Assembly: GCA_011503125.2 (NCBI GenBank) | Contig: WWBZ02000062.1 | Coordinates: 1,178,001 to 1,242,000 of the forward strand | Source: Botryosphaeria dothidea | Taxonomy: Eukaryota; Ascomycota; Dothideomycetes; Botryosphaeriales; Botryosphaeriaceae | Direction: 5' to 3' | DNA: 64,000 nucleotides | Shown here: piece after piece, positions 1 to 64,000 of the stretch | Position numbering within the stretch: the first letter of the stretch is position 1 | Layout: the number at the start of each line of letters is the position of its first letter | The notes under the pieces: model-generated | The model's database searches: none | Seen by the model: the letters and a program-made list of their open reading frames with translations, nothing else | What the model was told of the DNA's origin: nothing | Made by a program: the position numbers and the translations under genes

Positions 1-2042
1 AAATTGCGACTGTAGTCGAGTGCGCACAAAGCACCTAAGCGCGACAAAGACGACCGACACGCAAAACATTGCCACGCATGAGGCGCGGACATGTTTCTGC
101 GTGTCATTCAGTTGGTAGTCATCCGGGTTCACCAAGGCAGACATGGCTTGAAGGTTTTAGGTCCACGTCAGGACCGCATCGCAAGCAAGCCCCGGAGAAT
201 GACTGCCTGTACCTGAGGATATGTACTCGGAGAACGGCCTGCGCACGATGCTCACCGAGTCATTTCTTATGCGTGGCCGGTGATAAAAGGATTAGCCACT
301 AGCCACTTTCCCCCTGGCGTGTTTCGGCACTGTGCCATTTCGGCCTCATCGTATAGAACACTTGGGTACCTGGCAGAGGCGCGGCTCTGCGATGAAAAAG
401 GCATAAATCACGCTTGACATGTCCCGTTCTAGTAGAGCGTTCGTACATCCGCAGTCCCCGCCGTTGGGGAGGCTTCGGCGGTATTTCACCAGCCGTGCTC
501 CTCTCCCTTTCAACGAGTCATCCATACGCCACGCGACGCCTTTCGTCCCTTCAAGTCGCCTATCACCTTTGACGGGGAAGCGGGGATCGGTTGGGTAACG
601 GTTAGACTAATTTGTTCCCCGATTTTACCGTCTCCAGAATCTCTGTTGCCGTGTCCCCTTCCCCTGTCAAATCCGCCTCCCCGCCAAAAGCGTTGGTCCA
701 CTAGCGGAGGCTGTTCCGGTTAGCGAATCACGGTATACGTAACTCGTAGATCCAAGTTTCGAGACCTGAATCGTTGCAGGTCTGGACTGCGGCTGAAAAG
801 TGAGGCTGTATTCCAAGATTTGGGTTTCCTCGTCGGACGATTTGGGACTATCGGCAAGTGAATGCGGACGGAAGTTGGTCGCAGTTGAGGTTCTTTACTT
901 ATACGTTTCAAGCCTGGTGCCTCATGGTCTTTGAAACCCAAAGCAAACGGTGGAGAGTGACACAGGGATGAACAGCTAGGGAAATTGCCGACAAGCACGG
1001 TCCACATGCAGCCCACAAAGCGGCCGAAAAGAGGATAGAAAGATATCCGAGCAAAAAAGCGAAAAAAAAAACGTACAACAGCCGGGATTCCCCAATGGTC
1101 ACCCACTTGAGTACTAATCGGCCGGTTCGCAGCTTGAGTACGGCTGAGCGGACGGGAAGCCCTATATTCTGCGACCTATGGTCGTACGTGGAGGGACAAG
1201 CGGAGGGGAAAGTATATGAATATGTGGTTGCCTGCTTGTCGACAGACAGTTGGTAAGATGTCATTGCATCTCTAGTCCGCGATCTGTCATCATCTGAAGC
1301 AAAGAAGACATCGAGGCCTTGCGCAAGAGACCTTTGTTTTATCCCTGTATTTGGTCAGAAAAACGGGATCGGATCTGCCACAAATGTTCAGCGGATAACT
1401 CTCGAGCTCTTTCTCTGAAATTATCACAGAAAATATCCTCGTAATCTCATCATAGATAGATCGAATGACTGGCCTGTGATATGAGTATTCGCGCTGACCT
1501 GGCACAGGAGATACTTTTTATCCGGCTTCTGATTTCGAAGGTTAGCGAGGTTGCTACCACTCACAAGAAAAAGAAAAGGAAATCCTACAGCGTCAGCGGG
1601 TGAAAAGCTCAGCCTCATCAATGGTGAAATATACAGCCACACCGCCAGCTGTTGGTGGTTTATCCTCCGTGGCTGAGCCACGCTTAGATCTCTTCGACAA
1701 AATGAAAGATAGGAGAGTCCTGTCGCAAAGTAGATCTTAGCTTCTCGAAAAATAAGCATGATCGAGCAGTGAGGTGATCTTTGCATATCCTCTTAGCAAA
1801 GGTAAGATGACTGCTTATTTTAGTGCTGAAGGATCAACGCCATCTGTTGGACAGCCTAGCGCAGAGAGCGTCAGCTTAGTACTTCACTTGTGTAACTCTC
1901 CTGCTCAACGCTCATATATACGCTGGTCCCCTCAACTCAAACTATCCCTCTGTTTATAACTCACCGTAGGGTCGCACGGGGGCCGAAGAATATTTGACAC
2001 GCCTATCAACAGGTCTGTTCCTGCAGCTGGCAGCGGAACAGA
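1..2042. other. No supported gene; promoter side of the 2043 gene
   Basis: I see no coding region, RNA gene or repeat here. Short open frames on both strands lack codon structure or recognisable motifs. A TATA-like stretch at about 1913-1920 lies some 125 bp before the ATG at 2043 and may be the core promoter of that gene. Confidence 0.5.
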
Positions 2043-3945
2043 ATGCCGGAATATATCGCACTGCCTTTAGAAGGTCTTGACACAGGCCGGATAAGAGACA
2101 AACATGTGCGGGCATGGCCGGATGAGCCCAGACGCTTGAAACCTTCATACAGTAATTTCTTCTGGGGAAATTTCGGTAATTTTCTGGCCATTCTTTTCTC
2201 CATTTTTGTCATGGTATACGCTGGCCTTGTACGTCACTTTGATTCAGTAATGCTTCGAGATGTCCCTTCATATGACTTCGTTCGAGAGGTCGCAAATCTC
2301 GTATGTGTCTACCACCCCATTAGCAACGTACACTGATTTTGGACTACAGGGTCCTTCTATTTTCCCCATAGTATTTGCTGCTGTTGTTGCAAAGAACCTG
2401 CGCACTGTTTCGTTATGGCAACTAGAGCGAGGGCAGAAAGTTGGTGTTTTGGACCAGCTCCTCGGTAGCACTTCTGTCATCAGCACAGTCATTACGCAAG
2501 TCCAGCTGAGAGGATATGGATTGGTAGGTACTGGCTTAATAGTCTTGTGGATGATATCACCACTCGGGGGCCAGGCAACACTCCGGATCCTGGACACGAA
2601 GCATCAGGTAGACAATACCTCAACATCTGTCAACTACCCAACAATGAACTACACAGCTGCCTTCGATCCTGGATATGCTTCCGACAGCTACGCCCTGTCT
2701 TCAAAAACAACCTTCTTCACTGCCGCTATTATGAGCCCCGCATCCGTCAAGAACTCCAGTATCGACCTTTGGGGCAACGTCAAAGTTCCTTTCCTCGAAA
2801 AACTACTTGATAGCACTGAAGACCCCTCATCCTGGATCAATGTTTCGCCTAACGCCTCTTACTCTTCTCTCATCGGCGTCCCGTTAGGTAATATCCCGTT
2901 AGTCTCCAGTGCGAGTACGTACGTCGAATTCAACACATCCTACTGGACAGTTGAATGCCAAAACATCACCACCCGCACTCGCTTCACAGCGCTTAGGGAC
3001 AACGAACTCTGGTTCGGTCCGCCAAAAGACGAGTTTCCGGGTGCAACCAGTCTCATCGCAACAGGCAAGCAGCCAGGCACGCGGCGACGCCTCCTCTACG
3101 AGAGTCGGACCGGCAACTGCTCGGAGGGGGACCAGGGCTGCATCCTCCACGCTGAATGCACATACGACATCTCCTTCCTCGAAGTCGGCGTCAACTGCAT
3201 CGAAGACTCCTTCCAAGTCCTGCACGTCCGTAACGCCACCGACGTGTCCCGCGCGCTGCATGACACCCGCACGAACCTGGTCGGCGAGAACCTCTGGCTC
3301 TTCGCCAAGTTCTTCACCACGGCCTTCAACTCACCGAACCCGCTGAGCAACCTGCAGTACTACCTCCAGGACCCGATCAGCCCCTGGAGTCCGGATAATG
3401 GGACCGCGCCGATCAATACGGACGTCAAGCTTGACGACTTCGCGCTCCGCCTCTCGCAGTTGATGAACAGCCTGTGGGCGTCGCTGATCATGGACTACTT
3501 GCTACCCGTCGGACGCGTGCCGGATCTCGGCGACTATACAGACCAGATTGGCAACAGGACGGCGGAGATTGCGAGCCGCAGCGGGACCGTGCAGGCGAGT
3601 TACCAGGCCCTGAGATGCCACTTTGGATGGCTGGTTGTGGTGTTTTTGGCGTCGCTCGTCATCTTCGCGGTCAGCTTGGCCGGGATTGTGCTCAGCTTTA
3701 TGACGACGGTGCCGGATCTGTTTATGAACGCGTCGACGATGGTGCGGCTGAGCCCGTATGTTGGGGAGGTGTCGGGAAGTGGGACGACTTTGGGGGATGG
3801 GGAGAGAGGCAGACTATTGAAGGAGGTCAGGGTGAGGTTGGGAGATGTGCAGCCGGATGATCAGGTAGGGAGTATATCAGTGGCGGCGATAGGAGAAGGA
3901 TTACCGAGGGTGGGAAGGGTGAGGGTTGGGAAATTGTACGAATAG
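2043..3945 (+). CDS. Fungus-specific multi-pass membrane protein with SPLGGQ motif
   Basis: Exons 2043-2300 and 2350-3945 (intron 49 nt, GTATGT...ACAG) give 617 residues. There are three clear membrane segments: about residues 40-62, about 141-157, followed directly by SPLGGQ (156-161), and a strong one about 85-110 residues before the C-terminus. Between the second and third lies a long N-glycosylation-rich (NxS/T) and cysteine-containing region, so it is probably extracytoplasmic. The cytoplasmic tail contains a DGERGRLL...VRLGDV block. This architecture recurs in a large Pezizomycotina family of unknown function; I know no characterised member. The start was chosen because the ATG opens an exon with the first membrane segment and a TATA-like element lies about 125 bp upstream, but a further 5' exon is possible. 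Exon 2 is clearly GC-richer than the flanks. Confidence 0.8.
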
Positions 3946-5526
3946 AAGTGTGATGACGTCAAATTCAAAGAGTCCGAATTCAAACAATCTGAAGGTGAAG
4001 GCTTTCTATGTTCTCGGGAGACTGTGCTTCTGCCCTTAAGAAATCACATTGCCTGGACATCAGTCTAAACAAGCTTCAGCTAAGGCGGAGGTGACTTACC
4101 CTAACGGGGTTTCAATAAAGCAATGGAGGAAAAAGAACAAGTCCGACAATATATACAGCAGTCATAATCAATCGGAGTGATGCCGTTTAGCGAAGTCTTA
4201 ATCAGCTATGCATTTTTGCTGTCTTCCCTTGCAACGCCATTAAACCATCCGTCAGTTCATCAAGAGCATCACATAATCACCCTTTATTCAGACTCGCCTT
4301 CCTCTCGCTTCTCCGGGAAGGTTGTGTAAGATCAGCATGTGAAATCGGCGGTGTAAAGGGGATCCGGAAGCTACTACTATTGCTGACAGCCAGGTCTCCT
4401 CATATGGCTCCCGCGAACTGGGAGGTGCTTGCCTAGACCTACCACAAGTGTGCCGTCCACGCGTCCAATCTTGACCATGTAATCCTCCACACCTGATTCC
4501 GTAGCCAGGGCGCCCCTGTTCACAGCGGAACACTTTTTCTCCTGGTCACCTCGGTATTGGGTCTGCGCTCAAGATGATAACAGTTGACAGGATGGCCGAG
4601 ACAGCTCAACATTTCTCCGAGGCGGGCATTTGACGCCAGAAGCGCTTGTGTGACTGCAGCCCAAGTCGAAAACGAGGTATAGAAGGCACTCTTAAAGGCC
4701 CGAACCGGATGATATGAAACGGCTTCTTTCTTGTTCGGGATACGGCACTCGAGCGCGGATCCGCCATACGCTGGACTCACCTCGATCTGCAAGGTTCGGA
4801 ACTCATGATACGGCCCCTCACTGGTCCGACTGCAAGTTCTGGGTGCGTAGCATGAGCGGGGGTAAGCTGCCAAGATCTCACGCGCATCACGATTCCGGCT
4901 TGCCAGGGTCCCGACAGCGACATGAACGATGGAAGAAGTTGTTTCATCTTGGGCTACACTATTTATTTCATTACTTATTAATCGCGGTTAAACTGCAGAA
5001 TGTGCTCAATTCATTTCCAAGTGTTGCTAAAATCGGTGTTCAACTTCCAGCCCCGGAAGGATCAGTTCGGCTATGCACAAATCAAACAGCTTTCCAGACG
5101 ACCGGAACTCCGTCAAATTCCAAGGCTGGTAAGGATGGCTGGAAGTCTGCTGTCGTGCTACGTCAGATCCGGCCACTCAACTATCCAATCTGCAGACCAT
5201 GCGGCTTACACACATGCGCACGCTGCCGCTTCGAGGATGATAACAGGAGATTTCCCCTGCCAACGTGCCGTGCCGCGTATCCCTACCCAAATGCAACCTA
5301 TGGCTCAGCAGATCACCCGCAGTTCAACTGCACGCTCGTCACTCGGCACGGCCAATCCGGAATCCTTCGACAGTTGGCACTCCTCAGACCCGCTCCGTTC
5401 CCATAAGCCCAGCCGCATCCCAACTGAACCAGCCTCTTATTGCAAACTTGAATTTTAATACATGTTTGCGATGGTCCGCAATCACCGTCGCCCACTAGTC
5501 GTACAGTTTGCACATTTTGACCCATC
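3946..5526. other. No supported gene (1.6 kb)
   Basis: Intergenic between the membrane-protein gene and the alpha-galactosidase gene. Open frames of up to 230 codons on the plus strand (about 4714-5458) overlap one another, show no domain, signal peptide or splice pattern, and are probably chance. The 3' part should hold the promoter of the gene at 5527. Confidence 0.5.
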
Positions 5527-7245
5527 ATGTTTTTGACCGTAAGTGCATTTATTCCCCTATTGCTGAGTTCAAATTTTGTTCGTGCTCAGGCTCTTCGTTA
5601 CGGCACCACTCCAAATGGCTTCAAAGTACCACCAAAAGGATGGAACTCATTTGCACTTCAGCAACTCGGCGACGATCTCAAGTTTCAACTCAACCAGGAC
5701 AACGTAATTAAACAATGCGACGCCATGAAAAAGGAGCTCGGAGGATACGGCTATGAGTATTGCTCCCTCGACTCAGGCTGGTCCTTGCCCACCGAGGGGG
5801 ATGAGTTCGGCCGCATCACCTACGATTCTTCACTGTTCGACATCCCCGAATTGGCCGACCACCTCCACAATAACGGCGCTAAGCTTGGTATTTACATTCT
5901 ACCTGGATTTTTTGCGAAAGACGCCAAGAAGACCATTGAAGGTACAGACATAAAGCTCTCTTCAATACAAGCCAATGAGGGAGAGCCATGTCGGGCTATG
6001 GCACGGTGCAATATTAACTACAATGCGACCGGCGCACAAGAATGGTGTGATTCAAATGTAAAACAATTTGCCGATTGGTAAGTGATTTGTCCCTCTTGTA
6101 GGCTGCAGTTCTGACGGTGGTGTAGGGGCGTTGACCTGATCAAACTCGATTACGTTACTCCCGGTTCCCCGGATGCCGGGGCAGATCTTTCCGCAGACAA
6201 CAGCGGCAGTGTCGCCTGCTTCCACAAAGCAATAAAGAAGGTTGGAAGAGAAATTCGGCTGGACATCAGTTGGAAGCTGGAGAGGAACTCCACCTACTAC
6301 GACATCTGGAAGTCGAAGTGAGTGCGCCACCCCTGAATGTATGAACCTTGACTTACACACCCCAGCGCGGACTCCATGCGGATCGACCAAGACATCAACA
6401 ACAGCGACGAAGAAACCCTCACCCAATGGCGCACCACGCAGCGCACCATCGAGCAATACCGGCAATACATCCTGCCCCAACTCCACAGCGCCGACTCCCT
6501 CACCATCTACCCCGACCTGGACAACCTCCTGATCGGCAACGCCGAGAAGCTCACCGGCCTCACCAACTCCCAACGACAAGCCGTCTTCTCGCACTGGATC
6601 GGCGCCGGCGCCAACCTCATCCTCGGCTCCGACCTGACGCAGCTCGACGCCTTCGGCAAGTCCCTCCTCACCAACGCGCTCGCCAACGAGATCGCCAACT
6701 TCACCGCGCAGTACCCGATGGTCCCCACGCGCGGCAACACCAACGACGAAAAGGGCCGGCAAACCCAAATCTGGCTCGCCGGGCCCGACCCGACCACCGG
6801 CGTCGTCGTCGTGCTGCTCGCCAACTACGGCGCCAACGGCGACAACGACCTCTTCGACTCGACGCCCGACGACGCCGACCAGGACTTCTTCCTGTCGCCA
6901 AAGGACCTCGGGCTCACATCGTCCGGCTACTACAGCATCGACGACGTCTGGGGCAACACGAAGATCGATCTGGGCTTCTCGGATTCGTACAGGTGGACGC
7001 TGGGCAAAGAAGGGGCGGCCGCGCTGCTGCGCTTCACGCCGTCGCTCCATGGTGCGGACAATGCGACGGCGACGAAGAGGGCGACGGATGGGCAGATAGT
7101 CGTGCAGGCGGCGCAGACCTCTGCCTTCGAGGCTCCGGTGGCGACAGAATCGACCTCGGGAGCTTCGGGAATGGAGCTGTCTTGGGATAGTCTGTTGCTT
7201 TTGTGGTGCGGTGCCGGGCTGCAGGTGGTGTATTGGTTGCTTTAG
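5527..7245 (+). CDS. Secreted GH27 alpha-galactosidase, putative GPI anchor
   Basis: Exons 5527-6077, 6126-6317 and 6366-7245 (introns 48 and 48 nt) give 540 residues. The first about 21 residues form a signal peptide (hydrophobic FIPLLL core). The mature N-terminus has the GH27 motif PPKGWNSF and then YGYEYCSLDSGW. The catalytic nucleophile is the Asp in DLIKLDYV (reconstituted across the first intron), and the acid/base is an Asp in MRIDQDI just after the second intron. The family releases terminal alpha-linked galactose from galacto-oligosaccharides, galactomannan or glycoproteins. Unusually, the protein ends in a Ser/Thr-rich stretch followed by a hydrophobic tail (LLLLWCGAGLQVVYWLL), which looks like a GPI-attachment signal, so the enzyme may stay on the cell wall or membrane. 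Alpha-N-acetylgalactosaminidase, in the same family, is an alternative activity. Confidence 0.92.
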
Positions 7246-7501
7246 GGGCACGAGCGTTGGACTTTCCGTTATGGCTTGTAACATCACCGACGGCGGGCAG
7301 GACCGGCCTCAGGAATTTCCATTACTTGTGCCTTACATGCCTCGATTTGAAGGCAGCTAAAAAAAAAAAGAATGAATTGATCAACCCCCTTTACAAAAAG
7401 GACAGTCCCATTTCCATTCATTATTCTCTCTCTGACTCGGAGAGTGGGGCATTACTGTGTAGTCTCGTAGAAATAAGGAATGACTGAGAACCGAAGCCCG
7501 C

Positions 7502-10025
7502 TCACACGTACCGTTTTCCTCCCTGTAGTGACGTCGTATCACCGCTTGTGAGGCAGCAATGGCCGAGGTCTTCCGCAGCATCGCTGGAGCCTCCCGCAAC
7601 CGATCCCCATCGTAGTTTCTTTTCATGTGCCTTTATGTCCCGACCGGGTTGATGGCAAGCGGCAGAGATGGCTGCACTACAGAAACGAGCGTTGGGAATT
7701 CCGCCCGTCTTGACTTTAAGCATGCCTAAAGCAACCGCCGCAATAACCAACATCAGTGCACATACAGCCAAGCCAACAAGAGCACCCATGGAGTAGCCGA
7801 GACCAGATATATCCTTTGTGCCTGGAAGAGTCGGGTAGTTGTATATGCGTAAATCCGCATAGAAAAGACTCTGGGACGTGAGGTAGTGTAGAGTTGCTGA
7901 AACCCCCATGAGGGGCACCGCAAATCTGTAGGGAAGCTGAAGCCAATACGTGGATCTCTGTTCTCCAGCGGGCCGTGAAGTGCGTAGAGCCTTTGGTTCA
8001 GAATGCGGTCCAAAAGATGCCCACTCGCGATGAATGGCCATGTTGGTGATGATGCGATTGTACAGAATGTAGGCGACAGAAAGCGGCAACTGAGGGATGT
8101 TGGCAATGATGTTGGAAACAAGAGTATTAATCCCTTTTGCCATCGTGATCGATTGCACATGTTCCGCGCTGCCGGCCAGGAAATTCATCGTCGATTCAGA
8201 ATAATGGTTTCTCTGTGATAGGAACACGGCGAAAACACCGGCAATGAAAGAGCAGTAGCTATTTTATGTTATTAGTGACGGGATTTCTCACCGATAAAGC
8301 ACGGTATTGGCTCTTGGGCAACATTACTTACAACATCAGCATAAGTATCCACTGAGCTCCTGAAGAGGATGCAAACCAACGCCGATAAGGTTTTGATTGA
8401 ATGTACACTCGTAAATGTGGGTCCCATGGTCTCCTATTTGGGTGTGTGCTCTCATAAAAGTCGGCGTAATTAGCAAGGCACATGCCTTCCGTCGTCGAAT
8501 CCGGTTTCTCCAGGAATGACGCCACTCCATCTCCTATCGTGACTAGGGTGGGTTGTTTGAAATGCAACATAACTAACATTGCCAGGAACTTGACAGCATT
8601 TGCGATGATTACCGCTATCAGAAGTTGCGGGATGGTCCGGAGAGAGCAGGTAACCTGACTGTCCGATTCAACTAGACAGTAAGAAATGGGATAGCTCGTA
8701 AGAATCCGCACATCACCGTCTGCAATCGCTTCATGATACCCAACAGACCAAGTGGAGGAGTTGCCCTGTGCCGCTTTCGTACTGCATGTAGGTTTGGAAT
8801 CCGCCAGAATCTTTCTGTCCGTTTTTCTTGACGTTTCGTTCCATTTCTCCAAGGTGTCAGTTGTCATGTTTCTTCCCTTCCAGGTGTACATGCAGGTCCA
8901 AGCGTTGGAGGTGGAATTTTCCGGAGAAGAGCTCTCGATCCAAAGCACAGAGCTCCGTGTCTGTGTAGACTCCGTAACGGCAAGTACGTTTCGGTGGTTT
9001 TGTTGTAGTTGTGGTTCGTACACCCCAATGCATTCGTCCGGACTTTTGCGTTTCAATTGACCCTGCAGAGCTTTCATTTGCAGAGTCTGAAGTAAACGTA
9101 CGTCTGTTTCATCTAAACGAGGGACAAAAGCCTCATGCCTGAGAACTTCTTCCGACTCGGTCTCCTTAAGACGGATTCCAGTGTCGGAATAGTGGCTATT
9201 GTCGATGTGTTGGCGCATCACCGAGTTGACAGCGAACAAATTGAAGCCTGCTCCCTTCTCAAACTCAGGAGAGACTAAGGCGACTGCATAATTGGTTGCT
9301 CCAAAGCGCGTGAATACAGCCGAGTTGTATCTAAATGATCGTCAGATTTACATAAATAGGAAAGATGAGACAACAACAAAACTCAAATGCAGAGTAAATG
9401 GAATCCAGACTCACATCATATGTATAGGGATTGATGAAATGAACAGTACTACCCACAAGAATGCTTTCGCCTTACAAGTAAATTTGAAGTTTCGGAAGGA
9501 TTGTATGCCAATATGGAGTACCTTGCGCTGTCGGTGCGCATTGTCAACCTCCTGTCTTGATGGTGCAGCAAGCACTTGCATGGCGTAGTTAGTCGCACTC
9601 AGTAGAAGTGTGCTTAAAACGTTGATGACAATGTGAGTGAACACTGATAGCCTCTCCGTCGTTACACAGCTGCCTTCGTAGATGATTCTTTGTTCATTTT
9701 CAACAGAGCAATGCAGTTCTGTGACCAGGAGAAATACAAGGTTGACCAAGAGAGCGGCAGCAATAAGCCCAGTATTCAAAAAGACTCCGGCTTTCCAGCC
9801 AGTCAGTTCCTTCCTGAATCTGGCTATGAAGCCTACTCGCCCGCAGTGGAATTTGTGCGAAGGTTCCCTGTTACATACCCGAAAATCAGTCTATGTTCAT
9901 AGTACTGCCTTGGCGGGGGAGGGATCAGAACCAACTTACGCATGATCCAACCAATTATCAAGTGATTGGCGAACAGGCGTGTTGTTTTTGGGATTCAGTG
10001 CTGGCCACGTACTCGAACGAAGCAT
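7502..10025 (-). CDS. DUF6536 fungal membrane protein
   Basis: Minus-strand exons 10025-9940, 9867-9415, 9330-8332 and 8258-7502 (introns 72, 84 and 73 nt) give 764 residues in phase. The N-terminal domain matches DUF6536: a TGWKAGVFLNTG entry into the first membrane segment, a GSC motif, INVLSTLLLSATNYAMQ, PSRQEVDNAH, and SSIPIH leading to YNSAVF across the second intron. A long glycosylated loop follows, then several membrane segments in the C-terminal half (around residues 420-450, 500-520, 555-580, 650-670 and 690-715). The function of the family is unknown. The ATG at 10025 is the first in frame and is followed by a short hydrophilic leader split by the first intron. It lies downstream of, and in the same direction as, the ARMT1-type gene. 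No truncation is seen. Confidence 0.88.
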
Positions 10026-10499
10026 TTTGTGCTCCAATAACTTCAAAGCAAGAAGACCTTGTGCATTCTATAAGTACCAAAAGGACATTTCAGCTTTTTC
10101 CATACTTACCTTGAGCACTTTAATGCAGAGCGGATCTCACTTTATGGGTATGACGAATTTCAACGTCTGGGTGGCACCTCAAAAGCAAGATAGCCCACTC
10201 TGGAGCCTAATGGTGTGACCCGAGTATTCCACATAAGGCCTAATGAGGAAGGAGGCAAGATTTATCGAGTACAAAGAACAAGGTTAGCTAGATGCCGTAT
10301 CAGGCCTCCCAATACTTGTAAGTGTCATTTCTGGCAGCTGCATGGTAAGTCTTCGGGCTGTGGTAATAGACATATACGTTTGTCTATTGCCGTGCAATGA
10401 GGATGTTCCATGCACGATTGAGGATTCTGATTTGTCCATATTCTCTACTCTATCAGCAAAGGCTTCTAAATCTTACCATCCCAAACACCCACTCTACAC
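10026..10499. other. Intergenic, no supported gene
   Basis: This 474-bp stretch separates two minus-strand genes and should contain the 3' UTR of the DUF89 gene and the promoter of the DUF6536 gene. I see no conserved element. Confidence 0.5.
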
Positions 10500-12148
10500 T
10501 CAAGCCTTGCCGTCCGAGAACTGCACGACAGCCCACTTGCCACTCCAAGCCCACTTGCGGCAACCACTGTCGCCACCACCTCCCTCCGTCTTCCTCAACT
10601 CCTCATCCTTACCCTTCGGCAATCCAACAACCACATCAGCCTTGCACGTCCTCAGCGCAAGGACACGGACGCCAGACTTGGGTCCGAGAGGGCCAATAGC
10701 CTCAACAAATGGGGTAGCAGGATCCCATGCGGCATCCCCAGTCAACTTCCGGTAGTTGAGGTCGCCCTTGAAGACGACGAGCTCGCTCTCCTTCAGGTCC
10801 TCGTACAACTCAGGCGCGGTCTTGGGCAGGCGCCAGTAGCTGCCGCCCTCGGTCCAAAAGCGGTTGGGGCGGATGGTCAGCTGGCCCTCGGCATGGAAGC
10901 CGCTCCAGCGCTGGAACAGAAAGGACAGCTCGTCGGCCTCCTTCTTCGAGAGCGGCTGCGGCTTGCGGTCGAAGTGCTTGTCGTCTTCCGACTGCGAGGT
11001 GTAGAACTTCTGCGGCTGGGCGAGGGCGTTGAGGAGGGCGGCGAAGTCCTGGGGCAGCACGTCCGACACGAACCACGGGATGGACTTGGGGTGCAAGACG
11101 ACGTTGGTGGCCAGGCCGGCGGAGAGGAGGTAGCCGGCGAGGATCAGGTCGACGAAGAGCTCGAAGCCGGCGTTGTCGAGCACGATGTCGACCCGGCGGT
11201 CCTTCTTGCCGGCCTTCTTGGCGTCGAGGAGGACCTTGTACGCCGCCTCGAGGTCGTTGACGACGATGTTCTTCTCGGATGCCTTGCGCGCCTCGGAGCC
11301 CTGCAGCTTCTGGATATCCTCGTACGTCAGGGACGTCAGGAGCGACAGATCCGTCGCGTTGCCCCACAGGCAGATCTCGCACATTTCCATGAACAAGATC
11401 TTGTCCGCCTCATCCTTCTCCTCCGCTGACTGAGCCTTGCCCGTCTCAAGCTGGGTGACAAGGTCTTTGTACCGGGCGGCGAGTTCGAGGACGGCGGGAC
11501 GCGAGGAGCGGAAGGTGTCCATCTTCTGGCGCGCAAAGATGTCATAGGTCTTCCAGTGTTTTGATAGACTGAAGGCAGTGGCGATGCGCCTATCTGAGCC
11601 TGTCAACAGAGTGTTGCCGACAAGCTCAACATGGGGCAGTATTACCTGTAGAGGTAGCATTCCGAGTAGAGCCATGGCACATTGTACCAGGTGGGATTGC
11701 CCAGAGCCTCCAACTCCTTGTTGTATCCGGCTATGTCGGGCTCGCCATCGTCGGGGAGCGGAGTCATTGGGCGATTGTGCTGCAGCTCGTACTTGAGTTT
11801 TGCCAAAGACTCGACGATCTGCTTGCCCTCCTGCGCAACTTCCGGGTCGGGAGCGGCGAGCGAGGCGCGGTGGACATCATCAATGCCTCCAGTCTGTAGA
11901 AGTCAGGGTCATGCGCGGGTGAGGTGAGCGGGTGAGGACTGACGACGATGACGGGCCACCGATCTTTCGCGGAGACGTAGGCGAACGACGTCTGGTCGCC
12001 GGTGCTGTACGGCGCTGAAGGGAGAGCGTTAGCATTGGCGATGCATATGGTTCCGACATTACTTACGCGTCTTTGTGTCGTACTCCATGTTGTAGAGGGT
12101 GATGCTTGTGGTGGTGTCGAAGATTGCACCGACAATATGGCGGGGCAT
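10500..12148 (-). CDS. ARMT1/DUF89-family damage-control phosphatase
   Basis: Minus-strand exons 12148-12067, 12014-11944, 11893-11646 and 11589-10500 (introns 52, 50 and 56 nt) give 496 residues. The protein follows the DUF89 layout. The N-terminus has SFAYVSAKDRWPVI, then WLYSECYLYRRI across the third intron. The metal-site region reads WGNATDLSLL and LDNAGFELFVDLILAGYLL, and a later FKGDLNYRKLTGD block carries another conserved Asp. Characterised relatives are metal-dependent phosphatases that remove damaged or side-product sugar phosphates, and the human relative was described as ARMT1. No signal peptide is visible, so it is probably cytosolic. The ATG opens directly into conserved sequence, and length is normal for fungal members. 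Confidence 0.9.
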
Positions 12149-12615
12149 TTAGGCCCCTCGATGACGTCGGCGGATCAATCTCCCGATCCAGCACCCCACC
12201 CGACTCCATGCACTCCGCCCATACACCCGTCCAGAGTTGCCTTCACATAGCCAACCCAGAAAGAGAGGTTATGCAGGGCATAAAAACGAGTGCTGGTCGT
12301 ACTATTGACATGGTTTTCGTTAACCAACCGACGTTTTTACAGCTTCGAACCATTACGAGATTAATCAGCACTTGGGCATCTCAAAATACCGTGTGCATCT
12401 GCTCATACTCTCTAACATCACAAAAGCACATACATGGCTTTCTGGGGCCTTCCATATCGCCGTTCGCACAGTGCGTTCTGAAACCATGATGTTGCTGTGT
12501 CCGAAAACGCCCCCGCCTGCAATAAAACCTCTCTCCACACAGTCGTATACACACAGAACCATCAAACAATAGGCAAAAAAGAAGGGAATAAACACTGGGA
12601 TTAAACCAGAATTAA
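12149..12615. other. Intergenic between DUF89 gene and tRNA-Ala
   Basis: No coding region is supported. It holds the 5' side of the DUF89 gene and, near 12575-12580, the probable RNA polymerase III terminator of the tRNA-Ala gene. Confidence 0.5.
12575..12580 (-). terminator. Probable Pol III T-run terminator of tRNA-Ala
   Basis: Six consecutive T on the minus strand, 35 nt beyond the tRNA 3' end. No run of four or more T lies closer. Confidence 0.6.
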
Positions 12616-12626
12616 TGGATCCGCCG

Positions 12627-12637
12627 GGAATCGAACC
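12627..12637 (-). promoter_or_regulatory. tRNA-Ala B box
   Basis: Perfect match to the consensus GGTTCGANTCC on the minus strand. With the A box TGGTTTAGTGG at 12775-12765 it forms the internal Pol III promoter; the two introns stretch the A-B distance to well over 100 nt. Confidence 0.8.
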
Positions 12638-12711
12638 CGGGACCACTCCCAAATTAACTCGAATTAACCTGGATTTTAGGCCAGGGCATGCCGTGCTAAG
12701 GGAGTATTATA

Positions 12712-12764
12712 CTACGGTTCTGTTAGTTTGGATTGCTGGAAAAGTGTTGCCAGACTGAACTTAC
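12712..12764 (-). other. Spliceosomal-type intron inside tRNA-Ala D-loop
   Basis: This 53-nt insertion starts GTAAGT, has ACTAACAG with the branch A about 10 nt from its end, and ends CCGTAG. Its size and signals match the mRNA introns of the same window. Excision exactly at GT and AG joins AGTGG to TATAAT, giving a standard fungal D-loop. No bulge-helix-bulge arrangement with the anticodon stem, which the tRNA splicing endonuclease uses, is evident at this site. Confidence 0.75.
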
Positions 12765-12782
12765 CCACTAAACCACAGACCC

Positions 12783-14102
12783 ATTCTGTGTTAATGAGAG
12801 CATTGACTGCATTGTAATCAATATATCCTCGCATCATCCTGGTTGACACATTCTCCTGAGTGTTGACTACTGGATCCAGAAACACATCCTCCCACAACGC
12901 AATGAATCCAGAGACGCATCAGAACCACTCTCTCTACTCACATCGACCACAGCAGCGTCGATACGGCAAAGCCGAGCAACAAGAGCCCAACACCTACCAA
13001 CTCTGTGTGTGCGTTCCCTTCCCCGTATCACGCATTCCCTGATTCGCTAGCTTACCGAGCCCTCCCTAACATTTCCCTATTTCTTTCCACTCGGCAAGTC
13101 TCTTCGGCCAACGACCCTGGCCCACAAGGTCCTCGGCCCTTTTCTCGACGCCCCTCCCCATCGGAAGGCCTCCGAACAATAAATCCAATCTATCCGATGA
13201 TGCAAAACGGGCCGCAGAGGACAGCCACAAAATCCGAACAAAGTAAATGCAGAGCACGCGCAGGCCACCAGTAGGACTCATCCTCGCGAGTGATTCGTCA
13301 TGAGGCCATATACAAGCGATCCTAAGCAACAAACCCGCCGGGGAATGGGGTGAGTGCCGGTGCGAGGTAGATGAGGTGGAGCAGTAAGCATATGGGATAT
13401 GCCGCGTGTCGGCTGTGTGTTCGATAAGGCTCGACCGTATCAAGGAAATGGTCCAGAGCACGTGGTGGCGGAACAATCCACGATCGTTATTGCGCGGAAA
13501 TATTATGCCTCGAGGTGGTATCCACCAGGAGTAGAGTCTGGAATCGGGGCTGGATCGGGGGGGAGACCGGGAGGGGAGCCAACTAAGGGTGGGCCAGCTA
13601 AGGCTGAGTGAGTAGTGCAAACTGGGCAGCTGAATGCAAGGGAGAAAAGGTTCTTTTGATCTCTATACTCATACATCAGCCACAGAGCAAATAACTCAAC
13701 CTTAAACTATCCCACCGTCCGCATGTGTTGCGGAAACGAACGCCTGTCAGCTGCGCTTTTGTGTTCTCCAGCCGGCAGAACCTATGCACATTGACCTCCC
13801 CTGCCGCTCTCATTCGTACAAGATATCCTCCTCTCAAAACGTAGTGGTATCAAATGAAGGACGCAGCAAAACCCAAGGGAACAACAGAGTAACTCCGTAG
13901 AAGCACCCAAAAACCCCGCTCGCCGAAAAGGTTCGACCCGCGGATCGGCAATACACCTTCGACCAGCCGCGCAGCTCAGCGCAAAAAGAACGGCGAACCT
14001 ACCGTCCACTTGGGACCAGGCAAGGAGCGACCGCCGCCAAATCCCATCGATCGGGCCAAGAGAAAAAGCCTTCTCTTCAGTCGAGCCCAGACCTCTCCCC
14101 CC
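12783..14102. other. No supported gene (1.3 kb)
   Basis: Region between tRNA-Ala and the 3' end of the rhodopsin-like gene. Small open frames on both strands overlap and carry no recognisable motif. Confidence 0.5.
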
Positions 14103-15888
14103 TCAAACCTTCGACTCCGCCCTCTCCCTCCCCCTCCCGCTGCCCAACTCCTCCAACTGCAACGGCTCGAACCACGCCGCCGCCTGATTCCCCGTACCCA
14201 CCGCATTGCCCCCGCCCACACCCCCAACCCACTCCCTCTCGCTCACCCCGACCCCCTCGCCCCCCTTCGACATCAAATCCCCAATCACCAGCTCCTTGAC
14301 ATCCGGGTCCCCGTAGTACTTCCGATAGCGGTCCCCGTCACCGGGGTTCTGGCTCTGCCCGCTATCGGCGCCGTTGGAGGCCTGCAGCCGCAAGTCGGAG
14401 GCGTCGGAGTTGCTGCGGGCGATGATGTTGGTCTCGTCGCTGGTGCCGCCGCCGGACCAGCCCTTGTCGACGCGCGGCTCGGAACGCACGATGACCTCTT
14501 GCATGACCTTGATGCCCGAGGTGCCGATGGAGGCGAGGTAGGGCCAGAAGATGGGCATGGAGGCGGTGAGGATGGCGAGGTTGACTTCGAGGACGGACAT
14601 GAGGATGATGGGGCTGCGGGGCTGTTAGTTTCGTGCTGCGGTTGCGCGGGACGGTGGCAAATACGTACGGTGCGTACCACGGCGGGTCGACGGTGGGGTA
14701 GGTGCCGGCGCGGGATTTGACGACGAAGTAGAGGCGGAGGGAGGCACAGACGACGACGCTGTGGAAAGCTGTTAGTGTTTGATGCTCTTCGAGGTGAGGG
14801 TGTATGAGCTTACAGCGTTCCAGCGCTGAACAGTCCTATCAGTCCAATCTTCTGCCTCTTGCCGACTCTTAGCTTGTACAGCAACGGGATGGGCACGACC
14901 AGAATGACTGTGTCCAGGAACATGTTGGAGGATGTCTGGCTGGCGTACGCGGCGTACGCATTCTTTGGGTGGAAGTCGCCGAACATGATGCATGTCCCTT
15001 CTTTTGCGATGTGCCATGACTTGTCCACGGGGTTGCAGGCGAAGATGATGAGAAAGAGGAAGGAGACGCCCCAAGTGGTTACGATGGCGATGAGAGCGAC
15101 ACATAAACGGAACATTTTTGGGTGAAGGTCCTTCGGGAAGAGGCGGCAGTATTGGAAGAGGAGGGACAACTTGATGGATGTTGTTGTGCCAGCGTAGGCG
15201 GCGTTTGTGAGGTAAAACCACTGATTGGAAGTCAGTTCGGGGGCTGGTATTGAATGGTTGATGATGAGCATACCATGAAGTAATTTTCGTAGGTGGTATA
15301 ATTTGGACTGCCGTCCGCATTTTCCGTTACTATAGTGCGTTCATGTAGACCAAGGCCATTAGGAACCTCTGCATGAGTGTCAGCCACGACGGCTCTTGAG
15401 GGTAACACATTGGTTCAGAAGAAGAGAAGACGTTGGGTATTCCCAACTCAATCAAGGCTGAATGGAAAATTTGGGTAGAAAATGGCATTGGATGGAAATG
15501 AAGTCGGCGCATTCGCAGCCAAACGTGAAGAATCACTCTCATCAAAAGGAACGATGTTCGTCTTACCATTATTTAATGTGATGCATCCAAACAGCGTCCA
15601 TACCTTGGATTGTCAGTCGATTGCTGACAGTGGGACAAAGAAAAGACATACCGCTGCTAAAGTGACGAACAGGTCATCCCAACCAAGGGCACGGACTAAC
15701 TTCCAGCGCGTCCATAATCTCAGTCCCACGGCGACCCAAGCAACCAGCTGAGAAGATGGTCAGATTTGCGGCAGGACGACGAGCGAGGGTGAAGTGCGTA
15801 CCATGCATGTAATAGAAGAAGCGCGAATGGTAACTCCACGGTTAACAACCGGGATGTAGTAGTCAATAGGATTCATGGCGGGTGCCAT
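14103..15888 (-). CDS. Fungal rhodopsin-like (SAT4-type) integral membrane protein
   Basis: Minus-strand exons 15888-15802, 15747-15652, 15603-15567, 15457-15367, 15307-15274, 15220-14814, 14758-14669 and 14613-14103 give 450 residues, all in phase. The layout is that of the fungal rhodopsin-like domain: an N-terminal segment with LVAWVAVGLRLWTRWK and LGWDDLFVTLA, NAAYAGTTTSIKLSLLFQYCRLFP, a segment ending IIFACNPVDKSW, QTSSNMFLDTVILVVPIPLLYKL, then GLFSAGTLVVVCASLRL and the final MSVLEVNLAILTASMP. About seven membrane segments are expected, followed by a hydrophilic, Gly/Ser/Asn-rich cytoplasmic tail of about 130 residues. Function is unknown; members occur in secondary-metabolite clusters and as orphan membrane proteins. 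Exons four and five (15457-15274) are the least certain because the linker there is poorly conserved. Confidence 0.82.
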
Positions 15889-18800
15889 AGCTTCCCGCAG
15901 AGGTGGAGGAGATCAGGTGCATACTACAACAACATGCGGCGAGAGGAAAGCTGGAGGGCGGAATGCGGAGATTGGAGACGATCAAGGATGATTATAGAAT
16001 AAAAGCAGATGTAATGGGCAGTCAGTCACCGGGAGCAGACGGGAACGCAGTTGAAGACGGACGGGCCGGGCACGTATCCATTGCAGGTTGGGGGGCCCGA
16101 GCAGGCTTATGACCGTGGGTGATGGTGTTCTCGCTCTCTGGTGTCAGAGCTTATGCGGCCGGGTCATGACTAGCGGAAGATCAGTCGGCTGGGGTGCTGG
16201 GGGGGGGGTGAGATTCAGGAGGGCGCCGTCGCTGCGGGCTGCCGCAATCGAGGTAGCGCAACGGGAGGGTCGCCGAATAAGGGCAGCGAGGCAGGATCTG
16301 GCAGGGCCAAAGCTGCCGAGCCGCGTCGAGCGGCGCCCCGGGGCGAGCGGCGACGGGCCCTTATCGTCGAGGGTGGTGGAGGAGAGTCATGGTGGTACGA
16401 TGGGCGGCTGCACCTCGGCGCCAACGGCTGCGGCCCCCAAGTAAGCAAGCAAGCCTCATCTCGACCTCGACCATCCGCAATCCTTCTCGAAGCCCTCGCA
16501 GCTTGTTGCTGTTTTCGCGACAGCCTCAGGCCCCGCCAAAATTGCGCCGCAGCCACTGCCTGTGCGCGCTGCCCTGCGCTGCGACGACGAGGACGACGAC
16601 GAGTGCTGCTCCCGACTACACGGACGCGAGCGGAGGTGTCTCCTGGCGAGTGGGCCGCAGTGGGAGGCCTGTAGTCTTGGGGGCCTGCCGGAAGGAATGC
16701 AGGAGTTCTGCGAAGAGGCTCGTCACTCGCGCCATTACTCTGCGAAGCGATCTTGCTAGCACGTTGTCTACGAGATCTACCCGCCTGGCCCGGCCAATGG
16801 CGGCGCGTGTCTTGCAATGGGTTCTGCATCAGCTGCCGCAGGATTCCAAAGCCCGCATGTGTTCACGCGAAGCTTGTTACCCCAGAGTGGCGATGGCCTG
16901 CTGATGTCTCGCCCCTCCCACGCCCCATGGCAGCGCCTCCTCCAGCTCCATGTCCAATCCCACTGGATGCAGCGCTGGGCGGGGCCCTCCTGGGGGCTAG
17001 CGTACCAGCAGCGCAGCAACTTCGAACGTCGTGAGCCGGTCTCCACTTTCTTAATCTGGGGAAACTTGTTGGATAGACTTTGGTGCAGTTGCCGGTGCGC
17101 AGCTCGTGCGGGTGAGCCCAGAGTCGCAGTGCCGCCAGCAGCCACGGCGTTGGCGCCTGCAGGACAGGATGTGCTTGCTACGGCACCAATGCGACCACCC
17201 TATATGCCACCTCACCGCGCCGTGTTATTATTATTGCGTGACGAAAGCTGCTCGTCGCTCGCGTGTCGAGTCGCGCAGTCTCCTGCGAATTTCCCAGCCT
17301 CTCCTATGATGAAATAACATGTGGATCTCACTGCCACTGTTCCAACAGCTGGCTTCTTCCGTCGCGACACCTCCATTTAGCTCGCTGTGCCTGACACCTG
17401 CACGGGAGAAATGGCAAATCTGCCCGTATTGGTCGTTAGCCGCGTGAACAATTGGGCTGGATCGGAGCTTAGGGCAGGGACCACGCAACCCATCACACCC
17501 ACTCCCTCCTCCACCCAACATCCCTCATCCCGGCCCGGCCGCCAGCCTGCGGGTACAGGCACCGGCACCAAGCTTCACGCCTGCCGAAGTGAATCAGGAG
17601 CAGGGAACACTCCATGAGACGTCGGCTGTCTGGCTGAACAGATCATCGCCATCTCGCTTTTTCTTTTTCGGCACTCAACAACCGATCTCAGGCTGGAAGA
17701 TCGCTTCGCCTTTTCGGAGACGCGTCCGACTGCCAGAACACCCTCGTGCTGCGTAGACTGAGACACTCTTAACAGCATCCCCGGATCCCCTCCGTGACGG
17801 GGCTGTTGATCGTCCTGGAGAACGGAACCTGCCCATACTTTTCGTCATCACCACTGGCGAACGTTGCCATAAACCTCTCCCTCCACGCAACGCTTACCTT
17901 ATCCGGTCATGTGTCCGTGCGGCCTTGAAACTCTGTTGTCCATCAGGGCACACTATTGACCGTCCTATTGATCCTTCCGACGTCCCCATCACCATTCTCC
18001 TGCCGAAGCGCTACCACGCGTGGCCTTTCCCTACTACTCCGGCCGTTGCGGCCATCTGCCGCACGCATCGAACCACGGTCCGCCATGCGGGCCGGTGAAC
18101 GTGCTTGCATATACATAGTTGTCGCCGCCCGTCTCACCACCGCGCCTAGCGCCGAGCCCGTCCCTCGTCCTCAAACTTACTCGTAAGACTGATCGAATTA
18201 ATATCTACAGACCCAACTACCGGGTATTCGCTCGCAGCAGAGACTAATGAGATCGATCTGTTCATCAACTCAAATCGCTGAGGAATTCTATTCTAACTTT
18301 CATGCCGCTTCGATATCATCAACAAACTCTCCTTCGAGCTTATCCGCAACCGAATTTGTATAACGCCAGATGACTTCAGAAGTTGTTCTAGTGGTCTGCG
18401 AAGACCCTTGGCCGCCGCCGGCTTTGATGCCGTTTCGGGTCTCAATAGCCCGCTATCACAAACGTTGCCCTTCACATCAATACTCAAGCATGGCGACTAG
18501 AAAGTGCACTACCGTATCTCGTAAACCACTGCTCTACAGCTCTGCAAGTCACATTCGCCCGGCTGCGCAGGCCGAATTCCGACTCGGACGAGCAGACAAG
18601 AAGTCCACTGAAACCGTTGATCTACCTTAGCCGTGCCGTTCTGCAGCAGGATCGCAGGACGGACCAAGGATCGTCGAGCCACGCGGCACGGGGGAGTGGA
18701 AGGGGAAAGGGTGAGAGCACGGCAGTACCCCTGCAGCATCATCCCCGCCTGCTAAACCTGCTCATGCGGGAACAAAACAGCAGGCAAGTGATTGGAGACT

Positions 18801-20878
18801 CTGACCCTTACATTTTTCCTGAGTGAAAGCAGAACCACCTCATATGCCTGTATTATCCGATCGTGAGCGATCCATCGGAACAGCCTTCCGCCCGCCACAA
18901 ACCGGGATTCAAGCTTCATTCGAAACACCGGATGAGACGGAGAGGAGAAAGGGTCCAAACAGTTTGGCGACTCGAATGGATATAGCCTGGAAGCATTCGA
19001 ATACTTCGGCATCGAAGCGCAGCCTTTTCCCGTCACCGCGGAACGAATCCAGCGAATGAGCGCGCATGTAGGCCACCCTGATGAAAGCAAAATACGATTG
19101 GTTTCTTCAAATACAATGGACCAAAAACAAGAACTCTACGTGTATTTCCTTGCGCTCCCCTCATTTCGGAATTCCCGTGAATCTCTTCCGAGTTTTGCTC
19201 CACGTCCCTCTGACATCGGATAGTGACCGATCAAAGGAACCTGCCGAGTACCGAACCAGGGACTCTCGCCTATACCTCCCCGTCGTCACGTCCGACGTGT
19301 CAACGACGACCTATGACGAAAAGGAACAAGAGGATCAACAGGAGTACTCCTCACCCGCATCCATAGTTTCACACGGACGGCTAAGCTCCTCCTAGTGGCC
19401 TGCTTGACGGCGATCGCGCGCAGCTAGAGGAAAGAGGAAAATCAATAGCAAAAAAAAAAAAGAAACCATTGGCGTGGTCCTGGGAACGTGAAGAGGAGAA
19501 AGCCTTGCCAAAGATCCACCTTCTTCCTCCGATCGACGCCCCATACCAACAACCTCCACTCGACCTCCCGAAACCCTCACAGCCATACGGAGAATTCCAC
19601 TGCTGCGGCAATGCAAAGAGTGGACCACAAACCGGCCCGAATTACCATCATTCTCACCATCAACACAGCGCCGGAGATATCCTCTGTCTCTCGTCCCTGT
19701 CGCATACGTACAAGGCCTTTCCCTGTACGTCTTGCATGTTGGGCCGCCCACGCACGAATGCGCCTTCCTATAACGTCCCCACTATAGGCCACATTGCAGG
19801 CCCGTTGCTATATACACTTGTCAACCGGGAGAAATACCGTGATGTGGGCACATTCCTTCCCTAATTCAACCATCTTCCCTTCGTCGAGACCAAGCTCTCG
19901 GCCAATTCTTGTGCGCGGGGTGCGCACCTCGCAACGACGCACCTCAGGCCGAAGAAGGATTCTGAATCATCCCCTGGCAGCGAGAGGAAAGCCGGACAGC
20001 AAGCCGACCTACACCTGATTCATTCCTCCATGCTCGCATGGTCAGAGAGACCAAGGGATTGCTGCAGCCTCCGTGAAGTCCGGAACGGCACCCACAGACA
20101 TCACAAAGGCATTAGGCACGTTCCCTGGGCAATATCGTCCAGCGTATCCATCGGGCGTATCCAGTGTGCTCAAAAAACAAGACCAGTGAACCCCACAGAC
20201 CAATGGTCACTTTAGCGTTATATACCTGCCAACCCAGTCCATTCTTCCACCTAAGGGTCCGCTGACGCGGGCCTATGGTGCGGAGGGTTTCAATCGCCAG
20301 TGGCTCACGGCCATCACGCCGGTCCCTGGCGGCCTCCACCACCTTCCACAACGGGCGGATAGGGGGAAAAATCCTGAAAAGGGTTTTTGTAGCATGCTGA
20401 ATGCTTGTCGACTTTTTTCTGTTTTTCGAACCATGACCAACCATGCCATACACTGTACAATATGGAATGCTGACTGACCTTGGATTTCTGAGAGGAGATG
20501 TTGCTGCCTCCGGATATGCGTGCTCACTCGCAATTCTCTTCACTTCTGCTTGTGAATCCACTCCACGGTCAATAAAGCATACTTGTACCCATAAGGATCA
20601 AAATAGAGCTGGAAATAATACGAAGCGCGAAGGCATGCAAAACCATGTATCTTATGCCTTCTCGTATATTCTCCCTAAACATACTCATTGACAGCGACGC
20701 TATCCCGCAAGCAAAAGGGATGAGAAATCCGGACTATACGCTGCCTCATTCCCCGCCCATGAGCCCTCCAAACGCCGAAACACCATCATGCTTATGATTC
20801 CCTTTTTTTTCTTCCACTCCTTCGCCCCTCTCGCCGAAATATGACCCTTCCATTTCAAGCAGCCGACGGCATTGACAC
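15889..20878. other. 5-kb stretch without a supported gene
   Basis: No protein domain, convincing exon chain, tRNA or repeat could be supported on either strand. The part from about 16200 to 17600 is GC-rich and produces overlapping Arg/Ala/Pro/Ser-rich frames in several phases at once, which is composition rather than coding. A short A11-12 run lies at about 19450-19460. Possible contents are long UTRs, non-coding RNA or a lost gene. Confidence 0.5.
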
Positions 20879-22214
20879 TCATTTCGCCTTCACAGCCGCC
20901 AATTCCGCACCAGTCCTCACGACACCGACCATCGCCCCTGTCTGAATCACCTCATTTCCGCCTCCACTCAGCCTGTACTCCACCTCGCTCAGCCCCTCCA
21001 TCCACGACACCCTGGTCTGCGGCGGGACATCCAGCTTCGCCAGCTCGTCGCCCAGCGCGCTTAATATATCTGCCAGAGCGAGACCCTTGTTCGCCTTGAG
21101 CTGCTGTATCGCCTGCAGACAACTCCTCACATTACTCGTCTCCAATAGCGTCTTCAGAATGAACTTGATATCTTCCGGATGGGGAGCGGCGATGCAGTCA
21201 TAAATCGTCGTCTCCGTAATCATATCGCGCTGAACAGGCGCATTCTTATCGGCGCCGGGCTCCCTCAGCGGCGTGCTACTAGCATGACACGCCTGCAAAA
21301 CATTGAGGGCGCGGCGCATATCGCCCTTGCTCAAGCGCACCAGACTGTCCGTCGCCTCGGGTGTGATCTGGACTTCTTCCTTCTCGATGACCTCGTCCAC
21401 GAGGCGGCGGATGTCTGCCTCCTTCAGCGGGCTGAAGCGGAAGCGCGTGCAGCGCGACAGCAGCGCGGGTGAGAGTTTGTGCGTGTAGTTTGCGATGATG
21501 CAGAAGCGCGTGTTGGCCGTGTACTTCTCCATGATGCGCCGCAGCGCCATCTGCGCCGTCGCCGTCATCGCGTCGGCTTCGTCGAGGATGATGAGCTTGA
21601 AGCCGGCCAGCGACGGCGCGCTGCCGGCGGCGGGCGCGGCCGAGAAGATTTGCTTCGTGCTGCTGAACGTCTTGATTTGCTCGCTGGGGAGGATGTTAGT
21701 GCATGTGTAGGGACGAGGGGTCCTCATTGATTCACCGCACGACGTCAATGCCTCTGTCGTCACTGGCGTTGAGCTCCAGGACCATTTGTCGCATGTTCTT
21801 GTTGCCATAGATGCGCCGTGCCAGAGCGAGGACGGTGGATGTCTTTCCGGTACCGGGAGGGCCGTAGAGGAGAAGGTGGGGCAATCTCTGTAAATATTCA
21901 ATCACTAATGTGCGCCGACAATGCTGTTGTAGGTACATACGTTGGAGTCGACGAATTTATTGATGGTCGCGAGGATGTCCTGGTGGCCGGACACATCGTC
22001 GAGGGTATCGGGACGGTATTTCTCAACCCTACATACGTGTAAGCTCCGAGAAGGAGAACAAAGCCCTGTAAGCGAGTTCAACATACCAAGGCAGTGTATC
22101 TTCGGCCTCGACAGGCAGATTTGCGGCGCTGCGCTTGCCTTTGGCCGTGTTGGATGCGCTGAACTCAATGGCGGGCGCATCGACGTCCATCTCGTCGCCT
22201 TCGAAGTCAGACAT
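20879..22214 (-). CDS. RFC3: Replication factor C subunit 3 (clamp loader)
   Basis: Minus-strand exons 22214-22087, 22028-21941, 21887-21736 and 21683-20879 (introns 58, 53 and 52 nt) give 390 residues. This AAA+ ATPase shows [15 protein letters not shown], Walker [29 protein letters not shown], Walker B LDEAD, the sensor-1 region CIIANYTHK and the SRC arginine-finger motif in [10 protein letters not shown]. The order and wording match the yeast Rfc3 / human RFC5 subunit rather than the other small subunits. The complex loads the PCNA sliding clamp at primer-template junctions in the nucleus. An acidic N-terminal extension of about 40 residues, coded mainly by exon 1, precedes the conserved core. 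It shares a 267-bp intergenic region with ARC18. Confidence 0.95.
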
Positions 22215-22481
22215 GCTGGGCAAGAGTGCGGAGGATGAGAGCGAAGAACAGTGAGGTAGAAGACAAGCAGTGCGCGGAGAAAGCGAGGACGCGCGCAGGA
22301 GCGGGAGACGCGCCTTCCGTTGACGCGTAGAAAGTGATGCAAACGCGACAAACGTCAGCCCTACGGCCGGTGGGCGGTGGCCGGCGTGTGCCTTGGGCAG
22401 GCAGGGCAGGCCCGCATCATCATAGGCGGCCCCCCAGAGATCCCCCGTAACCCAAGCTCCAAACATCCCACCACCGCCAAA
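22215..22481. promoter_or_regulatory. Shared divergent promoter of RFC3 and ARC18
   Basis: Only 267 bp separate the two start codons, so both promoters must lie here or overlap the 5' UTRs. No specific element was identified. Confidence 0.55.
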
Positions 22482-23387
22482 ATGCCCGTACGTCGCGCAA
22501 TCCCGCTTGCAGCATGCTCTACTGACATGTCCGGCAGGCCTACCACTCCGTCTTCCTCGATGAGCCCAACCAGCACATAATAGGTACACACACTCGCCCG
22601 CCCCCGCCAACTCCCCGCAAGGCACCACGGAGCTGCACCTCGCCCACCACCCAGCGCCACCAATGCGGCCTGCTCGCAGCCACATCCCCACCGTCATCCC
22701 TCCGTTCCCTCGTGTATTCGCTCACAGACCCTTTCTCCCGCCCCACAGGCAACTTCGCCCTCCTCCCGCTCCGCACGCGGACACGCGGCCCCGCGCTGCA
22801 GCTGCCCCCTCTGCCGGCCGACGTGACGGAGCTGACGGTCGAGGCGTCGAACGAGTCGTACGACCCGGTCGACGAGATCCTCGCCCTCTTCCGCGCCAAC
22901 ACCTTCTTCCGCAACTTCGAGATCAAGGGCCCCGCCGACCGCGTGCTCATCTATGGCATCCTGTTCGTCAGCCAGGCCCTGGCCACCATCAAGCCGAGCA
23001 TGGGCAGGAGAGATGCCGAGAAGGTGCGTCATACACCCACACGCTATCGATGACGGGGAATACTGCGGCTCAGACCGTAGGAGGGGATTGTGTCGTATTA
23101 GCAAAGGAGGATAACGCTGACCGCCGCGACTCTGGGATGTTTAGGCCTTGATGAACCTCGCCCTGGACACCAACTTTGCCATTCCCGGCGATGCCAGCTT
23201 CCCCCTTAACCAGGCCTTCGAGCCCCCGGCCAACCGCAACGATGCCGAGACCCTCCGCCAGTACCTTGCGCAGATGCGTCAGGAGATTGCCGCGAGGTTG
23301 CTGAGCCGTGTGTACGCTGAGGAGGCGTCGCCGAGCAAGTACTGGCTCAGCTTCACCAAGAGGAAGTTCATGAACAAGACGTTGTAG
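22482..23387 (+). CDS. ARC18: Arp2/3 complex subunit 3 (ARPC3, p21-Arc)
   Basis: Exons 22482-22487 (only six bases, coding Met-Pro), 22538-22583, 22749-23023 and 23145-23387 give 189 residues. Family landmarks are present in order: AYHSVFLDEPNQH, IGNFALLPLRTRTRGPA, ILALFRANTFFRNFEIKGPADR, LIYGILF, ALMNLALDTNFAIPGD, FEPPANRNDAETLRQYL and the C-terminal YWLSFTKRKFMNKTL. The protein is a structural subunit of the complex that nucleates branched actin filaments at cortical patches and endocytic sites. Introns are 50, 165 and 121 nt. The tiny first exon means automatic annotation may miss the start; the splice to GCC TAC CAC restores the conserved MPAYHS start. Confidence 0.95.
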
Positions 23388-23697
23388 AGAGTGAATGGGC
23401 ACCCAAAGAGTGATTTGACGAAAGGGGGAGTCGTGCAGATAAGAGGGCTCTCTGATCATGGAAAATAGCACTGGTATCACGTCCAAGATCTCGTTGAACA
23501 GACGAGAGTATAATCAAATAAGCGTCTGAATTCGAGATTTCTCAGCAAACTCTGCTAAGTGTGCTCCTCAAAAGCAAACTGGAGTCCCGCCTCAGATGTT
23601 ACAACCCCACTCAGAATATCCGCAGCCTAGCGCACACAATTACAAGCAAATCACCACAATTAGCTAGAATGCAATCATTAACCGTTACCTGAGAATT
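23388..23697. other. Convergent 3' intergenic region
   Basis: 310 bp between the stop codons of ARC18 and the FHA kinase gene. AT-richer than its flanks; expected to hold both 3' UTRs. Nothing else seen. Confidence 0.5.
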
Positions 23698-26082
23698 TCA
23701 GCCAATGCGCAGTCTCTTCGCAGGCGCCTGACTAAGTTCAACAGATGCTTCTGCCTCGAGAAGATCAGCATCGTCAATATTCTCATCGAAGTCAAAGGAA
23801 GGCTGCCTTTTTCCCGAGGAGACGAAATCGAACGGTTGTTCAGAAGACGAAGACTCTGTCATTTGAGAAGCTTGCATGTTTGTAGAAGAGTCGTTCGTCA
23901 TCACATTGTGTTGCTGTTCAAGGAGGGAAAGATGAGTCAATTCCTGACTGACACTGTCCGGCTCGGTATCCGGGGGTCTCGGTATGTATGAAGACGAGCC
24001 GCGAGCAGAAGCTGTGCCACTGCCGTATAACATTTGAGATTCTTGCTGCGCCTTGTGTACTTGAATTAGCTGTCTTGGTGTCAAGCTTCGTTCGCAACCT
24101 TTTGCTGAATCAGGGTCTTGTGTCGAGCTCAAATCTTCCCGGGTCAGTTGGCCTGAATGAATAAACTGAGTTGGGGTCAGAGCTTCTTTAGGTGGACTCT
24201 CCGAGACACTGCTCCAACCAGATATCAGTTCGTTTGGTGCAGTCTCTCCTTGAGAGCACGGAGGTCCAGGAACTTCTGAAAATTCGCCCTGGACGGTCGA
24301 TGGAGGCCCAGCCGGGCTCGCGTGAGGGCAATCCGTCTCTTCTACTATAGACGGCAGTATCGAAGATTGTCCTGATGCCAATGTGACAGAGAAACTTTCT
24401 CTTTCAGATGAAGCTGGCTGATCGAAAAAGCGTGACTGGTTAAGCTCCATTTTCGGACGAGGCGAGTTGAGAAGCTCAACCAGCCTGAAGATATTTCTTT
24501 TGGGCACCCAATCTTGAATTGCATGTTGATACACGGCTTCGAATTCGTCGGCATGAGTCGGATTGGAGAACCATTCGTGTTGAAGTGCTTGCTTTGCGGT
24601 CATTCGGACGTCCTCATCAAGCACAAGCGATCGCCTGATAAAATCTTTGGCTCTACGGCCGACATTCTGCCAAAAAGAATCGTCATCCAGGAGGTCAAGA
24701 TTGCACTCAATGCTCCGGTTTTGGATTGCGCGGTCCGAATTCTCATCGTGGCCGTCACGGAAAATCGGCTTGCCACAGACGAGATAGCTTGTGATGCAGC
24801 CAACTGACCAAATGTCAACGGCTTTCGAGTAACCAGATTCTGGAATTATCTTTGGGTTCCTTCTGTAAACTTCCCTGCACAGATGTTAGCAAAGCTGGCT
24901 CAATAGGCAATAAATAATCTTTCAAAGAGTCTTGTTACGTCTCAAGACTCACGGAGCAATATAGCCGACTGTTCCAACCAGAGTGTTCATTCTTCTAGTG
25001 AGACTCTGAACCGAATGCTCGCTGTTGGGGAGGTATCGCGATTGACCGAAGTCTGTGATAACCACTCGGCATCCGCCTTTAGTCGAGCTTAACAGGATGT
25101 TGTCTGGTTTCAAGTCGCGGTGGACAATTCCGTGTTCGTGTAAATAATCAACGCCCCTTAGGATTTGCTGAACAATGACCGCAGCTTCGATGGCAGAAAC
25201 CCCCGCTGGATGACTTTTGTCCATGAAAGAGAAGAGATCGCCACCAGGGACGAGTTCCTGGAAGATGTAGCTACATGGAGTCAGTGGAATTACTAAGAGT
25301 CTGCGAACATCTCGGCTTACAGGTTGGTGTGGCTGTGAAAGACCTTTTCCAGCCTGATGATGTTCGGCTGTAAACGATCAGAAAATATTGCCTGCTTAAT
25401 TGGAGCTTACACGTACGTGGTCAAGATCTCGCAGAATTTCGAATTCCTGTGTAAGTTTTTCCTCGCAGAAATTCTGTTGCTGACGTACGATGTCCAATGG
25501 GACAATTTTGCAGGCAAGCTGCCGTTGAGTTTTCCGATGGACTGCGATATGAACAGCCCCATGACCTCCCTCGCCGATCTTGCGCTTCTCGACTTGAAAG
25601 CGGCGACCAATGACCTAGGACTGTGAGATCTCTCTCTCTCAGATAAGCATGGTTTGGCTTGCCTTCATGTCTGTCTGCACTGCTGACGGGAACGGAGGGT
25701 CTTCTCCTTCAAGGTCCTTGTTCACATGATACCGGAGAAATACACTTGGGTGGAACCATAGTTCATCATTCTCTTCAAGTAAAGTGATCCGGATGCTGGA
25801 GCGCATGAGGATTCCGCGCGGATCCGGCTGGTCCTCGACCGGTGTTTGAGCTCTTCTGAGGTAAGTGCCATTGGTCGAAACATCCTCAGCGTAAACAAGG
25901 GGTGGAATTGACCATTGTCCGTCGTCTTCGAAGACAATGCAATGGAATTTGACGTGACGCTTAGAGATAGTTCCATGAGCATGTTCCAGCTGGGGTGAAT
26001 CTCTTCCCAGGGAAAATTCGTCCCTGGCATAGATTGGTATTTGTGTCTTCAAATCTACAATGTAAGTCAGAGAGTTGGCCAT
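23698..26082 (-). CDS. FHA-domain checkpoint kinase (Rad53/Cds1/Chk2/Mek1 type)
   Basis: Minus-strand exons 26082-25663, 25614-25417, 25367-25321, 25270-24953 and 24874-23698 give 719 residues. An N-terminal FHA domain (about residues 5-115) shows FSLGRD, GTISKRHVKFH and DVSTNGTYL, the phosphothreonine-binding residues. The kinase domain (about 145-430) has GEGGHGAVH, the catalytic Lys in LACKI, HRDLKPDN, ITDFGQS and the APE motif restored across the last intron, so it should be active. The C-terminal tail of about 210 residues holds seven SQ/TQ sites (typical ATM/ATR targets) and ends in a basic PAKRLRI, probably a nuclear signal. Role inferred: DNA-damage or meiotic checkpoint. A single FHA domain fits Cds1/Mek1/PRD-4-like members; which one is unresolved. 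The first intron is GC-AG (GCAAGC donor at 25662). Confidence 0.9.
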
Positions 26083-26490
26083 TTTGGGGAGAGTGAACGT
26101 GACGGACGCGATTCTCGTCCATCGTACTCATAGGCTGCATGCCGGACATCCAGAAAGGCGACCGGGGTTCCTGCCTGACTCGCTTGGGGCTGCGAATCTC
26201 TCACCATCTTCCCCCACCTGATGACCCCTCGCGGGCGTGCACTTCCCCGCCCGGGCAAGGGATTCCTTTAAGGACGAATGACGTGCGTCGCAGCGAATAG
26301 TCATGAAGTCTTGGCATGTGTCACAGTCGGTCGTCGCCTTTGCGTCCTGACGGCGTGAGGAGCTAGCATCATGACTAATCTACACTATACCGCTCCTGGC
26401 TAGGCTCGCTTAAGCACCACACAAGAACACTGCGGAGCAGCTTCAGACCATCTTCTTTCCACCACCAACGAACCTCATCTCGACAACCAG
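26083..26490. promoter_or_regulatory. Divergent promoter region, FHA kinase / RPL41
   Basis: About 400 bp between the FHA kinase start and the probable RPL41 5' UTR. Holds promoters for both genes. No defined element recognised. Confidence 0.4.
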
Positions 26491-26622
26491 GTTAGTCTCC
26501 TCTGTGCCCAATTTCGCCTCTCGATGGCTCCGAAGAAGCAGTAGCAATGCGCTGCAGCCTCCCAACGAGCGCATTGAAGCGAATCACCCTCTCGCCACCA
26601 GCAAAAAGCTGACTGCCTTCAG
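26491..26622 (+). other. Probable 5' UTR intron of RPL41
   Basis: A GTTAGT donor directly after CAG and a GCTGAC branch site followed by CTTCAG bound 132 nt, ending 18 nt before the ATG. Leader introns are usual in fungal ribosomal-protein genes. Inferred only from splice signals. Confidence 0.55.
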
Positions 26623-26640
26623 TTCATCTAGTTATCGAAG

Positions 26641-26786
26641 ATGAGAGCGAAGTGGAGAAAGAAGCGCGTACGACGCCTCAAGCGTAAGAGGAGAAAGGTT
26701 AGGGCCCGCAGGTAAGTTTTTCGAGCGCACGCAAGCGCAACCTCACCGTCCACCGCTCGTGTGCTCACACTTTTCACAGCAAATAA
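26641..26786 (+). CDS. RPL41: 60S ribosomal protein eL41 (25 residues)
   Basis: Exons 26641-26711 and 26780-26786 (intron 68 nt, GTAAGT...CACAG) encode a 25-residue, almost entirely Arg/Lys protein starting MRAKWRKKR and ending RARSK, the near-universal eL41 sequence. It is the smallest ribosomal protein and sits at the subunit interface of the large subunit. The second exon carries only one base of the Ser codon, the Lys codon and the stop, so the gene is easy to miss. A leader intron probably precedes it (26491-26622). Confidence 0.95.
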
Positions 26787-27390
26787 ACGACTCGTTTCCT
26801 CGAACACTGTCACCCCACGACCTACCATGACAATGGCTTCACGAATCCACGACAATTCTTGATGCGGCTCGCAATCGACTCCACCAACTCAGCTCCTGGA
26901 GTATTACGTCATACCATCGGCAACGAAGGCACGGCAGCCCTGGGTGCCGGGCGTGGGCCGACTGCAATTTTGAATCTCGGATTGTCGCATTGTGGGAAGA
27001 TGGGGAAGCTGGTTGAAATTCCTTCGAGGATATCAAGTGTTTAATGCACCACATTCAGGCAGACCTGTTTCTAACACCGGCACCTTCGGGGCCTTTGAAA
27101 CCGTCCAGCCTTTAGTCGATTACCTAGGCACAATATGAGTCCTGGTCAACGGCGATGAATTTGCCAATGCTGCATGTGAAGACTGTCGTGAATACGGAAC
27201 CTCATTTGTCACGCCAACATGGAGATATTCTTCCACTCCATTATTGGCCCTCTTTCAGTTCCAAGAGTGAACCAGTGCGTAAAATTGACTTGTCGGCCTT
27301 TGTCCCATGGCTCGCCAGGTCTCATTCCGCTCTGACATGCCTTTAATTTGGCCCAAATCCTTGTGTCGAGGGTCGGCAACGCACAATCGC
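26787..27390. other. No supported gene
   Basis: About 600 bp between convergent genes RPL41 and the alpha/beta hydrolase. Short frames on both strands show no motif; expected 3' UTRs only. Confidence 0.5.
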
Positions 27391-28687
27391 TTAGGCGAGC
27401 TTCTCCAGAATGAACTGCTGCGTCACCTCCCGTGCAGGTCCAGCATCTTCGCAATCGGATGACGGAAATAAAATAAAGCCGTGGGGCGCTCCGTTGAAGA
27501 TCTTCGTGATTGCCTCGCTACCGCTGCATCTCCACTTGACGGCCATCATCAGCGTATCATCAAGCAAGGGATCCTCAGTCCCGCAGGTGAACAGCGCCGG
27601 CGGCAGGCTCCCTCTTCCAAACTGGTAGAAATCAACGTAGAACGGAGAGATCTCCGGATCACGTCGCTCTTCCTTGGTCGTATTCGGGATGAAGGCGTCT
27701 GTGAAGCGTTCCATGATGTCTTGGTCCAGTACCAACGGTCCACGTCGTTTGAAGTTCCTTGCTTGTGGCAGCATTGATAAGTCATAAGCGCCAAAATGCA
27801 GGAGCAGACCACGCAGAGAGAAGTTTGACAGTGTCTTGAGCAGGTGCAGTGCGGTCACCAAACTAAGATAAGCACCTGCAGACTGTTTTTCGTTAGCAAT
27901 ACTATAACACGTCAGATGGGTTGCCAAGGTGTTGTAATGGCACCCTCGAGTATATCCACATCTAGAATCTCGCTTCAACTTCCCATGCCCTTGTTGCTTG
28001 CTAATTGCACTACCCAAACCAGCTTCGTAATGGAAATCAATACATACCTCTCCTCCGATGAACATCAAATCTGCACCGTAATTAAACTTTGATTTCTTGA
28101 CGAGCCACTCCGCAGCGTCGAAGCAATCGTGGGGCCCAGCCGGATAAGTATGCTCTGGGGCCAACCTGTACCCAACACTCACAACGGCGAGCTGGCAGTT
28201 ATCGGCGAACCATTTGAGGAACGTGTCTTGACTATGCGCGCTCAGTGGACAGTCGTTTTGTTGCATGCAGCGGAAGCCTACTGTTTTTCGGATTGCAGCA
28301 CAAATCCACCGCCATGGATGTGCATGAACACGCCCTTCACTTGGCCGTTTTCAGGCTTGAACATGCGACAGGGTATTTCACGGCCGGCATCACGGGATGG
28401 GATCTGAAAGTCGACGCCGGAACTGATCACCACGGGCTTGGGCAGGCTGGTTTCTCCATTCCATCGCATCTGACGGAACTTCTCCGCACCGACCTATGCA
28501 AAGTTCAACGGATGGTCTCATCCGAGTCGTGTGACTTTTGAAACATGACAGCGGTACGTACCTCGTACCACTTCGGGATGCTTAGCTGCGTCTCGATGAG
28601 TCTGTCATTCAACGCGGCGGTTGAACTGCTGATCTGAGACATGTCGAACTTCGAGTCATCGATGATGAGATCACTTGCCAGGGGCAT
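27391..28687 (-). CDS. Alpha/beta hydrolase, HSL (hormone-sensitive lipase) esterase family
   Basis: Minus-strand exons 28687-28562, 28493-28282, 28240-28048 and 27882-27391 give 340 residues. The oxyanion-hole motif HIHGGGFV ends exon 2. SVGYRLAPEHTYPAGPHDC follows in exon 3. The nucleophile elbow GGE-SAGA is split by the third intron (165 nt), with the catalytic Ser coded by the first codon of exon 4. The acid is Asp in EDPLLDD and the base is His in GAPHGF, so the triad is complete. The family hydrolyses short-chain esters or acyl conjugates; the substrate here is unknown. No signal peptide, so probably cytosolic. The second intron is only 41 nt, the shortest in the window; it is needed to restore the family's FVLQS...HSQD join. 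Confidence 0.88.
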
Positions 28688-29710
28688 TTTGAATGACACG
28701 GCGTTTCCTGAAGGGTCCACGATGCTGAGCACACGCAACGACAGAAGTGAAGCCTTTGGCACTGCCTCTCTAATATAGTGGTGGTCTCAATCCAGGCAAA
28801 AGACAGTTCTCGCTGACAATTGCGCTGCTGACGGGCAGTGAGCAGTGGGGGAGAGCGGAGGCCGGGGCCAGGGGCGGCGGGAAATCGCCCGAAAACGCGG
28901 GGCGGAAGGCGCTCCCGGGATCTCCAGCACTGCTGCAAGATACACCATCACTTCGTCTGCAACCAGCACTTCCCCCAGCACCATCCGGACACAACACATC
29001 CGCATCGCGAGGCTGACAGCATGTCGTATCTCCGTACTGCCATGCTTTGGCCACTCAGCAAGGCGCAGCCTGGGTAAGGTTAACATGTGGAGACGGGAGG
29101 CGCATCATTCCTTGTTATCTGTCAGCCAAGGATGCGCAATCCTCTTGGCTGTCCCGATTAAGCGCTTGGTCACGAGACTGCCTCCCTCCAAAGGACCAAT
29201 TGTACCTCTTTTCGCCTCTGCAGCAATCGCGCTGGTCGGGGCCGCTTCCAACCAGCCTTCTTGGTCCGTCATGGCAGCCTCAACAAGTACCTGCTCCTCC
29301 GGCCCTGCTATTGGTCGCTCCTCTCCTCCAAGAAGACAGGCGAAAGTCTACACGTCTTGAGATGCAAGTTCCGCGCTGAGCCAAGAGGCCAAGAGCGGCG
29401 GAACATGCCAATCCCGCGGTCGAGCGAAAGCTATGGCGTCTCGGTTGCTCCTTTGGTGGAGCGTTGCGCAGCGGACGTGATTGCTGACGACGGCAGCTCG
29501 CTATGAGGCGATTGGGCCAAGCCGCAAGCCAAGAATGTCGTACTGGGTCCTCCACGGCAAACCGGCCTATTTAACGTCCACCCCGCGACCCCGCAGCCTG
29601 GGACTACATCCACTTTGGATATCGTCCATTGTGACAATTCCCTCTGTTTGCCACTGGTGTTCTCTCATACGCTCGACCGGGACCCCTCAGAACGAACCTC
29701 AGCCTAGTGA
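28688..29710. other. Intergenic; promoter side of ENA ATPase
   Basis: No coding region is supported in this 1 kb between divergent genes. A TATTTAA stretch at about 29568-29574 lies roughly 140 bp before the ATPase start and is a candidate TATA element. Confidence 0.45.
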
Positions 29711-32700
29711 ATGGGGATAGACGACACCACCCTTGATGTCGAGGAGACGACTGAACCTCCTATACGTGGCCCCGTAGAGGAACGTATATCGAAAGGCACT
29801 GCTTCTCCGGCTCCAACCCCCGAGAAAGACGACGTCGGCCACTCCGCCGGCACCACTCTGACCTCTGCGCCATCTACCGCCTCATCCGACGACGACGGCA
29901 AAGAAGGCAGCGGCTACAAGAACGCTCACACCGTACCTGCGGCCGCAGTTGCCCGGGTACTGGGCGTCGATCCTCAGTAAGCCCACCTCCTTCCTGCAGT
30001 CGTACAGAGGTGGCTAACAGCTCAGAAATGGACTCACTCGTGCCGAAGCCGCATCTCGCCTTGAGCGAGATGGGCTTAATAAGGTTGAGGGAGCTAAAGG
30101 GCTTTCCTTGTGGAAAATTCTGTTGAGACAGGTCTCTAACAGTCTTACCCTAGTATGTAGACCAACGATTTCGCCACTAACACGAAGTGGCGAATCTCGT
30201 GCATTGATGACCTCGTCGCGAGACGACATTCAGATGCTCATGTGCGTTCCTTCATCACTAACCCAAATAGGTCCTTGTAATTGTCATGGCTCTGAGCTTT
30301 GGTATCGATGACTACATCGAAGGCGGAGTTATCACTGCTGTCATTCTCCTCAACATCGTTGTCGGGTGAGTTAGATCACTTTTCCCTGCTGTTGGTCTTT
30401 TGCTGACTCTGGTCCAACAGCTTCGTCCAAGACTACCATGCGGAGAAAGCCATCATGTCTCTTTACGCGCTATCCGCACCCGTCTCAAAGGTGATGCGAG
30501 ACGGTTTAATTGAGCATGTCAAGGCCGAGACCGTGGTAGTTGGTGATATCGTTCACCTCAACGTCGGAGACATTGTCCCGGCAGATTTGAGGCTGATCGA
30601 CGGAATCAACGTATCAACCGATGAAGCTCTCCTGACTGGAGAATCGCTCCCTGTGACCAAGACTCCCCATAAGATTTTCGACGTCTCCGACATTCCAGTT
30701 GGAGATCGCACCAACATGGCGTATTCCGCTACTACAATGTCTCAGGGACGTGCTACTGGTGTCGTTGTGGCAACCGGCATCAACACTGAAGTCGGCCAAA
30801 TTGCTGAGATGCTACGTAGCCGTGGAAGAGTGACTGAAGGATCTAACGTCGCCATCCGCACTTGGAATCGCTTCGAGAACGGGTTTAAGGTCGTATTGGG
30901 TCTGGAAGGAACTCCCCTGCAGATTAAGCTAAGCAAATTCGCCCTCCTTCTATTTGCCCTCGCCATCCTCCTGGCGGTGATTGTTTTCTCGGCGGCGAAA
31001 TGGGATGTCCGAGGCGAAGTCCTCATCTACGGCATCTGCGTCGGAGTTGCGGTCATCCCGGAATCTCTGATTGCAGTTCTTACCATCACCATCGCGGTCG
31101 GCACCAAAGCCATGGCCAAGGGAAATGTCATTGTTAGAAAGCTTTCTGCTCTTGAAGCTGTCGGAGGTGTCACAAACATCTGCTCTGACAAGACTGGCAC
31201 CCTCACGCAGGGCAAGATGATTGCCCGCAAGGCCTGGATTCCTTCCATGGGAACGGTGACGGTCCATGATACTACCAACCCATTCGACCCAACAAATGGT
31301 TTTGTCAAGATGAACGATTGTGATGTCGACATCGAGGATTACGACAAAACTACTCTTATGGACACTTTCCTGAAGGCGATTGCCCTTTGCAACCTTTCTT
31401 CTGTCTACAAATCCTCTGCGGATGACGCCTCGGTCAGCACGGCGTCGGAAGCGGGCTGGATAACCGTAGGCGAACCCACGGAAATTGCCCTCCAGGTCTT
31501 TGCCATGCGATTCAACTACGGAAAGCCGACGCTGATGGAGGACGACACGCTGGAACTCCTGGCCGAATTTCCCTTTGACTCCAACTTCAAGCGGATGACG
31601 GTGATTTACAAGGACAAGGCCGACTTCTCGTCCCATGCATACATGAAGGGTGCCGTAGAGGTTATGCTTCCTGCTCTCTTGAGCTCTGACTCTGGGAAGA
31701 ATCAAATCAGCACTATGGCGGAGGAAATGGCCGGTCAGGGTCTGCGTGTTCTCTGCGTCGGCCATAAGCTGGTGCCGGACGACCCCAAGCAACTCGCCGA
31801 CCGTGCCGTCGCTGAATCGAACATGGAATTCGTCGGTCTCATAGGACTGTACGACCCGCCTCGCCTGGAATCAGCCGATGCGGTGCGCAGGTGCCAGATG
31901 GCTGGAATTACCGTGCACATGTTGACTGGTGACCACATCAAGACTGCCACGGCCATTGCCCACGAAGTTGGCATCCTGAGCGGGACGGCGCCAAACGCAA
32001 AGTCCGGATCTGCCATCATGCCGGCCTCGGAATTTGATAAGCTCTCTGACGAGGAAATTGATGCTGTCGAAACCTTGCCCCTGGTTCTGGCCCGATGCAG
32101 CCCCAAGACCAAGGTCCGAATGGTTCAAGCAATGCACCGCCGCAAGGCGTTCTGTGTCATGACTGGCGATGGTGTCAATGATGCCCCAGCCTTGAGGATC
32201 TCCTCAGTCGGTGTTGCCATGGGCTTGAATGGCAGTGACGTCGCCAAGGAGGCGGCTGACATGGTCTTGACTGACGACAACTTTGCCTCAATCGTGAAAG
32301 CTGTGGAGGAGGGACGCAGGCTGTTCGACAATATCCAGAAGGTAAGAGACCCTCAAGACCGCACTCACTGGAGGAGACGAAAGTTAACATTTATTCTCAG
32401 TTCCTACTCCACCTCCTCATCTCCAACATCTCCCAAGTGATTCTCCTCTTGATTGGGCTGGCCTTCAAAGACGGCGATAACAATTCCGTCTTCCCGCTCT
32501 CCCCACTCGAGATTCTCTGGGTCAACCTCATTACCTCGTCCTTCCTTGCCCTCGGTCTCGGCGTTGAGGAAGCGCAGCCAGACATTATGCTGCGCCCTCC
32601 GCACGACCTCGCTGTTGGCGTCTTCACGCCTGAACTTATCATCGACAAGTTCATCTACGGCTTTTTCATGGGCTCGCTCTGCATCGCTGCCTTCACTTCA

Positions 32701-33210
32701 GTGGCCTTCGGCGTCGGAGACGGTGCCCTTGGTCAGGATTGCAACGAAGGCTGGAACGACACGTGCGGCACCGTCTTCCGCGCGCGTGCCACCACCTACG
32801 CGACCCTTTCCTTCCTCCTGCTTGTCACAGCGTGGGAGGTCAAGCACTTCTCCCGCAGCTTGTTCAACCTCTATCCGCAACCACCCGACACTTCGGTGTC
32901 GAAGAAGTCGCTGTCGGTCTTCTCGGCCGTCTGGCGCAACCGCTTCCTCTTCTGGGCCGTTTTTGCCGGCTTCGTCATCACATTCCCGGTCGTGTACATT
33001 CCGGTCATCAACCGCGAGGTCTTCAAGCACCAGGCTATCACCTGGGAGTGGGGCATCGTGGTCGCGTGCGTGGTGGTGTACCTGGCCGCCGTTGAGAGCT
33101 GGAAGGCGTGTAAGCGCCGTTTCGGCCTTGGCACTGGCAAATACCGGATGCTGACGGTTGAGGATGCGGAGATGAGGGCTGGTCTGGCGCCCACGACTGA
33201 AAAGGTTTGA
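29711..33210 (+). CDS. ENA-type (P2D) Na+/K+-exporting P-type ATPase
   Basis: Exons 29711-29976, 30026-30152, 30271-30365, 30421-32341 and 32401-33210 give 1072 residues. Key motifs are intact: TGES in the actuator domain, IPESL in the fourth membrane segment (PES is typical of ENA pumps, PEG of Ca pumps), the phosphorylated Asp in DKTGTLTQG, KGA in the nucleotide domain, TGDH, and GDGVNDAPAL in the hinge. About ten membrane segments are expected, six after the cytoplasmic loop. Fungal ENA pumps export Na+ or K+ across the plasma membrane at high pH or high salt. A hydrophilic, Asp/Ser/Thr-rich N-terminal tail of about 75 residues precedes the conserved cation-ATPase start. Nothing is missing; most fungi have several ENA paralogues, so no specific symbol is assigned. 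Confidence 0.95.
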
Positions 33211-33500
33211 ATTATTTCGCCTCGAAGAAGAAACGTGTCTGGTGAGAGACTGTTGAAAGGGAAGTTGGGACTAAATTGACAAAGCTTGATGGAGGATGTG
33301 TTGACGATTCGATGAGACGCTCCTTTTACACAACTTGCTGATGTTGGCGTTGGTTGTGATCGCTCTTTCACACAAGACCGATCGTTACCTACACACCAAA
33401 TTGCTTGATTACGGCAGATAGCAACCCACACTCGTTTGAAATACACAATCATGAGAGCGAAGTCGTTTCCTCTCATCAAAGTCTGCATTATGCTGTGATT

Positions 33501-35666
33501 TCACCGTGTATACCTCGTCTCACTCACATAATCCTTCCGCGGCCCCTTGACCACATACGTCACCCGCATCCCTTCCGTCTCCCCACCAAAGTCAAACCTC
33601 GCATCGTACATGTCCTCGCCGCACGGATGCCTCCCCTTCGCCTTCAATCCCCTTCCTCCCTCCCTTGCTCTTTCAAACTCCATATCCAAAAACAGATAGT
33701 CCACGCTCTCCCCGTTCTCCTTCACGAACCACATCGTGATGCTCTCGCCTTTCTCCCGCGACCCGCCCGTCTCGGATCCTTTCCCGTCGGTTTCTTGGAG
33801 TCCTCGATACCGCCACACGTACCGCCTCCGCGCGGGAAACTCCAGCCCGTTATCCGTCCGCAGCACGCCCTCCTCGGCGTACAGGTACTCGGCGGCGTAG
33901 CCGGGCGCTGTCGGCTCGCGCGGGGCGAACGTCGCGGTCCCCGCGAAGGTGCCGGACGGCATGGCGGGCCGGGCGGACGTGAGCGTGCGGGCGAGGGTCC
34001 AGGGGCAGGCGGGGGCCGCGGTGGAGAGGGACGCGAAGGTTGCGCCGAGGGGCGAGGGCGTGCTGGGCGCCGGGGTCTGCTGCTGCTGCTGCTGCTGCTG
34101 GCGGGCGGCGGCTTCGCGCGGCGAGAAGAGGAAGGCGTTGACGGACTGGAGGGTCGCGCGCGAGGGGCTGGCGGCCGGGAAGGCCGTCATGATCCAGCCG
34201 AGGCGCTGGCGGATGAAGGTCTTGGAGATGGCGGCGGCGTCGCTGGGGGCGCGGACGCGGTTGCCTGTCAGGGCGTCAGTCAGCTCGCAAGCCCTCAAGC
34301 ACAAACGCCTTCGGCTTACCGTCTTCGTCCGCGTAGAGGCAGAGCGTCGCGAGTGCCACGCCGACGGAGATGTCCCTGCCCGTCTGGCAGCACACCGCCA
34401 GCTTCGAGTCTTCGGGCAGGTCCCGCATGAAGCCCTCGATCTTGGGGATCTCGGTGCGCAGATCGCGGCTGCCCAGCTTGCCCGTTCCGCACCGGAGGTG
34501 CAGGTACCTGCTCTTCAGCCGCCCTCGCAGCCCTTCGTCCGCGCTCTCCGCGCACATGACCACGGCGTCGAACTCGCCCCCCTTCGCCGCGTCGAGCGCG
34601 CCCACGTACAGCCACTCCGTCGGCCCAACCCGCACCGCCTCTGCCGCACCGCTCCCCTTCGCCGCGCCCTCCCTGCCGAGCTCGGCAATCACAGCCGGCA
34701 GGTCCGCCTCGCCGGTCGAGAGCAGCCGGGCCTGGTGCGTCCAGAACAGCGGCGCGGTCAGGCCGCACGCCCAGCCTTCGCTGTCGTCGCCCGCGCCCTG
34801 CACGTAGCCGCCTTCGCTGGCCTCGCCGCCGGGCACGCGGCGGCTCGCCGTGCAGCAGATGATGGGGTGGAAGTCGGGGAATGCGTCGCCGTCTTCAGAG
34901 GGCGTGGGCAGGGGGGAGTCGGGCGTCACCCAGAGCGGGCGGAGGGGCTTCTTGAGGGCGGTGCGCAGGCGGGCGACGGGCAGGTTGAGGGCGGCGGCGG
35001 AGGCGAGGAAGGTGGAGAGGAGCGCGGAGATTTGGGCGTGCTCGGAGGGCGAGACGGTGGTGTGGGGGGTGTGGAGGGTGGGGGCGTCGGGGGAGGGGAA
35101 GAGGAGGGCGTTCCAGATGGCGCACCAGATGGGGATGGTTTTGGAGAGGGCGTCGGGCATTCCTGGGGGCGTCAGATGGAATTTCGTCAAATGGAGTAGA
35201 CAACACATGAAGCAGGTGGTTGGATTAGATGAGATAGAAACATACTTTTGCCTCGCCTGGTAGAGTCGACGACGATGCACCTGGCCGAACAATTAGTTTT
35301 CGAGTCTTTCAAGGGATTGCTTTAGCTGCTCCCCTACCCGTCATGTTGTGCCACGAGTTCGAGGACTTGGATGTTGAGCCGCCTCAGACTGAAGGACCAT
35401 TCCCCGGTGTGGCCGTCGGTGCTCTTGAAATAGGCGCTCGCAGCCTTGCGGTCCAGCGGGATGTACCAGCTGCCACACCTCTCGTTCGCCACCAGCGGGC
35501 GTTTGTACGCATTGGCAACCTCGCATACGAACTCGGCGTCCTCGGCGACGGAGCGAAGCCGGTTGGAGATGGAAAGCGTGGAGCGTCGGAGAGAGGAGAG
35601 AGTGGTGGAGAAATCTGTAGAGAGGACGGGGAAGATGATGTCCGAGGTCTGGACCGGCCGGGACAT
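33501..35666 (-). CDS. RIT1: Initiator-tRNA ribosylphosphate transferase fused to DUF6314
   Basis: Minus-strand exons 35666-35338, 35280-35246, 35162-34320 and 34264-33501 (introns 57, 83 and 55 nt) give 656 residues. The Rit1 part shows ANERCGSWYIP, the exon-spanning CIVVDSTRRGK, MPDALSKTIPIW, the phosphatase-like CQTGRDISVGVALATLCLY loop, and the family's end RQRLGWIMTAFPAASPSR. Rit1 adds a 2'-O-ribosyl phosphate to A64 of initiator tRNA-Met, keeping it out of elongation. The same last exon continues without a stop through a Q8 tract into a DUF6314 domain of about 170 residues (SGTFAGTATF, YAEEG, RRRYVWRY, HPCGEDMYDARF, VVKGPRKDY). Standalone Rit1 ends near the point where the Q tract starts, so this is a domain fusion. 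The role of DUF6314 is unknown. Confidence 0.92.
34077..34100 (-). repeat. CAG8 trinucleotide tract (polyglutamine linker)
   Basis: Eight CAG codons on the minus strand at the junction of the Rit1 and DUF6314 domains. A length-variable linker is likely. Confidence 0.85.
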
Positions 35667-36796
35667 TCTCGCCGCCTCGCCTGTCCCTTCCAGATGGGTT
35701 TCAATGCTGGATCAAGCCGAGCTGCTTTACACGGGGCGAGGATTGTGGATGAGGGTGATTTTCAGGCGGTATCGATAAGGTGCGGAGAGAGGCGTCCGTG
35801 CGCTTGGTGTTGAAAAACTCGACCGTGGAATTCTCGTCTCTTCCTACCCTGTCAACAGCCATAATTGCGGCGGAGTGCATATCCAGCTACACCCTCTAAT
35901 TGCAGATGCAAGAAGGGGGTCTACCCAACAGCTGTGGCGCCAATCTTTCTGAAGCCTTGAGTCTAAAATTTCGTGACTATCCTTCATGCGGCTGACGGAT
36001 CATCATGTCAAGGTAGAGCACGCAACATCTTGATACATCTATTTCAGGACGCGTCATGCAGTCTTTGACAGCTCGAGTATGTAAACCTATCACAAGCGAC
36101 CGTTTCTATTCCCTGTCTTCACCCACGGGCGTTGTCGTCTTGGATTTTTCCGTCTCCGTCTATCCTCCTCCCCCGAGTTGCCAAACAGTCATGGTAAAAT
36201 GGACGTGGTGGTGGCTGGTGTACAGACGGTCACGCACCCACGTGGCTAAGGAAAGATAAAGCTCAGAGGTTCCTTCCCAAAATAGCTAGCCACCATTGAG
36301 AACCTTGTCTAGAGACCGGGTCCGGACTTGGCGTCATTCGCTGACCAGCACTTCGATAGGCCAGATGGATCCCATCGCTGGGTTTTGGTGGGCCTTCACG
36401 AGGAGCTGAACCCTATTTTAAGTCTTTGGTCGCTTAAACCGCCGTGTTCACCGCCAGCAGCACCAGTCGATTGGAGCCAACTTCGGGGCGTGCCATTTGC
36501 CTGATATCACACGATGGACCAATGGGAATCTGCCAGAGCGTTTCTGGAAGGACTTTCCCGCCCTAAATTCTCACCTTGCGTCCTGCAGGTGTTGAAATGA
36601 GATCGCACGAGCGGTGCACGGTCTTAGCGATACGGCTTTGGCCCCCAATGCCCAGTCTCGGTTGGCTTCAGCTCGAGCGGATATAACTCTTTCAAGAATA
36701 CGATGCTATCTTCTCTTTTCCTGTCTGTCATATAGCCACCTCAGCGGAGGTTGTACGTCCCTGTGTACTACTACCTGCTGCTTTCATTCCCGCAAG
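35667..36796. other. Intergenic, no supported gene
   Basis: 1.1 kb between divergent genes. Nothing coding is supported. An ATATAA element at about 36681-36686 lies some 115 bp before the ATG at 36797 and may be a TATA box. Confidence 0.5.
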
Positions 36797-37699
36797 ATGT
36801 CTCCACAACCGACTACGTATGCACCAGTGCAGCAACAACAACATGATCGAGAACCTCAACACGACGTTGAGGCGCAATATTCCCCCGCTCAGGACAACTA
36901 CGGCAATGAATTTGTTTTTCTCGACCAGCAACACAGCGACAAGTACCCGGTAGAGACAGAGACGCCGGACACATACAAAGAAGCAGCAGAAGAAGGACCG
37001 CCTGAAGACAAGAAAAAGAGCGGACTCTCAAAGGCACAAATCTGGGCAATCATCATCATAATATTAGTCGTCACCGCCGCCGCCATCGGTGGAGGTGTCG
37101 GCAAAAGCCTCTCAAAGAAGAAGAGAAAGAGGTAAGTCAAAGGTTAATGCTCGAAAATATGTGCCAACAATATCATCAGCAACAAACACAGCTCCTCTGG
37201 GTCAACCGCAGGTGCAGCCACGGCACGAAGGACCACTACGACAACGTCCATACGTACTTCAACCACGACCACCAAAACGAAGACTGCCACCTCCTCGTCC
37301 TCGACAACTACCGCCTGCGTCGCCCAGAACGCCACCTACACCATTGCCGCCCTGACGGCTACCGCGCAAGGAGACCCCATCACGAGGCTATCTTGCAATG
37401 TTCGCTTCAGTTTCCAGAATGACAACAACTTTGTCGCATACAATGATACCAACACACAGAACATGGAGACGCTGTGGAAGAGCAACCACACTACGTCCAA
37501 CTGTGGTTCCAACTGCCAGCTGACGTTTGATGCAGATGGAAACCTGGTCAACGAAGTGGATGGGAGTGAGGTGTGGGATGCAGGCACGGCAGGAAAAGGG
37601 GCGAATCTGGTGTTTATGAACCGGGCGCCGTGGGTGGTGATCTTGGGGAAGGATGGGAAAGAGGTGTGGAGGAGTTGGGATGGAGTCAAAGAGGGATAA
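36797..37699 (+). CDS. Single-pass membrane protein with bulb-lectin-like ectodomain
   Basis: Exons 36797-37131 and 37180-37699 (intron 48 nt) give 284 residues. The N-terminal about 75 residues are hydrophilic and Gln/Glu/Pro-rich without a signal peptide. One membrane segment (about residues 78-100, IWAIIIIILVVTAAAI followed by GGGVGKSL) is flanked by KKKR. A Thr/Ser-rich linker of about 40 residues follows, probably O-mannosylated, then a Cys-containing domain with QNDNNFVAYNDTNTQ, LWKSN, LTFDADGNLV, EVWDAG and EVWRSWDG. That repeated W/DGNLV pattern resembles bulb-type (mannose-binding) lectin repeats. I infer a type II-like surface protein that displays a carbohydrate-binding or wall-anchored domain. 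The function is unknown and the lectin assignment needs a structure comparison. Confidence 0.75.
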
Positions 37700-37754
37700 G
37701 GGGTATCACAGTAATGTCTTCATGTCCAAGATTCATCAGATTCTACCATCCCTT

Positions 37755-38526
37755 TCACCAAGCCTCATCCTCATCCAACCACTCCTGCGGCTCCCAATAC
37801 CAACCCACCTTCCCCAGCACCGTCTCCCTCCCCTTCCACCTATCCATCAAATCCAGATACTCTCTCCCTTCCTCTCGCAAATCCCACTCATCCTCCCCGT
37901 CCCCCTTCGCCTCCACCCTGCCCTCGATCTCCCGCAACAGCTCCACCACATCCTCCCTAAACCCCTCCCGCACCTCCCCCGGCAACTCCGTCACCACCAT
38001 CCTCAGCACATTCCGCCGCCACTTGTCGTCGTCCTTCTCCTTCCGCAGAACCCGCCTGGCCTCCCCGACCGCGGCCCCGTGAAACCGCGCCAGCTGCGCC
38101 GCGCACGCCCGGAACGGCGGCCAATTCGCGTCCTGCAGCCACCCCAGCAGGTCGCGCACGTGCGGCGCCATCGCCACCGGGGACCGCGCGTGCGCCGCCA
38201 GCGCCCGGATGGCCACCTTGTCCTGCTTGTCCGCGGGCGGCGGGGCCGCGGCGATGCGGGCCAGGGCGGGGCGGTAGGGCGGGAGGCGGCGGAGGGGGAG
38301 TTCTTCGATTATGCTGGCGATGAGGGTGGTGCGGAGGGGGACGGTTGCGGGGGAGGCGTCGAGGAGGAGGGAGGAGGGGGATGAGGGTTGGGAGGAGGAG
38401 CGAGAGCTCGGTGTCGGAGAGGGGCGTGAGGAACGAGACTAGAGGTGCGTCGTCGGCGTTTTCGGCATCCTTTGGAAGTGGTAGGTCGGCGACAAGCTTG
38501 TCGTATAAACAAGACTGATCTGACAT
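37755..38526 (-). CDS. DUF5071-domain protein with an apparent frameshift
   Basis: Two minus-strand reading frames together make one protein of about 255 residues. The start ATG at 38526 opens MSDQSCLYDKL and reads well through DTELSLLLPTLIPLL. From about 38375 the protein-like sequence continues one base out of phase as LLLDASPATVPLRTTLIASIIEELP and on to the stop at 37755. The C-terminal half is DUF5071: VRDLLGWLQDANWPPF, LRKEKDDDKWRRNVLRMV. The family is widespread in bacteria and fungi and its function is unknown. The phase change falls in a C/T-only (minus-strand) tract at about 38359-38387, and I found no GT-AG intron that repairs it and keeps the protein-like sequence. It is either a sequencing or assembly slip, or a young pseudogene. 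Confidence 0.7.
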
Positions 38527-38924
38527 TTTGTTGTGTTCTTTTTCGCAGCTCCCTTTTCCCGTTGTGAGTTGCTCGATGAAGTAGAACCAAACCGACGTAT
38601 CAATGCAGGAAGATCATATGCTTATACGTCTTCGGCGGAACCTCTACCTTTCGAGTCAAAAAGACCTTTACATGTTTTCCCAAATCACGCTGTTAGGACG
38701 GTTAGCACTAATAGACACCGGGGAGAGGCGTAGCAGTAATGGAGGGCCCGTGCTGTGGCTATGCACTGCGGTCCTTAGCACAACACCGTCGGTGGCTTGT
38801 CTAGGAAACGCTTGGTCCTGAGAACGTGAATTATGAGAAAGATCGTCGATGGAGGGGATAGCTAACACAAGCAGCCCAGAAAAAGTAAAGAGGAGTTTCC
38901 GGGGATAAACCGCGACCCCATTTT
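38527..38924. other. Intergenic, no supported gene
   Basis: About 400 bp between the start of the DUF5071 gene and the stop of the HeLo/kinase-like gene. No motif seen. Confidence 0.5.
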
Positions 38925-40670
38925 CTACACGCTATTTGCGGTTCTTCCCAAAACCTCGACTACCTGCATCCGGAACGCCTGTTGTAGCTTGAGATCTTCC
39001 TTCGTATCGTTCCGTACTCCAAATCCAGTTGTCAGACACTTTAGTACCACTTCTTGATACTTCGAACCCATCTTTCCCGGAAGCTTCCGATTTGCGTGCT
39101 TTATTAGCTGTTCTTGGATTACTTCAGGGCTTCGTGAATATTGAAACCGGTCTTTTTGCAACGTAATGGCCTGTTTCCAAAGGCCGATCTCGAGAAGAAC
39201 AACTCCTGTCCGGCTTATCAGTTTCTTATCTACCCATCTTCAGTGCTACAATCCTTACCGAGTGCGTAGATGTCATGAATTTTTGAGAAACTCATCTCCG
39301 GCTTGCCCTGACGATCCGGATGCCGGTAGACATTCCTCTCGAAGCAGTCATCCTCCACATTCGCTGACCAGTTGACAACAAACTCAGGTCTACTGAACTC
39401 GAAGCCCAGGACAGATGGTTGACTGAAGTCAATCTCAGTGTCCGGCCTACGGCCATCATCGACGCCAATTTTGCGCGGGAAGAAGAGAATGTTATCACTC
39501 CTGAAGCTCTCGTGCACCCACTTCACCAGTTGCAGTTGAGAAACACAATTCGCCAGGGCAAAGGCGAGTTTGAATTTCTCCTCCAGTGACGGCTGTACAT
39601 CTCTGGTGTCAAGCAGTTTGAACAAGCTCACCGGCTCTGCAACCGCGCACTCCGGGACTTCAAATACGAAAGCGATGCTTTCCCGTACGGGGAAATGACT
39701 CCAACCGACACACCGCGGAATACAGAATACGAGTTCCTTTGGTTGATTGAGAAGGTGCGCAAGTCTGTTGACTCTCGATTCCGTTCGGTGTTCGACGTTG
39801 CCCTGTTCGTCGAAGGTACAGTGACGCCACTCTTGGAGGTATACGCGGCCACTATGGTGAATCAAGGCAAACCGGTTGTCGATGGGTACAGCAGCTCGAA
39901 GGGACTCCGTCCAACGCCACTCGAGTTCGAATGAGGAAGTTTCTGTTTGCAATGCTCTCGAGGTAAGTTGAAGCGCGGCAGCATTGTTGAAACCCAACTC
40001 TATCGAGCTCTCATCCTTCTGTAACCGCTGCAGATGTTGTGCAGTGTCGATCCCGAGATCTGACCCAAGCGACAGAAACTTTATGTACTCGTGGATATCG
40101 TTCTTCAAGTCCGTAAACTCTTTGAAGCTTTTCTCGAGGCGCTTCTTGTCTTGCAGAGACCAACGCAAAAGAAGAAAAGAAGATTTCGGAAACGACAGCC
40201 AGCTCGGCGATGGAGATCGAGGGGATGACTTGTTTGAGGCTATGGAGAGCGAGCTCATTGGCCGTGCGAGACTGGCATCTTGCTCGCGCGACCTGTTTCG
40301 CTTATCCAAGAGATCGAAGATGCCTGTGAGAACATGTGCGGCCTGGCCGAGTGAGACTCTTATCTCATCTTGTTCTTCCTGACTGAACTTTTCGAACAGT
40401 GATAGACCTCCGTATGTTGATGAAGGCGAGAAAAGGAGCTGCTTGAGCATCGTCGTGCGAGTGTTCTCACTACGAATCCTACTGGAAAGGCGGTCGATAT
40501 CCTGCATTCTTTAAGCATTGTGGCCAGCAGCTCTTGTTTAGTTGGCCTCTACTACTGACGTCACTATATGATCTTGCATCCTGAATCAGTTGCGAAGTCC
40601 GATCACCAATCTTGAGCAGTGCATCGCACACAGCTATTGTCAGACCGGCAATGCTGGTAGGATCAATCAT
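38925..40670 (-). CDS. HeLo-like plus degenerate kinase-fold protein
   Basis: Minus-strand exons 40670-40560, 40501-39259 and 39205-38925 (introns 58 and 53 nt) give 544 residues. The N-terminus (DPTSIAGLTIAVCDALLKIG, then SSRIRSENTRT and LFEKFSQ) resembles the N-terminal helical domain of fungal HeLo/prion-inhibition-and-propagation proteins. The C-terminal half looks like a protein-kinase fold that has lost catalytic motifs: VKWVHESFRSDNILFF stands where HRD...N is expected, DFSQPSVLGFEFSRPE near the DFG position, and YALGVVLLEIGLWKQ is like the kinase F-helix region. Relatives occur in allorecognition and cell-death gene families. It is transcribed away from the kinase-ankyrin gene at 41032, with about 360 bp between starts. 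The intron-1 boundaries (GTCAGT...GCAG) were chosen to rejoin conserved sequence. Confidence 0.75.
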
Positions 40671-41031
40671 ATTGACCAAACTGTCAGGAGGTAGGACGCA
40701 GCGAGAGAAGCTATGAGATAAATGTGGTAGGCTGGCACAAGCAGCCTTGTCATGAGGGGGGTCGGCTTTCAAAGGTCTTCCAGGAGAAGGGCTGCGTGAT
40801 TTATCAATTACGCGCTGGCAAGGCTGCAACGCTAAGGAGAGGATCCAGGCTGTTCTCATCAAACTGTGCATTGAAATCGCTTACGATTCGCTAATTCGGA
40901 AATAAGCTGCATGGATGCTCAGCTTCAGGATTCGGCCCCCGCTCCTGAAGGTGCAGGCCTCATTATCTTCGAGGCCCCGCAGCCTTGTGAACACAAACCC
41001 AGCTACACGAGACCTCGACGCACATGGTGTG
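40671..41031. promoter_or_regulatory. Divergent promoter, HeLo-like / kinase-ankyrin pair
   Basis: About 360 bp between head-to-head start codons, likely to control both genes. No specific element identified. Confidence 0.4.
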
Positions 41032-44000
41032 ATGGATTCAGTCCAGAATGAGTCCTCCGTGGATGTCCGTTCACATATATCCCTGCCCGTATGTATAAAC
41101 TGACAAGAAGCGGCAGACCGGAGATGCAACGAATACCTTCACAATACCAGTATCCAGCGTCTCTGGCTTCTCGAGGTCGGCTAAGCCGCAGCATAGAACA
41201 TTGCGAGAGCTTGTGGCCATCCTCAAGCGCTCTAATGCGAGACTGGAAATTTTCAACAGCAATCATTTGGACCATGTAGGCGATCTTGGGGAAGGAGTAT
41301 CATACAAAGTCACACTTCAGACCAGAAAGGATACAGAAAAAGCATATGCGGTAAAAGAAGTCAAACTTCCGGCGGATTCAACTTCTTTCCAACGGCAGAT
41401 TGCGTGTGTCATGAGGGATGTCCAAGTAAGTATTCAGATTGCACTACTCCACACGTGCGCAACTAATGCAATCGCGTCTACGGACCATGTCACGGCTCAC
41501 TGCTCATGAAAATGTCATGAACATATTCGGATATGGATGGAACGTACTACACGGGAGCTACATTCCATTCATTGTCACGGAATATGCGGAGTTTGGAACC
41601 ATGAGAAGATTTCTGAGAAATGTTTCAATCGGTGTCAACGACAAACTCTTGCTTTGCCAGGATGTTGCCCGAGGATTACACGCGTTGCACACGTGTTTCA
41701 TTGCTCATGGAGATGTCAAACTCGAGAATGTTTTAATCAAACAGGTGGAACCTGAAGATGGCCGCGCTTCCAAAGCTACTGCCGTCTTGTCGGACTTCGG
41801 TCATTCTCTGCCTCTCCGGAAAGACGAGATCGACACCTCTCGCCGATATGGAGGCACGCGAAAGTACAATGCTCCGGAAATTATTAACCCGAGTTTCCGA
41901 GAGAATGGTGAAATAAGCTTCAAGAAATGCGATCTATGGTCTATGGGCCTTCTCTGTTGGGAGGCTCTTGCAGATGGGCAACTTTACTACAGAAACACGA
42001 AGGTGATCACGGCTTCTCAGAGCGTCTCACAAAATCAAACAGTCTCATCCGAGCAAGCCACTGGAAAGTCTGATTCCACAGCGAGCGGTTCCGGGATCTC
42101 CAGGTCGGAACGTGATCTACAAGCAACTCAGGATCAGGACATGTCACTAATCGCTCCCTTTCTGGCTAACATTGCATGCCTGGAATCGAGATCAACAATT
42201 GGTCGGCAACTCTCCCCCAGAGAAATGGAAAGCCTCTGTAGCATTTTCCGGTCATGTCTACAGGCGGAGGCCAGCAAGAGAGTTGACGACGTCGCAGACC
42301 TTCCACTTCTTCGAAGACGGGCAAGGTGAGTTGACTGCTTCAATATATTAGCATTTTTTTTTTACTGAACACCCCGCTAGAGAAGCCAATGAACGTGTTT
42401 CCATGGACGAAGAAGAGGTGGCCCCTACGGATTCATGGTCATTTGACGTAAGTTCTATTTTTCGCCTCGAACACTCTTTGACTAACAGCTCCAGGTTTTC
42501 TACACTGCACATGCATTGAATCATATGTTCAAAGAACAATTGATGAATGAGTTCTTAGCGCTCGATTCCGCTCGAGCAGCGTGTCAAGCGGCTTTCGCGT
42601 ACATTGAAGGTTTTGGAAGAGTTCAGAACCTCCAAGAAGCGCGGCGTTTGCTCTCCATTGGAATCTCCAAAGGACTTCAGTTGGCGCCTGTTACCATGAC
42701 TCCACTTCGAGACCTACTTCGTGGAATATCATTCCAAATCGGACCGGACAAGTCACCAAATCTCGGAGCATGGGACATCTCCACGACAATGAGGAATTCT
42801 TTCCGGGAACTGGCAATAGAAAAGCAAAATGAGCAATATCCGGTTGAGATGCCAATGGAAAAAACTCGACCCGCGGACTCGGTGGAGCGGCAAGCGCCTT
42901 ATATCCTTGGAGAGCGCCGGCATAAAATGCTCCAGCTGGCTTTCAAGTCAGGCAGTTATGACCTTGTCGTACAATTGATCGAATATGGAAGCAGTCCATG
43001 GTATCTCGATGCGAAGAACTGCGGACCATTTCACTGGCTATTCATGTTTCCGGATGATAAATTCTTCGAATTGACCAGCGTCCTGATGAGTTGCGAGGAC
43101 TGGGAGATGCGTGGCAGGACTCTCATCGACATAGCGGCAACAGCAGATGAATACATAGACCCGCAAATACCTTTCCACCTTGCTGGAACTCCACTGGCAT
43201 TTGCAACTGCCGCTCAATGCAAAAATGCCATACGACTTCTTCTCGATCTCGGCGCAGATCCCCTCCGTGGATGTACACCTGCCAATAAAGTAACAAGAGA
43301 CGAAGATCACGAACTTTCAGCATTGACTATGGAAAATTCGGCATTGCACATCGCTTGCAAGTACCATTTCTTCCGAGAGACCAAACGCTTCTTTTTCGAA
43401 ACTTTAGCATGGACAGTTCCTCGCCTTCGGAGACGCAGACTGGCTGAGATGCTTCAATTCTGCATGGGCGCTTTTTACAGTGCATCTAGATCGGAGAGAC
43501 TATTATACCATGGCCCAAATATGATGAGCGCAGCGAAAGACGTGAGCCTATTTCTCTTGAGGCTTCATTTGAGCGTCCACCGCGCGGGCTGGTGCCTGTA
43601 CGATATGTTGGCGCCCGGAATCTCAAGCGGCAATCTTGAGCTTGGACTTGCAGTACTGGAGCTCATTGAAATCATCCAGAAGGAAAGACCGCAGGTGAAG
43701 ACATCCCCTCAAGAGTACCGAGAGTTTATTCTCGTCTGCACCGAGAAAGCCTGCTCCGGGACCGTACATCCCGAAGTGGCGATCTCCATTCTCCAATTCG
43801 CACTGAGAGCCGGCGCTGACCTGGATTGCAAAAATTGCGGTGAGAGGACAGAAAGGCCAATCAACATTGCCATACGCCAAAATAACAAACTTGTGTTTGA
43901 CTGGTTTGTTTTTCACGGCGCTGATCTCAACGCACAGGATCATGGAGGTTCCTCCCCCCTTCATCACATGCTTTCCCATGACTTCACTTCGATATACGAC

Positions 44001-45929
44001 ATTACAGACGCTATCAATCATGGAGCTTCGACAAAACTTCGAGATGATCGAAACATGGATGCTCTCCATATAGCGATCAAAGAGCAGAAAGTTGAAGATG
44101 TGCGCAAGTTGATGAAATGCGAGAAGGAATTGGGGCTTGATGCGCGCTTTCCAGAGCTTTTGCGAGCCGCATTAGACCTTCTAGTGCCAAATACTGACCT
44201 CATCTCCAACATTATCGATGAGAACGAACGTGACGGAACCGTAAATGTCAATGCTTTGTGGTACGCGATGAAGCAAGCCTGCATGTCCGGCTGGACAGAG
44301 ATTATCAGAATCATCCTTGCCAAGGGATTCTCTGCCTCCGTCTCACCTAGTGGTATTGACTGGCCGCCGATCCTTATTGCCACAGCATCTGGGCAAGAAT
44401 CTGCCGTCCGACTTCTCCTCGAAGCCGGCGCTGACCCGAACGAGAAAGTTCTTGTGGGCGACCAGGAAATTCCCGCAATCGATCTGTGTCTCGTACCGGG
44501 ATCCGACAAGCGCTCTTACGTCTATAACTGTGTTGAGCTGCTTGTGAAAGCTGGCGCAGTTGTTTCCCCCCGTCATCTGGAACTTGCCATCCAAAGACCG
44601 AGACCAAGAAACTGGCGAAAACTGGCAATAGTCCTCTTGCACAGTGGAGCCGATCCTCTGGAACAGACTTCATCATGGATAGCGAAGACTTTGCAGACTA
44701 CGGACGCCGATGTTGAGTTCGCTGCATTTTTACTAAAGTTTGGTGCTTGGTCTCCTACCGCGTCAGACATGACCTTGACACTGACCAAGCTGGCCCGGTC
44801 CACACCTGTTAGAGAGGAAAGTGAGAGCATCGACTGGTCTCCATACTACCTCACCAAGATGCTTCTTGCAAGAGGTGGCCAGCTTTTCACAATAAGTAGA
44901 CTCGAGGCTCGAACTCCATTGGAGATTGCCATCAGCTCCAAAAACGAGGCAGTGTACACCGCACTGTTGAGCGCGCACAGACGGTTCGGAGGTCTCGAAC
45001 GCCTCAAAACCCTACCACCAAGACGAGGCTTGTTACAATTTGCAGTCAGGGATCAATCCGATGGAGATCACGAAAAAGTACACAATGGGGCCTTGTTGAG
45101 GACATGCTGGACCAATATTGTTGAATCGGAGTATTGGGAAGGTGTCTACGCATTTCTCAAGCATGGAATTGTCGGACCAACAACCTCATTCTCGAGAGAT
45201 AGGGCGTGGAATCTCTTGCGATGGGCGTTCAATCCACCGTATCCAGGAAAGGATGAACTTCCCGAAGTCCTCGCTCTTTTTCTGGGGATCAGCAACTCGT
45301 TCATCCCGACGACAAGAATGCCATCCCAGGATCAGTATCTTGCACAGATGAGTAGACATTTCAATCTCGGATTTGCAGAAAACGAAAAGGTTTCAATCAT
45401 GCGTAGAATCGGCGGCTACGCACCGCAGGAGATTCGCAAGGACCCCTTTTGGGTAAAGAAGGACAGCGCTGCCGATACTGAAGATGAAAACGGAATGATC
45501 ATATTTCTCGATATCGACTATGGCAACAATCCTCCGCCAATAGATCAAATAACCATCCTTTTTGAGGATGAAGAAGAGGAGGACGAAGTTGTAAACCTCC
45601 AAGAGAAGCTCAAGACCCTGGGAACCTTCCAAGAGAGCTCTGAGATTGACGAACTGGAGACTCAGCAAGAACAAGCTGCTCCATACTACACCCAACATGT
45701 ACCGAGCGAGATCTCAGGAGACAATGAGGTACTGTCAAGATTTAGGGCAACTGTATCTTACATGTACAGGATGGGACTTGATAAAAGACAAGTCATGTAT
45801 TCCAAAAGAACTGGAATATCCTTCTATATCCGGGAATGGGAACAAGAGTGTCTGCTGAGCGAAAATGAAGGATCCGGAGCTGATATCAATTATAAAACCT
45901 GGTTTTGGACTCTAGATAAAGCGGCTTAA
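41032..45929 (+). CDS. Protein kinase with C-terminal ankyrin repeats
   Basis: Proposed exons 41032-41064, 41108-41425, 41475-42325, 42381-42447 and 42495-45929 give about 1567 residues. The kinase domain (about residues 60-380) has GDLGEGVSY, the Lys in AVKEVKL, HGDVKLENV (Arg of HRD replaced by Gly), SDFGHS and APEI. A helical linker (TAHALNHMFKEQLM onward) follows. Ankyrin-like repeats fill much of the rest, for example INIAIRQNNKLVFDWFVFHGADLNAQ and ILIATASGQESAVRLLLEAGADPNEK. An acidic segment (FEDEEEEDEVVN) lies near the C-terminus. Members act in fungal innate-immunity-like signalling. Two weak points: the first exon rests on splice signals only, and the join at 41425/41475 has a GTAAGT donor but no AG acceptor, so the gene may be damaged or use a non-canonical site. 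Confidence 0.75.
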
Positions 45930-46677
45930 GTCACAAAGAAGGTTCTGTTGGATTTGAGAGTGAAGAGTTGTGAGGTCAGAAAAGAGAGTAGATTCTGCCT
46001 GTCTCCTAAGAGGGAGGTCGGTAGGCTTGCTTATATACATAAAAGAGTGTTTGAATAACCGAGGAGAATAGAAGCCGATGTTGATATCCGAAGCTTGTGA
46101 ATATGAGGAGTAGTGAGGAGGTGGCAAAGAGTAGCTACTTGATCTTGATGCCCGAAAGAATGTGATGCCTGATATAGTAGGGCAAAATAGTCTGACAGGT
46201 TCTCGCTCTATAAGAAGTACTAAGGCTTACAACCGGTAAAATATAAATAAAATAATAGATTTTTAGTTTAACTCCCGTATCAGGCTAGGTGAACTGAAAT
46301 TGATAGGCAAAGCGGATGGTCAGGTGCCTTTGCAAATGCTACCTGGCTTTCAAGAGTGCTGGTCTACGGTATCCCAATTTTCAACGGTGATAGTTACTTA
46401 CCTTGAATTATAATTACTGGTAGTATGCATGATATTGCTTGATGAAGGTATATGTTGTGAAGTAATTGCCGACATACCGATGGCTTGCGGCCTTATTTGT
46501 TTCATACGTGGCCATTACTGCTCATGCTATTCCCCAAGCCTCAATTGTGGAGCAACCACGATTACTTATCACATAGAACTCTGCCCAGATCCGGTCTATG
46601 CTTATAATCTTGCTACATATGCGTTGAGCTCCAAGCCATTGAGCAGCTTCGGCAGCAATCATTAACCTTTTCGCACC
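45930..46677. other. AT-rich intergenic region
   Basis: About 750 bp with no supported gene. The part from about 46230 to 46290 is strongly AT-rich. Expected contents are the 3' UTR of the kinase-ankyrin gene and the promoter of the F-box gene. Confidence 0.5.
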
Positions 46678-47694
46678 ATGACTCGGCTCACCGACTTGAG
46701 CAATGAATTATTCGAACTCATTCTGTCGCTTCTTCACGACTCTGTAAAATTTAGCACAGATGAGGGCGACATGATCCAGCAGAGAGAATCCACCAATGCG
46801 GCTTTCCGCTCTCTCGCTCTGACCTGCCGATCACTCGTGCAAATTGCCATAGAGCACCTCTACCGCACTATCAGCTTTCGGGTCTTCTACGGAAGCCCGG
46901 AGGTAGACCTCTTTTGCCGCACACTCCGAGAAGTTGACCAGGAAAAAAGCTCGCAGCTGAAGTCATACGTCCGCGTCGCAGTGTTTTGGCGGTATTGGAA
47001 CGATGATTGGACTTTGACGCCTAAATACGCCGAGCTCATCAACGCACTGTCAAATGTGCGCGAACTGCAGCTGAGGACTTGCATATGCAATATGCGCTCA
47101 AATATCGCTAAGTTGGACTTCTTGAACCCCACCAGCTTTCCCCGGCTCCAGCGCCTATACCTCAACTGCACGGTCAGTGTTGATGAAGTGGCGCGCTTCG
47201 TCAGCTCTACACCGGTAGAGACACTACGCGTCACCCATGTGGAGGAAAGATGGCGATATCCTCAAAGACCATCAGAAAGGCAGTCCCTGTTACAGACCTT
47301 GCAGATTGATCATGAATTGTCCGAATCCCTGATGGACCAGCTGCTGGCCTCGATCGGTGGTTACAAGCGACTTATTACGTGGACGCGGGATACACCAACT
47401 GGTTATATGAGTCCGGTACAAGAGCTCTCTCGACGCGAATTTGTGGACTCATTGAACCCGGCAAAGGAGGTACTTGAGGAATTGGAATTGCGGTATAACA
47501 ATCTCATTGAGTGGGACCGAGGGGACATGAGCGGCATGAACTTGCGCGAGTTCTCAACACTCAAGACACTGAAGGTGAATTCTCGGTGTCTCTTCACGGA
47601 AAGGTTTGTGGAAGAGAAATGGGATATCTCTGGATGGCTCCCTCGAAGCCTCGAGCACCTTGAGGTCTGTCCTAACTTCACCTTTCGAGGATGA
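46678..47694 (+). CDS. F-box protein with LRR-like region, probably shortened at 3' end
   Basis: Uninterrupted 338-codon frame. An N-terminal F-box-like motif (LTDLSNELFELILSLL, then AFRSLALTCRSLVQIAIEHLYRTISF) is followed by leucine-rich segments such as LSNVRELQLRT, FPRLQRLYLNCT, LLQTLQI, VLEELELRYNNL, FSTLKTLKV and LPRSLEHLEV. F-box proteins link substrates to SCF ubiquitin ligases through Skp1; the target here is unknown. The frame stops soon after LEHLEV, where fungal relatives usually continue with another 50-100 residues, and matching coding-like sequence is found downstream at 47791-47979 in another phase. The 3' end therefore looks decayed or misassembled. Confidence 0.75.
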   Translation: MTRLTDLSNELFELILSLLHDSVKFSTDEGDMIQQRESTNAAFRSLALTCRSLVQIAIEHLYRTISFRVFYGSPEVDLFCRTLREVDQEKSSQLKSYVRVAVFWRYWNDDWTLTPKYAELINALSNVRELQLRTCICNMRSNIAKLDFLNPTSFPRLQRLYLNCTVSVDEVARFVSSTPVETLRVTHVEERWRYPQRPSERQSLLQTLQIDHELSESLMDQLLASIGGYKRLITWTRDTPTGYMSPVQELSRREFVDSLNPAKEVLEELELRYNNLIEWDRGDMSGMNLREFSTLKTLKVNSRCLFTERFVEEKWDISGWLPRSLEHLEVCPNFTFRG

Positions 47695-47790
47695 TAGGCT
47701 GACATCGATCAACGGATATATTTTGACACTATGAAAAACCCAGTCAGCAGCAAATTTTCCATTTTCGCTGACGAATGTGATTTCCAATGA

Positions 47791-47979
47791 CTCACGAATA
47801 TAGCCCAAGACAAGCACAAGTACTACCCACGGCTGCGCCGCGTGTATGTCTGGAAAATTTTAGGGCAAGAAGATTGGGGGTGTGCATCTAGGCCCAAGAC
47901 GGAGTGGAAACTACCCGTCGAAGATTTCGTCTTAGCAGAGATACACCTGAAGGCAATGGCTCGGGTCAACGAGGCTTAA
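47791..47979 (+). pseudogene. Remnant of the F-box gene C-terminus
   Basis: A frame reading DKHKYYPRLRRVYVWKI and then WKLPVEDFVLAEIHLKAM ends in TAA at 47977-47979. It resembles the usual end of LRR-type F-box proteins, but no open frame or clear intron connects it to the gene at 46678, and stop codons intervene. Confidence 0.5.
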
Positions 47980-48410
47980 AATTATGAGAATCGAGATGAT
48001 GGTGTGCAGTTGTAAAAAGACCTAATCAACATCGCCATAGGGAGCGGAAACATTTATCTGGGTGTAAATATATCGCATTTTCACTGATGGAGCCGTCCGC
48101 ACGAATGCTTACACTCCCTATGAGGTTGTAATTTTCGGAGGCATTGCCGCTAACCACCGGCTCCGATCCCCCCTGTGCATAAAATCAAGGATGGCTTCGT
48201 CTCGTACTAGAGTATCTATAAAGCAATTCACTACGGTAATAGTATTCTCAAACCATGGCAGCTTTGGATGTCGTCGGGTGTCAAAAAATGGGTTGTTATC
48301 GAGTTTGGGCGGAGTCATAATGGTACCAGGGTCCATCCGCGCTATAAAATCTTTTCCGAACACTCAAAGAACAACGTCCAGGAGGAGCATACAAGGGCAA
48401 AAAGATGGTA
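47980..48410. other. Intergenic downstream of tRNA-His
   Basis: About 430 bp with no supported gene, apart from the probable Pol III terminator noted separately. Confidence 0.5.
48399..48403 (-). terminator. Probable Pol III T-run terminator of tRNA-His
   Basis: Five consecutive T on the minus strand, 8 nt beyond the tRNA 3' end: the standard spacing for Pol III termination. Confidence 0.75.
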
Positions 48411-48421
48411 TGGCACTGCTG

Positions 48422-48432
48422 GGAATCGAACC
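48422..48432 (-). promoter_or_regulatory. tRNA-His B box
   Basis: Perfect GGTTCGATTCC on the minus strand. The A box is split by the 5' insertion, since U8 is on one side and the rest on the other; only an imperfect match survives downstream (AGGCTGTAAAGG). Confidence 0.8.
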
Positions 48433-48496
48433 CAGACTGCGTCGGACTCGTTCTCGTAGTGTTATCCACCACAACGACGTCTGCTACCTTTACAGC

Positions 48497-48553
48497 CTTA
48501 ATTTATTGTTAGTTTATGGTCGGAGAGTGTGGTAGCAATCGTGGTAGACTTAC
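48497..48553 (-). other. Spliceosomal-type intron inside tRNA-His 5' half
   Basis: This 57-nt insertion starts GTAAGT, has AAACTAACA with the branch A about 12 nt from its end, and ends TTAAG. Because the flank is G on both sides the boundary can shift by one base, but the GT-AG reading works. It shares signals but no obvious sequence with the insertion in tRNA-Ala. Confidence 0.75.
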
Positions 48554-48561
48554 ACAGCACC

Positions 48562-49436
48562 TTGGAAAGCTCAGAAGTCACTGACTTTCTTACTTGATTA
48601 TGTAAGTCAATTTGGCTATTTACATACATATTTCAGGAAATTCTTGGGCCTGAACAAGTGGCAATGCTTCTTCCATCTCCAGGGGACTTGAGGACCAGCT
48701 TTCGGGATCCGGTGTCAAGTTAACAAGTGTGTGAACTGGGCAGAGTTTAAAGTATCATCGTAAGTGAAATCCAAGATTTATGCCGAAGATTTTTAAGAGA
48801 TACGAAGATATCAGATTGGAGAAAAGGAGGGCAAGTCTGGAGGAACAGGCGCGGGGGGAGAGGGTGGTTTATCAATGGCTGCGGGCTGATCAGCACCATC
48901 ACGGGACAGTCCCCTGACACGTCACATTCCATATCGGGACATTTAATGCAACAGCTGCGCACCAACATCCAGTCACACCAACCTTCCGAATCTAATTACA
49001 TTTTGGTCGAGAGAAGAGTAAACTCTTATCTGTTGCGCTTGCGTTCTGGGTGGTAGTACCCGTTCGACGTGCTGATCTTTGCGCCCGACCGCATCCTCAC
49101 ATATATCGGCAACGATAAGGACAAAGTGCATAAGATACTGCTCATCATATGATTCATAATTTTATTTCTACAAATATGGATTCAAGAGTGCTGACCGGCA
49201 GTGCAACTATGCATGGGAACTCAAATGAGCCGCCCGGATGTGGATGCAATGAATTGCTCCTAACAGTCATCCGGATCAATGCTGCTACATGCCGCTACTG
49301 ATAGAGGTAGCCTTGATATTGCAGCACCGCGGATTCAACCTCGCAGCATTCATTGAATCCGATGCACATGGGCGGCTGCACACAGCAGTAAGGATCGTGA
49401 GTAAGATGCATGACGTCATGTCGCAACTAACCAAAA
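48562..49436. other. No supported gene
   Basis: About 875 bp between the tRNA-His 5' end and the methyltransferase gene. Nothing recognisable. A possible upstream exon of the methyltransferase was looked for here without success. Confidence 0.45.
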
Positions 49437-50880
49437 ATGCGCAGTCAACATCCAAAACATTCTAGTGTCACAGCCATTCCGCTGGAACCGTTGCCTGTTC
49501 TTGAGGCTCATATTAACGGAAATGCATCCCTTAACACCATTTGCCAGCTCATCCTTTCCCGCGCTACTCCGTCGCCAGCCGTTACCGTTGAGCAGTTGAC
49601 TGCGGAACGACCCGGCTCGTTAACCATCATGAACTCCGCTTACGGTAACTATCGTCCCCACCAACTCCCTCTGCACCCAGCCTTGCTCTGACATGTCCAC
49701 TAGAATACGTGTTCAATGGCGACTACCTCAACACGCTGCTAGACCGCGGCTATCTGCCCTCGTCCGTGATCCGCATCGGCATCCGCCAGCAGCTGAAGCA
49801 ACGCATCGCCGAGATTGCGTCGACCTCGCTCGAGGCCGCGTACGCTCGCAAGATGGAGTACGTCTCGCTGCTGCGCACGCGGCCCATCGCCGTCGAGACG
49901 GCCACCGCCAACGAGCAGCACTACGAGGTCGGCACCGGCGTTCTGAGCGCCTGCCTCGGGCCCCGCATGAAGTACTCGTGCTGCCTGTATCCCAAGGGCG
50001 GCGAGACTCTGGCCCAGGCCGAGATGGCCATGCTTGAGCTCTACGTCCAGCGTGCCCAGCTGAATGATGGGATGAGCATTCTCGATCTCGGGTATGTAAA
50101 CTTTCTTATGCTCTTTCCGTGATTTGATGTTGTGTTTGTGTTCTGATGTCTTATCTGTGTGAAGCTGTGGTTGGGGATCAGCGTCCCTGTACTTTGCCGA
50201 GATCTTTCCCAACAGCTCCATCACGGCATTCTCCAACTCGCGGACACAGAAAGAGTATATCGACTCCTGCGCCAAGCAAAAGGGTCTTAAAAATCTCAAG
50301 GTCATCACCGGAGATGTGGTGGACCATGAGTTTGAGGCTTCTGTCTATGATCGCGTGGTGTCCATTGAACTTTTTGAGCACATGAAGAACTACGAATTGC
50401 TGATGGCTAAGGTGGCTCACACATTGAGGCCAGGCGGCAAGCTATTTGTCCACATCTTTGCCCACAAAAGGATGCCGTATGACTTTGAGAGTGGCTGGAT
50501 GACTGAGCATTTCTTCACCGGAGGGACTATGCCAAGCACTGATCTGCTGTTGTACTTTCAACGAGATTTGTCCGTGAAGGAACAGTGGTGGGTGAATGGG
50601 AAACACTACGCCAAGACCTGTGAAGTAAGTAATTTCCAGGCCGAAGCAACCTCGTTTGTTGCTGACAGAATAACAGGATTGGCTATCCAAGATGACTGCT
50701 CACAAGAAGGAGATTTGGCCTCACCTTGAGGAGACCTATGGGAAAGACGACACTACAACGTGGTACAACCGTTGGCAAATCTTCTACATGGCTTGCGCGG
50801 AGCTGTTTGCTTATGAGGATGGTGAGACCTGGGGTGTTTCTCATTACTTGTTCGAGAAGCCCACGGATAGGGTTATGTGA
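49437..50880 (+). CDS. SAM-dependent methyltransferase, cyclopropane-fatty-acid-synthase family
   Basis: Exons 49437-49644, 49704-50091, 50165-50624 and 50677-50880 (introns 59, 73 and 52 nt) give about 419 residues. The core shows [15 protein letters not shown] start sequence ([10 protein letters not shown]), HYEVG and the SAM-binding motif [16 protein letters not shown] joined exactly across the second intron, then [27 protein letters not shown] and [14 protein letters not shown]. This matches the CFA-synthase / coclaurine N-methyltransferase-like superfamily. Fungal members methylate lipids or small amines; the substrate is not predictable here. The first 20 or so residues are uncertain, because a good branch site and CAG acceptor overlap the chosen ATG and an upstream exon could exist. 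Confidence 0.87.
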
Positions 50881-51473
50881 GAAGTACTTCTAGACGCATA
50901 AATTGGCGCAGAGGAGTCGAAGCATGTGACCAGAGTTTGGGCAAACGGTTGACGCTCGCATAATTCATAGAATTTGGAGAATTTAAATGCGAAACTTCCC
51001 GATCTTTCTAGACGTCTCTAAAAACTATTGTGTCTCGCCAAGTGATGGAGGCGGCAGTTCCACGCGGAGATGGGCATTCCCGACCAGTCGTTGAGGGTCA
51101 GGATCACCCACCCTTCCATGCTAAGGCGGCAGTTATCCGACATGTGATGCGCATCCGCGGTCACCCTAGTTCTTTTTAATCTCCCTGTTGAATGGTAGTT
51201 TCACAAAGCACCCAAAACATATAATGCGGAAGGGCCGGGTCGCTATCAGCCTTGTGAGTTTCCAGTTCGCTGCGCGTGACTTGGCCCGATTATGGATACA
51301 TTGCCGAATACGGAACGGTCTCAGGATCTCAGAACATAGCCAGGATCTCAACGCGCTGCTTATTGCCGCAGCTTGCCCATCAGCACATATGTACACCATA
51401 GAATATCCGTGCGCCAATTCCGTGTGAAAAATGCTATTGTTTCGATAGCTTCTCTTGCTTCCCCATCGAGTGT
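50881..51473. other. Convergent intergenic region, no supported gene
   Basis: About 590 bp between the stop codons of the methyltransferase and the small complex I subunit gene. Nothing coding is supported. Confidence 0.5.
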
Positions 51474-51702
51474 TCAGTGGTCCCAAGGGTGCTTCCAGCC
51501 CATCAGAGCAGCGCCGTCCTTCTTCGCGCGGTACATCAACTGTGACTCCGGTCAGCGTCGGAAGAGCATCGAGGCTCAGGATCCATACGAAGAACCACAT
51601 GCTTGCGCCGAGGCCGGTCGCGAAGAAGCGGTAGAGCGGGCGGGCAGGGTGGACGTGTATGGGGTGGCCGCCGTGGCCGTGAGCACCGGTAGGGCCAGCC
51701 AT
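51474..51702 (-). CDS. Small NADH:ubiquinone oxidoreductase subunit (NDUFB2-like)
   Basis: Minus-strand exons 51702-51589 and 51539-51474 (intron 49 nt) give 59 residues. The N-terminus is His/Gly-rich (AHGHGGHPIHVHPARPLYRFFATGLGASMWFF) with one short membrane segment, and the C-terminus is YRAKKDGAALMGWKHPWDH. The RPLYRFFATGLGASMWFF and GWKHPWDH signatures fit the small accessory subunit of mitochondrial complex I related to NDUFB2 (AGGG). It would sit in the membrane arm of the inner mitochondrial membrane. A 5' UTR intron (GTACGC to CCAG) probably precedes the ATG. The short length is normal for this subunit. Confidence 0.78.
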
Positions 51703-52257
51703 TGTTTGAGAGTCTGGAGCGGACGAGATTAGTCCAGGTTGTATAATTAGAGCGAATCGTGCTGGCGTACCGAGCGAGAGCTGGTGGTGGTCGATGTGGA
51801 GTGCGGATGTGTAATTGTCGAGCGCTGGAAGGCGCGAGGTTGCGGGCAGCACGGGCGTTTGGGCTAGCGGCGGCCGGCAAGCGGGAGGAGGGCTGGCTGG
51901 GCTGGGCTTGGCGATCTGCGAGTACTGCTAGGCGATAGGAACAAGAATCTCGCCTGCGCCGGACAACGCGTACCTTGCGACCTCGCCCACCGCCCACCGC
52001 CCACGCCGCGAACGCCCTGTGAAGCCAGCGCGTGAATTCTCATCGCGGCCCTCTCCCAACCTTCTGCGGCCCACGTGCATGGCAACCGCTGCGCCCTTCA
52101 CCCCCGACACCGTCGCTGTTATTCCGCCCGCGCGCCGTCTACATGTCGCGACGACATAGGCCCTTGGTTTCTCCACACCACGCAAACGACTGAATTCTCA
52201 GACTTCAACCCAACCCCGCGACGCTCAGGCGGCACCTACTCCCGCAGCGCGCCCGAC
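51703..52257. promoter_or_regulatory. Divergent promoter, complex I subunit / BUR1
   Basis: About 555 bp between head-to-head start codons. It holds both promoters and a probable 5' UTR intron of the complex I subunit gene. No specific element identified. Confidence 0.45.
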
Positions 52258-54341
52258 ATGGCGCAACCTTCCTCTGCTGCTCCCGCTCCGGGTCTCGCCC
52301 ACCGCAAGTTTCACGGCTGCTCCTCCATTCGCGAATATGAGGTCATGAGCAAGCTTGGAGAGGGTACTTTTGGGTATGGTACACCCCAGGTCCGTCCGAC
52401 GGCAACCTGCGCTGACGACCCCATAGCGAGGTCCATAAGGCGCGTTCTCGCCGCTCTGGTGCTCTCGTCGCGCTCAAGAAGATTCTTATGCACAACGAAA
52501 AGGATGGCGTATGTGCCACGACCCCCTGTCACGTCGGCGACTTTTGACACTCAGCCTAGTTTCCGATTACTGCGCTCCGCGAAATCAAGCTTCTCAAGCT
52601 GCTTAGCCACCCGAATGTGCTCAAACTGGAAGAGATGGCTGTTGAACGGACAAGGGGTATGCAAAAGAGTTTAGGGAATTGGTGGGAGTGATGGCTAACG
52701 GCAGCGCAGGCGAGGGCAGGAAGCGCGCAATTCTTTACATGGTGACCCCCTACATGGATCATGATCTTTCTGGCCTTCTCGACAATCCCGATGTTCGCTT
52801 CTCCGAGCCGCAGATCAAGTGCTACATGCTGCAACTATTGGAAGGTTTGAGATACCTACATGACGTACGGCTTCCCGAACTTCGCCGAGAATCACAGTCA
52901 CTGACCTTTGACAGAACCATATTCTTCACCGTGATATGAAAGGCGAGTCTGAGACATACCCCGCAAGCGTACAACCTTTAGCTGACTCAGTTTAGCTGCC
53001 AACTTGTTAATCAACAACCGAGGCATCCTGCAGATTGGGGATTTTGGTCTTGCTCGTCATTACGATGAACCGACCCCAAAGCCAGGTAGAGGTGGCGGCG
53101 AGGCCCACAGGGACTACACAGCCCTTGTCGTCACGCGCTGGTATCGTCCTCCTGAGCTGCTGCTCAACCTTCGTCGTTACACAACTGCAATCGATATGTG
53201 GGGTGCAGGGTGAGCCGATTCCATCCCACTAGTTGAGCGTGATTAACTCTGTAAAAGTTGCGTTTTCGGTGAGATGTTTAAGAGGAAGCCTATCTTGGCC
53301 GGCAACAGCGACCTCAACCAAGCGCAAATTATTTTCGATCTCGTGGGCTCGCCCACTGAGGAAAATATGCCCGGATGGAGCCAGCTTCCTGGCTGCGATG
53401 GCGTCAAACAATTTGCTCCGCGCAGGGGCAACCTTCCTCAAGTATTCAGAGAGTGAGTGGTCTTCCCTATTCGCATCGAACCCTCTCTAACACTCGTCCT
53501 CAGACAAGGGTCTTCTGCGATTTCACTGTTGCAAGAGCTTCTTAAACTGGACTGGAGAAAACGGGTAAACGCCATCGACGCTCTTAACCATCCGTACTTT
53601 AAAGAACACCCGAAGCCTGCACGACCAGAAGATCTCCCGCGCTTTGCGGACTCTCATGAGCTGGATCGCCGAACCGCTCGCGGAAAACAGCAAGCGCTTC
53701 CACCCGCCCCCGCTGGTGGCACGGTGGGCATGGGCCCCCACCCAAACGGCGACTGGGTTTCCGGACCGCCTCCTCACGGAGGATACATGAACGGAGACCG
53801 TTACCCGCGTGATCGTGGCCCGCCTGGTGCCGTACCACCTGGTCCTCCTCGTGGATATGATGGAAGAGGACCTGGACCATACGATCAGCGAGGCCCTCCT
53901 CCGCGACGCCAACCCTGGGAGGGAGATGGCCATCGCCACACGAACCTGCCTTACGCTGGCCCTCCAGGCTCACGGCTCCCGCCACCACCTCCTGAGGGGA
54001 GCAGGCATCCCTTGCCTCACCCGCCCACCAATAGGGCGTATGGCACTGGCGGCGGCCGCCCGCCCAGGGCACCCAACGTAGACACATATATTCCGAGCTA
54101 TTCAGATGCTGGTCGACGTGGATCAAATGACCGAGAAAGAGATGACCGCAGCTCCCGGGACAGGAGTAGACCTCCGTCCAGAGACGACCGGAGAGGATAC
54201 AGGGACAGACGCCCTCGTGAGGATGACGCGCTTGATTATGAAGAGGGAGCACGGCGTAGAACACGCAGCAGGAGTCCCGCCAGCGATGCTTACGAGCGTC
54301 GTGACCGGCGAGAGCGGGATAGGGATATTTACAGGAGATAG
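52258..54341 (+). CDS. BUR1: CDK9-like kinase Bur1 (P-TEFb type)
   Basis: Exons 52258-52373, 52427-52508, 52560-52656, 52710-52864, 52915-52942, 52996-53209, 53258-53452 and 53504-54341 give 574 residues in phase. The kinase domain shows LGEGTFGEVHKA, VALKKI, the cyclin-binding [12 protein letters not shown] (the PITALRE helix of CDK9/Bur1), LHRDMKAANLLI, DFGLAR, the T-loop and [10 protein letters not shown]. The C-terminal third is low complexity, rich in Gly/Pro/Arg/Asp and ending in RS/RD-type repeats. Bur1 phosphorylates the RNA polymerase II tail and elongation factors in the nucleus and pairs with a Bur2-type cyclin. The fifth exon is only 28 nt and is followed by a GC-AG intron (GCGAGT donor at 52943). 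Confidence 0.94.
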
Positions 54342-54893
54342 GTCCAGAGTGTTTCAGCGAATCTTTTGGAAATGGCATTCGGATATTAGGGAGCGATGCA
54401 ACACGGCGCTAGGTCAGCGAGTCCAGGAGGGCGTTCAAACATTTTCTTATTCACGGAATGGTGGATGGATGCATAGCGCGGCGCACCGGGAAGGCCATAC
54501 AAACTTCACATGGAGAGTCGCAGCTGACACAATACCCCCCAATATGTAGCAGTAGTTGATAGCAATCAAATAATCAATGACTCACGAAGAAGGTGATTGC
54601 AGTGAGGTGAGAGTGAGGCGACAGGCGGGTGGACATAGGCAAATCGGCCCTGATATGCAGCTCGGAAGCAGGGCGGCGCTGGCTCGGCAAATGACGCTAT
54701 CGGGAGAGCCGAGACGCAAAAAAATGACAATGGCCGCTGCAGGGATGCGCCGCCCCGCCGACGTCGCCGTCTCTCACGACTCACTCCCCACACCGCGCCA
54801 ACTCTCTGACTCCTCACCCATCATACCACGTTTTGCTTCGCCCATAACTGTCCGCTCGCCCAGCGCTTCCGCTCTCCATCCAATTCCACCACA
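54342..54893. other. Intergenic; promoter side of HOM3
   Basis: About 550 bp between BUR1 and HOM3, both on the plus strand. No coding region is supported. Confidence 0.45.
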
Positions 54894-56647
54894 ATGTCCG
54901 GCACAATCACCAACGGCACCTCAAGAATAGCCCACCGGGAAGAAAAAGAACTTCCGGGAGGATGGGTGGTCCTCAAGTTTGGTGGTACAAGCGTCGGCAA
55001 ATTCGCCGTCGATATAGCGGAGATTGTGAAGTGAGCGCATGCTTCCCCCGCATTCGTTTGGCACCCTGCTGAACAGTTACCAGGTCGGGTCTCAGCGAGA
55101 ACCGCGTCGCAATTGTCTGCTCAGCCCGGAGCAACAACACCAAGCTCGAGGGCACCACCAACAGGTACCCCGCCTTGTGTCACCTTCTAGCCAAATCGAG
55201 ACTGACCGGCGGCTACTTTCGCTTTCTTCAGGCTTCTCCGCTCCGCTCGTGAAGCCGAAATCCCGGGCTCTAAGGGCTACGTCGACATCGTCGAGGCCAT
55301 CCGTACCGACCACATTCAGGCCGCTACCGACACGATCAAGAACCCAGACATTATCGCCCAGTTCACTGAGGATGTCAACGCTGAATGCCACCACCTCATC
55401 AAGATCCTCGAATCCGCCCAACACTTGGAGGAAGTCAGTGTTCGCGTCGAGGACAAGATCATCAGCAAGGGTGAAAAGTTGAGCTGCCGGTACATGGCCG
55501 CGCTGCTGGAGGAATATGGCGTACCCGCTCAGTACGTCGATCTCTCCAACGTCACCAACTTCAGCCCGGGCCACAACAAGGTCCTGGATGAAAAGTTCTA
55601 TGCGGGCCTGGCGGCGTCCCTGGGCGAAGAGCTCAGGGCCTGCGGAGACAAAGTCCCCGTCGTGACGGGCTACTTCGGTAACGTTCCCGGGGGTCTGCTC
55701 AATGCGGTTGGCCGCGGTTACACTGACCTGTGTGCCGCCCTTTGTGCCGTTGGCACCCAAGCCGACGAACTCCAGATTTGGAAGGAGGTCGATGGCATCT
55801 TCACCGCGGATCCCCGCAAGGTGCCTACGGCCGCTCTGCTGCCCTCGGTCACGCCATCTGAGGCGGCTGAGTTGACTTTCTATGGCTCTGAGGTTATCCA
55901 CCCCTTTACCATGGAGCAAGTCATCCGCGCGCGCATTCCCATTCGCATTAAGAATGTCATGAACCCGCGCAATGCCGGCACTGTCATCTTCCCCGACTCG
56001 ATCGAGGAATTGAACTCCAAGAACCCGCTGCATGACCCAAAGCTTTTCCGCACGCGCTCGACCAGCAATGTCACTGCCGCCAAGGGTCCCAAACGCCCCA
56101 CCGCTGTCACCATCAAGCGTGGCATTGTGGTGCTGAACGTCCACAGCAACAAGCGTACTCGCGCGCCTGGCTTCTTGCGCAACATCTTTGCCATCTTGGA
56201 CAAGTGGAACATGTCCGTTGACCTGATCTCCTCGTCTGAGGTGCACGTCTCGCTGGTGCTGCACTCGGAGTCGTCCATGCTGACTTACGGCACGGATGAG
56301 GAGTATCACATCCAGGACGAGGAGCTTAAGGGCTGCGTCGTCGACCTGAGCGACATTGGCACTATCGACCTTGTCCCGAACATGGCCATCGTGAGCTTGG
56401 TTGGTAAGCAACTCAAGAACATGCTTGGCATTTCGGGCCGTTTCTTCTCTGTGCTGGGAGAGAACAACATCAACATTGAGATGATCTCGCAAGGTAAGTT
56501 CAGTGCCATAATCTCACAGTTCACGAATATGTTGACATGATTTCAATAGGTGCCAGCGAGATCAACATCTCTTGCGTCATTGAAGAGAGGGACGCCGACC
56601 GCGCCCTCAACGTTGTACATACAAACCTTTTCACATTTTTAGAATAG
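54894..56647 (+). CDS. HOM3: Aspartate kinase
   Basis: Exons 54894-55030, 55084-55164, 55232-56493 and 56550-56647 (introns 53, 67 and 56 nt) give 525 residues. The catalytic domain begins WVVLKFGGTSVGK and contains IVCSARSNNTKLEGTTN, GYFG, LNAVGRGYTDLCAAL, WKEVDGIFTADPR and FYGSEVIHPFTMEQ. Two C-terminal ACT-type regulatory segments follow (VLNVHSNKRTRAPGFLRNIF, then NMAIVSLVGKQLKN and GENNINIEMISQGASEINISCVI). The enzyme phosphorylates aspartate, the first step towards threonine and methionine, and fungal forms are feedback-inhibited by threonine. The last intron falls between ISQ and GASEINIS, inside the regulatory domain. Nothing is missing. Confidence 0.95.
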
Positions 56648-57512
56648 ACGGCATGGGAACTGGCGTTGGATATGATTGAAAGCGAAGAAAGAGACTATCC
56701 TTGGAAAGAAGCGTTTTAGCATGTTTTCTTCTTTGGCATGATCTCTTGGGAGCCTAAAAAAACTAGGTTGCATAAAGGTGATGAGAAAACTTGCATAGTA
56801 GACATGGGGAAGATCTCGGACCACATAGTTATAATTTTAAACAATGTTCCGGCCAGGACGCTGTCCACTCCTGGATTATTGAATGTGAAATGGTGATGAT
56901 GACTTGATTTGGATATAAGAAGTATGCTTTCCTTGATGTGCGTATTAGTGTCTGTATCTTCGTCATACTTCTGCTGACACGTGTGAAGATGAAGCTTTCG
57001 GCCGGACGCGAACACAGCTGATTCTTTAAAAAGAAAACGTGTTATCTGGACCGTAATACTCTTGCATGGGTCTTTTCAAGTCTTATCAAAGCTAAAGTCC
57101 ATTCCTCTCTGCAATCACGGCAGCTTGGCGCCGTGGTTTAGGGCCAATATCTCAATGTTTCCGCAAAAAAGTGCATCATATGCTTGTATCTGGAGGGTCA
57201 TACAACATTGGAAGGCACATGCCTCTGGTTCAGCCGGTGGGAAGTAGGAGCATTCGGTCCAATATACATATCGGAAAGGGTGGATGACAGTGACGTACGG
57301 AAAGATGTTTCCACTTCCCATGGGCGTATGTGAGCTTTGGACTGGCTCATGAAATTTGAATCCACCGGCGAAAGTCGCTCCTGCCTGAATGAGCCACTGC
57401 TGGCTCACCTACTACGTCATCACGTGTGAAGCACGCGTACCCGCCGGCGTCGCCCTAGATCTTCTTCAACTCTTCCTCCCCCCTTCCTTAACCTCCGACG
57501 ACTCCACCCACC
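56648..57512. other. No supported gene
   Basis: About 865 bp between HOM3 and the gene at 57513, AT-richer than its flanks around 56800-57000. Short frames show no motif. Confidence 0.5.
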
Positions 57513-60500
57513 ATGGCGCCGAGCAAAGACCCCGTTCTGCGCCAAGTCGACAAGATGCTGCGCCGCGGTGAGAAGGCGGAGGAGGAAGCGCACAAGCGCG
57601 CCGAAAGGGCCGCTAGGCGGTTCGCTGCGAGGGACCTGAGTACGTTCGCACCGCTCCACTCACTTGTGCTATTTAACAAAAGACAGATGGGTGCCACTTA
57701 TTTCGTTCACAGCTCGCGAAGACGAAGAAGTCGCACGGGATGTGCGCACCATGGCCGCCAACATCAGCGGCTACATGTACCATCCGGGGTACATGTACGC
57801 AGACTTGCGTACAGAGCCGGCTTGCCGGCACCCAGTGTACCCGGAGTACACGAAGAAGCAGATGAGGGAGGAGAGGCGGAAGAGGGGGGTGCAAGAGGAG
57901 GAGGCCGCTGGCGCCTTCGCGGTGCCAAGCATCGCGGTCAAGGACTTCGCCGCTGTCGCCCAGGATGACGATCTGGCAGCGGCTCAGGAAGTGCACCAGG
58001 CTGGTGCCTTCCTGATGCCAAACATCCAGCGGCTGTCGCTCATCGGGGACCCGGACTCTGACGACGATGACGATGAAGACGAAGATGGTACGTCTGACGC
58101 AATCCCTTCGAGAATAGCTCATCACTGACTCTCTTTAGGCCCGGCATTCCCGGAGGAGATGCTTCGTCCGGTTGGCTCCAAGAGCCTCGAGCACAAGGCC
58201 TCAGTCCTTGCCAAGGTGTCTTCCAAGTCAGACGTGACAGTGGTACCACGCATCAAGAACAGGTCGCCTGACGCCACGTCTGTCATGACCACAGTTCACC
58301 ATGGCGCACCACAGAGACCCAAAGCAATCTCCGACCTGGTAGCCGCCGAAACCACTGCCAACTCTTCTCAAAGCCCAAGTCCTGTCAAGTTCATCAGGCC
58401 GCCGCACCCATTCAACTACGAAGGTTCTTCTTCCTCAGGAAGCCCTTTACCGCCGCGTCCCGCCGAAGCGCTGTCAGAAACTGATAAGGCCGATATGGAT
58501 TACCTCGCTTTCTCATCTGATTCCTCCGAATTCATACACCCGTGGCCCGACCTCTGGCCTGGTTACCAACAAAAGCGTGCCAAGCTCTCCGATCGGGACT
58601 GGAAGATCGTCAATGCCCTTTCGTGTCCTTTGGGAATGAACAAGTACGGCAAGATCGAGCCTTGTGACCCTCAGAATTCTGAGGCTTACACCAATATCTC
58701 TAAACTGTTGAAAGTGTGCTGGCTGGTCATGACGGGTCAGATTTCTCCCAACGAGTGTCCCCAGGCATACCAACTTTTGAAGCCGCTATTGGAGAAGGAA
58801 CCGCAAGAGAAAGAGGCGAAGCTGAAGGTCCTCGAGCAGAAGCTGAAATTGAGGAGGGAGGCTTTGAAGATACCAGAGCCTAAGTCGAAGAAGCCATCAG
58901 GCAGCGACTACTCTAGGTCCACATCGCTGTCAAGCACGCCTGCAATGCATTCATTCTCTCAAAGGTCGAGCCCGCCACCCCCGTCGACTACAAGCCCGTT
59001 TCCGTCATTCAACGACTATTTCACAGACTCCCCAGTTTCACCCTCCGATGTCGCCAGCAAGCGCTCTTCAGCCCAGTCCACGGACAACCACCCAGGATCA
59101 CAGACCCCGTCGAAAGCTCGCCGCATGGCATCCTTTACCAACATGTTCGGCAAATCACCCAAGACACCGAAGTCACCCAAGAAGGGATTGAAGTCTCACA
59201 GCAGGACCGGATCTACTGGAGATGATGACAAGATCATCACGACGCCACTTGACGCTCCTCCCGTGCCTGTGATCCCTGCAAGCTTCAGCAACCGGAACAC
59301 ACCAGCCGCATCTTTTGACAGCGCTCCCGCGACCGCTCAGAACACATCACTGCTCGTGAGCAGTCCAACCGTAATGAAGAAGGTCTCCATGTCTTTTGGC
59401 GCTAGCCCGAGCTCTAATAGCTTCTCAAACATCATACCCAACAGGCAGCCGTCTTCGTCCTTTACAAGCTCGACCAGCGGTAGCAGTTCCAAGAGAAACA
59501 CTCCTGTCACAAGCGATGGGACACCCATGCGCATCCAGGTTCCTTCCAACCGGACGACCTCAGGTTCCTTCAGCAGCGTGCCCCCCAGCGGAAGACAGAC
59601 ACCTTTGATGGCCTCAGACTCCAACCCCTTCAGTCCCCGTGTCGGAACACCGGCAACGATGATGATGCACCCAAATTCCAGCTTCGCATCGACAATCGCC
59701 GACTCCAGTGCACCAGAGAAGCACCATTCCAGCAAGCACTCCCGCACCTCGTCGTCCGCCGGCGGCACTGCCAAAAACCCCGACTACAACGTCTTCGACG
59801 CCCACCTGGAAGAACTCATCCGCGAATTCCGCGCCTGGGACACCGACGAACCAGGCGCCATCTCCGACGAAGACGGGCACCAGTCCCCCACCAAAACCGC
59901 CATCCTCGCCACCGTCCACGCGGCCCTCCAGCCCCTCGACAAAGAAAACCTCGACAAGCTGAAAGGCCGCGACCGCGCCGCCCTCGTCGCCGCCGCCACG
60001 GCGCTCTCCAAACCCGACCTCCACCTCGCCGCCACCCACGCCGCACGCGTCTCCAAATACCCGCTCCCCGCACCGAACGCCGCGCCGCGGCGCTTCGGCG
60101 CCCTGCCGGCCCTCGCCCTGCGCATCGCCACCCTCGTCCTCGATGCCGCCAACGCGGCCTTCCTGCCCAAGCTCGACTGCGCCTACGAGCTCGCCAACGC
60201 CGCGCACGCCGCCCGCGAGCGCGCCTGGCGCGCCCGCAACCCGCACGACCCGGTGTATCCCGGCCCGGGCGTCTCCAGGCCGCCGTCGAGGGAGTACTTG
60301 CGCGCCGGGTACGCGTGCGCGTGGGCGACGCGGTTCGTCGTGTGGGCGCAGGAGGCGGCGCAGGTGTGGGAGTGGGAGAATGTGGATGTGCCGACGAAGG
60401 GGGAGAGCGGGGGCGGGCTGAGGAGGCAGGGCAGGACGAGGGAGGTGAGGAACTTGCTGGGGATGGTGGATGAGGAGGTGAGGGTGGATCGGGAGACGGG

Positions 60501-60672
60501 GGAGGTGGTGGTGGAGGGGGAGGGCGCGGTGTTGAGCGTGGAGGAGGTGGAGAGGAGGTTTGAGGCGCTGGTGGAGAGGGAAGAGGAGAGGGGGATGGGG
60601 GAGAAGTGGGAGGCGTGCGAGGAGCAGATTCGGCGGCTTGGTGGACTGTTGGCGCCGGGGATGGACGAGTGA
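57513..60672 (+). CDS. Large hypothetical fungal protein (1011 residues)
   Basis: Exons 57513-57639, 57713-58087 and 58139-60672 (introns 73 and 51 nt) give 1011 residues. I do not recognise a named family. Visible features: a charged, probably helical N-terminus (QVDKMLRRGEKAEEEAHKRAE); a folded-looking stretch with YMYHPGYMYADLR; an acidic DDDDDEDED run at the second intron; a conserved-looking block around DLWPGYQQKRAKLSDRDWKIVNALSCPLGMNKYGKIEP leading to a helical KEKEAKLKVLEQKLKLRREALKI; a long Ser/Thr/Pro-rich disordered middle (about residues 430-730); and an Ala-rich helical C-terminus (about 740-1010) with a Glu/Val/Arg-rich end. No signal peptide or membrane segment. The gene's 3' quarter is very GC-rich. 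A cytosolic scaffold is a guess only. Confidence 0.8.
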
Positions 60673-61030
60673 GTGTGAGGGTTCTTTCTGCGATGCAGTT
60701 TTGACCGGACTGCGTTTTCTCGATTTAGATTGACGACACGAGAGGAATGCGGTGTAGTACTACGGTTGACGATCATGTTGGTAGCTGAAGCCTCCATGCG
60801 GACACAGATAGGTGGGTGCTTTGGGGATATTTGCATCCACACGAGCGCTTGAGTTCAAGGTCCTGAATACAGACACGATTTCAGAAAAGGTCAAATATCC
60901 ATTGATTGCCGATTTGGGGTATCAAGTAATGATCAGAATTATCCCCGAGACTCCGTTTCCCATTGCAAGATCGTTCTTAGTGCCTAATTCCCAGCTGCAT
61001 ACTACTTCTCCGCGCCTATTCTCTAATCTC
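60673..61030. other. Convergent intergenic region
   Basis: About 360 bp between stop codons of two convergent genes. Nothing seen beyond expected 3' UTRs. Confidence 0.5.
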
Positions 61031-62178
61031 TTACTCCTCCGCAGCATTCGTAGCATTCGCAGCCTCCTTGGCCTTCCTCTTGTCCTCCACATACTTCTTC
61101 GTCATCTTGGTGTGCTCAACCAGAACGGGATCGGTGCGGGCCCTCACGAGAGCGTTCTTGGCAGCGCGAGCCCTCGCAATCTTCTTATTCTGGCCCTCGC
61201 CCTCGCTCAGAAACAGCTTGTCGTGGCCCCATCCGTTGAGGTAGTAGCCGACACGGAACTTCTGCTGAGCCTTGTTCTGCATGCCCGAGAACAGGTCCAC
61301 GAAGGTAGCCTTGAGACCAGAGCCGCTGGGAGCGAAGGTGCGGTTTGCCTCTAACTTGACCTGATCCTGGCTGGTTTCATCCTCATCGAGAAAGAGATCG
61401 TTGTTGAGGAGAAGGGGCTGCCAGAGCTCACGAAGCCACTTCTCGGCGCGGTTCTCGCTGGTCTTCTTATCCTCGAGAGCGATGGCGCCGACGTAAGCCT
61501 CAAATACGTCACCGAGGATCTTGGTATAGCTGGGCCCACTCTTGTCGAATTTCTTGTCCAAGTGAATGCGCTTGTCTAAGCCGTAATTGCACGAGAAAGT
61601 TGCTAGGCGAGCGTTGTTGACGAGTGACTCGCGGACTTGGGAAAGGCGGCCGCCGACGAGATTGGGGTAGGTTTCGAAGATAAGGTCGGTGGAGACCATC
61701 TCGATGACGGCGTCGCCGTACCATTCGAGGCGTTCGTAGCTGTTGATCTGGCGGTTCGTCGTAGAGGGGTGAGTGAAGACAAGCGTTTCGGACGCCGGGT
61801 TGTGGATCTCGGGGAGGGCGGGAATATCTTGTGTTGCGGGGGCTAGTGTCATGTTATCAGTGATGTAGAACTATTTAGAAAGAGCTCACAGTGATGAAAA
61901 AAGTCCGAGCAAGTGCAAGGAATGGACTTCCAGAGAGGGTGGAAGTTGGGCAGTCCACCCCTGCAAGCAGTACTGATTCCTATGGAGTAGGATGTTATCG
62001 TAGAAGCTTTACCATTTGAATTGTAGAGGTTCGGGGCAATAGACCTATCGGAACTCTCATCCTTGACGTCATACAGCATGCGCTTCTTGGGATCATTCTC
62101 ATTGTCGTCCTCGCCAACAGCAAGCGAGCGCTTCGCACCGGCACCAGCCTTGTCGCTGGGTCCTTTGTAGAGCGGCAT
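61031..62178 (-). CDS. RNT1: RNase III family endonuclease (Rnt1-like)
   Basis: Minus-strand exons 62178-62013 and 61842-61031 (intron 170 nt) give 325 residues. The RNase III signature reads YERLEWYGDAVIEM, followed by GGRLSQVRESLVNNARLATF and YTKILGDVFEAYVGAIALED; the conserved acidic residues of both catalytic motifs (E..D and D..E) are present, so it should be active. A C-terminal dsRNA-binding-like segment (FRVGYYLNGWGHDKLFLSEGEGQNKKIARARAAKNAL) follows. The basic, Lys-containing N-terminus shows no mitochondrial presequence, which favours the nuclear Rnt1 type (rRNA, snRNA and snoRNA processing) over mitochondrial mL44. The long intron may hide another small exon. The gene is divergent from mS33. 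Confidence 0.88.
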
Positions 62179-62533
62179 AGTGAATGATTGCGTGCTAGGA
62201 AACCGCGCAGCTCACTCAATCGTAGTCGGAAGATGTGTAGAAGCGGTAGTGCAAGCTCAGATATTTGGGGCGCAAGCCGTGGTGTTGTTGGTGGTGAGCT
62301 TGAAGAACGGTGACGCTGCGGCAGAAGGAAAAGTTGCGGACGGTGACGCGCGACGCGATAGAAGAGCTCCAAGCTGCCCCGGGATCTGCTAAGCGAGCGG
62401 GAGCTATACTTCCTTTGGTTAGCCTCTCTGGAGTCTGTCGGCAGAAAATATTCACCGCCCGCGCGGCGTCTCGACTTCCGCGGCGAGCGCGACGGCGACG
62501 GCGACGAACATCTCTTCCCTTCATCGCGCAGCC
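62179..62533. promoter_or_regulatory. Shared divergent promoter, RNase III / mS33
   Basis: 355 bp between head-to-head start codons, so promoters and leaders of both genes lie here. No specific element identified. Confidence 0.5.
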
Positions 62534-63176
62534 ATGTCGGTCCCCCGCTCCCGCGTTATCGACCTCCTGCGGGTGAGTTACTCAATCCCCGTGTTCTCCA
62601 CGTCCCAGTTGCGTGCTCAATGGCGACCGCACGACCTCCGACGATCCCAGTACCAATCATTCGACGGTTAATCAAAGTCATCCTCGACAGGCACAATGCA
62701 AAGTCTTTAACACCGTCTTCAACCCTACGGGCGCGCGCCTTGGTACTAAAGTCCTGCGCGAGCGCCTCAAGGGTCCGTCCGTCGCCTCCTACTACCCGCG
62801 CCGCATCGGCACGTTCAACGACCTCGCAAAGCTGTATCCGGAGTGGGAGGGCTTGGATGTGGTGGAGTGGGATCGACAGGAGAAAGTTGCTGCGTACGTT
62901 ATACCCCTTCTCATATGGCGGACAGGCTATATGTGGATGAAAAAGGACGGAGTGGGACGGATGAATGGGATGATCCAGGATTGGCGATGGATGAAGGTGT
63001 AGCGGTATGGAGAATGCGTGCTGACCCTTCTTGTTGTGCAGTCTCAAGGCTCGTGGAAAGGGTACACCGAAGAAGAAGAGGGGCCCGCCAGGTCAGTTGC
63101 GATCCTCAGCTGGTGGATGGAGTTGTGTGCTAATATTTCTGCAGAACTCAAGGGTGGCCAGAAGAAGAAGAGATAG
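62534..63176 (+). CDS. RSM27: Mitochondrial small-subunit ribosomal protein mS33
   Basis: Exons 62534-62572, 62691-62893, 63042-63091 and 63145-63176 (introns 118, 148 and 53 nt) give 107 residues. Conserved mS33 sequence: SVPRSRVIDLLR, then QCKVFNTVFNPTGARLGTKVLRERLKGPSVASYYPRR, TFNDLAKLYPEWEGLDVVEWDRQEKVA, and the basic tail LKARGKGTPKKKRGPP...GGQKKKR. The protein belongs to the mitochondrial ribosome small subunit. Like its orthologues it has no obvious cleavable presequence. All four exons are short, so a single-frame search finds only fragments. Confidence 0.93.
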
Positions 63177-63514
63177 ATGGTATACAGTCATACTTGGTCC
63201 TTGTATCATCACGTGTAGAGCATCAATTGGCGTTTATCTGGGAATGGGTGGGCAATTATTGGGGAAGAGATCACGTGTGGTCAGAGTACAATATCCCGTT
63301 TCAAACAACTGCGGGCTTCATCCACTCGAAAGTGTCAGCCGAAATTTGTGCGTCTCATCAATTCATTACCCTCTGCGGTCATTTTTCTAGTCTTATACTC
63401 AGCGATGTTACCTGCATGAATTTATCAAAGGCTCCGATCACGTATACAGTGCATCCAGGGGATCCTGAACATTTTAAATGCATTTAGATTGGAATTATTT
63501 ACTCTCTACATACT
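63177..63514. other. Convergent intergenic region
   Basis: About 340 bp between the mS33 stop and the transporter stop. Nothing beyond expected 3' UTRs. Confidence 0.5.
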
Positions 63515-64000
63515 CTAGGATTTCACAGCCTTCTCGCCCTGCTCCTTTCCTTTCCTCTTGACCTCAGTACCCGGCGGCACCTTCAACCCGCCGAACACAA
63601 GGCCACATACGCCAATCATGCCAGCGCCACCAACGGCGTAGGCAAACTCGCGGCCAGCCCACCAATACAGCGAGCAGAAAATAAGGGGGCCGAGGGAACG
63701 ACCAGCTTGACCTATGACCAAGAATCACGTCAGCATTCGCATTCTCAAAAATCACGAAGCGAAAAGAAAAGGAAGAATTTGACTTACCCCAACTGCGGTG
63801 GTTACCCAACTTGCCGCCCCTCTCGCCCTGGCTGGCTTCGAAACTGCTCAAGCTGTTCAAACCCGTCACAACAGTCGCACTGGTCACAGCCAAGCATGCC
63901 GCAGCGGCGTACAACTGCTTCTCCGTGTTCAGCCTACCGAGGAGGAAGAACCCAACCGCACAGCTCATTACACCGGTCTGGACTACGCGCAACGGATGGA
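63515..64000 (-). CDS. MFS-type transporter, C-terminal part (cut by window end)
   Basis: Minus-strand exons 63711-63515 and from 63788 to beyond the window edge (intron 76 nt). The visible about 137 residues contain membrane segments around MSCAVGFFLLG and LYAAAACLAVTSATVVTGLNSLSSF, then the QAGRSLGPLIFCSLYWWAGREFAYAVGGAGMIGVCGLVF block, and a basic cytoplasmic tail. The G-R-x-LGP element followed by a W-rich membrane segment is typical of the last helices (11-12) of fungal major-facilitator transporters. The substrate cannot be told from this fragment; the 5' part lies outside the window. Confidence 0.75.

Follow-up and report, generated by a model that had tools for sequence, protein, structure and literature searches.

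How can a tRNA gene be read when 57 nucleotides stand between its 5' acceptor strand and the rest of the molecule, and which machinery would take these nucleotides out? This question is raised by a tRNA-His locus in a 64,000-nucleotide stretch of the Botryosphaeria dothidea genome (contig WWBZ02000062.1, positions 1,178,001 to 1,242,000; hereafter the window, numbered from its first letter). An earlier reading, made from the sequence alone, had assigned two introns to this locus, a tRNA-His(GTG) gene. Our analysis makes it highly probable that this gene carries a canonical tRNA intron together with a U2-type spliceosomal intron of 57 nt, and that it is one member of a genome-wide set of such introns in Pol III tRNA genes.

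Structure of the tRNA-His(GTG) gene

Direct reading of the minus strand of the window from 48561 to 48411 gives a complete tRNA-His(GTG) made of three exons and two introns, with the following parts.

48554..48561 (-): exon 1, nucleotides 1-8, the 5' acceptor strand GGTGCTG and U8 (GGTGCTGT); read directly
48497..48553 (-): 57-nt GT-AG insert between U8 and G9, GTAAGT...AAACTAACAATAAATTAAG; deletion scan and shuffles
48469..48496 (-): exon 2, 28 nt, G9-G37, with the D arm, the 5' strand of the anticodon stem and GTG
48446..48468 (-): canonical 23-nt tRNA intron after nucleotide 37; called by ARAGORN without the 57 nt
48411..48445 (-): exon 3, 35 nt, with nucleotide 38, the 3' strand of the anticodon stem, the T arm, the 3' acceptor strand and A73
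48432-48422 (-): B box GGTTCGATTCC, in the T arm of exon 3
48399..48403 (-): T5 run, likely Pol III terminator, 7 nt past A73

Once the introns are removed, exon 1 pairs with 48418-48412 at 7/7 positions and the mature tRNA-His forms 21/21 stem pairs. A cloverleaf, the GTG anticodon, a B box and a terminator, which are the sequence features of a functional tRNA-His, are all present. The 57-nt insertion between U8 and G9 proposed by the sequence-only reading is borne out by the direct reading and by the deletion scan described below, while the gap to the downstream T run, given there as 8 nt, is in fact 7 nt. The same reading held that the insertion splits the A box. It does cut off T8, but positions 9-19 stay together as one block that opens exon 2 directly after the 3' splice site. 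The likeness it drew to the tRNA-Ala gene of the window holds for the kind of intron but not for its position, as the Ala intron lies after G19.

ARAGORN called no tRNA in the raw window. Rfam at gathering score listed for the window only a 5S rRNA gene (1070-1189, (-), a full-length match to the Rfam model) and the tRNA-Ala at 12616-12782, and not the tRNA-His. Since neither program found it, genes interrupted in this way can be missed.

Splice signals and deletion scan

The 57-nt insert begins with the donor GTAAGT, contains a branch-like CTAAC whose A lies 12 nt before the 3' end, and ends with AAG. The donor consensus of U2-type introns is GTRAGT-like, and GTAAGT is complementary to U1. 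The canonical site of eukaryotic tRNA introns is one nucleotide 3' of the anticodon (37/38). The 23-nt intron fits this site, whereas the 57-nt insert, at 8/9, differs from a canonical intron in position, length and signals.

For the deletion scan, a 300-nt stretch beginning 20 nt before the tRNA was used, segments of 40-75 nt starting within its first 170 nt were removed, and the remainder was rescored with ARAGORN. The GT-AG rule played no part in locating the optimum. For His, 77 of the 5,688 deletions yield any tRNA and two reach the top score; these two are the 57-nt GT...AG segment and its one-base shift, which leave the same sequence behind. ARAGORN calls this product tRNA-His(gtg) with a 23-nt intron and a score of 110.1. 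We also applied a joint splice test, which demands a start of GT[AGT][AG]G, a YTRAY whose A falls 5-30 nt ahead of the 3' end, and a terminal AG. The His insert passes, and its shuffled versions pass in 0 of 20,000 cases. Over 12 introns from the set described below, 12/12 real sequences pass, compared with 8 of 240,000 shuffles.

When the deletion scan was run over the same 12 introns, the GT-AG deletion came first in three (His, Ser and the T-loop intron of the Ala locus L107) and was not the top one for the other nine (ranks 2 to 388), the reason being that a deletion can reach into the canonical intron, whereupon ARAGORN favours a shorter pseudo-tRNA. For these nine introns the argument is therefore borne by paralogues and splice signals. 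In the two scan rows of L107, the second GT-AG intron had been taken out beforehand. ARAGORN misnames some spliced products (Leu of L081 and L145 as Gly, Ala of L107 as Met), and their anticodon arms were read by eye.

Other tRNA-His(GTG) genes

With the whole His locus as query, a DNA search returned the locus itself and a paralogue matching from exon 2 onward and nothing else, so that no further copy of the His intron came up. Two further tRNA-His(GTG) genes were found in all.

C58:1171829 (+) (search match C58:1171837-1171937): paralogue with the 23-nt canonical intron only, about 54 kb from the window copy
C58:2218732 (-): third tRNA-His(GTG), without the insert; canonical intron of 51 nt (ARAGORN) or 62 nt (our own numbering); one mismatched pair, 27-43

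The canonical intron of the paralogue at C58:1171829 is identical in position and length to that of the window copy, and the two tRNAs differ at 10/71 positions. Six of these ten differences form three compensatory pairs, namely 5-68 (across the insert), 12-23 and 28-42, with C5-G68 and G12-C23 among the letters of the window copy; one more changes G-C to G-U. Such compensatory pairs indicate that the window tRNA-His has been retained as a tRNA since the copies diverged. The earlier reading was to fall if an intact tRNA-His(GTG) existed elsewhere and this locus was not expressed; as to the first half, there are two such genes. The idea that the window holds the sole tRNA-His(GTG) was dropped with their discovery, and the window copy need not be functional or essential.

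GT-AG introns in other tRNA genes

tRNA loci were searched for with T-arm/B-box sequences, with a tRNA covariance model and with follow-ups for Ala and Leu. A dispersed repeat containing GGTTCGAATCCGGGTGGGGACTGTTGCTTTT, which resembles a T arm and terminator, occurs on many contigs (e.g. L012 at 1500) and swamps B-box searches. The resulting set comprises 83 nuclear loci, made up of 45 of the 61 rows of the covariance model and 38 more (including the exact duplicates L096 and L119); the other 16 rows lie on the mitochondrial-like contigs C14 and C26. The number 83 is to be read as at least 83, since the covariance model scored 63 of 1,497 candidates and, among the T-arm/B-box searches, one was covered for its first places, another for 32 of its 41 places and three more for a minority of theirs, and it includes two doubtful members, C58:2826308 (a partial gene) and L156 (a low-scoring Phe call). 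Fifteen of these 83 loci carry GT-AG introns at non-canonical sites, at seven positions. Intron positions, and some of the anticodons, were read by hand.

8/9: His, one locus
16/18: Ser(AGA), one locus
19/20: Ala(AGC), seven loci
24/25: Val(CAC), two identical loci
25/26: Leu(CAG), three loci
30/31: Glu(TTC), one locus
57/58 (T loop): Ala(AGC), second GT-AG intron in four of the seven Ala loci

There are 19 such introns in total (18 tabulated rows plus one identical Val copy), with 16 distinct sequences. All 16 are 52-60 nt long and have the form GTNNG...YTAAY...AG, with the branch-like A 10-13 nt from the 3' end; by rows, both the GTNNG start and the YTAAY followed by AG are found in 18/18. 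Most paralogous introns that share a position have diverged in sequence and kept their splice signals. In the Ser(AGA) gene, comparison with the intronless copy L047 reveals a compensatory pair, 5-68, that spans the intron. The double-intron reading of tRNA-His is supported by these 14 other loci as well as by the deletion scan, the shuffles of splice signals and the compensatory changes.

tRNA genes for Glu, Val, Ser and Ala occur in the same order and at matching distances in C3:1331083-1554756 and C12:3030555-3254242. Since the distances of the Val pair and of one Ala pair match, the C3 stretch may be a duplicate or a second haplotype of part of C12. With the C3/C12 pairs counted once, 13 intron-bearing genes are left.

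Four mRNA introns of the window served as a yardstick.

29977..30025 (+): P-type Na+ ATPase intron, 49 nt, GTAAGC...CTAAC...CAG; spliced alignment to relatives
30366..30420 (+): P-type Na+ ATPase intron, 55 nt, GTGAGT...CTGAC...CAG; spliced alignment to relatives
32342..32400 (+): P-type Na+ ATPase intron, 59 nt, GTAAGA...TTAAC...CAG; matches stop at 32341 and restart at 32398, ends set by eye
56494..56549 (+): last aspartokinase intron, 56 nt, GTAAGT...TTGAC...TAG; gap between matches, ends set by eye

The two boundaries set by eye were not top-ranked by the automated boundary ranking. With 52-60 nt, the tRNA introns match the mRNA introns (49, 55, 56 and 59 nt) in length as well as in signals and are, if anything, nearer to the consensus than these four. 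At least three further gaps in the ATPase and aspartokinase genes, for which no boundaries were set, look looser. The named proteins nearest to those of the genome come from Botryosphaeriaceae, which makes the fungus a Dothideomycete. Among named matches, the P-type ATPase is nearest to Macrophomina phaseolina (94%) and Neofusicoccum parvum (93%), the aspartokinase to Diplodia seriata (94%) and an RNase III to Macrophomina (56%); metagenome proteins are closer still to the ATPase and the aspartokinase (98% and 100%, respectively).

The tRNA-Ala(AGC) genes

An argument from need for function would rest on tRNA-Ala(AGC) and not on His, as all seven Ala(AGC) loci found are interrupted. The copy in the window has two introns.

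12616..12782 (-): tRNA-Ala(AGC), found by Rfam
12764-12712 (-): intron of 53 nt after G19, GTAAGT...CTAAC...TAG
12693-12652 (-): canonical intron of 42 nt after nucleotide 37

A GT-AG intron in the D loop is present in 7/7 tRNA-Ala(AGC) loci found, although a BLAST-type search missed three of the seven and a divergent intronless copy may remain. The seventh locus, C36:2123892, was read directly and is likewise interrupted; in the C3 locus the sequence read starts at the intron, and the 5' exon was seen in the C12 copy. A genome search for an uninterrupted junction from D loop to anticodon, allowing at most 3 mismatches, found none, and the six places returned are 3' splice junctions, in which AG is followed directly by TATAATACTCCCTTAGCA. 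The AGC tRNA-Ala decodes GCC and GCU, and with its inosine it is required for reading GCC. Because this tRNA is needed, its D-loop introns must be removed if there is no intact copy. One pair of the Ala D stem, 13-22, is mismatched in both copies that were compared.

Four of the seven genes, namely L107 (C36:2123892-2124108), L169, L170 and L171, contain three introns each: the D-loop GT-AG intron, the canonical intron after nucleotide 37 and a second GT-AG intron in the T loop. The latter splits the B box (57/58), and in the T stem a compensatory pair, 50-64, lies across it. In 4/4 cases the T-loop intron contains the B-box-like TGTTCGAAT, whereas GTTCRA is found in 0/14 of the other intron rows. 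Between the C36 and C78 genes, the T-loop introns are 79% identical (shuffles: mean 60%, maximum 72%), whereas identity between their D-loop introns is 61%, which is the level of shuffles. These observations would fit with the T-loop intron itself supplying the B box. The T-loop introns of C36, C3 and C12, at 98-100% identity, could instead owe their likeness to recent gene conversion. We lean towards the broader reading that the spliceosome would be an obligatory tRNA processor in this lineage, with every tRNA-Ala(AGC) being spliced, and that introns would have entered the promoter boxes of Pol III genes, in some cases bringing a replacement box.

The trailers of all seven Ala(AGC) genes (window 12609-12595 (-), L084, L132, L107 and L169-L171) share a short hairpin or T-arm-like element starting with CTGGTT, placed ahead of the T run, which lies about 35-50 nt downstream. 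In the four loci with a T-loop intron the element reads GGTTCAATTCC; it may be an external B box. The C36 gene is followed, about 190 bp further on, by a second tRNA-Ala T arm with a 3' acceptor strand and no visible 5' half (C36:2124299-2124338; L107 near 1483-1522); this fragment was left out of the locus count.

Promoter and terminator elements

In the His gene the distance from A box to B box equals that of the paralogue, and 65 bp separate the A box from the mature 5' end where 8 bp are usual, which makes the placement of the start site a real question. Binding of TFIIIC is probably still possible, given that neither A-box positions 9-19 nor the spacing to the B box is disturbed. By analogy with yeast Pol III biology, ordinary TFIIIC-directed initiation would then begin within the intron.

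Upstream TATA-like motifs were sought as TATAW or ATATA. Such a motif is present in 36 of 61 different upstream regions that belong to tRNA genes free of GT-AG introns, where 200 shuffles gave 19.4 on average and 27 at most, and it was found for one of the nine GT-AG-intron genes examined. By this pattern there is no TATA-like motif within 100 bp upstream of the window His gene, so that such a motif was rejected as the solution for its promoter; a looser TATGTAAATA is present about 70 bp upstream. At the other end, a run of at least four T within about 60 nt downstream was found for 14/14 intron genes looked at (Val being taken once), against 2,839 of 20,000 random 60-nt stretches of the window (14%). 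A T4 run lies within the intron itself in 1/12 introns, a number too small to build on.

Proposed processing and alternative explanations

Taken together, the intron signals and the tRNA folds suggest that the mRNA-splicing machine may help to make tRNAs in Botryosphaeria dothidea. For tRNA-His, Pol III would make the precursor and stop at T5. U1 would pair with GUAAGU and U2 with CUAAC of the 57-nt intron, and the spliceosome would take this intron out as a lariat in the nucleus, joining the 5' acceptor strand to the D arm. The cloverleaf could then fold. To complete the tRNA, RNase P and RNase Z would trim its ends, the tRNA splicing endonuclease would excise the 23-nt intron and tRNA ligase would seal the exons. 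Several points speak against the spliceosomal reading: a first exon of 8 nt on an uncapped transcript would be an unusual substrate, two other tRNA-His(GTG) genes lack the insert, the window copy has a displaced A box and no TATA-like motif by pattern, the GT-AG deletion does not lead the scan for nine of the 12 introns, and the Ala D stem has its mismatch.

The transcript need not come from Pol III. The interrupted tRNAs could be parts of longer Pol II transcripts that are spliced like mRNA and have their tRNA ends cut out later, and the scarcity of TATA-like motifs (1/9 intron genes compared with 36/61 others) would agree with this, as would the fact that the usual substrates of the spliceosome are Pol II transcripts. 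However, T runs downstream of 14/14 genes, where 14% of random stretches have one, A and B boxes that are mostly retained, and a B-box-like sequence found in 4/4 T-loop introns and absent from the other 14 rows all point to Pol III, and we consider a Pol II origin unlikely. The His locus might also be a decaying duplicate that received an insertion, or an unexpressed copy whose insert only looks spliceable. Its promoter distance is disturbed, it has no TATA-like motif by pattern, and uninterrupted tRNA-His(GTG) genes are present; nevertheless it has kept 21/21 stem pairs and T5, six of its ten differences from the paralogue are compensatory and one is a wobble, and its splice signals are not reproduced by shuffles. 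Either case is decidedly unlikely in our view, and the same compensatory pairs and splice signals make a random insertion or a pseudogene unlikely.

A last alternative keeps the tRNA splicing endonuclease for both introns, the 57-nt insert being an ectopic tRNA intron as in archaea, the red alga Cyanidioschyzon and nucleomorphs, and its GT-AG ends being incidental. In those lineages, according to the available parts of PMC4090602 and PMC9602550, a tRNA gene can have multiple introns, located in the D, anticodon and T arms. Our search for the strict bulge-helix-bulge (BHB) motif at the junctions of 12 introns found none above random positions; in His the best case has 3/4 central and 1/2 outer pairs, which lies within the random range. 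The strict form of a BHB intron was rejected on these scores. That 16/16 distinct introns have GTNNG, and YTAAY with a constant spacing to AG, would also be unexpected for introns recognised by structure, and an ectopic endonuclease intron appears very improbable.

Relation to known systems

Removal of the 57-nt intron by the spliceosome would have a partial parallel in Schizosaccharomyces pombe, where the U6 snRNA gene carries an mRNA-type intron (PMC8917221, as excerpted, citing Tani and Ohshima). There a spliceosomal intron lies in a Pol III transcript, as is proposed for the tRNAs described here, although U6 is one snRNA whereas here 15 tRNA loci with seven positions are concerned, most with an endonuclease intron too. 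The available parts of PMC4090602, PMC3978253 and PMC9602550 describe tRNA introns in the D, anticodon and T arms, up to three per gene, in Cyanidioschyzon merolae and in nucleomorphs. These are credited to BHB and tRNA endonuclease or are very short (3-24 nt, Guillardia), and those parts mention no spliceosome signals; the fungal introns, in contrast, are without a strict BHB. In Thermoproteales, tRNA introns occur at positions such as 25/26, 30/31 and 56/57, and some genes have three of them (PMC4090602, in the sections available). Their positions are non-canonical as in our set, but in the same sections they have a BHB motif and are processed by the archaeal endonuclease.

Students learn the splicing of tRNAs and that of mRNAs as two distinct systems. 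In the parts available, a 2026 review classes tRNA splicing as independent of the spliceosome (PMC13149111), and the description of tRNAscan-SE 2.0 has non-canonical introns sought with archaeal BHB models (PMC8450103). Our literature search, which covered few subscription papers, brought up no precedent for spliceosomal introns in tRNA genes of the nucleus, although one may exist elsewhere. If the spliceosomal reading is true, this fungus relies on the spliceosome for its tRNA supply, and one and the same pre-tRNA is handled by two splicing systems. The uncapped transcript, whose first exon measures 8 nt, would then be a natural test case for splice-site recognition.

A separate feature was seen in seven tRNA-Glu(CTC) genes (L085, L091, L092, L097, L105, L126 and L127), which have a leader beginning with CTGAGAGA followed by a small hairpin. 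In most of the seven, CTGAGAG has its complement, CTCTCAG, in the anticodon loop and the start of the intron.
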